In this document: piece by piece, positions 1-45,622 of the stretch | Layout: the number at the start of each line of letters is the position of its first letter | Position numbering within the stretch: position 1 is the stretch's first letter | Source: Candidatus Omnitrophota bacterium | GTDB taxonomy: Bacteria; Omnitrophota; Gorgyraeia; Gorgyraeales; Gorgyraeaceae | Length of the DNA stretch: 45,622 nucleotides | Direction of reading: 5' to 3' | Assembly (NCBI GenBank): GCA_018819285.1 | Contig: JAHJQM010000018.1 | Location: forward strand, 1 to 45,622 | The notes under the pieces: model-generated | Seen by the model: only the letters and a program-made list of their open reading frames with translations | The model's database searches: none | Told to the model about the DNA's origin: nothing | Program-made: the position numbers and the translations under genes

Positions 1-159
1 TATTTTTTCGCCCCCTATAAAAAAACAGGCTTTGCCTTACATATTCTTTTAATACTTTAAACCTAACTTCACCTATAATTAATAATTTCTTTAACTCTAA
101 ACCCTTAAAGAGGGGTATAGGATGTCCCTTCCCATTCCCGTTCCAGAATGAGAAAATGA

Positions 160-187
160 TTGACAAATAGTTTATTTGTGGTACACT
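160..187 (+). promoter_or_regulatory. sigma70-like promoter (TTGACA - 16 nt - TACACT) for the ORF1 leader
   Basis: TTGACA at 160-165 and TACACT at 182-187, followed directly by a structured leader. Confidence 0.6.
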
Positions 188-193
188 AAATAT

Positions 194-257
194 GTAAGCA
201 CAGAGTAGCGCTTACATAAGAGGAGCAACGAGGCGTTCTAGAGAACGCCTTTTTTTA
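194..257 (+). ncRNA. Structured leader: hairpin with AGAGTA loop, alternative hairpin with AACGAG loop, and intrinsic terminator (candidate ANTAR-type antitermination leader)
   Basis: GTAAGCAC-AGAGTA-GCGCTTAC (194-215); AGGAGC-AACGAG-GC(G)TTCT (221-239); GGCGTTC-TAGA-GAACGCC plus T-run (232-257). Confidence 0.6.
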
Positions 258-285
258 TTTTTGCGCCTTTTTTCAATGGATAATG

Positions 286-326
286 AGGTCCTTTTTTAGC
301 AAAGTAAAGCTAGAAAGGACCTTTTT
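286..326 (+). terminator. Second intrinsic terminator-like hairpin upstream of ORF1
   Basis: AGGTCCTTTTTTAGC / GCTAGAAAGGACCT arms followed by a T-run. Confidence 0.55.
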
Positions 327-348
327 CTTTTTAGGATGGTGATAAAAT

Positions 349-861
349 ATGGATTTTAGAATATTGCTGGAAAAGATAACACCTGGCCTTAAATATATAG
401 CACGGAAGCACTTGTTTTATAGTCTTTACAGCGAAGAAGACCTTTACCAGGAGATGTGCCTTTATTTATGGCAGCACTACGGAAATGGCCTCCCTATAGG
501 TATAAACGAAGGTTATGTGATTAAGGCATGCGAATTCCATATCAAGAATTTTTTGAGAAAAGGAAGGCCTAAGGTAAAATTCTCCAGTCTGGATGAACTT
601 ATAACCCCCGGAGGATTGACATTAGCCGATATCCTTGAAGACAAGAAAGAAGGTTTTAGCTCAAGAATGGAAAATAAGCTTACTGTTGATGAATTAAAAA
701 ATATAGGTTTAACTGACAGGGAAAAATCAGTGCTTTCTTATCTATTGAAAGGATATACAGTGCGCGAGATAGCAAAGGAAATGGATGTTTCGCATGTCAT
801 GGTCCTTAAGCACAAGAAGAATATAATAAAAAAATGGCATGAAAAAGGTTACCAAAAGTAG
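349..861 (+). CDS. RNA polymerase sigma-70-family/HTH-like regulator
   Basis: Region-2-like N-terminus (YSEEDLYQEMCLYLWQHY) and region-4/LuxR-like HTH at the C-terminus (LTDREKSVLSYLLKGYTVREIAKEMDVS). Confidence 0.6.
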   Translation: MDFRILLEKITPGLKYIARKHLFYSLYSEEDLYQEMCLYLWQHYGNGLPIGINEGYVIKACEFHIKNFLRKGRPKVKFSSLDELITPGGLTLADILEDKKEGFSSRMENKLTVDELKNIGLTDREKSVLSYLLKGYTVREIAKEMDVSHVMVLKHKKNIIKKWHEKGYQK

Positions 862-863
862 TT

Positions 864-950
864 TGTTTTTACTTAATATGGTTGTAAGTTAGGTAAAACA
901 CAAAGTCGTGTAAGTATACAAAGGCGTTCGTGGACAGCGAGCGCTTTTTT
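864..950 (+). ncRNA. Leader with ACAC-AAAGTC-GTGT hairpin and intrinsic terminator upstream of the OM protein-amtB-glnK operon
   Basis: Hexaloop hairpin 898-911; terminator arms GCGTTCG 924-930 / CGAGCGC 938-944 plus T-run; 5' block resembles the glnA leader. Confidence 0.5.
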
Positions 951-971
951 ATTTTTACAAAGGAGAGCGAT

Positions 972-1718
972 ATGCAAATTTTAAAAGCCATATTTTTACC
1001 TGTTATCTGCTACTTGCTACTTGTTTCCTGCTGTTACGCCACTGCTACTACTCATATCTGGTCGCCTTCCACAGATGTCCAACCTTATAAAAAATGGCAT
1101 GTTACCTCTGATTATTACGTGCCTACGGAAAGCAATTCAAGCGGTACGAGGCCCAACACGATAACTAACTTCGGGCTTACAGTTGGGGTGTTGCCATTTG
1201 AAAAACTTAACGCGGAAGTAGGCTTTGATCATAAATCAGGATATGGGGATTTGGATGATTACCCTTGGTATTTTAATACTAAGGTGGGTATTCCGGAAAA
1301 CGCATATGGTGATTTTTTTCCTGCAATAGCTGTGGGGATATATGATTTAGGTATAAAAGAAAATAAGACAGCTTCCAATGTAGTATACGCGAAAGCAGCG
1401 AAGACATTTTCAGCCGGAAATTTGTCTCTGGGCAGAGTTTCTCTGGGAGCGTTCAGAGGGGATGGGGATTTGCTTGTTCACGGTTCAAAGAAAGATAATG
1501 ATGGCCTACTATTCGCATGGGAAAGATCAATGACCGAGATTTCTGATAGACTCTGGTTATGCGTTGACTACCAGGGTACCAGGTCTTCTTATGGCGCGTG
1601 GAATGCGGGTTTTTCATGGAAATTTGCAGACAATGTTTCAGGCTTATTTGGATATGATTTTTATAATGACAAGGATTTAGCAGATACATATACAGTACAG
1701 TTAGATATTGATTTCTAA
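972..1718 (+). CDS. Outer-membrane beta-barrel-like secreted protein linked to amtB
   Basis: In-frame ATG at 972 with SD aaaggagag; signal peptide MQILKAIFLPVICYLLLVSCCYA; alternating beta-strand pattern and terminal F. Confidence 0.6.
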   Translation: MQILKAIFLPVICYLLLVSCCYATATTHIWSPSTDVQPYKKWHVTSDYYVPTESNSSGTRPNTITNFGLTVGVLPFEKLNAEVGFDHKSGYGDLDDYPWYFNTKVGIPENAYGDFFPAIAVGIYDLGIKENKTASNVVYAKAAKTFSAGNLSLGRVSLGAFRGDGDLLVHGSKKDNDGLLFAWERSMTEISDRLWLCVDYQGTRSSYGAWNAGFSWKFADNVSGLFGYDFYNDKDLADTYTVQLDIDF

Positions 1719-1733
1719 ATAGAGGGAGGCAAA

Positions 1734-2963
1734 GTGATTAATTCAGGCGATACAGCGTTTGTTCTAATTTCAGCTGCTTTGGTCATGCTTATGACTCCGG
1801 CATTGGCTTTTTTTTATGGAGGCATAGTGAGGCGCAAAAATGTACTTGGAATTCTCATGCAATGTATGGCGATATTGTGTTTAATCAGCATTCAATGGGC
1901 GCTTTTTGGCTATAGTCTTTCATTCGCCCCGGGCAATCCTATTTTGGGAAGCCTTAAATGGGTTGGGTTGAGCGGAGTAGGGTTTGAACCTTATGCTGAT
2001 TATGCGGGGACTATTCCTCATCAGGCATTCATGATATTTCAGGCAATGTTTGCGATTATCACACCTGCGCTTATTATAGGTGCGTTTGCAGAGAGGATGA
2101 AGTTTTCAGGTTTTATGGTTTTTATTCTTTTATGGGCAACTTTTGTTTATGATCCAGTGGCTCATTGGGTCTGGGGAATTGGAGGATGGCTCAGAAATTT
2201 AGGCGCATTGGATTTTGCTGGAGGCACAGTTGTTCATGTAAATGCAGGTATAGCAGCGCTTGTAACCGCGCTATTAATAGGTAAACGAAAAGGCCTGGAC
2301 AATAAACCAGCTCCTCCGCATAACCTGCCTTTTGTTGTATTAGGGGCGGGATTATTGTGGTTTGGATGGTTTGGGTTTAATTCAGGCAGTGCCTTGGCGG
2401 CAAATGGTCTTGCAGTAAACGCTTTTGTGGTTACGAATACAGCAGCTGCAGCTGCAGGTCTCAGCTGGGCAATCCTGGAATGGATGTTTAATGGAAAGCC
2501 TACTATATTCGGAACTGTGACAGGTGCAGTAGCAGGATTAGTTGCAATTACTCCTGCAGCAGGTTTTGTAAGCGTGGTCCCGGCTATAATCATAGGTTTA
2601 TTAGTTAGCGTATTTTGTTATATAGCAGTTGCATATATTAAACCAAAGCTTGGATATGACGATTCTCTAGATGCGTTTGGCGTTCACGGCATTGGAGGTA
2701 TCTGGGGAGCTTTGGCAACTGGCTTATTCGCTTCAAAGACAGTGAATCCGTCTGGCTCAGATGGATTATTTTTCGGTAACCCACATCAATTATATGTGCA
2801 GTTTATAGCGGTGACAGTTACTGTAGCGTATTCTGCGCTAGCCACCTTTATCATATACAAGGTTGTTGACGCAGTAGTAGGCATGCGTGTTTCTGAAAAA
2901 GAAGAGGCAGTGGGCCTTGATCTGAGCCAGCATCACGAAGGCGCGTATACAATGGTGGAGTAA
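1734..2963 (+). CDS. amtB: Ammonium transporter (GTG start)
   Basis: Amt motifs ([54 protein letters not shown]). Confidence 0.95.
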
Positions 2964-2977
2964 AAAGGAGGCGTGAC

Positions 2978-3319
2978 ATGAAGCTTATTATAGCTATAAT
3001 TCAACCGAGTAAATTTGTGGATGTAAAAAACGAGCTTTACAAGGTAGAAGTCAATCTGATGACAGTCAGCGAGGTGTTAGGCCACGGAAGGCAAAAAGGT
3101 TTTAGCGAAGTCTACCGCGGAGTAAAAGAAATGGGCAATCTTTTAAAGAAGATACGGCTTGAAATCGCGGTCAATGAAAACTTTGTAGAGCCTACGATTA
3201 AAGCCATTGTTAAAGGCGCAAAAACAGGCGAAACAGGCGATGGCAAAATCTTTATCCTGGATTTACAGGAGTGTGTCAGGATCAGGACAGAGGAGCGCGG
3301 CGGAAACGCAATAGGGTAA
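2978..3319 (+). CDS. glnK: Nitrogen regulatory protein PII
   Basis: PII T-loop ([14 protein letters not shown]) and C-terminal signature ([26 protein letters not shown]), adjacent to amtB. Confidence 0.93.
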
Positions 3320-3349
3320 AAAATATTTTAAAAAGCAGGTTACCAAAAG

Positions 3350-3477
3350 GTCTTGTTTTTTACTTATATAGGTTGAAAAGGCTAGTAGTGTAACCAGGGA
3401 AGCACAAAGTTTGTGCAGCGGGCATATTAAAACAAGGGTGTTTTAAAGCCAGGATGGCTTAAAACGCCCTTTTTTAT
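3350..3477 (+). ncRNA. glnA leader: tandem hairpins (loops AAAGTTT and AAGGGT) with overlapping intrinsic terminator; candidate ANTAR-type antiterminator
   Basis: GCAC-AAAGTTT-GTGC 3402-3416; perfect 7-bp TTAAAAC-AAGGGT-GTTTTAA 3427-3446; terminator AGGGTGTTTTAAAGCC / GGCTTAAAACGCCCT + T-run 3435-3476. Confidence 0.7.
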
Positions 3478-3501
3478 TAAAAAATAAGGAGGAAGCGCAA
3501 G

Positions 3502-4833
3502 ATGGCAAAGAAAACAAAGCAGGACATTTTGAAATTAGTAAAGGAGTATGATGTAAAATTTATACGTTTATGGTTTACTGACATGCTGGGGCAGGTTAAG
3601 AGTTTTGCGATTACAGACAAAGAATTAGAAGGAGCCTTAGAAAACGGTATGGGTTTTGACGGTTCTTCCATTACCGGATATCAGGATATAGAGGAGTCTG
3701 ACATGATCGCAATGCCGGATCCAGATACATTTGCAATTCTTCCCTGGCGGCCGTCTGAAAAAGCTGTAGCTAGGATGATATGTAATGTATTGAATCCTGA
3801 TAGGACACAATATGAAGGCGATCCGCGTTATGTGCTAAAAAGAGCGCTTGAAAGAGCGCGTAAAATGGGTTTTGACCATTTTTATTTAGGGCCCGAGCTT
3901 GAATTTTTCTATTTCAAAACAGATACAGCTACAGAGATTCTGGATAAGGGAGGATATTTTGACCTTACGACGCTTGATGGAGCAAGCGACCTGAGAAGAG
4001 AGACTGTATTAGCTCTTGAGAAGATGGGTATAGATGTTGAATACTCCCATCATGAGGTAGCTCCATCGCAGCATGAGGTAGACATGCGGTATAAAGACGC
4101 TCTGGAGATGGCAGATAGCGTAATAACCTATAGAGTTGTTGTAAAGGAGATTGCCAGCAAGTTCGGCGTGTATGCTACTTTTATGCCAAAGCCTATTTTT
4201 GGACAAAACGGATCAGGCATGCATACGCATCAATCTTTATTTAAAGGAACTAAAAATGCATTCTTTGACGCAAAGAGCAAAGATTTCCTTTCAGATACAG
4301 CTTACAGTTATATAGCAGGCCTTTTAAAACATGCAAAGGAAATATGTTCTATATTCGCGCAGACTACAAATTCATACAAAAGATTGGTGCCAGGATATGA
4401 GGCGCCTGTATATGTGGCGTGGAGCCGCAGAAACAGAAGCGCGCTTATCAGAGTCCCGTATTATTATCCGGGCAAGGAGAATGCTACGCGGTGTGAATTT
4501 AGGGCATGTGATCCAGCATGTAATCCATATCTCACATTTGCAGCCATGCTTCAGGCAGGCCTGGAAGGCGTAGAAAAGAAATATAAAGCGCCTAAACCCA
4601 TGGATCAAAATTTATATCATTTAACTGATACTGAAAGAAAAGAAAAAGGTATAGATACTTTGCCAGATAGTCTGGGACATGCTCTATCAATAACAGAAAA
4701 CAGCGAACTTGTGAAAAAGACATTAGGCGACCATATCTTTTCAAGATTTATGGAGATAAAGAAAAAAGAATGGGATGACTACAGGATCCAGGTTCCGCAA
4801 TATGAGCTTGATAAATATCTTTCGGTTATGTAA
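3502..4833 (+). CDS. glnA: Glutamine synthetase type I
   Basis: GS signatures (GMGFDGSSITGYQDIEESDM, GSGMHTHQSLFK, CEFRACDPACNPYL). Confidence 0.97.
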   Translation: MAKKTKQDILKLVKEYDVKFIRLWFTDMLGQVKSFAITDKELEGALENGMGFDGSSITGYQDIEESDMIAMPDPDTFAILPWRPSEKAVARMICNVLNPDRTQYEGDPRYVLKRALERARKMGFDHFYLGPELEFFYFKTDTATEILDKGGYFDLTTLDGASDLRRETVLALEKMGIDVEYSHHEVAPSQHEVDMRYKDALEMADSVITYRVVVKEIASKFGVYATFMPKPIFGQNGSGMHTHQSLFKGTKNAFFDAKSKDFLSDTAYSYIAGLLKHAKEICSIFAQTTNSYKRLVPGYEAPVYVAWSRRNRSALIRVPYYYPGKENATRCEFRACDPACNPYLTFAAMLQAGLEGVEKKYKAPKPMDQNLYHLTDTERKEKGIDTLPDSLGHALSITENSELVKKTLGDHIFSRFMEIKKKEWDDYRIQVPQYELDKYLSVM

Positions 4834-4837
4834 CTAA

Positions 4838-4886
4838 TTAGATCAACCTGCTGGAAAGCGATTTCCAGCAGGGATCTAAAAATTTT
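4838..4886 (+). terminator. Intrinsic terminator after glnA
   Basis: agatcaaCCTGCTGGAAA-gcga-TTTCCAGCAGGgatct followed by aaaaatttttt. Confidence 0.75.
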
Positions 4887-4919
4887 TTAACAAGATGCAC
4901 AAAATTTAAGCATAAAAAG

Positions 4920-5174
4920 ATGGAAAATAATACTAAAAATAGCACTCATTTAGAAGCATTGTTTAATGAATTAGATGATATGTTTATAAATACCGAAATA
5001 GGCGCTGTGTATAAAATTGTGGTAGAAGCTGTTGAAAGGCCGCTTATTGAAAAAGTGCTGGAAAGGACTTTTGGCAATCAGATAAAGGCTGCCAAAATTT
5101 TAGGTATAAATCGCAACACCTTAAGATCAAAAATTCATAAGTTCGGCATCAAGCCGGAAAAATGGAAGATTTAA
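4920..5174 (+). CDS. Small Fis-type HTH DNA-binding protein
   Basis: NtrC/Fis C-terminal HTH (FGNQIKAAKILGINRNTLRSKIHKFGI); TAATG overlap with gltB. Confidence 0.8.
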   Translation: MENNTKNSTHLEALFNELDDMFINTEIGAVYKIVVEAVERPLIEKVLERTFGNQIKAAKILGINRNTLRSKIHKFGIKPEKWKI

Positions 5175-8100
5175 TGGCACACTCTTATTTTCCCAAGAAA
5201 CAAGGGCTTTACGATCCAGGATTTGAACACGATTCCTGCGGGGTGGGGTTTGTCTGTAATATTAAAGGTAAGAAGTCCAATGCTATTGTCAAGCAGGGCA
5301 TTGAGGTTTTACATCGGTTGTCGCACCGCGGGGCAGTTGGGTCAGACCCGAAAACCGGAGATGGCGCAGGTATCATGATCCAGATTCCGCATGAGTTTTT
5401 TAAAAAAGTTGCTACAGCAGAAAAAATTGATTTACCGGGCCAGGGATTATACGGGACAGGATTGATATTTTTGCCTCAGGACGCAAAAGAGAAAGAATTT
5501 TGCAAAGAAGTGTTTGAAAAGATTATAAATGGGCATGGCCAGATTCTACTAGGATGGCGCAGCGTCCCAATAGATGATTCTGATATCGGGAAAAGCGCTA
5601 AGAGCGCAGAACCTATTTTTGAACAGATTTTTATAGCGAGAGATAAAGGCATTAATGATGAATTGGCTTTTGAGAGAAAGCTATATGTTATCAGGAGAGA
5701 AGTAGAAAATATTATACGCGAGTCAGAATTAAATCAGAAGAGATATTTTTATATTACCAATCTTTCGTGCCGCACATTTTCTTATAAAGGTCTTTTGATG
5801 CCGGAACAGCTTGAAGGGTTTTTTAAGGATCTAAAAGATGAGAGTATAAAAAGCGCCTTATGCCTGGTGCATTCGCGTTACTCAACCAATACTTTTCCTA
5901 CATGGGATCTGGCGCAGCCTTTTAGGTTTTTGGCGCATAATGGAGAGATTAATACTATACGTGGAAATATAAATGGGGTGAGAGCGAGAGAGAGACTCTT
6001 GGCGAGCGAGTTATTTGGCACGGATATAGAGAAGTTAAAACCGATTATTGTTGAAGGAGGGAGCGATTCAGCCGCGATCGATAATGTTTTTGAACTCCTG
6101 GTGTTGTCAGGCAGGTCTCTTGAGCACGCAATGATGATGCTTATTCCAGCAGCCTGGGAACATAACAGTTTTATGAGCAAGGAACTCAAAGAATTTTACA
6201 AATATCATGCTTGTTTCATGGAGCCGTGGGATGGCCCAGCTGCAATAGCTTTTACGGACGGGAAGAATATAGGAGCAGTGTTGGATAGAAACGGCCTGAG
6301 GCCGGCCCGCTACATAATAACCAAAAACGATTTTGTGGTAATGGCATCTGAAGTCGGAGTTCTTGATATAGATCCTGGGGATATTAAGGTTTCAGGGAGG
6401 ATCGAGCCAGGCAAGATTCTTTTTATCAATACCGAATTAGGATGCATAGTAGATGACTCCAGGATAAAGGAAAGTGTATCCATGTGTTCTCCATATGCTG
6501 AATGGAATGACCAAAATCTGGTGGATTTAGATAAACTTGTTACTGGCGAAACCAATAATCAAAAATCAGAAGATATTATTTCTAATCTTAAGGCTTTTGG
6601 TTATTCGCGGGAAGATCTTAAACTAATCATAAAACCAATGGCAGAAGACGCTAAAGAACCAGTGGGTTCCATGGGCAATGATACGCCTCATGCGTTTCTT
6701 TCAAAGAAACCCCAGATGCTTTATAGCTATTTCAAGCAGTTATTTGCGCAGGTCACTAATCCAGCCATAGATCCTATAAGGGAAAAACTCGTAATGAGCC
6801 TTGAAAGCTTTATAGGACCTGAGAAAAATATATTAGAAGAGACCCCTGGGCATAGCCACAAGCTCAGGGTAAAAAATCCTATATTAACAGATGACGAATT
6901 GCAGAGCTTGCGTGATATCAGCATAAATAGTTTTAAGACAAAGACTGTGTATACTTTTTTTGACGCGGCAAGCGGCAAGCAGGGTTTTGCCAATGCGCTG
7001 GAAAGGATATGTTTTGAAGCAGAATATGCCATTGAAAAAGGATATTCCTTTATCATATTAAGCGACAGAGGCTCAGGCAGGGATAATGTAGCGCTTCCAG
7101 CTCTTCTGGCAACAAGCGCTATCCACCATTATCTTGTAAAAAAGACCATACGTTCGCAGGTTGCGTTAATAGTCGAAAGCGCAGAACCTAGAGAGGTGCA
7201 TCATATTGCGCTTCTTTTCGGTTATGGGGCTGATTGCGTGAATCCATATTTTGCCTATGAAATAGTAGCGCATTTGATAGCAGAAAAAGAAATCCGCATG
7301 GAATTAAAAAGCGCATTAAAAAATTACAACAAGGCTTTAACAGATGGTATTTTGAAAATACTATCAAAGATGGGAATATCAACGCTCAGAAGTTACCGCG
7401 GAGCCCAGATATTTGAAGCCCTTGGCCTGGATGATGAATTAATTGAAAAATATTTTACAGGTACTGTGTCTAGGATAGGAGGAGTGAGTCTTGAGGGAAT
7501 TACGGATGAAACTATCGAAAAGCACAATGCAGCTTATTGCCAAAGAGGTATAGAAGCGCCTTATTTAACAAGTGGCGGGATTTACCAGTGGAAAAAGGAT
7601 GGAGAATTTCACCTCTGGAATCCCGAGAGCATAGCTAGTTTACAGGATGCAGCGCGTAATAATGATTATGAAAAATATAAAGAATTTGCACAGCTAATCA
7701 ATGACCAGTCAGCAAATCCTGTGACTTTAAGAAGCCTGCTTAAGTTTAAAAAAGTAGAGCCTATCTCTATTGACAAGGTGGAGAGCGTTGAAAATATTAT
7801 GAAGCGTTTTGCCACAGGAGCCATGAGTTTTGGCTCTATTTCAAGGCCAGCGCATGAGACAATTGCTATTGCTATGAATAGAATCGGCGGTAAATCAAAT
7901 ACCGGAGAAGGCGGAGAAGACCCTAATAGATTTATAACGCTTCCAAACGGAGATTCAAGGAGGAGCGCTGTAAAGCAGGTTGCTTCCGGAAGATTCGGAG
8001 TTACTATAAATTATCTTGTTAATGCGGATGAGATACAGATAAAAATTAGCCAGGGGGCAAAGCCAGGTGAAGGGGGCCAGTTGCCGGGACATAAAGTCAG

Positions 8101-9706
8101 CGAGATAATCGCAAGGACCAGATATACAACTCCGGGCGTTACTTTAATATCCCCTCCTCCGCACCATGATATATATTCTATTGAGGATCTTGCGCAATTG
8201 ATATTTGATTTGAAAAATGCGAACCCAAAAGCGCGGGTAAGTGTAAAACTTGTTTCGGAAATAGGGGTTGGGACAGTCGCAGCAGGTGTTGCAAAAGGCC
8301 ATGCTGACATGATCCTTATTTCCGGCGGTGATGGAGGAACAGGCGCATCGCCACAGAGTTCAATACGATATGCTGGGCTTCCATGGGAACTGGGTCTCTC
8401 CGAAACCCATCAGACGCTCATGCTAAATAATTTACGTTCAAGAGTGCGCTTACAGACTGACGGACAGATACGCACAGGCAGGGATGTGGCTATTGCAGCT
8501 TTATTAGGCGCTGAAGAATATGGTTTTTGTACAGCTGTGCTTATCGTAATGGGCTGTGTTATGCTTAGACATTGCCATCTGAATAATTGTTCTGTAGGCG
8601 TGGCTACGCAAGACGATATTCTGCAGAAAAGGTTCAGGGGAAGACCGGAGTATATAGTAAATTATTTTCATTTTGTAGCAGAGGAGTTGCGAAGGATTAT
8701 GGCAGATCTGGGATTAAAAACCATAGACGAAATGGTAGGAAGGTCTGATTTGCTTGAGCTGGATAGGGATATGGTTCCCCTGAAGGCAAAAGGCATAGAC
8801 TATTCCAGAATACTTTATAAGCCCGAAGTTCCAAAGGACACTTCGAGATACTGCGTATCTGGGCAGGATAGCGGGTTGGATTTTGTTCTCGATAAAGAGC
8901 TTATAAAGATGTGTAAGAATTCTTTAACAAAGAACATACCTGTGGATATCAATTTTGATATTAATAATACTAACAGGGCTACTGGTACGATGTTGAGCGG
9001 TGAGGTCTGCAAGATGTGCGGGGATGGGGTTCTTTTGGAAGACACGATAAGGTGTAAATTTAAGGGCATTGCCGGCCAGAGCTTCGGGGCATTTTTGGCA
9101 AAAGGCATTACATTTGAACTAGAAGGCATGACGAATGATTATGTTGGGAAAGGTATTTCCGGAGGAAAAATTATAATCTACCCTGACAAAAGAACGCATT
9201 ACAAGCCCGATGAGAATGTGATCATAGGCAACACCACTTTCTATGGAGCCATATCAGGCGAGGCGTATATATGTGGTATTGCAGGAGAAAGATTCTGCAT
9301 AAGGAACTCAGGGTTATATGCTGTTGTGGAGGGCGTTGGCGATCACGGTTGTGAATATATGACAGGTGGAAGGGTGATTGTGCTGGGGAAAACAGGCAGG
9401 AACTTTGCTGCTGGCATGTCAGGTGGGATAGCGTATGTGTATGACGAAGACAAGACCTTTAAACAGAAATGCAATATGGACATGGTTGAGCTGGAAGAGG
9501 TTAAAAAGGACGATAAAGATACTATATATAACCTGCTTAACAATCACTTTAAATATACAAAAAGTAAAATTGCAAAAAAAGTCCTGGATAATATGAACGA
9601 GGAGCTTAAAAAGTTTATCAGGGTTATACCTATAGAGTACAAGCGTATACTGGAAGGGGTTAAGATAGAAGAAAAGCTTGATCTGACGGAGGCGTTTGAT
9701 GGGTGA
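5174..9706 (+). CDS. gltB: Glutamate synthase large subunit
   Basis: Class-II amidotransferase N-terminus (HDSCGVGFVCNIKG), FMN domain (ISGGDGGTGASPQSS), C-terminal GXGXG-type region; ATG at 5174 is more likely than 5162. Confidence 0.95.
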   Translation: MAHSYFPKKQGLYDPGFEHDSCGVGFVCNIKGKKSNAIVKQGIEVLHRLSHRGAVGSDPKTGDGAGIMIQIPHEFFKKVATAEKIDLPGQGLYGTGLIFLPQDAKEKEFCKEVFEKIINGHGQILLGWRSVPIDDSDIGKSAKSAEPIFEQIFIARDKGINDELAFERKLYVIRREVENIIRESELNQKRYFYITNLSCRTFSYKGLLMPEQLEGFFKDLKDESIKSALCLVHSRYSTNTFPTWDLAQPFRFLAHNGEINTIRGNINGVRARERLLASELFGTDIEKLKPIIVEGGSDSAAIDNVFELLVLSGRSLEHAMMMLIPAAWEHNSFMSKELKEFYKYHACFMEPWDGPAAIAFTDGKNIGAVLDRNGLRPARYIITKNDFVVMASEVGVLDIDPGDIKVSGRIEPGKILFINTELGCIVDDSRIKESVSMCSPYAEWNDQNLVDLDKLVTGETNNQKSEDIISNLKAFGYSREDLKLIIKPMAEDAKEPVGSMGNDTPHAFLSKKPQMLYSYFKQLFAQVTNPAIDPIREKLVMSLESFIGPEKNILEETPGHSHKLRVKNPILTDDELQSLRDISINSFKTKTVYTFFDAASGKQGFANALERICFEAEYAIEKGYSFIILSDRGSGRDNVALPALLATSAIHHYLVKKTIRSQVALIVESAEPREVHHIALLFGYGADCVNPYFAYEIVAHLIAEKEIRMELKSALKNYNKALTDGILKILSKMGISTLRSYRGAQIFEALGLDDELIEKYFTGTVSRIGGVSLEGITDETIEKHNAAYCQRGIEAPYLTSGGIYQWKKDGEFHLWNPESIASLQDAARNNDYEKYKEFAQLINDQSANPVTLRSLLKFKKVEPISIDKVESVENIMKRFATGAMSFGSISRPAHETIAIAMNRIGGKSNTGEGGEDPNRFITLPNGDSRRSAVKQVASGRFGVTINYLVNADEIQIKISQGAKPGEGGQLPGHKVSEIIARTRYTTPGVTLISPPPHHDIYSIEDLAQLIFDLKNANPKARVSVKLVSEIGVGTVAAGVAKGHADMILISGGDGGTGASPQSSIRYAGLPWELGLSETHQTLMLNNLRSRVRLQTDGQIRTGRDVAIAALLGAEEYGFCTAVLIVMGCVMLRHCHLNNCSVGVATQDDILQKRFRGRPEYIVNYFHFVAEELRRIMADLGLKTIDEMVGRSDLLELDRDMVPLKAKGIDYSRILYKPEVPKDTSRYCVSGQDSGLDFVLDKELIKMCKNSLTKNIPVDINFDINNTNRATGTMLSGEVCKMCGDGVLLEDTIRCKFKGIAGQSFGAFLAKGITFELEGMTNDYVGKGISGGKIIIYPDKRTHYKPDENVIIGNTTFYGAISGEAYICGIAGERFCIRNSGLYAVVEGVGDHGCEYMTGGRVIVLGKTGRNFAAGMSGGIAYVYDEDKTFKQKCNMDMVELEEVKKDDKDTIYNLLNNHFKYTKSKIAKKVLDNMNEELKKFIRVIPIEYKRILEGVKIEEKLDLTEAFDG

Positions 9707-11144
9707 TCCAAGAGGTTTTTTAAAATCAGCCAGGCAAAGCAGTCCTTATAGAGCGGTTTGCGAGCGTATCAAGGATTTTAAAGAGGTTAGTGTGCCGCGG
9801 CCTGAGAAACGATCGCAGGAGCAGGCTTCGCGTTGCATGGATTGTTCTACGCCATTCTGCCATTGGGGTTGTCCCATAGGAAATTATATCCCTGAATGGA
9901 ATGATTATATGTTTCGTGGAAACTGGAAAGCAGCGCTTACTTTATTGGAAGCTACAAACAACTTACCAGAGATAACAGGAAGGGTATGTCCTGCATTATG
10001 CGAATATGCATGTGTTTTAGGCCTGAACGATGACGCTGTCACCATACGCGAAAATGAACTTGCTGTTATAGAATTAGGATTCAAAAAAGGATTAATCAAG
10101 CCAAGTATCATAAGCAAGAGAACAGGAAAAAAAATAGCTGTTATTGGTTCAGGCCCAGCAGGTTTATCATGCGCTAGCCAGCTTAATAAAGCAGGCCATA
10201 GCGTAATTGTTTTTGAGCGGGACAAAAAGCCTGGAGGTATATTGCGTTACGGCATACCTGATTTTAAACTTGAGAAATCTCTTATAGACAGGCGCATTGA
10301 TATATGGAAAAAAGAAGGCATTGTTTTTGAAATAGGCGTGAACGCAGGTATTGATTATCCTAGCGGAAAACTTCTTAGTGAATTTGATGCAATTTGCCTG
10401 GCAGGCGGCGCCAGGGTTTCCAGAGACCTAAAGATAAATGGAAGAGAACTAAAAGGCATATATTTTGCTATGGATTATTTAACACAGTCAAATGTCCGTT
10501 CAAGCGGGGAAAAGGTTTCAAAAGATGAATTGATTGACGCCAAAGGTAAGAAAGTCGTAGTTATAGGCGGAGGAGATACTGGAGCTGATTGCGTTGGGAC
10601 AGCTCATCGTCAAGGAGCGACTTGTGTGGCGCAGATCGAAGTTTTACCCAGGCCCTATGAATGCAGAACTGAAACTTATCTTTGGCCGAAATACCCCCTG
10701 TTATTAAAGACAACATCGAGCCACGAAGAAGGAGGAGAGCGTCACTGGGCAGTGCTGACAAAAAGTTTTGTCGGAGAAAAAGGCAGCATAAAAAAGCTCT
10801 CCTGCGTAAAGGTGGAGTTTTCTGAGATGGACGCAAAATCATGCCCTGTGATGAAAGAAATCTCAGGCAGCGAATTTGAGATAGAAGCTGATATGGTAAT
10901 TCTTGCAGTAGGATTTTTGCATCCGGAACATTCTGGACTACTTGCGGATCTTAGTATAGAATTAGATAAACGTGGCAATGTGAAAACAGACGAAAACTAC
11001 ATGACATCAGTTAAGAAAGTATTTTCTGCAGGAGATATGAGACGCGGCCAGTCATTAGTGGTGTGGGCTATCTCAGAAGGCAGGAAGTCTGCCTATTGTA
11101 TCGATAAATATCTGATGGGTGAAAGCGGTTTGCCGTTTATGTAA
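9699..11144 (+). CDS. gltD: Glutamate synthase small subunit
   Basis: Fe-S N-terminus (CMDCSTPFCHWGCPIGNYIPEWND) and FAD/NADPH motifs (VIGSGPAGLSCA, VVIGGGDTGADC). Confidence 0.95.
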   Translation: MGDPRGFLKSARQSSPYRAVCERIKDFKEVSVPRPEKRSQEQASRCMDCSTPFCHWGCPIGNYIPEWNDYMFRGNWKAALTLLEATNNLPEITGRVCPALCEYACVLGLNDDAVTIRENELAVIELGFKKGLIKPSIISKRTGKKIAVIGSGPAGLSCASQLNKAGHSVIVFERDKKPGGILRYGIPDFKLEKSLIDRRIDIWKKEGIVFEIGVNAGIDYPSGKLLSEFDAICLAGGARVSRDLKINGRELKGIYFAMDYLTQSNVRSSGEKVSKDELIDAKGKKVVVIGGGDTGADCVGTAHRQGATCVAQIEVLPRPYECRTETYLWPKYPLLLKTTSSHEEGGERHWAVLTKSFVGEKGSIKKLSCVKVEFSEMDAKSCPVMKEISGSEFEIEADMVILAVGFLHPEHSGLLADLSIELDKRGNVKTDENYMTSVKKVFSAGDMRRGQSLVVWAISEGRKSAYCIDKYLMGESGLPFM

Positions 11145-11156
11145 GGAGTTATCTAA

Positions 11157-13745
11157 ATGATAAGTACGGGAATCAAAGGTTTGGACAGCGTAATTACAGG
11201 CTTGAGGTTGGGAGATAATGTAGTCTGGCAGATAGATGATATAAAAGATTACAGCTATCTTGTGAAACCTTTTGTGCGCCAGGCGCTTAAGGATGGCAAA
11301 AAGGTTATATATATGAGATTTGCCGGCCATAAAGAACTGCTTAATCCATCAATCGAGATAAAGCGATATGAGCTGGATGCTCATGCCGGATTCGAATCTT
11401 TTACTACGAAAGTGAATAATATTATCACGCAGGAAGGAGAAGGCGCATATTATGTTTTTGACTGCCTGTCAGAGTTGCTTTCAGCATGGGCAACAGACCT
11501 TATGATAGGCAACTTTTTTATGGTCACTTGTCCTTATCTTTATGAGCTCAAGACAGTCACTTATTTTTCTATATTACGAAATAACCATTCTTTTAAATCC
11601 ATAGCTACTATACGCGAGACAACCCAGCTATTAATGGACGCGTATCATTGCGAAGGCAGTCTGTACATACACCCTTTAAAGGTGTGGAACCGTTACTCTC
11701 CTACCATGTTTCTGCCGCACCAGAAAGAAAAAGACAGATTTATACCTATCACAGACAGCGTTAATGCTGTGAAGATACTTTCTTATATCCGCGAGCAGGG
11801 GGCAGACAGCGCAAAAAGGAATCTCGATTATTGGGACAGGCTATTTCTTGAAGCAGAGGAGCTGATAAAAAGCCATGCGCCACAGGAGAAGACAAGGGAT
11901 ATAATAAAAAAGTTTTGCAGTATCATGATATCCTCGAACAAAAAGATGCTATGCATGGCAATAGATAATTTTTCGCTTCAGGAGCTGATAGATATAAAAT
12001 CCAGGTTGATAGGCACAGGTTTTATCGGAGGCAAAAGCGTAGGCATGCTTTTGGCCAGGAAGATTCTGTCAGAAAATAAGTCGCTTAACTGGCAAAGGTT
12101 TTCAGAATCGCACGATTCATTTTATATCGGCTCGGATATATTTTATTCATATATAGTGCAGAATCGGTTGTGGAAATTACATGTGCAGCAAAAAACAGAG
12201 GATGGGTATTTTAGTATTGCAAAAATTTTAAAAGAAAAAATGTTTTATGGAGTATTTTCCGAAGAGATTATGGAACACTTCCAACAGATCATAGAATATT
12301 TTGGCTCCTCGCCTATTATAATACGCTCAAGCTCGCTTCTGGAGGATGGGTTTGGAAATGCTTTTGCCGGAAAATATGAAAGCATATTTTTAGCGAATCA
12401 GGGTACGCCAGAGCAGAGGTATATTCAGTTTGCAGAGGCTGTTAAGAGGATTTACGCGAGTACTATGAATGAGGACGCGCTCGTGTACAGAAAACAGAGG
12501 GGTCTGGATAAACTGGACGAACAGATGGCGCTTCTCGTCCAACGCGTTTCAGGCTCTGACCATGGAGACTATTTCTTTCCTGACCTTGCAGGCGTCGGTG
12601 TTTCACATAATATATATGTCTGGAACAAAGATATAGATCCTGAGGCAGGTATGCTCAGACTTGTATTCGGGCTTGGCACGAGGGCAGTAAACCGCGTTGA
12701 AGGCGATTATCCAAGGATGGTTGCGCTTGACGATCCCTTGAAAAGGCCTTATGCGGAAAAGGATGATCTTAGGAAATTTTCCCAACATCACGTAGACCTT
12801 ATCAATATAAGGAAGAATGTTTTGGAAGCTGTTCCTTTTGAAGATATTGTAGGAGGGAAAACATACGAAGGTATAGAGCGTGTGGCAGTGAAGGATGATG
12901 AGGCTATGGCTATGATGAATAGAAGCGGCAAAGAAGACAAGGAATACTGGATATTGACGCTTGACAGCGTGTTTGATGATTACCCACTGGCGAATTCTTT
13001 CAAGAAGATATTGGGAGTTCTTGAGAAGAGCTATAGTTATCCTGTGGAGATAGAGTTTACAGTGAATTTCACAGAGGACAACACGTTTAGGATAAACCTT
13101 TTACAGTGCAGGCCCCTCCAGACTTGGGGACTTAGCAAGAAGACGCATATCCCAGCCAAGGTAAAAAAAGAAGACATGTTTTTTGAGTCGAATGGGTATT
13201 TTCTCGGGGGCAATATCTCGCTTGATATCAAAAGGATCATATACGTTAATCCTGAACAGTACGCTAGGCTAAACGAGGCAGATAAACATGAGATTGCCCG
13301 CATAATAGGCGCTTTGAACAGGGATATAGACAGGACTGTATTACCTACCATGCTCATGGGTCCGGGTAGATGGGGCACCACGACTCCTTCTCTGGGTGTG
13401 CCGGTCAAATTTGCAGAGATAAATAATATAGCAGTTCTTAGTGAGGTTGCTTTTTCAGCTGGCAATCTAATGCCTGAACTATCGTTCGGAACTCACTTTT
13501 TTCAAGACTTGGTTGAAACAAAGATATTCTATATCGCGTTGTTTCCTGAAAAAAAAGAAGTTGCATTTAATGATAAATGGTTTACGCAATTCGAGAATAT
13601 GTTTGCAGAACTTATGCCCCAATCTTCTAAATATAAAGATATTGTCGGAGTTTACGATGTAAGCGCAAAAGGCTTAAGGATAATGTCTGATGTGGTAACG
13701 CAAAAGGTTATATGTTTTTCAAGCCAAAAGAAAGTATCTAAATGA
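11157..13745 (+). CDS. KaiC/RecA-like N-terminal domain fused to a PEP/pyruvate-binding (PPDK N-like) domain
   Basis: N-term STGIKGLDSVITGLRLGDNVVWQ (KaiC-like, no GKT); central GGKSVGMLLARKIL, IIRSSSLLEDGFGNAFAGKYESIF typical of PEP synthase/PPDK N. Confidence 0.75.
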   Translation: MISTGIKGLDSVITGLRLGDNVVWQIDDIKDYSYLVKPFVRQALKDGKKVIYMRFAGHKELLNPSIEIKRYELDAHAGFESFTTKVNNIITQEGEGAYYVFDCLSELLSAWATDLMIGNFFMVTCPYLYELKTVTYFSILRNNHSFKSIATIRETTQLLMDAYHCEGSLYIHPLKVWNRYSPTMFLPHQKEKDRFIPITDSVNAVKILSYIREQGADSAKRNLDYWDRLFLEAEELIKSHAPQEKTRDIIKKFCSIMISSNKKMLCMAIDNFSLQELIDIKSRLIGTGFIGGKSVGMLLARKILSENKSLNWQRFSESHDSFYIGSDIFYSYIVQNRLWKLHVQQKTEDGYFSIAKILKEKMFYGVFSEEIMEHFQQIIEYFGSSPIIIRSSSLLEDGFGNAFAGKYESIFLANQGTPEQRYIQFAEAVKRIYASTMNEDALVYRKQRGLDKLDEQMALLVQRVSGSDHGDYFFPDLAGVGVSHNIYVWNKDIDPEAGMLRLVFGLGTRAVNRVEGDYPRMVALDDPLKRPYAEKDDLRKFSQHHVDLINIRKNVLEAVPFEDIVGGKTYEGIERVAVKDDEAMAMMNRSGKEDKEYWILTLDSVFDDYPLANSFKKILGVLEKSYSYPVEIEFTVNFTEDNTFRINLLQCRPLQTWGLSKKTHIPAKVKKEDMFFESNGYFLGGNISLDIKRIIYVNPEQYARLNEADKHEIARIIGALNRDIDRTVLPTMLMGPGRWGTTTPSLGVPVKFAEINNIAVLSEVAFSAGNLMPELSFGTHFFQDLVETKIFYIALFPEKKEVAFNDKWFTQFENMFAELMPQSSKYKDIVGVYDVSAKGLRIMSDVVTQKVICFSSQKKVSK

Positions 13746-14815
13746 AAGCGAAACTAGTTCTTGAAGACGGAAAGATTTTTGAAGGCTTTTCCTTTGGCGC
13801 AAGAGGCCAGAGATGCGGAGAGGTTGTTTTTAATACCAGCATGACTGGTTATCAGGAAATCCTGACTGATCCGTCGTACAAAGGCCAGATTGTCGCTATG
13901 ACTTATCCTCTTATAGGTAACTACGGCGTCAATATAGAGGATATTGAATCAAGAAAATTATTTCTCGAAGGTTTTGTTGTAAAAGAATATAGCGGCATTA
14001 CAAGTAATTGGCGCTCCAAAAAGGATCTTGGTAGTTATCTTAAAGATAATAATATATTGGCCATAGAGGGCGTAGATACGCGCGCTCTTACCCGTCATAT
14101 CAGATTGCAAGGCGCAATGAAGGCAATTATTTCAACACAGGACCTGGATGAGAATAGTTTGCTTAAAAAAGTAAAATCTTCGCCAGGCCTCGTTGGCATT
14201 GACCTGGTAAAAGAGGTTACATCTGATAAAATTCAATACTGGAATAAAAGCGGTAAGTATAAAGTAGTTGTTATAGATTGCGGGGTTAAATTTAATATCC
14301 TCAGGGAATTGGCAAAACAAAATTGCAGAGTAATAATTGTTCCTAGCTATACAAGCGCTGAGAAAATTCTGGGGATGAAGCCAGATGGAATTTTGCTTTC
14401 TAACGGGCCAGGGGATCCTCAAGCTGTGCGCTGCGTAGTGGAAAACGTTAAAAGATTAATTGGGAAATTGCCTATTTTTGGAATATGCCTTGGCCATCAG
14501 GTGCTCGGACTGGCATTAGGAGGAAAAACTTACAAGCTTAAATTTGGGCATCACGGCGCAAACCATCCAGTAAAAGATTTACGAACAGGCAAGGTTTCTA
14601 TCACTGTGCAGAACCATGGTTTCTGCGTGGATATGAAATCTTTGAATAAAAAGGATGTAAATATAACGCACGTGAATTTGAATGATAATACATCAGAAGG
14701 CATGCGCCATAAGAAATTACCGATTTTTTCAGTGCAGTTTCATCCTGAATCTTCGGCAGGGCCGCATGACGCAAAATATTTATTTGGCGAATTTATAATG
14801 ATGATGGAGACCTAA
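13742..14815 (+). CDS. carA: Carbamoyl-phosphate synthase small subunit
   Basis: GATase signature ([32 protein letters not shown]). Confidence 0.96.
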
Positions 14816-17800
14816 TGCCAAAGAGAACTGATATAAAGAAAATTTTAATAATCGGCTCAGGGCCTATTGTAATCAGCCAGGCGTGCGAGTTTGACTATTC
14901 AGGAACCCAGGCTTGCAAGGTCTTAAAGCAGGAGGGTTTCAAGGTCGTGCTTGTGAATTCTAACCCGGCCACTATCATGACTGACCCTGAAATAGCGGAC
15001 AGGACTTACATAGAGCCGATAACAGTAGAAACGATTGAAAAAATTATTGCCAAAGAAAGGCCTGACGCGCTTTTGCCTACCCTTGGAGGTCAGACGGCTT
15101 TAAATGCTACAATAGGGCTTTTCGAAAAAGGGGTATTAAAAAAATATAAAGTTGAAACCATAGGGGCTGATATAAAGGCAATAAAGAAAGGTGAGGACAG
15201 ACAGTTATTCAAAGAGGCGATGAAAAAGATAGGGCTGGACCTTCCTAGAAGCGACAAGGCGCGTAGCTTGAAGTCTGCTTGTAACGTTGCTAAAAAACTA
15301 GGTTTTCCGCTGATAATCAGGCCGAGTTTTACTCTGGGCGGCACAGGCGGCAGTATTGCCTGGAACATAAAGGAATTCAATGATCTCGTGAAGCGCGGCC
15401 TAGAATCAAGCATGATAGGCGAAATTCTTATTGAGGAATCAGTCATAGGATGGAAGGAATTTGAGCTTGAGGTCATGCGCGACTTAAAAGATAACGTCGT
15501 GATAGTCTGCTCAATTGAAAATTTTGATCCAATGGGTGTGCATACGGGCGATAGCATTACTATAGCGCCAGCGCAGACGCTTACTGATAAAGAATACCAA
15601 AAAATGAGGGATGACGCTATAAAGTGCATCAGGGAGATAGGCGTTCAGACAGGAGGTTCAAATATCCAGTTTGCGGTGCATCCGAAAACAGGCAGGCAAG
15701 TTATTATTGAAATGAATCCCAGGGTCTCCAGGAGTTCCGCGCTTGCTTCAAAAGCGACAGGCTTTCCGATTGCGAAGATTGCGGCAAAATTAGCGGTTGG
15801 TTACACGTTAGACGAGATATCGAACGACATCACCAGGAAAACGCCGAGCTCATTTGAGCCAGCCATTGATTATTGCGTTGTGAAGGTGCCTCGTTTTACT
15901 TTTGAAAAATTTCCTGAGGCAAAAGACATTTTGGGCGTGTCAATGAAGTCGGTCGGAGAGATAATGGCAATAGGCAGGACATTTAAAGAGGCATTGCAGA
16001 AGGCTTTGCGCGGCCTGGAAATAGGCCATAGCGGTTTGGATAACAAATTGGATTATCGCCGGATTCTGGATGAAAAAATAAAACTGCGCTTAAAAGAACC
16101 GAATGCTTCAAGGATATTTTATATCAAATATGCGCTTCAAAAGGGATACAGCGTCAAAAAAATATGTTCCATTACCAATATAGATCCCTGGTTTATTAAT
16201 AACATTAAAGAAATAGTGGAATTGGAGAAGGAGATCAGGGGAAAGAAATTTTTATCAGGAGATTTGCTTCTTAAATCAAAGCAATATGGGTTTGGCGATA
16301 AGCAAATAGCCCAGTTGATAAAATCCGATGAATTGTTTGTCAGGAAATCAAGAAAGAAAAATGGCGTAGAAGCAGTTTTTAAACTCGTGGATACCTGCGC
16401 GGCAGAGTTTGAGGCATATACACCATACTATTATTCAACTTATGAAGAAGAAGATGAGACTCGGTTTTCAAAAAAGAAAAAGATTATGATACTCGGCGGC
16501 GGGCCAAATAGAATTGGCCAGGGAATAGAGTTTGATTACTGCTGTTGCCACGCGTCTTTTGCGTTAAAGGAACTTGGCTACGAGACTATAATGGTAAATT
16601 CTAATCCAGAAACAGTATCTACCGATTACGATACATCGGATAAGCTTTATTTTGAGCCGCTTACGTTTGAAGACGTGATGAATATTATAGACAGGGAAAA
16701 GCCGGACGGAGTGATAGTGCAGTTTGGCGGCCAGACGCCTTTAAATTTGGCGCGTGGGTTAGAAAAAGCAGGAGCACCTATTATCGGAACCAGCGTTGAC
16801 TCTATTGACAAGGCAGAGGACAGGGAGAAATTCGCGAAAGTACTAAAAAAATTAAACATTAATCAACCGGAAAACGAATCAGCATTTTCAAAAGAAGAAG
16901 CTTTTAGCGCCGCAAGAAAGATAGGATACCCTGTTTTAGTAAGGCCTTCTTATGTTTTAGGCGGCAGGGCAATGAAGATTGTTTATGATGACAAGTCTCT
17001 GGAGAATTTTATTAGCGAGGCAAAAGAAGTCTGCGAAGGCCACCCGGTGCTAATAGATAAATTTTTAGAAGATGCGATTGAGGTAGATGTAGATGCTGTC
17101 TCTGACGGTACTTTGACAGTAATAGGCGGGATAATGGAGCACATAGAAGAGGCAGGCGTGCATTCAGGCGATTCTGCCTGCGTATTGCCTCCTCATACGC
17201 TAAACGATGACATATTAAATATAATAAGAAGATATACCTACTTACTCTCTAAAGAACTGAGGGTTAAAGGCCTCATGAACATTCAGTTTGCCATAAAGGA
17301 TGACAAGGTATTTTGTCTTGAAGTAAATCCAAGGGCATCCAGGACAATTCCTTTTGTAAGCAAGGCGACAGGTGTTCCTCTTGCGAAAATAGCCGCAAAG
17401 GTAATGGCCGGGAAGAAATTAAGCGAATTAGGATTTACAAAAGAGGTTAAAGTAAAACACATCGCAGTAAAAGAGTCAGTGCTTCCTTTTTCAAGATTTT
17501 CAGGTGTTGATATAGTGCTCGGTCCTGAAATGAAGTCAACGGGAGAGGTGATGGGGATAGATAGTTCCTTTGGCATAGCTTTTTACAAATCTCAGCTTGC
17601 CGCAGGCCAGAACCTGCCGCTAAAAGGCAAAATATTTATAAGCGTGAAAAATAACGATAAGAGAAATATTGTTTTCATCGCAAAGAAACTTTCTGATATG
17701 GGTTTCGAGATCATTGCTACTATCGGGACTTATAAAGCGCTATGTTCCAATAATATAAAAACCAAACTTGTAGGCAAGATTTCAGAAGGCGATGACAGTA

Positions 17801-18072
17801 TATTAGAGCTCATCAAGAAAAAAGAAATAAAGCTTATCATAAACACGCCGTCGGGTGAAAAGGGCCAGTCAGACATGAGGCCCATAAGGTCTTTGGCAGT
17901 TATGCAGGGTGTTCCTTGTATCACTACAATGAACGGCGCCCAGGCAGCTGTTAATGGAATAGAGTCTGTATTAAAAAGTGATTTTTTGGTTAAGCCCATA
18001 CAAGAATATATTACGGCCGGTGCAAAAAAATATAACCGGTTTATAAGTAGGAGAAAAACACAAATAACCTAA
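14815..18072 (+). CDS. carB: Carbamoyl-phosphate synthase large subunit
   Basis: Duplicated ATP-grasp domains, [48 protein letters not shown] overlap with carA. Confidence 0.97.
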
Positions 18073-18202
18073 TGTCCACCCAAAAGAAGTGTACATTTTA
18101 CATCTATTTACCCGTCAAATAGTTATGTAATTTCCAGCCAGAAATGACCGGACAAAACGGACATTTTTGTGAGGAATAAACCTCTCTAAAGTCAGAAAAT
18201 TG

Positions 18203-18360
18203 CTTGTTTTTGTCAGTAATCTCGCTATAATACATACCTATTATATAGCGAGAGGTTCCTCCTCGGCTAATAAGAGTGGGACCCCAGTATTATGCCTCTC
18301 TACAGGAGAGGCAAGCGAATAATAGCGTTGATTCTGAAGTAGGATCAGCGCTATTTTTAT
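18203..18360 (+). ncRNA. Copy 1 of repeated structured RNA element (TATAAT promoter, GGUUCC/GGGACC core, hairpin, terminator)
   Basis: TATAAT 18226-18231; GGTTCC 18254-18259 pairs with GGGACC 18278-18283; GCCTCTC/GAGAGGC 18294-18312; 14-bp terminator arms 18321-18334/18342-18355 then TTTTT. Confidence 0.6.
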
Positions 18361-18405
18361 GTCCTAGGGGGTTAAAGACTTAGGAGGGGGAAAAATTAAA
18401 AAAAT

Positions 18406-18816
18406 ATGTGGACTACTTATAAGCATATCATTCAAAGGTATCCAAGGATTTCTTTATCCAAAGAAAGGCACTTGATTAAGAAGGCTCAAAATGGTTCGAA
18501 GAAAAGTAAGGATGAGATTGTTCTGCGTCATGTAAGTTTTCTAATCTTTAGAATCCACAAGGTGGTATTCCCAGAGTTTATCCAACGCTTTGGAGAGGAT
18601 TTACTTGAAGAAACCATTTTAATAGTCTATAATAAAATCGAAAGTTATGACCTTGACTATCGTGATAAGCATGGTAATCTGAAGCCAGTAAGACTTATCT
18701 CTTACATCTGGAAACGCATTGATGGGTTTATAATTGATTACTTGAAAAAAGAAATGAAGTCACGCGCTTTGTACAAAGATATAATGGATTTAACGCAAAC
18801 AGAAGAAAATTTATAA
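18406..18816 (+). CDS. Short sigma-factor-like protein (region-2-like, no obvious region 4)
   Basis: ISLSKERHLIKKAQNGSKKSKDEIVLRHVSFLIFRI resembles sigma region 1.2/2; ORF ends without an HTH. Confidence 0.45.
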   Translation: MWTTYKHIIQRYPRISLSKERHLIKKAQNGSKKSKDEIVLRHVSFLIFRIHKVVFPEFIQRFGEDLLEETILIVYNKIESYDLDYRDKHGNLKPVRLISYIWKRIDGFIIDYLKKEMKSRALYKDIMDLTQTEENL

Positions 18817-18820
18817 TTCT

Positions 18821-19873
18821 ATGTTTAACCAAAAATATACAGTTACAGACAAGATTTTAAATAATCTCACTGTCATTGCTTCTGCGCGTGAAGTTATTGA
18901 ACAAGCACATCTAGTGCCTAAGTGGGAGGCGAAATTAAGGCGTCAGGCTTTGTTGCATAATACTCATTCGTCAACTGCAATAGAGGGAAATAAACTCAGT
19001 CTTGAACAAGTTGAGGCTTTGGCAGAAGGCAAAGACATTATTGCTACAAACAAAGATAAACAGGAGGTTTTGAACTATCTGGAAGCGCTAGAAAAAATTC
19101 CTGCCTTTGTTGAAAAAGGAAAAATAAAAGTAGCAGATATGCTTAATATCCATCGGATTATAACCAAAGATGTGATGCAAAACGCTGCTGATTCAGGTGC
19201 TTTTAGGAATCGGCAGGTTTTTGTAGGAAAAAGGGTTTTTGACGGAACCAGTTTTAAAGAAGAGGTAGAATATATGCCTCCCAAAACAGATGAGGTTCCG
19301 GGGCTCGTAAAGGAATTTATAGATTGGCTTAATCAGGACAAGGCCTGGGGAATCAATCCGGTTTTATTGGCAGGTATTATGCATTATGAAATTGCAAGAA
19401 TCCATCCGTTTATTGATGGAAACGGCCGGACAGCCAGATTATTGGCAACATTAATTCTATACTTAAGCGGTTTTGATCATAGGAGGATATTTGCCCTGGA
19501 TGATTATTACGATAGGGATCGACAGTCTTATTATGCAGCTTTAAAGACAGCCCAGGTTAATAACGGAGATATTACGCAGTGGCTTGAATATTTTACCACT
19601 GGCGTGGCATATTCTGTTAATGAAGTAAAAGAAGCGGTATTAAAAGTCGGCTCAAAAAAGAAGAATGGACAGAGGGTTCAGGTTGCTCTTACTTCAAAGC
19701 AGATGAAAATTGTGGAGTATATCAATATGAATAGCAAGGTGACCAATAAGGATTTACGAGGGTTGTTTAAGATTTCTGCCCAGGCAGTTCATAAGGAGTT
19801 AGTCAAGCTTGTAGAGCTTAAAGTTATTAAACCGGTGGGAGAAGGCAGGGCTTTGCACTACATATTGGCGTAG
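18821..19873 (+). CDS. Fic family protein with C-terminal winged-helix domain
   Basis: HPFIDGNGRTAR Fic motif; N-terminal inhibitory-type motif STAIEGN; C-terminal wHTH-like segment. Confidence 0.93.
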   Translation: MFNQKYTVTDKILNNLTVIASAREVIEQAHLVPKWEAKLRRQALLHNTHSSTAIEGNKLSLEQVEALAEGKDIIATNKDKQEVLNYLEALEKIPAFVEKGKIKVADMLNIHRIITKDVMQNAADSGAFRNRQVFVGKRVFDGTSFKEEVEYMPPKTDEVPGLVKEFIDWLNQDKAWGINPVLLAGIMHYEIARIHPFIDGNGRTARLLATLILYLSGFDHRRIFALDDYYDRDRQSYYAALKTAQVNNGDITQWLEYFTTGVAYSVNEVKEAVLKVGSKKKNGQRVQVALTSKQMKIVEYINMNSKVTNKDLRGLFKISAQAVHKELVKLVELKVIKPVGEGRALHYILA

Positions 19874-19876
19874 ATC

Positions 19877-19912
19877 TTGGTTGATGATTTGGTTGATGAT
19901 TTGGTTGATGAT
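19877..19912 (+). repeat. 3 x 12-bp tandem repeat (TTGGTTGATGAT)
   Basis: Three exact copies directly after the Fic stop codon. Confidence 0.9.
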
Positions 19913-19979
19913 TTTGACTATGTCAGGACATTTCGGACAAATTACGCGAGGAATAAGCCTCTCTAAAGTCAGAAATTTG

Positions 19980-20136
19980 CTTGTTTTTGTCAGTAATCTC
20001 GCTATAATACATACCTAATATATAGCGAGAGGTTCCTCCTCGGATTAACGATGAGGGACCCCAGTAATATCGTTCTCCGCGCATAATGGGAGAGTTTAAC
20101 GCCTATGATCGAAACAGCGGTCATAGGCATTTTTAT
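19980..20136 (+). ncRNA. Copy 2 of repeated structured RNA element
   Basis: TATAAT 20003-20008; GGTTCC 20031-20036 / GGGACC 20055-20060; middle hairpin 20072-20095; terminator GCCTATGATCG/CGGTCATAGGC 20101-20128 then TTTTT. Confidence 0.6.
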
Positions 20137-20237
20137 CTGTCGATGTTTAAAAGAGTTAGGGGTAGATAATGCAGGAAGAAGCTTTTCTCCTTGCAAATGC
20201 GAGCAGTGTCTGATAAAATAAGTTAAATTTAACAGGA

Positions 20238-20312
20238 ATGGGCGATATGCAGACCCTGCTTAAAAACAGGGTCTTTTTTTATCTGCCAATATTTAAGGAT
20301 TTTAAAATATGA
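20238..20312 (+). promoter_or_regulatory. Putative leader peptide ORF (MGDMQTLLKNRVFFYLPIFKDFKI*) overlapping an attenuator hairpin
   Basis: ATG 20238 (or 20247, better SD spacing) to TGA 20310-20312 overlapping the ABC-F ATG at 20309; hairpin GACCCTG/CAGGGTC 20252-20273 plus T7 within it. Confidence 0.5.
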
Positions 20313-21925
20313 TTTCAACTAACGAAATATCGTTACGCTATGGTTCGCGTAAGCTTTTTTCTAATGTAAATATAGTCTTTTCTCCTGGAAATTGTTACGG
20401 GCTGATAGGAGCTAATGGTTCTGGAAAATCCACGTTTTTAAAAATTCTTTCCGGAGAAGTTGATTCTACCACAGGAGAGGTTGTTGTATCTCCCGGCAAA
20501 CGGATCGCAGTCTTAAAGCAGGATCAGTTTGCTTTTGATGAGTACACGGTTTTGACCACTGTTATTATGGGGCATAAAAGACTCTATGATATTATAATGG
20601 AAAAAGACACGCTTTATGCTAAAAAGAACTTTTCCGATAAAGATGGAATCCATCTCTCTGAGCTTGAGACAGAGTTTGCTAAGCTGGATGGGTGGAACGC
20701 TGAATCTGATGCAGCTAAATTGTTAAGCGATCTGGGTATTTTAGAAGAATTCCATGGGATAGAGATGAAGCAGCTGGAAGAGGGGCAAAAGGTACGCGTC
20801 CTCTTGGCCCAGGCATTGTTCGGCAACCCAGACATCTTATTGCTAGACGAGCCTACCAACCATCTGGATATTAAAAATTGTCAATGGCTTGAAGAATTTT
20901 TATGTAATTTTGAAAATATTGCTATCGTGGTTTCTCATGACCGTCATTTTTTGGACAAAGTTTGTACGCATATTGCGGATATTGATTATGGCAATATTCA
21001 GCTGTATTCGGGTAATTTTAGTTTCTGGTTAGAATCCAGCCAGCTGATTTTAAGACAGCGCATTGAAACTAATAAAAAAGTAGAGAAGAAAAGAGAAGAG
21101 TTAAAAATTTTTATTGCCCGCTTTAGCGCTAATGCCTCTAAGTCCAGGCAGGCAACCAGCCGCAAGAAGACTTTGGAAAAACTTACTCTTGAGGATATTA
21201 AGCCTTCTTCGAGAAAGAGCCCGTATATAAATTTTGAGCAGGTGCGCGAGGCCGGAAACAATATTTTAAATATCGATCATTTATCTAAGTTGCTTGATGG
21301 GCAGGCCTTATTTAAGAATCTTACTGTCACTGTTGCAAAAGGCGATAAAGTAGCTTTTGTGGGGCCAAATAATATTGCTAAGACAGCTTTGTTTCAGGTG
21401 CTGGCTGGAGAGATGCAGCCTAATGGAGGCAGTTTTAAATGGGGTACCTCAGTTAGTTATGCTTATTATCCTAAGGATAACGCTAAATATTTTAATGCAA
21501 ACTGCAATCTTATCGATTGGCTTCGCCAATATTCGGATAATACTGACGAAGTTTTTGTGCGCGGATATTTAGGACGCATGCTTTTTTCCGGAGACGAATC
21601 TTTGAAACAAGTCAGTGTCTTATCCGGCGGAGAGCGGGTCAGGTGTATGCTGTCCCGTATGATGCTGGCCCAGCCTAATACATTAATCCTGGATCATCCG
21701 ACCAATCATTTAGACTTAGAATCAATCGAGGCTTTGAATAAGGGCTTGGAGAAGTTTGGCGGGACTATTTTATTTGCTTCGCATGATCATCAGCTGATTC
21801 AAACTGTGGCTAACCGCATTATTGAGATTACGCCCAATGGTTTTATAGACCGCCCCAACATGACGCTTGATGAATATTTGTCCGATGAAGATATTAAAAA
21901 GCAGCTTCACAGGTTGTATTCTTAA
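20309..21925 (+). CDS. ABC-F family ATP-binding protein (YkpA/YbiT-like)
   Basis: Two ABC domains without TM segments; GANGSGKST, LLDEPTNHLD, linker, then second NBD with degenerate motifs. Confidence 0.93.
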   Translation: MISTNEISLRYGSRKLFSNVNIVFSPGNCYGLIGANGSGKSTFLKILSGEVDSTTGEVVVSPGKRIAVLKQDQFAFDEYTVLTTVIMGHKRLYDIIMEKDTLYAKKNFSDKDGIHLSELETEFAKLDGWNAESDAAKLLSDLGILEEFHGIEMKQLEEGQKVRVLLAQALFGNPDILLLDEPTNHLDIKNCQWLEEFLCNFENIAIVVSHDRHFLDKVCTHIADIDYGNIQLYSGNFSFWLESSQLILRQRIETNKKVEKKREELKIFIARFSANASKSRQATSRKKTLEKLTLEDIKPSSRKSPYINFEQVREAGNNILNIDHLSKLLDGQALFKNLTVTVAKGDKVAFVGPNNIAKTALFQVLAGEMQPNGGSFKWGTSVSYAYYPKDNAKYFNANCNLIDWLRQYSDNTDEVFVRGYLGRMLFSGDESLKQVSVLSGGERVRCMLSRMMLAQPNTLILDHPTNHLDLESIEALNKGLEKFGGTILFASHDHQLIQTVANRIIEITPNGFIDRPNMTLDEYLSDEDIKKQLHRLYS

Positions 21926-21952
21926 AATCCCATCATTGCTAATTAGCGAAAA

Positions 21953-23788
21953 ATGAAAAATAAAGATATTTCTGGAAAAATGCGCACTTGTTTAAAACGT
22001 TACTGGGGATACGAGCAGTTTCGTCCGTGGCAGGAGGACACTATACTGGCTATTATGGATGATCGCGAGACTCTAACAATCCTTCCTACCGGAGGGGGAA
22101 AATCTCTTTGTTTTCAGCTTCCAGCTTTGCTGAAAGACGGAATGGCGGTGGTAATTTCGCCATTGATCTCCCTTATGAAAGATCAGGTGGACGGATTAAA
22201 AGATATGGGGATCTCCGCAGAATATCTTAATTCCAGCCAAGACTTTGCCAGGCAGCGTTCGGTAATTCAAAGTATTAAAAATGCAGAGGTGAAGCTTTTG
22301 TACATTTCTCCAGAGCGCCTGCAAACCGAAGACACAATAGATTTGTTAAGAGCCATTAATTTGTCTTTTTTTGTGATAGATGAGGCGCATTGCATTAGCC
22401 ATTGGGGCCATGATTTCCGGGATGAATATCGCCATCTCGGGGCAATAAAGGATAATTTTCCTGGAATAAATATACATGCTTTTACCGCTACCGCCACTAA
22501 AGAGGTGCAGGCGGATATTATCGCCCAGCTAAGGTTTGATAAAGCGCAGCTTAATATCGCTTCGGTTGACCGTCAAAATTTGACATACAGGGTTATGCTG
22601 CGGGCGAATGTTATTTCTCAGATCACCGGAGTTTTAGAAAAACATTCCGGAGATGCCGGGATTATTTATTGTTTGCGCCGCAGCGACGTGGATAATATTT
22701 CCGGTAAGTTGAATAAATTAGGATTCAAGAATTTGCCTTATCACGCAGGGCTTTCGGATGAAGAGCGCCATTTGAATCAGGACCAGTTTATCCGCGAAGA
22801 AGTAAATATTATCGTGGCTACAGTAGCTTTTGGTATGGGGATAGACCGATCAGATATCCGTTTTGTAATTCACGCGGCTATGCCTAAGAGTATCGAGCAT
22901 TATCACCAGGAAACCGGCCGCGCTGGCAGAGATGGCCTGTTGTCCTGCTGCTACATGTTTTATGGCGGAGGGGATTTCGGCGTCTGGAAATTTTTTTCTG
23001 AGCAGTCTGCAAATCGGGATGTGATGATGGATAAGCTGAGAATCATCTATAATTTCTGTACACAGCCGCAATGCAGGCATAAGGTTTTTGTTAATTATTT
23101 TGGCCAGGAATACGATCAATCTTCCTGTCAGGCTTGTGATTATTGTCTGAGCGAAGTGGATATGATAGATGATCCTATTGGTGTAGGACAGAAGATTTTA
23201 AAGTCCATTGATAGCGTTAAATGCGAAGATGGCCATGGCTTTGGAGCTGGTTATGTATCTGATATCTTAAAAGGAAATTCGACAAGTCAAATCATCAGAT
23301 GGGGGCATCAGGATAACCCAAACTTCGCGGCAATGTCTTCTGAAACGCTCGTATCTATCCGCTATTTAATAGAGCAGTTGATCGGACAGGGTTTTCTGGA
23401 GCGCCAGGGAGAGTATAGCACTCTTTCTCTGACTGGCCTTGGCAGACGACTTTTAAACGGCGAAGTCGCGCCTATTTTAGCCAAGCTGCCGCTGGCAGCT
23501 AGAAAAAAAGAAATCAACGCCCGCCAAAAATCGAAGAAAGCTCAGGATCGGGCAGGCGTAGATGAAAAATTGTTTGAACTGTTGCGCTGGAAAAGAGCGG
23601 AATTAGCTCGAAAACAAGGCGTGCCAGCCTATATCATTTTTGGCGACAGGTCCTTAAAAGACATGGCTTTTATTAAGCCGACAACCTGCGAAGCTTTTTC
23701 CGGGATCTTTGGCGTAGGAGAGCATAAATTAAAAATTTACGCCAAACCGTTTATTGAGATAGTTAAACAGTATTTAAAACAACCTTGA
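21953..23788 (+). CDS. recQ: ATP-dependent DNA helicase RecQ
   Basis: LPTGGGKSLCFQLPAL, DEAHCISHWGHDFRDEY, QETGRAGRDG, Cys zinc motif, C-terminal HRDC-like. Confidence 0.95.
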   Translation: MKNKDISGKMRTCLKRYWGYEQFRPWQEDTILAIMDDRETLTILPTGGGKSLCFQLPALLKDGMAVVISPLISLMKDQVDGLKDMGISAEYLNSSQDFARQRSVIQSIKNAEVKLLYISPERLQTEDTIDLLRAINLSFFVIDEAHCISHWGHDFRDEYRHLGAIKDNFPGINIHAFTATATKEVQADIIAQLRFDKAQLNIASVDRQNLTYRVMLRANVISQITGVLEKHSGDAGIIYCLRRSDVDNISGKLNKLGFKNLPYHAGLSDEERHLNQDQFIREEVNIIVATVAFGMGIDRSDIRFVIHAAMPKSIEHYHQETGRAGRDGLLSCCYMFYGGGDFGVWKFFSEQSANRDVMMDKLRIIYNFCTQPQCRHKVFVNYFGQEYDQSSCQACDYCLSEVDMIDDPIGVGQKILKSIDSVKCEDGHGFGAGYVSDILKGNSTSQIIRWGHQDNPNFAAMSSETLVSIRYLIEQLIGQGFLERQGEYSTLSLTGLGRRLLNGEVAPILAKLPLAARKKEINARQKSKKAQDRAGVDEKLFELLRWKRAELARKQGVPAYIIFGDRSLKDMAFIKPTTCEAFSGIFGVGEHKLKIYAKPFIEIVKQYLKQP

Positions 23789-23795
23789 TTTAATT

Positions 23796-25679
23796 ATGGC
23801 GTTAATCAGTTTACAGGAAATCAATCTTGCGTTTGGCGGGCCGCTTATTTTCGATTGCTTAAGTTTGCAATTAGAGTCTGGTGAACGCGTCGCCCTGCTT
23901 GGCCGTAATGGCGCTGGAAAAACTACTTTAATGAAAGTGATGAGCGGCCAGCAAAACCTTAACAACGGCAACGTTATTGTGCAAAAAGGAATTCAGATTG
24001 CCTATCTGCCGCAGGAAGTGCCCATAGACATCACGGGAACTGTTTTTGATATTGTTTTATCTGGACTCGGTAAACGCGCCGAACTATTGAGCCAGTACCA
24101 TCATCTTACTCATCGCCTGCAAACAGACCAGTCTCCGGAATTATTGAGACAGCTTGATACGCTGCAAAACAAGCTTGATCATACCGACAGCTGGGATTTG
24201 GATAATCAGGTTGAAGATGTTATTGCAAATATGAAACTTGATCCGGATAGTGATTTTACCATGTTGTCCGGCGGACAAAAGCGCAGGACTCTTTTGGCCA
24301 GAGCGCTGGTGCTTAAGCCGGAAATTTTACTGTTGGATGAGCCGACAAACCATCTGGATATTGACTCAATGCTCTGGCTTGAAGGATTTTTGCGTAGTTA
24401 TCCAGGCACTGTTTTTTTTGTTACGCATGACAGGATGTTCATGTCTCGCTTAGCTACTAGAATACTTGAACTTGACCGCGGAAAAATATTTAGCTGGACG
24501 TGTGATTATAAGACATTTCTTGAGCGTAAACAAGCAGCGCTCGATGTGGAGGAAACGCGGTGGGATCATTTTGATAAAAAGTTAGCTGAAGAAGAGATTT
24601 GGATTCGTAAGGGAGTTAAGGCCCGGCGATGCCGTAATGAAGGCCGCGTTAAGGCGCTGGAGCGCTTAAGAGAAGAAAAGAAGGCGCAGCGTAAGGCGAT
24701 CGGACAGGTTCGTATGCGGGCGCAGAAAGTGGACCCTTCTGGCCATCGGGTTGCTAAGATCTCACAGCTTAGTTTTGGGTATGAAGAAAAATGTTTGGTT
24801 AAAGATTTTTCCACTCAAATAATGCGCGGCGATAAAATCGGCGTGATCGGGCCTAACGGCAGCGGCAAGACGACATTATTACGTCTTTTATTGGGAAAAC
24901 TTGCGCCTCAAAAAGGCAAAGTAAGCCTGGGGACGAATATTCAGATTGCATATTACGATCAACTTCGCGAACAACTGGAAGAAGACAGGACCGTTGCTGA
25001 GAATATTAACGGAGAATCAGACAACATCGTTATTAATGGTAGGCCCAGGCATATAATCGGATATTTGCAGGATTTTCTTTTTACTCCTGACAGGGCGCGT
25101 ACGCCGGTCAAGGTTTTGTCGGGAGGGGAACGCAATCGTCTTTTTCTTGCGCGGCTTTTTTCCAAGCCTTCGAATGTTTTAGTAATGGACGAGCCTACCA
25201 ATGATCTGGATATCGAAACTCTTGAGCTATTGGAAGAATTGCTGCTTGAGTATCCTGGCACACTTCTTTTGGTAAGTCATGACAGGGTTTTTCTTAATAA
25301 TGTAGTAACCTCTACCATGGTTCTTGAAGGAGAAGGTTTGATTAATGAATATGTAGGTGGTTATGATGATTGGTTAAGTCAGCGAAAACCCGCGATATTA
25401 TCTCCGGTAAAAACAGAACATGCAAAAGAAATTGTTCAGCCAAAAATTCCTGTAGTCGCGCGAAAGCTTACATCTAAAGAACAGCGCGAACTCGATAACT
25501 TTCCGCTGGTAATTGAAAAAATAGAAGCTGAACAGAAAGATATAACCGTTCTTTTAGCTGATTTTAATTTTTACCAGAAAAATTCTGCAGAAATCGCAAA
25601 AACTAAAGCCAGATCAGAATTTTTATCAAATGAGCTCGAAAAAGCATATGAGCGATGGAAGTATTTAGAAGAATTGTAG
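23796..25679 (+). CDS. ABC-F family ATP-binding protein (Uup-like)
   Basis: GRNGAGKTT, LSGGQKRRTLLARAL, LLDEPTNHLD; second NBD GPNGSGKTT and DEPTNDLD; coiled C-terminus. Confidence 0.92.
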   Translation: MALISLQEINLAFGGPLIFDCLSLQLESGERVALLGRNGAGKTTLMKVMSGQQNLNNGNVIVQKGIQIAYLPQEVPIDITGTVFDIVLSGLGKRAELLSQYHHLTHRLQTDQSPELLRQLDTLQNKLDHTDSWDLDNQVEDVIANMKLDPDSDFTMLSGGQKRRTLLARALVLKPEILLLDEPTNHLDIDSMLWLEGFLRSYPGTVFFVTHDRMFMSRLATRILELDRGKIFSWTCDYKTFLERKQAALDVEETRWDHFDKKLAEEEIWIRKGVKARRCRNEGRVKALERLREEKKAQRKAIGQVRMRAQKVDPSGHRVAKISQLSFGYEEKCLVKDFSTQIMRGDKIGVIGPNGSGKTTLLRLLLGKLAPQKGKVSLGTNIQIAYYDQLREQLEEDRTVAENINGESDNIVINGRPRHIIGYLQDFLFTPDRARTPVKVLSGGERNRLFLARLFSKPSNVLVMDEPTNDLDIETLELLEELLLEYPGTLLLVSHDRVFLNNVVTSTMVLEGEGLINEYVGGYDDWLSQRKPAILSPVKTEHAKEIVQPKIPVVARKLTSKEQRELDNFPLVIEKIEAEQKDITVLLADFNFYQKNSAEIAKTKARSEFLSNELEKAYERWKYLEEL

Positions 25680-25859
25680 CGGAATAATAGCTGTTCTGTT
25701 TAGGCAGACCTTATAAGGATTAATTAACCAATGTCCGGACAAAGAGATGTGGACAAAACGGACATGGTTCGACGCATTCACTTCGCTCATTTGCTCACCA
25801 TAGCGAGGAAATGTCCTCTCCGAATCCAGAATTTTATTGATAACTGCCATATTCAGCCT

Positions 25860-25928
25860 TATAATACATACCTATATATAGCGAGAGGTTTCTCCTCTGC
25901 TGATACGAGAGGGACCCCAATTTTTTTT
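25860..25928 (+). ncRNA. Copy 3 of repeated structured RNA element (short form)
   Basis: TATAAT 25860-25865; ataatacatacctatatatagcgagagg conserved; GGTTTC 25887-25892 / GGGACC 25911-25916; T8 at 25921-25928. Confidence 0.55.
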
Positions 25929-26041
25929 GAAATAAGTAGTCACCATATTTAGATACACCTATCCTGTTTACCTGCTTTAAAATAAAATAAAAATATTTGA
26001 AAGAAAACCGCCTCTATATGTGTCTAATATAATAGATAATC

Positions 26042-26064
26042 TAAGGTGCCAATTTGGCACCTTA
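26042..26064. promoter_or_regulatory. Perfect inverted repeat TAAGGTGCCAA-T-TTGGCACCTTA just after a TATAAT box
   Basis: 11-bp arms with 1-nt centre; TATAAT at 26028-26033. Confidence 0.75.
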
Positions 26065-26080
26065 CACAAAAGGAGGGGGC

Positions 26081-26614
26081 ATGGGGAAAGAGCTAGTTAC
26101 TGGAGCAGTAATAGAACAGAGAATATTCTTAATCAGAGGCAAGAGAGTAATGATAGATAGAGATCTTGCAGAATTATATGATGTGGAAACGAAATATCTG
26201 AACAGGCAAGTAAGGCGCAATAAAGAAAGATTTCCAGAAAAATTCATGTTTCAACTTATGCCTGATGAGAGAGATGAACTGGTGACAAATTGGCACCGGT
26301 TCAAATCCATGAAGCACTCTTCAGTTTTACCATATGCATTTACAGAACATGGCGTTGCGATGCTTGCAAGCGTATTAAATAGCGATATAGCAGTCAAAAT
26401 CAGCATTAGCATTATTAAGACATTTGTGGAATTACGAGAAGTATTGTCAACTCACAAAGAACTTGCTTATAAATTAGCTGAACTTGAAAGAAAAATCGAG
26501 AAACACGATGTTGATATCCAGGCTATATTTGAGGCGATTCGCAGGCTCATGGCGCCTCCGCCGGTAAAGCCAAAGCCGCAAATAGGCTTTAAATCTGATC
26601 CTAACAGGAGATAA
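26081..26614 (+). CDS. ORF6N domain-containing protein
   Basis: MIDRDLAELYDVETKYLNRQVRRNKERFPEKFMFQL...LPYAFTEHGVAMLASVL; SD aggaggggg before ATG 26081 (listed start 26054 lies in the palindrome). Confidence 0.88.
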   Translation: MGKELVTGAVIEQRIFLIRGKRVMIDRDLAELYDVETKYLNRQVRRNKERFPEKFMFQLMPDERDELVTNWHRFKSMKHSSVLPYAFTEHGVAMLASVLNSDIAVKISISIIKTFVELREVLSTHKELAYKLAELERKIEKHDVDIQAIFEAIRRLMAPPPVKPKPQIGFKSDPNRR

Positions 26615-26679
26615 TTTTTATAGGCCAGGTTTAAACATAGCCTATAGCTTTTGTTGAGATTATGGTATAATTATTATAT

Positions 26680-27090
26680 ATGAACTTCAGCGTAAGTAGA
26701 GACAAAGAAGATGCCTTGAGAATAAAAATGGATTCATTGGGGATAAAAGAGGCTGACCTGGAGGAGAAATTTATACGTTCAAGCAAAAAAGGCGGGCAAA
26801 AGGTCAACAAAACTTCTTCGTGCGTTTATCTCAAATATAAACCCACAGGCATCGAGGTTAAGTGCCAGGAAGAGCGCTCTCAGGCTTTGAACAGGTTCCT
26901 TGCCAGGAGAATATTAGTTGATAAGATAGAGTCGCTTGTCCTTGGCAGAGAACGAGAGGCGGAGAAGGAAATAGAAAAGATCAGGCGCCAGAAACGAAAG
27001 CGTTCTCGCAGGGCAAAAGAGAAGATGCTCAGGTATAAAAAAATACGTTCCGAAAAGAAAGAACTCAGAAAAACCCTCACTATAGAATAA
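26680..27090 (+). CDS. Peptide chain release factor-like (GGQ domain) protein
   Basis: FIRSSKKGGQKVNKTSSCVYL and basic C-terminal tail. Confidence 0.88.
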   Translation: MNFSVSRDKEDALRIKMDSLGIKEADLEEKFIRSSKKGGQKVNKTSSCVYLKYKPTGIEVKCQEERSQALNRFLARRILVDKIESLVLGREREAEKEIEKIRRQKRKRSRRAKEKMLRYKKIRSEKKELRKTLTIE

Positions 27091-27125
27091 TAACCATTCC
27101 TACGCTCCTTAAATTCCACTTGCAA

Positions 27126-27158
27126 TGGTAAACCTAGTATAATAAAATAGTTTACAGT
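27126..27158 (+). promoter_or_regulatory. Probable BirA operator/promoter of the biotin operon
   Basis: GTAAAC 27128-27133 and GTTTAC 27150-27155 flank TATAAT 27138-27143; spacing like BirA boxes. Confidence 0.6.
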
Positions 27159-27173
27159 TCATTATTTAAGAAC

Positions 27174-28103
27174 ATGCCTATGAAAAATGTAAACAGGAAA
27201 AATATCAGTTCGCTTTTAACATTGCCCCTCAAAAAATTAATTTCTTTAGCCAACAAGACCAGGCAGGAATGCGCAAGTCCGGCATTAGAATTGTGCAGCA
27301 TTATGAACGCCAAATCCGGAAGATGCGTAGAAGATTGCAAATTTTGCGCGCAATCAAGCAGTCACAATACAGGTATAAAGACCTATCCCCTTAAATCGAA
27401 AGAAGAGATGATTGAGATGGCCAAACGCGCCAAAGAAATAGGCGCAGAACGGTTTGATATTGTAACTAGCGGAGACAGGTTGTCTATCAGAGAGCTAAAA
27501 ATTATCGCGGATGCGATTTATGAAATAAAGATAAAGATCGGAATCAAGATGTGCGCTTCTTTGGGCGAGATAGATGAGAAAGGATTTCTCCTTCTAAAAA
27601 ATGCAGGGTTAACCCGTTACCACCATAACCTGGAAAGTTCTCCGAGGTATTTTCCTCAAATTGTCACAACGCACACTTTTATGCAAAGAGTAAATACTGT
27701 TAAGGCTGCAAAATCAGCGGGTTTGGAAGTCTGCAGCGGAGGAATAATCGGCATGGGAGAAACTTTGGAAGACAGGATCGACCTGGCTTTTTGGCTTAAG
27801 GAGCTCGCAGTGGATTCAGTGCCAATTAATGTTTTAGTGCCCATAAAAGGCACGCCATTAGGAGAAAAAGTTCCTCTCTCTCCGGAGGAGGCCTTACGGA
27901 CAATAGCCTTGTTCCGAATCATCTTGAAAGATAAAATCATTAAAATAGCAGCTGGCAGGGAATCTGTTTTTGGTGACGCTCAATCTTCGGCATTTATGGC
28001 AGGAGCCAATGGCATGCTTATCGGCGGGTATCTGACTATAAAAGGACAAGAGCTAGAGAAAGATAAGCGGTTAATCAAGGAGATAGAAAGCCTGTGGTCA
28101 TAA
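27174..28103 (+). CDS. bioB: Biotin synthase
   Basis: Radical SAM CVEDCKFC motif, YHHNLE, operon context. Confidence 0.96.
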   Translation: MPMKNVNRKNISSLLTLPLKKLISLANKTRQECASPALELCSIMNAKSGRCVEDCKFCAQSSSHNTGIKTYPLKSKEEMIEMAKRAKEIGAERFDIVTSGDRLSIRELKIIADAIYEIKIKIGIKMCASLGEIDEKGFLLLKNAGLTRYHHNLESSPRYFPQIVTTHTFMQRVNTVKAAKSAGLEVCSGGIIGMGETLEDRIDLAFWLKELAVDSVPINVLVPIKGTPLGEKVPLSPEEALRTIALFRIILKDKIIKIAAGRESVFGDAQSSAFMAGANGMLIGGYLTIKGQELEKDKRLIKEIESLWS

Positions 28104-29245
28104 TAGAAGAATTTTTGAAGCAAAGGAAAAGTGAAGGGCTGTTGAGAGAATTAAGACCTGTATCTATGCGCCGCGGCCCTGCTATCTATATTGATAACAT
28201 GGAATTCGTTGATTTTTCCTCCAATGATTATCTTGGGCTTTCCAGCCACCCACGACTTATCGAGGCAAGTAAAAATGCTTTAGAAAAATTCGGAACATCC
28301 AGCCCTTCTTCCAGGCTTTTAAGCGGAGGTTTGGAAATTCACCATCATTTGGAAGATAAAGTGGCGCTATTTAAGCACAAAGAGGCGGCGCTGGTTTTTA
28401 ATTCCGGCTATCAGGCAAACGTAGGCATAATCAGCGCACTTTATGGCAAATCAGACTGTATTTTTTCTGATCGCCTCTGCCACGCCAGCATTATCGACGG
28501 AATACTTTTATCCAGGGCAAGGCATTTTCGTTTCCAGCATAACGATAATGCTAACTTGGAGACATTGCTGAAGCGGGAGCGGAGAAAATCAAAGCAGGCA
28601 TTGATTGTAACGGAAACCATATTCAGCATGGACGGCGACAGGCCATTGTTATCGGAATTAGTAGCTTTGAAAGAAAGATATAACTGCCAGCTTATGGTTG
28701 ACGAAGCCCATGCCACAGGCATCTTTGGAAAAACAGGCAGCGGGGTAGTCGAAGAAGAAGGCCTTGAGGAAAAGATAGATTTTATTATGGGCACTTTTAG
28801 TAAGGCCTTGGGCGGTTTTGGGGCATATCTTGCCGCTTCAAAAAAAACAATAGAATATTTAATAAATACCTGCAGGAGTTTTATTTATTCTACGGCCCTG
28901 CCTCCGGCTATCATTGCCTGTAATCTGGCAGCTATTGATTTGGTCAAGGAAGAACCTTTTCGCAGGCAAAACCTTCTAGGCTGCGCAGCATATTTGCGCA
29001 ACGCATTGGAAAAAAAAGGGTTTCAAGTAAAGGGATGTTCTCAGATAATCCCGCTTATTATCGGAGATAATTTGGAGGCAGTCGAGTTTGCCAGAAGGCT
29101 AGAGGAGCGAGGTTATTGGATCTTAGCAGTAAGGCCGCCCACTGTTCCCAAAAACCAGGCGCGCCTCAGGATTTCTTTGAACTACTTTCACAAGAAAGAA
29201 ATTCTGAGTCAACTTATTAAAGCTATTTGCGATGCTAGAGATTAA
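28094..29245 (+). CDS. bioF: 8-amino-7-oxononanoate synthase
   Basis: DFSSNDYLGLSSHPR, VDEAHATGIFG, GTFSKALGGFGAY. Confidence 0.96.
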   Translation: MVIIEEFLKQRKSEGLLRELRPVSMRRGPAIYIDNMEFVDFSSNDYLGLSSHPRLIEASKNALEKFGTSSPSSRLLSGGLEIHHHLEDKVALFKHKEAALVFNSGYQANVGIISALYGKSDCIFSDRLCHASIIDGILLSRARHFRFQHNDNANLETLLKRERRKSKQALIVTETIFSMDGDRPLLSELVALKERYNCQLMVDEAHATGIFGKTGSGVVEEEGLEEKIDFIMGTFSKALGGFGAYLAASKKTIEYLINTCRSFIYSTALPPAIIACNLAAIDLVKEEPFRRQNLLGCAAYLRNALEKKGFQVKGCSQIIPLIIGDNLEAVEFARRLEERGYWILAVRPPTVPKNQARLRISLNYFHKKEILSQLIKAICDARD

Positions 29246-29918
29246 ATTAATCCAGAGGGGTTTTCAGGAAAATCTGGTTTTAATACCCGGATGGGCGACG
29301 GACTACAGGATTTTTGATAGTTTAGACTTAAGTTATAATTATCTAGCGCCGGTTAAATTTTCGCCGCTTAATTTTGCAGCAGAATTAAATACCCGGCTGG
29401 ATGAATATGCAGTAGAAAAAATTTCGCTCCTGGGTTGGTCCATGGGAGGTTTTTTGGCCTGTGATTTTGCCGCGGCTAGTCCGGAGAGGGTGGATGAATT
29501 AATCCTTTTGAGCGTAAGAGAGAAATTTGAACAGGGCTATTTGCAGGAAATAACCGAAAAGATTAGAAAAAATAAGAGAGCGTGGCTTTATAAGTTTTAT
29601 CTCGGGTGTTTCTCTAAAAGCGACTTCGAAGGCAAAAGTTATTTTAAGAAAGAACTGTTAGAGGATTACGTTGACAGGATAAGTTTGGGAGAATTAGTAA
29701 ATGGGTTAGGCTATCTCTCAAAGGCAAATATAGATGCAGGGGCTTTAACCAGGATAAAAAAAATAAGAATTTTTCATGGAGAATCCGATGCTGTAGCGCC
29801 GGTTGAGGAAGCTATAAAGATAAGTTCTTGTCTGCCTCAAGCCGAATTTATTTCTTTGCCAGATCTCGGGCACATCATATTTTTAAATAAGCGATTTAAG
29901 AGCGCCTTTTATGGATAA
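29232..29918 (+). CDS. Alpha/beta hydrolase, probable pimeloyl-ACP methyl ester esterase
   Basis: Nucleophile elbow GWSMGG and D/H positions; lies between bioF and bioC. Confidence 0.8.
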   Translation: MLEIKLIQRGFQENLVLIPGWATDYRIFDSLDLSYNYLAPVKFSPLNFAAELNTRLDEYAVEKISLLGWSMGGFLACDFAAASPERVDELILLSVREKFEQGYLQEITEKIRKNKRAWLYKFYLGCFSKSDFEGKSYFKKELLEDYVDRISLGELVNGLGYLSKANIDAGALTRIKKIRIFHGESDAVAPVEEAIKISSCLPQAEFISLPDLGHIIFLNKRFKSAFYG

Positions 29919-30675
29919 GAGACTTGTTGCCAGGAATTTTTCAAGATACGCCCACCTGTATGACAGTTATGCTGATATTCAAAGAAAAGCCGCTGGCAGA
30001 CTTTTGGATTGCATAAAAGGCAGTGATTTTACGAGTATACTTGAACTAGGTTGTGGGACAGGAAATTTTACTCTTAGTCTAAGAGATAAATTCGGGGATA
30101 CTCGAATCAAGGCTCTGGATATTTCCAGGAAGATGGTGGATATAGCTGAAAAAAAGTTACGCGGCAGTAATGTTGAATTTATAGTTAGCGACGCGGAAGA
30201 AATAGCCTGGCCTGAAAAATTTGACTTGATTATCTCCCACGCCTGCTTCCAATGGTTTACGGATTTAGAAAAGGCGTTAGAAAGATGCCAGGGATTATTA
30301 AAAGAAGATGGGCAAATTGTTTTTTCCGCCTTTGGCCCGCTTACTTTCCAGGAATTAAACGTGACTTTACAATCTGTCCTGAAAAGCGCGTCTATTCAGG
30401 CGGACTTTTTTTTAAATAAGAAGGATTTAAAATCAGCGCTTGGTAAATATTTCAAAGAAACTCAAATACAGGAAGCAAGATATGAGGAATATTTTTTAAG
30501 CCTGAAGGATTTATTGTATAAAATAAAATATAGCGGCATCAGGGGTTCCGGCATAGGCAATAAAAAACAAATTGGACGCAGGATTCTAGAAGAATTAGAG
30601 AAAGATTATTTAAGCAGATTCAGCCGAATCAAAGCCACTTATCAGGTATTTTTTTGCCAGGGGAGAAAAATATGA
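29911..30675 (+). CDS. bioC: Malonyl-ACP O-methyltransferase
   Basis: SAM-dependent methyltransferase motif (ILELGCGTGNFT), operon context. Confidence 0.9.
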   Translation: MDKRLVARNFSRYAHLYDSYADIQRKAAGRLLDCIKGSDFTSILELGCGTGNFTLSLRDKFGDTRIKALDISRKMVDIAEKKLRGSNVEFIVSDAEEIAWPEKFDLIISHACFQWFTDLEKALERCQGLLKEDGQIVFSAFGPLTFQELNVTLQSVLKSASIQADFFLNKKDLKSALGKYFKETQIQEARYEEYFLSLKDLLYKIKYSGIRGSGIGNKKQIGRRILEELEKDYLSRFSRIKATYQVFFCQGRKI

Positions 30676-31364
30676 AAGGCCTATTTATTACAGGAACAGA
30701 TACCGGCGTCGGCAAAACAGTTATTGCCGGTTATCTAGCGAGATATCTGCTTAATAAAGGGCATACTGTTATTACTCAAAAATGGGTTCAAAGTGGCTGT
30801 AAGGGTAATTTTCCTCCAGATATTGCTGCGCACCTCAAAGCTATGGTTAGAAATAAAAGTTATGTGAAAGATTGCTTGCATCTTGTTTGTCCTTATAAAT
30901 TCAGATTTCCTGCTTCTCCGCATTTGGCGAGCAGGATGGAAAATAAAAGAATAAATCCGCGTAAGATTATCAGAAGTTTCAGAACGCTGGCGCGAAGGTT
31001 TGATTTTGTCATTGTAGAAGGCTCTGGCGGAGTCATGGTTCCTTTGGATAGGCGTATCTTACTTATAGACCTGGCGCAGGAAGCTGGTTTACCTGTTTTA
31101 ATAGTAGCGCAGAATAAGTTGGGAGCTATTAATCATACTCTTTTGGCCGTCGAAGCGCTGAGGCTGCGAAAAATGGACATATTGGGCATAGTGTTCAATA
31201 ACCCGCAGAGAGAAGACGCAAGAATTATCAAAGATAACCCTCTCATTATAGGAGCGTTAACTGGAGAAAATATTCTTGGAATTTTGCCTTGGACAGAATT
31301 GCCTGAAAAATTATATGAACGTTTTGTCCCTATAGCAGAGAAGATCTGCAAAATTCAGAGATGA
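30672..31364 (+). CDS. bioD: Dethiobiotin synthetase
   Basis: GLFITGTDTGVGKTVIAGYLA; ATG 30672 with ATGA overlap. Confidence 0.95.
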   Translation: MKGLFITGTDTGVGKTVIAGYLARYLLNKGHTVITQKWVQSGCKGNFPPDIAAHLKAMVRNKSYVKDCLHLVCPYKFRFPASPHLASRMENKRINPRKIIRSFRTLARRFDFVIVEGSGGVMVPLDRRILLIDLAQEAGLPVLIVAQNKLGAINHTLLAVEALRLRKMDILGIVFNNPQREDARIIKDNPLIIGALTGENILGILPWTELPEKLYERFVPIAEKICKIQR

Positions 31365-32710
31365 CTATGTATCTGATCAAAAAAGATTTAAAGTTTATTT
31401 GGCATCCTTATACGCAGATGAAGGATTGTCAAAAAGCCCCGCCTATTTTGATTGAAAAGGCTAGAGGTATCAAGCTTTATGACGCAAACGGGAATTTCTA
31501 TTACGATACTATCTCCAGCTGGTGGTGCAATGTTCATGGCCATAATCACCCCAAAATTAAAAGGGCTATTAAAAAACAGCTTAATTTACTGGAGCATGTT
31601 TTATTCGCAGGCTTTACTCATAAACCTGCTATCCTTCTGGCTGAGAAACTTATTTCAATTGTGCCTGGGAAATTATCCAAGGTTTTTTTCTCTGATAACG
31701 GATCTACGGCAGTTGAGGTTGCGCTTAAGATGTCTTTTCAATATTGGAAGAATATGGGAGTGAATAAAAAAATAAAATTCATATCTTTGGATGACGGTTA
31801 TCACGGCGATACTATCGGGACAATGAGCGTTAGCGGGGTAGATCTTTTTAATAAAGTATTTTCGCCGTTATTTTTCTCTTCTTTTAAAGCCCCTTCCCCA
31901 AATTGCTATCGCTGCCCGATGAATAAAGACAGGATTTCTTGCAATATTGATTGTATCAATCCTCTGGAAAAAATATTGGAAGAAAGATCCAAAGAAATAG
32001 CCGCTATTATTCTGGAACCTTTAGTAATGGCCGCAGGCGGGATGATTATCTATCCCAAAGAATATCTTGCAAAGGCCGCAGGTTTAGCCAGGAAGTTCAA
32101 TGTGCATTTAATCCTTGATGAAGTAGCTACTGGATTCGGACGCACGGGAAAGATGTTCGCCTGCGATCATGTAGAAAATCTTCTGCCAGATTTTCTTTGT
32201 CTTTCCAAGGGTATTACCGCAGGCTATTTGCCCCTTGGCGCAACCCTGACCACGGATAAGATATATCAGGCGTTCTATGCGGATTACAAAGAAAAGAAAA
32301 CTTTTTTTCATGGCCACACTTTTACCGCAAATCCGCTTGCCTGCGCAGCAGCCTTGGCAAGCTTAGAGATATTTGAAGAGGAAAACGTTCTGGAAAAGGT
32401 AGGAAAAATACTGCCATTTTTTCACAAAACTATGGAGGAGTTTAAAGACCTGCCTATAGCAGGAGATGTAAGATATCTTGGCCTTATAGCTGCGCTGGAA
32501 TTGGTAAAAGATAAGAAGACAAAACAGAGATTTAGTTTCGAAGAAAGAATAGGTTTTGAAATATTTCAGCAAGGCTTAAAGAAGAATTTACTGTTAAGGC
32601 CGCTAGGAAATATAGTCTATTTTTTTCTGCCACTGTGCATACAAAAGAGAGAACTTCACGATATCCTCAGCCGCACCCACTCCTTAATTGCTGATTTCAA
32701 AAAAGATTGA
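31361..32710 (+). CDS. bioA: Adenosylmethionine-8-amino-7-oxononanoate aminotransferase
   Basis: IWHPYTQMKD, SSWWCNVHGHNHP, DEVATGFGRTGKMFA. Confidence 0.96.
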   Translation: MTMYLIKKDLKFIWHPYTQMKDCQKAPPILIEKARGIKLYDANGNFYYDTISSWWCNVHGHNHPKIKRAIKKQLNLLEHVLFAGFTHKPAILLAEKLISIVPGKLSKVFFSDNGSTAVEVALKMSFQYWKNMGVNKKIKFISLDDGYHGDTIGTMSVSGVDLFNKVFSPLFFSSFKAPSPNCYRCPMNKDRISCNIDCINPLEKILEERSKEIAAIILEPLVMAAGGMIIYPKEYLAKAAGLARKFNVHLILDEVATGFGRTGKMFACDHVENLLPDFLCLSKGITAGYLPLGATLTTDKIYQAFYADYKEKKTFFHGHTFTANPLACAAALASLEIFEEENVLEKVGKILPFFHKTMEEFKDLPIAGDVRYLGLIAALELVKDKKTKQRFSFEERIGFEIFQQGLKKNLLLRPLGNIVYFFLPLCIQKRELHDILSRTHSLIADFKKD

Positions 32711-32735
32711 CACTGCGCTGAGAACAAGTTAATAT
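32707..32735 (+). promoter_or_regulatory. Consensus promoter of the thiamine operon
   Basis: TTGACA 32707-32712, 17-nt spacer, TAATAT 32730-32735; overlaps bioA stop. Confidence 0.8.
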
Positions 32736-32737
32736 AT

Positions 32738-32834
32738 AAATGATGGGGAGGCCGCATATAACGGTCTGAGAGTTCTGTGTGATAAGCAGATTACCCTTTG
32801 AACCTGATCTGGATAATGCCAGCGTAGGGACGAT
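32738..32834 (+). ncRNA. TPP riboswitch (THI element)
   Basis: GGGG...CTGAGA...ACCCTTTGAACCTGATCTGGATAATGCCAGCGTAGGGA hallmark. Confidence 0.96.
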
Positions 32835-32842
32835 ACGATAGG

Positions 32843-32877
32843 CCCTTATGCTTTGGCATAAGGGTTTTTGTTTTTTT
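32843..32877 (+). terminator. Intrinsic terminator downstream of TPP aptamer
   Basis: CCCTTATGC-tttg-GCATAAGGG then TTTTTGTTTTTTT. Confidence 0.85.
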
Positions 32878-32882
32878 AATGA

Positions 32883-32927
32883 GGACACAACTTACAAAAA
32901 TCAGAGATTTTTGTAAGTTGTATGTCC
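32883..32927. repeat. Long near-perfect inverted repeat between TPP terminator and thiE
   Basis: ACAACTTACAAAAATC-AGA-GATTTTTGTAAGTTGT (16-bp perfect arms) plus outer GGAC/GTCC. Confidence 0.85.
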
Positions 32928-32980
32928 GAATTAATCCTGCAGATGCGACAAATAGGAGCATCTGAAGGATATCGAAAGCG

Positions 32981-33634
32981 ATGGATACAGTGCAGAATAT
33001 TGAAGATTACAGTCTATACCTGGTAATAAGCGAAGAATATGGCATGGGTAGAAGCGCCGTAGAAATAGCAAAACTTGCTATCTCTGGCGGAGCTGACATT
33101 ATACAGATGCGGGAAAAGGATAAAGATAGGAATGAACTGGTGAAACTCGCCTGTGAACTTTCAAGCCTTTGCAAAAAAAAGCGCGTTATATTCATAGTGA
33201 ATGACGATCCGCTCATAGCCAGAGAAAGCAATGCTAGCGGCGTACATCTGGGGCAGGAAGATATGCTGAAATACAGCTTAACCGAAACAAGGGATATTAT
33301 CGGAAACGGCAAAATAATCGGTGTCTCAACGCATTCTTTAGCAGAGCTGGAGAAAGCAAATGAATGCGATGTTGATTATATAGCTTATGGGCCTATCCTT
33401 CCTACAGAGACAAAAAAATATTTTCTAGGCACCAAAGATATAAAGGAAGCGTTAAAAATTGCTAAAAAACCCGTGGTTTTTATAGGCGGTATTAATCTGT
33501 CGAATTTGGACGAGGTTTTAAAACAAGGCGCAAAAAACATAGCTGTGATCAGGGGCATAATACAGGCGGAAGATATAATGATTATGGCCAGAAACTTTAA
33601 GGATAGGCTTATAAGAGAAAAAGAGGACGGATAA
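32981..33634 (+). CDS. thiE: Thiamine-phosphate synthase
   Basis: GADIIQMREKD, NDDPLIA, GVHLGQEDM, YIAYGPILPT. Confidence 0.95.
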   Translation: MDTVQNIEDYSLYLVISEEYGMGRSAVEIAKLAISGGADIIQMREKDKDRNELVKLACELSSLCKKKRVIFIVNDDPLIARESNASGVHLGQEDMLKYSLTETRDIIGNGKIIGVSTHSLAELEKANECDVDYIAYGPILPTETKKYFLGTKDIKEALKIAKKPVVFIGGINLSNLDEVLKQGAKNIAVIRGIIQAEDIMIMARNFKDRLIREKEDG

Positions 33635-33635
33635 A

Positions 33636-33836
33636 ATGATTGTAAAAATAAACGGCAAAGACGAAACAGTTGAGAAGAAATTAAATCTTGCAGAGTTAGT
33701 TGCGGTTAAAAAATTATCGCCTGAAAAAATAGTAATGGAATATAACTTACGTATCGTCCCGAAAGATGAATGGCGAGATGTTATACTGCAGGAAAACGAT
33801 CATATAGAGATAATAAGTTTTGTCGGAGGAGGATAA
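33636..33836 (+). CDS. thiS: Sulfur carrier protein ThiS
   Basis: 66 aa ending in SFVGGG. Confidence 0.93.
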
Positions 33837-33838
33837 AA

Positions 33839-34609
33839 ATGGAAGATCTATTAAGCATAGGCGGCAGATTAATAAATAACAGGTTGTTTATAGGCACTGG
33901 TAAATTTTCCAGCTATCCGCTCATGAAGGATGTTCTGGGATGCGCTCAGCCAGATGTCGTTACCGTAGCGCTAAGGCGGGTTGATACCGGCTCTAAACAA
34001 GACAATATTTTAGATTACATACCAAAGACTTGCATAGTCATGCCTAATACTTCCGGCGCAAGAAATGCTGATGAGGCTGTGCGTATCGCAAGGCTCGCAA
34101 AAGCAAGCGGAGCTGGCAACTGGATAAAGATAGAAGTCATACAGGATAACAAATATCTGCTTCCGGATAATATTGAGACGCTCAAAGCTACTGAGATCCT
34201 TGTAAAAGAAGGTTTTGTGGTGCTTCCGTATATGAGCCCGGACTTATCGATAGCGAAAAGGCTTGTTGATGCAGGCGCTGCTGCTATTATGCCGCTTGGA
34301 TCCCCCATAGGAAGCAATAGAGGTATTAAGACGAAGGAGCTTGTTGATATAATTGTCCGCGAGATAAAGATCCCTGTCATAGTGGATGCGGGTTTAGGCA
34401 GGCCTTCCGAGGCTTGCGAATGCATGGAGATGGGATGCGCTGCAGTGCTTGTTAATACTGCTATCGCTATAGCCAATGATCCAGTTAATATGGCAAAGGC
34501 ATTTAAGGATGCGGTTATTGCAGGGAGATGCGCATATCTCGCAGGCCTTTCTTCCACTAGAATTTGCGCAGCTGCGTCTTCGCCCCTTACAGGATTCTTA
34601 AGGAGATAA
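33839..34609 (+). CDS. thiG: Thiazole synthase
   Basis: [45 protein letters not shown] 33839 preferred. Confidence 0.96.
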
Positions 34610-34625
34610 AATTAATTCCTTAGCC

Positions 34626-34667
34626 AATTCTGTAGGGACACCACAAATGTGGTGTCCCTACAGAATT
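34626..34667. repeat. 42-nt perfect palindromic hairpin between thiG and thiH
   Basis: AATTCTGTAGGGACACCACA-AA-TGTGGTGTCCCTACAGAATT, 20-bp perfect arms. Confidence 0.95.
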
Positions 34668-34685
34668 CAGAGGTAACTATACATT

Positions 34686-35798
34686 TTGAGCTATTATGAT
34701 ATTTATCTAAAATATAAAGACCTTGATTTTGAAAAAATATTTTATAATATTTCGCCTCAGGATGCAGAGATTGCAATCGATTCAGAGAGGCAGGATGTCA
34801 GCCAGTTTTTAGCGCTTCTTTCTCCGGCTGCAGAAAATTATCTGGAGGATATGGCGCAGAAGGCGCATGACTTGACATTAAGGCATTTCGGCAGGACTAT
34901 TCAGCTTTATACGCCGATGTACTTGTCCAATTACTGCGAAAACGAGTGTGCCTATTGCGGATTCAATTCCAGAAATGATGTTACCAGGAAAAAACTAAGC
35001 CTGGAAGAAGTGGAAAAGGAAGCCAGCTTTATTTCATCGACGGGGCTCAGGCATATTTTGATTCTTACAGGGGATTCTCGGGAAAAGAGCTCGCTAGAAT
35101 ACATCAAAGATTGCGTCAGGATATTAAAAAAGTATTTCAGCTCAATATCTATAGAGATATACGGCCTTACAGAAAGCGAATATGCCCAGATAGCTGCCGA
35201 AGGCGTAGACGGATTGACCTTGTATCAGGAAACGTATGATGAAATAATTTATGGCATGGTGCACAAGCAAGGGCCTAAAAAAGATTATCTGTTCCGGCTT
35301 GATGCTCCGGAAAGAGCCGCAAAAAACGGCATCAGGAATGTTAATATAGGGATTTTATTGGGGCTGAATGACTGGCGAAAAGAGATTTTCTTTATGGGGC
35401 TTCACGCGAAATATCTTCAGGATAAATTTTATGATGTGGATATAGGTTCATCGATACCAAGGCTCAGGCCCCATGCCGGAGATTTTAAGATACCGAGCGA
35501 TATCAGCGACAAGAATATGGCGCAGATAGTCACTGCTTTAAGGATTTTTCTGCCGCAGCTTGGAATTGCCATATCGACGCGGGAAAACCCTAAACTCAGA
35601 GAAGACCTGCTAGCGCTTGGCATTACCCGCATGTCAGCCGGTTCCTCTACCAAGGTAGGCGGCCACACTATGGAATTTTATGAAGAATTAAATCCGCCTC
35701 AATTTGAAATTTCAGATACAAGAAATGTGGAAGAGATCAAGGCGATGTTAGCGGCCAAAGGATACCAGCCTGTTCTAAAAGATTGGATGCAAATATAA
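34686..35798 (+). CDS. thiH: 2-iminoacetate synthase (tyrosine lyase), TTG start
   Basis: Radical SAM CENECAYCGF; operon context; SD gaggtaa. Confidence 0.94.
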   Translation: MSYYDIYLKYKDLDFEKIFYNISPQDAEIAIDSERQDVSQFLALLSPAAENYLEDMAQKAHDLTLRHFGRTIQLYTPMYLSNYCENECAYCGFNSRNDVTRKKLSLEEVEKEASFISSTGLRHILILTGDSREKSSLEYIKDCVRILKKYFSSISIEIYGLTESEYAQIAAEGVDGLTLYQETYDEIIYGMVHKQGPKKDYLFRLDAPERAAKNGIRNVNIGILLGLNDWRKEIFFMGLHAKYLQDKFYDVDIGSSIPRLRPHAGDFKIPSDISDKNMAQIVTALRIFLPQLGIAISTRENPKLREDLLALGITRMSAGSSTKVGGHTMEFYEELNPPQFEISDTRNVEEIKAMLAAKGYQPVLKDWMQI

Positions 35799-36406
35799 AG
35801 ATGGATGCATTTGTAAAAAATATAATAAAAAAAGTAGGTAAGGATAATTTTCGGAAAATACAGGATGCCAGGATAGGATTGGCAGGTGCAGGCGGGCTTG
35901 GATCAAACTGCGCATGCAATCTGGTAAGAGTAGGTTTTAAAAGATTTACAATAGTGGATTTTGATATCATAGAACCGGCAAACCTGGACAGGCAGTTTTA
36001 CTTTATAGATCAGATAGGGATGAATAAGGTAGACTCGCTTAAAACTAATCTATTAAGAATAAATCCTTTTTTGGAACTCAAGATGATCAATAAAAAAATA
36101 GAAAATACGAATATAAAAGAACTATTTAATGATTGCGATGTAATAGTAGAATGTTTTGACAGGGCAGAATATAAGAGCATGCTTGTCTCAGAGCTTATTC
36201 ATTCAGGCAAACTTATTATAGCAGCATCCGGATTAGGGGGAATCGGTTCCAGTGATAATATAAAGGTACACAAGATAAAAAAGAATCTAATCATAATAGG
36301 TGATCTAAAGTCAGATATCGACAGAACCCCCGCATTATCTCCGCGAGTAAACGTAGCTGCAGCAAAACAAGCAGATGTGGTCCTTGAATTCGTGATTAAC
36401 CGCTAG
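35783..36406 (+). CDS. thiF: ThiS adenylyltransferase ThiF
   Basis: IGLAGAGGLGSNCACNLVRVGF; FDIIEPANLDRQFY. Confidence 0.93.
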   Translation: MDANIKMDAFVKNIIKKVGKDNFRKIQDARIGLAGAGGLGSNCACNLVRVGFKRFTIVDFDIIEPANLDRQFYFIDQIGMNKVDSLKTNLLRINPFLELKMINKKIENTNIKELFNDCDVIVECFDRAEYKSMLVSELIHSGKLIIAASGLGGIGSSDNIKVHKIKKNLIIIGDLKSDIDRTPALSPRVNVAAAKQADVVLEFVINR

Positions 36407-36443
36407 TTGGCATTTTTTACTTGATATTCTTTGCGTTATATGG

Positions 36444-36479
36444 CATACTTTTCATATAAAGCATACAATTCATACAAAT
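36444..36479 (+). repeat. Four 9-nt-phased CATA[C/T] direct repeats upstream of the AbrB-like gene
   Basis: catactttt/catataaag/catacaatt/catacaaat starting at 36444, 36453, 36462, 36471. Confidence 0.6.
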
Positions 36480-36514
36480 TTACATTTGACTATCATTAAA
36501 CAAAAGGAGAGGCT

Positions 36515-36733
36515 ATGAGCAACATATCAAAAGATAAAATTTACGGGGCAGCTACTGTTGGAGAAAGAGGGCAGGTGGTTATACCTGCAGACATAAGGAA
36601 ATCTTTTCGAATTAAACCAGGGGATAAGCTTATCGTTTTTGCCAAACATGAGATGATCGGGCTTATACCTGCAGAAGAGTTCAGCCAAATGCTTGATAAA
36701 ATGTCTAAAGTGGTAGCGAGGTTCAAGAATTGA
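36515..36733 (+). CDS. AbrB/SpoVT-type DNA-binding regulator
   Basis: VGERGQVVIPADIRKSFRIKPGDKLIVF. Confidence 0.93.
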   Translation: MSNISKDKIYGAATVGERGQVVIPADIRKSFRIKPGDKLIVFAKHEMIGLIPAEEFSQMLDKMSKVVARFKN

Positions 36734-37983
36734 AGATATTTACAGGCATAATATTATTTCTTTTATGGTTTTCTGTTTATACAGGGTTAGCCGAGGAAAC
36801 CCTTACCTGGGACGGGTGTCTTTATGAAGCAAAGAAAAATCATCCGGATTTGATTTCTGCAGAAGAAAAGATCAAGCAGGAAGAGGCAGCCAAGACTATA
36901 ACGGGATCTGTTTTTTATCCTCAGTTAGACGCTAGCGCGGACTGGTCCAGAACAAAAACAACAACGCAAAAAGACAGTTATTCCTATGGCGTGACAGGAA
37001 CGCAGTTAATATATAATGGTTCTAAAACTGTAAATGATTTAAAAGCAGCTTCAGAAACTATCAAGGCTTCCCAATATAATTACAAATTCACTTCTTCTGA
37101 AGTCAGATACCGCTTGCGGTCCGCTTTTATAAATCTGCTTAAAGCGCAGGAACTGTTAAATATTACGCAGGATATAGCTAAGATAAGGCGGGACAATTTA
37201 ATATTAATCACCCTGCGTTATGAAGCTGGTATAGAACATAAAGGCGCTCTATTGACTGCAGAAGCAAATTTGACGCAGGCTGAATTCGAGATTACTCAGG
37301 CAAAGAGGGAGCTGGAGGTCTATCAGAGAGGGCTTCTCAAGGAAATGGGCAGACTTGAATTTTCTCCTGTGCAGGTTAAGGGAGTATTTAAGGTTAGAGA
37401 TTCAGCCAGGAAAAAGCCGGATTTTGAAACCCTGGTTAAAAATAACCCTTTGCTTGGAAAACTCAATGCCGAGACAAACGCAGCATCCTTTGGAATAAAG
37501 TCCAAAGAGGCAGATTTTTTCCCTAAAATTTCAGTCAGTTCAGGAGCTGACAGGACTGGGGCTCATTTTCCTCCTGACCAGGACCAGTGGGATATAGGGC
37601 TTGGATTAAGTATACCTATATTTGAAGGCGGCTTGAGAACAGCTGAGGTTAAAAAGGCGAAGGCATCGTATAATCAGGCTCACTCAGATGAACGGAGTCA
37701 AAAAGACAGCCTTACCTTGGCGCTTGAACAAGCCTGGGCTGATTTTCAGAATGCAATAGATACAGTGGATGTCCAGAAAAAGTTTCTAAAAGCAGCTGAG
37801 GAAAGGGCAAAAATTGCAGAAGGCCAGTATTCGCTGGGACTCATACAATTTGACAATTGGACTATTATTGAGGATAGCCTTGTGCAGGCTAAAAAGACAT
37901 TTCTTAATGCTGAGGCAAATGCAATGCTTGCCGAGGCAGGCTGGATTGAAGCGAAAGGAGAGACATTAGAATATGAAGACTAA
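36730..37983 (+). CDS. TolC-family outer membrane efflux protein
   Basis: Signal peptide, helical repeat architecture, PLLGKLNAE...PKISVSSG...GLGLSIPIFEGG. Confidence 0.9.
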   Translation: MKIFTGIILFLLWFSVYTGLAEETLTWDGCLYEAKKNHPDLISAEEKIKQEEAAKTITGSVFYPQLDASADWSRTKTTTQKDSYSYGVTGTQLIYNGSKTVNDLKAASETIKASQYNYKFTSSEVRYRLRSAFINLLKAQELLNITQDIAKIRRDNLILITLRYEAGIEHKGALLTAEANLTQAEFEITQAKRELEVYQRGLLKEMGRLEFSPVQVKGVFKVRDSARKKPDFETLVKNNPLLGKLNAETNAASFGIKSKEADFFPKISVSSGADRTGAHFPPDQDQWDIGLGLSIPIFEGGLRTAEVKKAKASYNQAHSDERSQKDSLTLALEQAWADFQNAIDTVDVQKKFLKAAEERAKIAEGQYSLGLIQFDNWTIIEDSLVQAKKTFLNAEANAMLAEAGWIEAKGETLEYED

Positions 37984-38923
37984 AAAGATAGGAATATTTT
38001 TTGTGGCGCTTATTCTTCTGGCAGGTTCAATAGTTTATATAACCGGGATAAAACAGAGAAAATCACCTGATGAAGTTGTAAAAGAAATAAGCCCGGCTGT
38101 CGGTTCGATAAAAACATTTATATCCTCTACAGGGACAATTCTGCCGAAAAACAGGCTGGAGATAAAACCACCTGTCAATGGCAGGATAGAAAAAATCCTG
38201 GTTAAGGAAGGCGATGAAGTAAAGACAGGCGATACCTTAGCGTGGATGAGCTCTACGGAAAGGGCTGCCTTGATTGATGCTGCCAGGGCTAAAGGAGAAG
38301 ATGCGTTGAAATATTGGGAGGAGACTTATAAGCCGATACCTTTACTGGCGCCTATTGACGGAGAAGTGATTGTAGAAACGACCCAGCCAGGCCAGACAGT
38401 TACTGCAAGCGATCCTGTAATAGTATTATCCGACCGCTTGATTGTAAGGGCTCAGGTGGACGAAACAGACATAGGAAAAATCGCTCTGGATAAAAAAGCA
38501 ATCATCAGCATAGATGCATATCCTGATACGAAAATCAATTCCACTGTTGAGCATATCTATTATGAATCCAAGACCGTAAATAATGTTACGATTTATGAAG
38601 TGGATCTTATCCCGGAAGAGATACCGAAATTTTTTCGCTCTGGTATGAATGCGTCCATAGATTTCATAGACAAGAGCAAAGAAAATGCCCTTCTTATTCC
38701 CGTAGAAGCTGTTTATAAAGAAAAGGGGAGCAGCTATGTATTAGTTAAACAAGTTAATGAAATCGGTCTGGTCAGGGCAGCTGTTCAGCTAGGAATTTCT
38801 GATGATAAGAATGTAGAAGTTCTTTCAGGGATCACTAAAGAAGATCGGATAATAATAAAGTCAAAGGCGTACAGTCTTCCTAAAAATACCAGGGGCAAGA
38901 ATCCGTTCATGCCAGGGCATTAA
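37973..38923 (+). CDS. HlyD/MacA-like periplasmic adaptor
   Basis: IKPPVNGRIEKILVKEGDEVKTGDTLAWM biotinyl-lipoyl-like region; N-terminal TM. Confidence 0.9.
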   Translation: MKTKKIGIFFVALILLAGSIVYITGIKQRKSPDEVVKEISPAVGSIKTFISSTGTILPKNRLEIKPPVNGRIEKILVKEGDEVKTGDTLAWMSSTERAALIDAARAKGEDALKYWEETYKPIPLLAPIDGEVIVETTQPGQTVTASDPVIVLSDRLIVRAQVDETDIGKIALDKKAIISIDAYPDTKINSTVEHIYYESKTVNNVTIYEVDLIPEEIPKFFRSGMNASIDFIDKSKENALLIPVEAVYKEKGSSYVLVKQVNEIGLVRAAVQLGISDDKNVEVLSGITKEDRIIIKSKAYSLPKNTRGKNPFMPGH

Positions 38924-38928
38924 AGATA

Positions 38929-40896
38929 ATGATAGAACTAAAAAATATATATAAAACTTATCAGATGGGCAAGGTGGAGGTGAAGGCCTTGCAGGATATT
39001 TCTTTAAAAATAGAATCGGGCGAATTTCTTGCGATAATGGGGCCGTCCGGTTCAGGCAAATCCACTCTTATGCATGTCCTCGGGCTTCTGGACAGGCCTG
39101 ACTCAGGAGAATATCTTCTTGGTAAAAAGAAAATCAACGATTTATCAGAAGAGGAATTAGCCGCTATAAGAAACCGCCTGGCAGGTTTTGTGTTCCAGCA
39201 GTTTCATTTATTGCCAAGGATAACTGCCTTGGAAAATGCAGAGCTCCCTTTGATTTACGCCGGTAAACAGCATTTAAAAGACAGGGCTAAAAAAAATATA
39301 GAAGAGGTTGGGCTCGGAGACAGGATGAACCACAGGCCTAATGAACTTTCCGGAGGCCAGCAGCAGCGCGTGGCTATTGCCAGATCGCTCGTAAATGACC
39401 CTTTGATAATATTTGCGGATGAGCCCACAGGCAACCTTGATTCAAAAAGCAAAGAAGAGATAATCTTGATATTGAAAGATCTGAATCGAAAAGGCAAAAC
39501 GATTATTATGGTTACTCACGAGCCGGAAGTCGCAGTTCACGCCAGGCGCGTGATTAATATGCGCGACGGGAATATTATTTCTGATACAAGATCCGGAGTC
39601 GAGCCGGAGGATTTGGCAAAAAACCAGGCAGATGAAATAATAAATAAGGTTTTATCCAGGTCGGAGAGGACTGCCCGAAAGACAAAGTTTCTGGATTATA
39701 TGCGCCAGGCGATAGGCGCTATGTTTTCGCATAAGATGAGGTCATTTTTATCCATCCTCGGCATATTGATCGGCGTTGCTGCAGTTATCGCTATGCTTGC
39801 TTTAGGGCAAGGCGCAAAAGAATCAATCGAGCAGCAGCTGGCAAGTTTGGGTTCCAATCTTCTTGTAGTAAGGCCCGGTTCTTCGAAAGTCCATGGGGTG
39901 GCAATGGAAGCAGGCACAGTCACGCGTTTTACCTTGCAGGATGTTGCGGATATCGCTAAATTATCTAATGTGATAAATAGTGTTAGCCCTTCAGTAACCG
40001 GCAGAGGGCAGATAGTTTATGCTAATAAGAACTGGAACACCCGGGTGGAAGGCGTTAGCACGGATTATGCAACGCTGCGGGCCTCGTCTCCTACGGTGGG
40101 GAGATTTTTTACTGAAGAAGAAGTGAAAATGCGCTCACGGGTTATTGTGCTTGGGGCTACAGTTGTAAGGGAACTTTTCGGAGACACTGATCCCATCGGT
40201 GAAACCATAAAGCTGAATTTAGTTAATTTTAAAGTTATCGGAATTTTGCCTGTAAAAGGAGCTAACACATTTCATGACCAGGATGATACGGCAATGATCC
40301 CTATTACAACAGCAATGTTTCGGGTGTTCGGAAAAGAATATGTTGACTCTATCTACGTAGAGGCAAAAAGCGCTGATTTGCTTGACGCGGCGCAGGAAGG
40401 GATATCCAGCCTGATTATAAAACAGCATCGTCTTAATAAAGACGGAGAAGATTCTTTTCAGATCCGTAATATGGCTGACATTAAAGATACGCTCGAAACT
40501 ACCACTAAAACAATGTCATTGCTCCTGGGTTCAATTGCGGCAATATCGCTTTTAGTAGGCGGCATAGGCATTATGAATATCATGCTTGTGTCTGTTACCG
40601 AGCGTACACGGGAAATCGGCCTGCGTAAAGCAATAGGCGCGACCAATAAAGATATTATGGTGCAGTTTCTTATAGAGGCTGTATTGATGTCTTTTATAGG
40701 AGGCATAACAGGGGTCGCGCTTGGGATAGGCATAGCAACATTGATAACTATTTTTGCAGGATGGGCAGTAAAAGTGTCAATGTTTTCCATAATACTTGCG
40801 ACAACCTTCTCATTAATTATAGGGGTGGTATTTGGCCTTTGGCCAGCCCAAAAAGCTTCCAAGTTAGACCCGATCGAGGCATTACGGTATGAATAA
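38929..40896 (+). CDS. MacB-like ABC transporter (ATPase-permease fusion)
   Basis: [36 protein letters not shown]-terminal FtsX-like permease ([13 protein letters not shown]). Confidence 0.95.
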
Positions 40897-40909
40897 CGAG
40901 AAGTTTACG

Positions 40910-40937
40910 TTGACAAATGTGAATAAAGAGGTATAAT
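40910..40937 (+). promoter_or_regulatory. Consensus sigma70-like promoter
   Basis: TTGACA 40910-40915, 16-nt spacer, TATAAT 40932-40937. Confidence 0.8.
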
Positions 40938-40959
40938 AAAGAAAAAATTAGGAGGAGTT

Positions 40960-41106
40960 ATCAAAAAAGTAAGGACTTCCAACAAGGGCAGGAAATGCAA
41001 ATATCTGCATTGTAAGCACATCTTGAGCATCTATAATCATGAAGACTACTGCCATGTCCATCTTGGACAATTATTGCAAGAGCATGCTTTTAAAGGTGCT
41101 AGATAG
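40960..41106 (+). CDS. Small zinc-ribbon-like protein with apparent non-canonical AUC start
   Basis: GGAGG 40951-40955; open frame IKKVRTSNKGRKCKYLHCKHILSIYNHEDYCHVHLGQLLQEHAFKGAR*; no ATG/GTG/TTG near SD; absent from ORF track. Confidence 0.6.
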   Translation: MKKVRTSNKGRKCKYLHCKHILSIYNHEDYCHVHLGQLLQEHAFKGAR

Positions 41107-41108
41107 CC

Positions 41109-42347
41109 ATGATAGATAGACCAACCGAAAATTTTTACGGCCTGGGTATCGCACCGAAGATTCTTGATATCTTAGAACGCATAAAGTTTAAGGTGCCTAC
41201 GCCGATTCAGCTGAAGGCAATCCCTCTGGCTCTTGAAGGCAAGGATATTATCGGCATCGCGCAGACAGGAACTGGCAAAACCCATTCCTTTGCTATTCCA
41301 ATGGTACAGATCTTAGCGCAGAAAAAAGGCATAGGCCTGGTTCTTGCGCCTACCCGCGAGTTAGCTATTCAAATTGAAGAAGCTTTTCAGGGAATTAGCC
41401 GGTCATTCGGAATGCGTACAGCCTGTCTTATTGGCGGCGCTTCAATGTATGAACAGGTGCGGGCTTTGCGCAATAAACCTCGCATAATAATCGCAACTCC
41501 TGGCAGGCTTATTGACCATATGACCCAATGGAATATATTGCTTGATGACGCAGTGATGCTGGTGCTTGATGAAGCGGATCGCATGCTTGATATGGGTTTT
41601 ACCCCGCAGGTAGAGAAGATCTTACGCTTTTTGCCCAGAGAAAGGCAAACCATGCTTTTTTCAGCAACTATCCCTAAAGAGATTATACAGATGGCCGCTA
41701 AACACATGAAGCTTCCTGTCAGCGTGGAGGTTGCTCCTTCCGGCACTGCTGCTGAGAAAGTTACGCATGAATTATTTATTGTTAAAAAGGATTCTAAATT
41801 GCAGCTTCTTGGTAAAATCCTTACAAAATATCATGGGCCTATTCTTTTGTTCTCCCGTACCAAACATAACGCAAGAAAGATTACGCGCTCGATCAGAGAT
41901 ATGAGGTATAGCGCTGCAGAAATACATTCTGATCGTTCCTTAAGCCAGCGCCGCGAAGCGCTAGGAGGCTTTAAATCCGGTAAATATAAAGTGCTGGTTG
42001 CTACTGATATTGCTGCCAGAGGGATTGATGTAACCGGGATTGAGCTGGTTATTAATTATGACCTCCCTGACGATACCGAAAACTATGTGCACCGCATAGG
42101 CCGCACAGGCCGTGCAGGTCATAAAGGCCATGCTATTTCTTTTGCCACGCCTGATCAAAGGAACGATGTCCGCGATATAGAAAAACTTATAAGAGTGTCG
42201 TTGCCTATTTTGAAATATCCAGATATTTCCCAGGAACAGTTCATCCAGTCTTCGCATCAATCTCCGTATCAATCTTCAAATAGGCGCCCAAGACATAATT
42301 ACAGGCAAAAGCGCCCTATGCAAAGCAGGTCTAAATTTTACCGTTAA
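41109..42347 (+). CDS. DEAD-box RNA helicase (RhlE-like)
   Basis: AQTGTGKT, LAPTRELAIQ, DEADRMLDMGF, SAT, HRIGRTGRAG. Confidence 0.96.
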   Translation: MIDRPTENFYGLGIAPKILDILERIKFKVPTPIQLKAIPLALEGKDIIGIAQTGTGKTHSFAIPMVQILAQKKGIGLVLAPTRELAIQIEEAFQGISRSFGMRTACLIGGASMYEQVRALRNKPRIIIATPGRLIDHMTQWNILLDDAVMLVLDEADRMLDMGFTPQVEKILRFLPRERQTMLFSATIPKEIIQMAAKHMKLPVSVEVAPSGTAAEKVTHELFIVKKDSKLQLLGKILTKYHGPILLFSRTKHNARKITRSIRDMRYSAAEIHSDRSLSQRREALGGFKSGKYKVLVATDIAARGIDVTGIELVINYDLPDDTENYVHRIGRTGRAGHKGHAISFATPDQRNDVRDIEKLIRVSLPILKYPDISQEQFIQSSHQSPYQSSNRRPRHNYRQKRPMQSRSKFYR

Positions 42348-42365
42348 GAAAGAGAGTAATATCTC

Positions 42366-43928
42366 ATGTTGGATATTTCCAGAAAACGATATAGGCTCAG
42401 GGTTATTGCGCCTGCCTATCCGGCGTTCAATGTCTATTCATATGTTGCTGCCAGCACTACTGCCCTGGGCCCGGTATGCGTAGCCACCAGTGTAAACGAA
42501 ATGGAAAAATGGGATGCAGAGGTTATAGACGAAAATAATCTGCGCAGGTACGGGCCTAAGCTAATTTCTGGCGGAGCTGACCATGAATTTTTGCAAAGCC
42601 ATAGGCCTTGCGATGTAGCTGGTTTTTATGGTGGCCTTACAAGTACGATACCCAGGCTTTACGAAGTAGCGCGGTTTTACAAAAGTAAAGGAGTTGTGAC
42701 TATAGCAGGGGGGCAGCATTTTTGCAAAGAGAATATTAAAGAAGCGCTGTCTTCAGGTATAGACTATGTGGTTATTGGCGAAGGAGAAGAGACCATAAAA
42801 GAACTTCTCTGGTCGCTTGAAGGCAAGCAGGATATTAGCGGAGTAAAAGGTATTGCTTATCTAAATGGCGGTGAAATGGTTTTTACCCCTGGCCGCGAGC
42901 CTTTAAAAGATTTTGATAATCTTCCATTGCCGGATTTTTCCCTGGTGCGTTACGCGAAAATCAAGCTCTATTCAATTGAAAGGATACGTTCGTGTGGAAT
43001 GGACTGCGAATTTTGTACAGTAAAAGGAAAGCCCAGGTGTTCTTCGCCTGAACGCCTTCTAGAGAGAATAAGTTTTCTTCTTGAAACTAAAGATGCCAGG
43101 CATTTTTTCATCGTGGACGACCTTTTTGGGCAGGAAAGAAATGAGACAATACGGTTTTGCAATATGCTGAGGGATTACCAGAAAGATACAGAAAGGCGGC
43201 TGGATATTATTGTTCAGATACGGCTGGATAAAGCCAGGGATACTGAACTTTTATTAGCAATGCGCCAGGCAGGCATCAGCACAGTGGCAATAGGGTTTGA
43301 ATCGCCTATTGAGGAAGAATTAAAAGCTATGAATAAGCGCCTGAAAACCGAGGATATGCTGTCATTTGTAAAAGTATTCCGTAAATTCGGTTTTCTGATT
43401 CACGGCATGTTTATTTTTGGTTATCCATTGAAAGATGGCGTGGATTTCAGCATGTCTAGCGAGGAGAGAGTGAAACGGCTTAAAAGATTCATCAGAAAAG
43501 CCGGGCTGGACACTATACAGGTTCTTTTGCCTGTGCCTTTGCCTGGCACAGAGTTGCGGCAAAGGCTTGAGGCGCAGAATAGGATTTACCCTCTAGAGGA
43601 CGTTGGATGGGAATACTATGACGGCAATTTCCCGCTCTTTGAACCTGACAAACCAATGAGCGCAGAGGACATGCAGTCTTCAAGCAGAAAAATCATGGGT
43701 AAATTCTACCAGTTCAGATACATGTTTATGATAGCGCTGAACATAGCTTTCTTTCCATCAATTGTTTTCTTTTTGCACGATATTAAGGCAGGCTGGAGAA
43801 TATGGTATAGGTCGTGGCGCAACTATCTTATACGTTTTGGCGGATGGATTGTCCTAAGAAACTGGATATCCATGTTTAAAAAAGATAAATTTTCCGAAAA
43901 ATTGAAACAGGCAAAGACGCATCTATAG
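42366..43928 (+). CDS. B12-binding-domain radical SAM protein
   Basis: Radical SAM CGMDCEFC; N-terminal cobalamin-binding-like domain; GEGEETI motif. Confidence 0.88.
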   Translation: MLDISRKRYRLRVIAPAYPAFNVYSYVAASTTALGPVCVATSVNEMEKWDAEVIDENNLRRYGPKLISGGADHEFLQSHRPCDVAGFYGGLTSTIPRLYEVARFYKSKGVVTIAGGQHFCKENIKEALSSGIDYVVIGEGEETIKELLWSLEGKQDISGVKGIAYLNGGEMVFTPGREPLKDFDNLPLPDFSLVRYAKIKLYSIERIRSCGMDCEFCTVKGKPRCSSPERLLERISFLLETKDARHFFIVDDLFGQERNETIRFCNMLRDYQKDTERRLDIIVQIRLDKARDTELLLAMRQAGISTVAIGFESPIEEELKAMNKRLKTEDMLSFVKVFRKFGFLIHGMFIFGYPLKDGVDFSMSSEERVKRLKRFIRKAGLDTIQVLLPVPLPGTELRQRLEAQNRIYPLEDVGWEYYDGNFPLFEPDKPMSAEDMQSSSRKIMGKFYQFRYMFMIALNIAFFPSIVFFLHDIKAGWRIWYRSWRNYLIRFGGWIVLRNWISMFKKDKFSEKLKQAKTHL

Positions 43929-43964
43929 ACGTTTTTATAGCTCATTGAGGCTTCCTTAAGAGGC

Positions 43965-45062
43965 ATGAAAGTATTAATTCAGTTTGAAAAAAAACCGCTT
44001 TTATTCCAGGATCCTGAATTTATCATATCATGTGTTGATCCAAGCTCATTTATTGCATGTTTCAAGGATATTGAAAACGCGCTTAAGGCTGGATATTATT
44101 TAGCGGGTTTCTTGTCGTATGAAGCAGGATACTATTTTGAAGAAAAACTGCGGGAAAATAAAATATACGATTTCCCGCTCATATATTTCGGAGCGTACAG
44201 AAAGCCGCTTAGATACGAAATATGCTCTACGCCCAAATATTTTCAGAATAACTTAGAGAACGTTCAATTAAATATAACACAGGATGACTATTCTTCTAAT
44301 ATCCAGACCATACGCGATTATATAGCTCAGGGTGAAGTATACCAGATTACCTATTGTATTAAATTGATGTTTAAGTTTTACGGAGATTCGTTTTCTCTTT
44401 ACAATTTTCTGTTAAAAGAGCAGGCAGTGCCTTATCCCGCGTATATAGAAACAGACCAATTTCGTATCCTGTCTTGTTCTCCGGAGATGTTCATTAAAAA
44501 AGAATCTACGCATGCCATTACAAAACCTATGAAAGGAACATGGCGCCGCGGAGATAATATGATTTCTGATATTGCGGCGCGCCTGCAATTTCAATATGAT
44601 TTCAAAAATAGAGCTGAGAATGTGATGATTGCAGACCTCTTGAGAAATGACCTTGGAAGGGTGGGGCGGGGCATAGAGGCGCCGAAACTTTTCGAAGTTG
44701 CGAAATACAAGACTTTATTTCAAATGACATCTACTGTAACAGGCCAGCTTGATAGAGATATATCTATGTATGAGTTATTTGCATCGCTTTTTCCTTCAGG
44801 TTCTGTTACAGGAGCGCCGAAGATACGCGCGATGCAGATTATAAAAGAACTTGAACGCGAGGAGCGTAAGATTTATACAGGCGCTATCGGATATATTACC
44901 CCTGATAGAGACCTTTTCTTCAATATCCCTATCCGTACATTGTTGATCCGCGAAGGAATCGGAGAGATGGGAATAGGCGGAGGCATTGTATGGGATTCTA
45001 CCCCGCAGGGTGAATGGGATGAAGGCATGCTTAAAGCAAAATTCCTTACAGACATGTCATAG
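43965..45062 (+). CDS. pabB: Aminodeoxychorismate synthase component I
   Basis: Chorismate-binding motifs (EVYQITYCIKLMF, SCSPEMF, KPMKGTWRRG, FPSGSVTGAPKIRAMQII, YTGAIGYI). Confidence 0.9.
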   Translation: MKVLIQFEKKPLLFQDPEFIISCVDPSSFIACFKDIENALKAGYYLAGFLSYEAGYYFEEKLRENKIYDFPLIYFGAYRKPLRYEICSTPKYFQNNLENVQLNITQDDYSSNIQTIRDYIAQGEVYQITYCIKLMFKFYGDSFSLYNFLLKEQAVPYPAYIETDQFRILSCSPEMFIKKESTHAITKPMKGTWRRGDNMISDIAARLQFQYDFKNRAENVMIADLLRNDLGRVGRGIEAPKLFEVAKYKTLFQMTSTVTGQLDRDISMYELFASLFPSGSVTGAPKIRAMQIIKELEREERKIYTGAIGYITPDRDLFFNIPIRTLLIREGIGEMGIGGGIVWDSTPQGEWDEGMLKAKFLTDMS

Positions 45063-45104
45063 CCATTACAAATTTTTAAATATCGCAGACCCAGCCTTGT
45101 GAGC

Positions 45105-45149
45105 GACCCTTTGACAAGCTCAGGGTCTTTATGGAGTCCCCGGAGGGAC
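45105..45149. repeat. Two short palindromic (REP-like) units
   Basis: GACCCT...AGGGTC (45105-45127) and GTCCC-CGGA-GGGAC (45136-45149). Confidence 0.6.
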
Positions 45150-45215
45150 GAATTGAAAATTTAGGATTTTATGAGCATTACGGCGGTTTATATGCCATAT
45201 TTTATGAGGTAAAAA

Positions 45216-45270
45216 GGCTCGAAACTGTTAGAAGCCCAGACCTTATAGTCTGGGCTGAGTTTTTCGAGCC
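45216..45270. repeat. Nested inverted repeat/structured intergenic element
   Basis: AGCCCAGAC-cttata-GTCTGGGCT nested within GGCTCGAAA...TTTCGAGCC. Confidence 0.75.
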
Positions 45271-45482
45271 CCGCCAGAATGCGATATAAAAGCCGACCCC
45301 GAGACAGCCGGTGGGCTTTAGTATATGCTGCGAAGGGGAAATTTTCATCTGAGCGAGCAAGGCTGTGGCTGCGAAACCTGTTGAGTTGTAAATAATAATA
45401 AATAAGCTAGCTATTTAAATAGTACATTCAAATTTCATTTTCTGCTGCGCAATACTTTCAGTATTAAGTAATATATATACCG

Positions 45483-45540
45483 CTTGCCAGCCCTGGCAGG
45501 CCTTCGAAAAGACGCTTGTCCGCCCCAGCGTGGCGGACTT
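45483..45540. repeat. GC-rich palindromic repeats
   Basis: GCCAG-CC-CTGGC and GTCCGCC-ccagcgt-GGCGGAC. Confidence 0.6.
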
Positions 45541-45622
45541 CGCTCCGCGCCGATTCTCGCTCGTCCCGTTAAGCAGGCCGGGGTCTGAGGCACATTAGAA
45601 AAATTTTGCCAAATGTCCGCAA

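Follow-up and report, generated by a model that had tools for sequence, protein, structure and literature searches.

The window analysed here, a stretch of 45,622 nucleotides of a contig from a Candidatus Omnitrophota bacterium, contains three copies of an intergenic element, each consisting of a sigma70-type promoter and a 37-nt core whose consensus is GAGAGGTTTCCCCTCGGCTNATACGAGAGGGACCCCA, with a TATAAT box upstream of the core in every case (Table 1). All three copies were recovered where they had been predicted from inspection of the DNA. The motif GCGAGNGGTTYCTCCTC, at up to 3 mismatches, gave exactly 3 matches in the window as compared to 0.23 expected, and a search of the organism's own genome returned these three copies only, every one on the same contig. 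The second hairpins and terminators of copies 1 and 2 agree with their earlier description, and in copy 3, as had also been claimed, the core is followed immediately by T8 with no second hairpin between. The simple terminator scan that was applied has a loop limit of 8, which excludes the core hairpin, and copy 3 was therefore missed by it. When compared to shuffled sequences, the full-length copies folded far better (z -4.6 for copy 1 and -5.4 for copy 2), while copy 3 showed no clear gain (z -1.4).

The ORF behind copy 1, which may resemble a sigma factor, had no Pfam match, and a scan of the approximately 50 nt between the copy 1 terminator and this ORF yielded no promoter-like site, in line with the attenuator reading given below. 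Immediately ahead of an ABC-F gene (20309), positions 20191-20308 hold a promoter-like site, a possible short leader ORF and a second terminator (20251-20274), an arrangement that looks like a separate ABC-F attenuation. A TPP riboswitch (RF00059, 65 bits) was located at 32734-32847, upstream of an ORF at 32981.

Table 1. Positions of the three copies, their component parts and the adjoining ORF in the window.
Feature	Coordinates	Strand	Remarks
Copy 1, left end of repeat, degenerate TGTCC..GGACA-type hairpin	18073..18095	+	homology of unrelated contexts begins about -178 from core
Copy 1, direct repeat CGGACAAAACGGACA	18149..18163	+	
Copy 1, upstream arm GTGAGG-N6-CCTCTC	18169..18186	+	partly inverted copy of core start
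Copy 1, -10 box TATAAT	18226..18231	+	spacing conserved class-wide; predicted start near 18238
Copy 1, conserved core hairpin, 37 nt	18250..18286	+	60.2 bits
Copy 1, second hairpin TGCCTCTCT/AGGAGAGGCA	18293..18313	+	
Copy 1, intrinsic terminator (predicted)	18321..18355	+	terminator scan; helix covaries among complete copies
ORF behind copy 1, 136 aa	18406..18816	+	about 50 nt downstream of copy 1 terminator
Copy 2, direct repeat AGGACATTTCGGACA	19925..19939	+	end point of homologous Fic block common with G009
Copy 2, upstream arm GCGAGG-N6-CCTCTC	19946..19963	+	
Copy 2, -10 box TATAAT	20003..20008	+	predicted start near 20015
Copy 2, core, hairpin variant with shifted register (..GATTAACGATGAGGGACCCC)	20027..20063	+	46.5 bits
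Copy 2, second hairpin TTCTCC/GGGAGAG	20073..20094	+	
Copy 2, intrinsic terminator (predicted)	20101..20128	+	terminator scan
Copy 3, left end TGTCCG..GGACA and direct repeat GGACAAAACGGACA	25732..25764	+	
Copy 3, upstream arm GCGAGGAAATGTCCTCTC	25803..25820	+	
Copy 3, promoter TTGATA-17-TATAAT	25837..25865	+	11 of 12
Copy 3, core hairpin	25883..25919	+	61.0 bits
Copy 3, U-run (T8)	25921..25928	+	abuts core; core and U-run terminator form

A dispersed repeat within one Omnitrophota class

The original prediction was of a free RNA family with three copies; the family instead has more than 130 members and is one component of a dispersed promoter module, sharp-ended and class-wide. From 22 cores a covariance model (R1) was constructed; applied with a cut-off of E <= 1e-4, it matched 72 of 384 genomes of one Omnitrophota class, covering 51 genera, and elsewhere in the phylum it matched one genome only, which belongs to another Omnitrophota class. 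At the genus level a DNA search detected related copies in 9 of 12 genomes, and the collection under study comprised 133 core copies in total, many of them close to contig ends, from genomes that are MAGs. The copies are often grouped, with 2-6 per contig in a single orientation, and in a hand count from the R1 match list the orientation of all 40 further copies, distributed over 26 contigs, was in agreement. Spread to other phyla was rejected, as exact 18-mer matches in non-Omnitrophota contigs were devoid of the remainder of the core, and an origin from phages or plasmids was rejected as phage, viral and plasmid records held no match to the element. Its predicted absence from Rfam was borne out: in a search of Rfam 15 neither the copies of the window nor complete copies elsewhere had a match at or above the gathering score, the matches obtained being TPP riboswitches and one fluoride riboswitch, none of them at the element, and a known riboswitch or non-coding RNA was accordingly rejected. 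A search of the literature, limited to open papers, revealed no description of the family.

The core constitutes the right-hand part of a discrete repeat of approximately 215 bp (-178 to +37 relative to the core start). Matches between copies in unrelated contexts have their left limit at -176 to -180 and their right limit at +36 to +42, and longer versions of the repeat end near +134 and at +265 to +329; in being a short discrete repeat with sharp ends in unrelated contexts, the element is like a MITE or IS derivative. As the similarity reaches upstream of the promoter, to about -178, it is a DNA module that is copied and not the RNA alone. Its usual order is a TGTCCG..CGGACA left-end hairpin, which is terminator-like in many copies, including counterparts of the left-end hairpin of copy 1, followed by a short palindrome ending AAAGAGTTACG, a CGGACA-N3-CGGACA direct repeat, a GCGAGG-N5-CCTCTC arm, the promoter and the core. 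The full module is not universal: among 125 testable copies, 67 showed the direct repeat and 91 the arm. The distance from the end of a TATAAT box (at most 1 mismatch) to the core behind it is 16 or 17 nt in 91 of the 133 copies, and this spacing is held although the promoters of the sub-types represent several unrelated sequences. Copies 1 and 2 have the predicted 3' hairpins, but what had been regarded as sequence divergence between these hairpins reflects two of a number of module types seen again in other genomes. Complete copies can carry further downstream modules, among them a TTAGTTTATG/CTAGTTTATG duplication that has a partner in inverted orientation.

Such a conserved downstream module, with the direct repeat TTAGTTTATG-N4-CTAGTTTATG and the inverted CATAAACTA, was observed at L039:2250-2520, L113:4640-4900, L162 and in other complete copies, and in some copies this trio changes jointly to TTATATAATG/CTATATAATG/CATTATATA. 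The organism's own genome, when searched with a downstream module of G011, returned nothing.

Homologous gene blocks of relatives break at or near the repeats. For the sensor-kinase operon of G005 and G008 one block begins exactly at a core start and another stops, in G005, approximately 90 nt short of the following core. The Fic block common to G000 and G009 ends at a CGGACA repeat, and G017 and G000 have in common an ABC-F gene together with the repeat up to the core end, the genes behind it being different. In G001 the upstream flank of copy 1 is joined to the downstream flank of copy 3, which is what a deletion between copies would give, and homologous recombination between repeats would suffice for these rearrangements. 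Next to the arrays no Phage_integrase/tyrosine recombinase match was detected, and the genomes of many carriers encode just two such proteins, presumably XerC and XerD. The repeats resemble integron gene-cassette arrays in being co-oriented between genes that vary among relatives, but differ from them in having no adjoining integrase, a promoter in each unit and multi-gene segments; integron attC sites, with a similar layout of paired boxes in one orientation, were rejected owing to the absence of an integrase and to a conservation that centres on the transcribed core. The one resident IS that was compared has the ends GTACAAAAATTATA, unlike those of the repeat, and derivation as a MITE of this nearby IS was, on this single comparison, rejected.

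At L112:4697, L113:9738 and L164:2333 an IS-end-like TATAATATTTGCACCGTGC starts no more than a few bases from where the core ends, as though the core served as a hot spot for insertion. At L037:16773-17332 (G005) the core is broken after CCTCTG and adjoins a gene which, by eye, resembles a REP-associated Y1 transposase.

Similar repeats are known from other bacteria. Correia elements and other promoter-bearing bacterial MITEs are short intergenic dispersed repeats with a sigma70-type promoter that drives neighbouring genes (PMC10969869), and the Omnitrophota repeat is like them in being short, dispersed and intergenic and in carrying such a promoter; unlike them, it has no recognised terminal inverted repeats, a fixed promoter-hairpin spacing and RNA structure on the sense strand, and it occurs in at least 51 genera of a class in co-oriented clusters. 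The pneumococcal BOX and SPRITE repeats are modular mosaics with optional units, RNA secondary structure and terminator-like units (PMC10969869), all of which the present family parallels; however, the organism is unrelated, the Omnitrophota module includes a promoter and a terminator-like left end, and the sequences were compared via Rfam only.

An alternative explanation is that the element acts as a DNA-level repeat, comparable to a MITE or a cassette boundary, whose promoter and hairpins merely insulate or express the neighbouring gene and whose RNA has no switching role. The sharp ends of the shorter and longer versions, the uniform orientation per contig, the deletion-like junction of G001 and the varying genes between copies among relatives (Fic, the sensor-kinase operon, nucleotidyltransferase genes) all suit this explanation. 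It is nonetheless judged unlikely, as structural coupling is confined to the sense strand (see below), the promoter-core spacing is fixed, typical terminal inverted repeats were not seen and no tyrosine recombinase was found beside the arrays.

Constraint on the core as RNA

The core is constrained as RNA on the sense strand. Within the genus no covariation was detected in the core, so that the three copies alone could not have shown a conserved structure, and the claim that structure is kept under sequence change held only once more members were added. For the 109 distinct 37-nt cores of the class, the mean folding energy of the sense strand was below that of 400 out of 400 column shuffles, whereas on the antisense strand 189 of 400 shuffles folded as well, which makes it indistinguishable from shuffles; as column shuffles take no account of relatedness, these figures are not formal probabilities. 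GU combinations are 5-8 times commoner than AC combinations in the core stem cells (166-242 versus 31-32). Plain folding stability did not differ between sense and antisense (p 0.20), and it is the coupling test alone that separates the strands. Core positions 9-11 exhibit almost only C/T variation and face conserved G's, the apical loop of L134 holds a 43-nt insertion with the stem intact, and in several copies register-shifted variants of the core still pair. In the terminator helix of 27 complete copies, 83 double-change cells were counted as compared to 27 in shuffles, with a covariation score of 0.40 versus 0.16. The core helix and the GAGA/UCUC closure of complete copies hardly vary and hence say little alone.

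The element was found in three forms: the core with a second hairpin and a terminator, with a predicted RNA of approximately 120 nt (copies 1 and 2); the core with an immediate U-run (copy 3); and the core fused to an ORF within 110 nt, represented by 50 copies for which a simple Shine-Dalgarno rule was used to pick ORF starts. In many copies the core forms the 5' leader of a protein gene and is followed at once by a U-run, rather than being the free RNA originally envisaged. The T frequency in the 50 fused leaders is 0.52-0.76 at positions 2-6 after the core as compared to 0.28, and a T-run of at least 4 is present in 21 of them, the mean for control windows being 3.25. Owing to this enrichment the core and its U-run are terminator-like and are placed between promoter and gene, so that, as far as can be read from the sequence, a terminator hairpin with a U-run precedes the ORF in the manner of an attenuator. 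Core positions 1-4 (GAGA) are 94-99% conserved and lie outside the terminator stem; two of them fall within a competing 5' hairpin GAGG/CCUC (3-6 with 12-15), the pairs of which are possible in 93-96% of copies. Being short and nearly invariant, this hairpin provides no covariation; its median energy is -4.5 kcal/mol versus -8.8 kcal/mol for the terminator-like stem.

A leader of this kind could also be a processive antitermination element of the put, LoaP-leader or EAR type, causing the polymerase to ignore later terminators, and copy 1, where a promoter-proximal conserved hairpin is followed by a terminator and then a gene, would suit such a role. This is very improbable, however, since the core itself is terminator-like when U's come next and carriers as a rule possess a single NusG, the same as non-carriers. 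The single NusG in nearly all carriers implies that there is no LoaP-type paralogue, and a NusG paralogue was rejected as a partner for not being specific to carriers. We give even less credence to a leader whose antitermination would depend on binding by the one ANTAR-domain protein of these genomes. One ANTAR protein is encoded in 25 of 28 sampled genomes of the class, but genomes that lack the element have it just as often, and it was rejected as a partner on account of this lack of specificity; furthermore, the hairpins of the element are without the dual hexaloops of ANTAR targets, which have A at position 1 and G at position 4.

A proposed portable promoter with a putative attenuator

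The explanation that we favour, at a probability of roughly 45%, is that this modular intergenic repeat represents a portable, mobile promoter with a built-in cis-acting transcription attenuator. In the course of transcription, switching and regulation that we infer, RNA polymerase would start at the conserved sigma70-type promoter approximately 10 nt before the core, as judged from the -10 spacing, and the nascent 5' end would first fold the small GAGG/CCUC hairpin, after which the remaining core would fold the longer and mutually exclusive hairpin (5-16 with 24-35). This longer hairpin with its U-run, or the second hairpin with its strong terminator, would bring transcription to an early end, unless some signal (a ligand, a protein, or the speed of transcription or translation) shifted the balance towards read-through into the gene behind; complete copies such as copies 1 and 2 would by default release a short RNA of approximately 120 nt. 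Given the U-run enrichment of the fused form, the core hairpin resembles a terminator that lies in a gene leader and is overlapped by a 5' hairpin competing with it. Attenuation usually has this geometry, but the switch and its signal are putative. Transcription attenuators and terminator-type riboswitches likewise combine a 5' leader before an ORF with competing hairpins, one of which has a U-run, but the Omnitrophota leader resides on a dispersed repeat before unrelated genes and has no ligand or pathway theme.

Several observations argue against the attenuator. The competing 5' hairpin shows no covariation, a U-run of at least 4 was present in only 21 of the 50 fused leaders, and for several complete copies visual inspection suggests that the following gene has a promoter to itself, so that there the terminated RNA cannot attenuate this gene in any simple way. 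The latter observation, exemplified by CrcB behind a fluoride riboswitch, would accord with a different product, namely the terminated RNA of complete copies acting in trans as an sRNA, with gene-fused copies as derivatives that captured promoter and leader. Approximately 33 complete copies with core, second hairpin and terminator are consistent with this, and in the RNAalifold prediction the invariant GAGA of the core is paired with a UCUC, likewise invariant, in the second hairpin, which gives a compact three-helix RNA. We nevertheless hold an sRNA to be doubtful: the cores of gene-fused copies are equal to or better than those of complete copies, and the top scores are largely fused, which indicates that the core is kept without the remainder of the complete form; the U-run enrichment of the fused leaders would also be left unexplained.

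The genes found behind copies encode GreA, Fe/Mn superoxide dismutase, rubrerythrin, Fur, CrcB, MATE, MscS, ZIP, TspO, carbonic anhydrase, response regulators and secreted proteins, as well as a heme peroxidase of the KatG type (named by eye). They have no common pathway, so that no ligand is suggested, which also counts against the attenuator, and their diversity argues against control of one metabolic pathway; our impression is of a general stress theme. A far-reaching version, which we consider improbable, is a class-wide mobile gene-control system in which an attenuator or aptamer on a recombining promoter module would subject unrelated adaptive genes, such as those for superoxide dismutase, rubrerythrin, peroxidase, Fur, CrcB, MscS, MATE and GreA, to a single shared signal within a cassette region that is co-oriented and has no integrase.

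Promoter-bearing repeats and attenuators are each known separately. The family described here, previously unlisted, looks like a promoter joined to a conserved RNA hairpin that resembles a switchable transcription stop, located before many unrelated genes. A regulon built through the movement of promoter and terminator-like leader as one unit, with more than 130 examples across 51 genera of this uncultured phylum, would be unusual in its assembly. If correct, it would represent a portable gene-control device with more than 100 testable examples, and the family offers a ready set of natural variants with which a new ligand or regulator can be tested. At L149:1861-1924, a fluoride riboswitch was observed before crcB, downstream of a complete copy.
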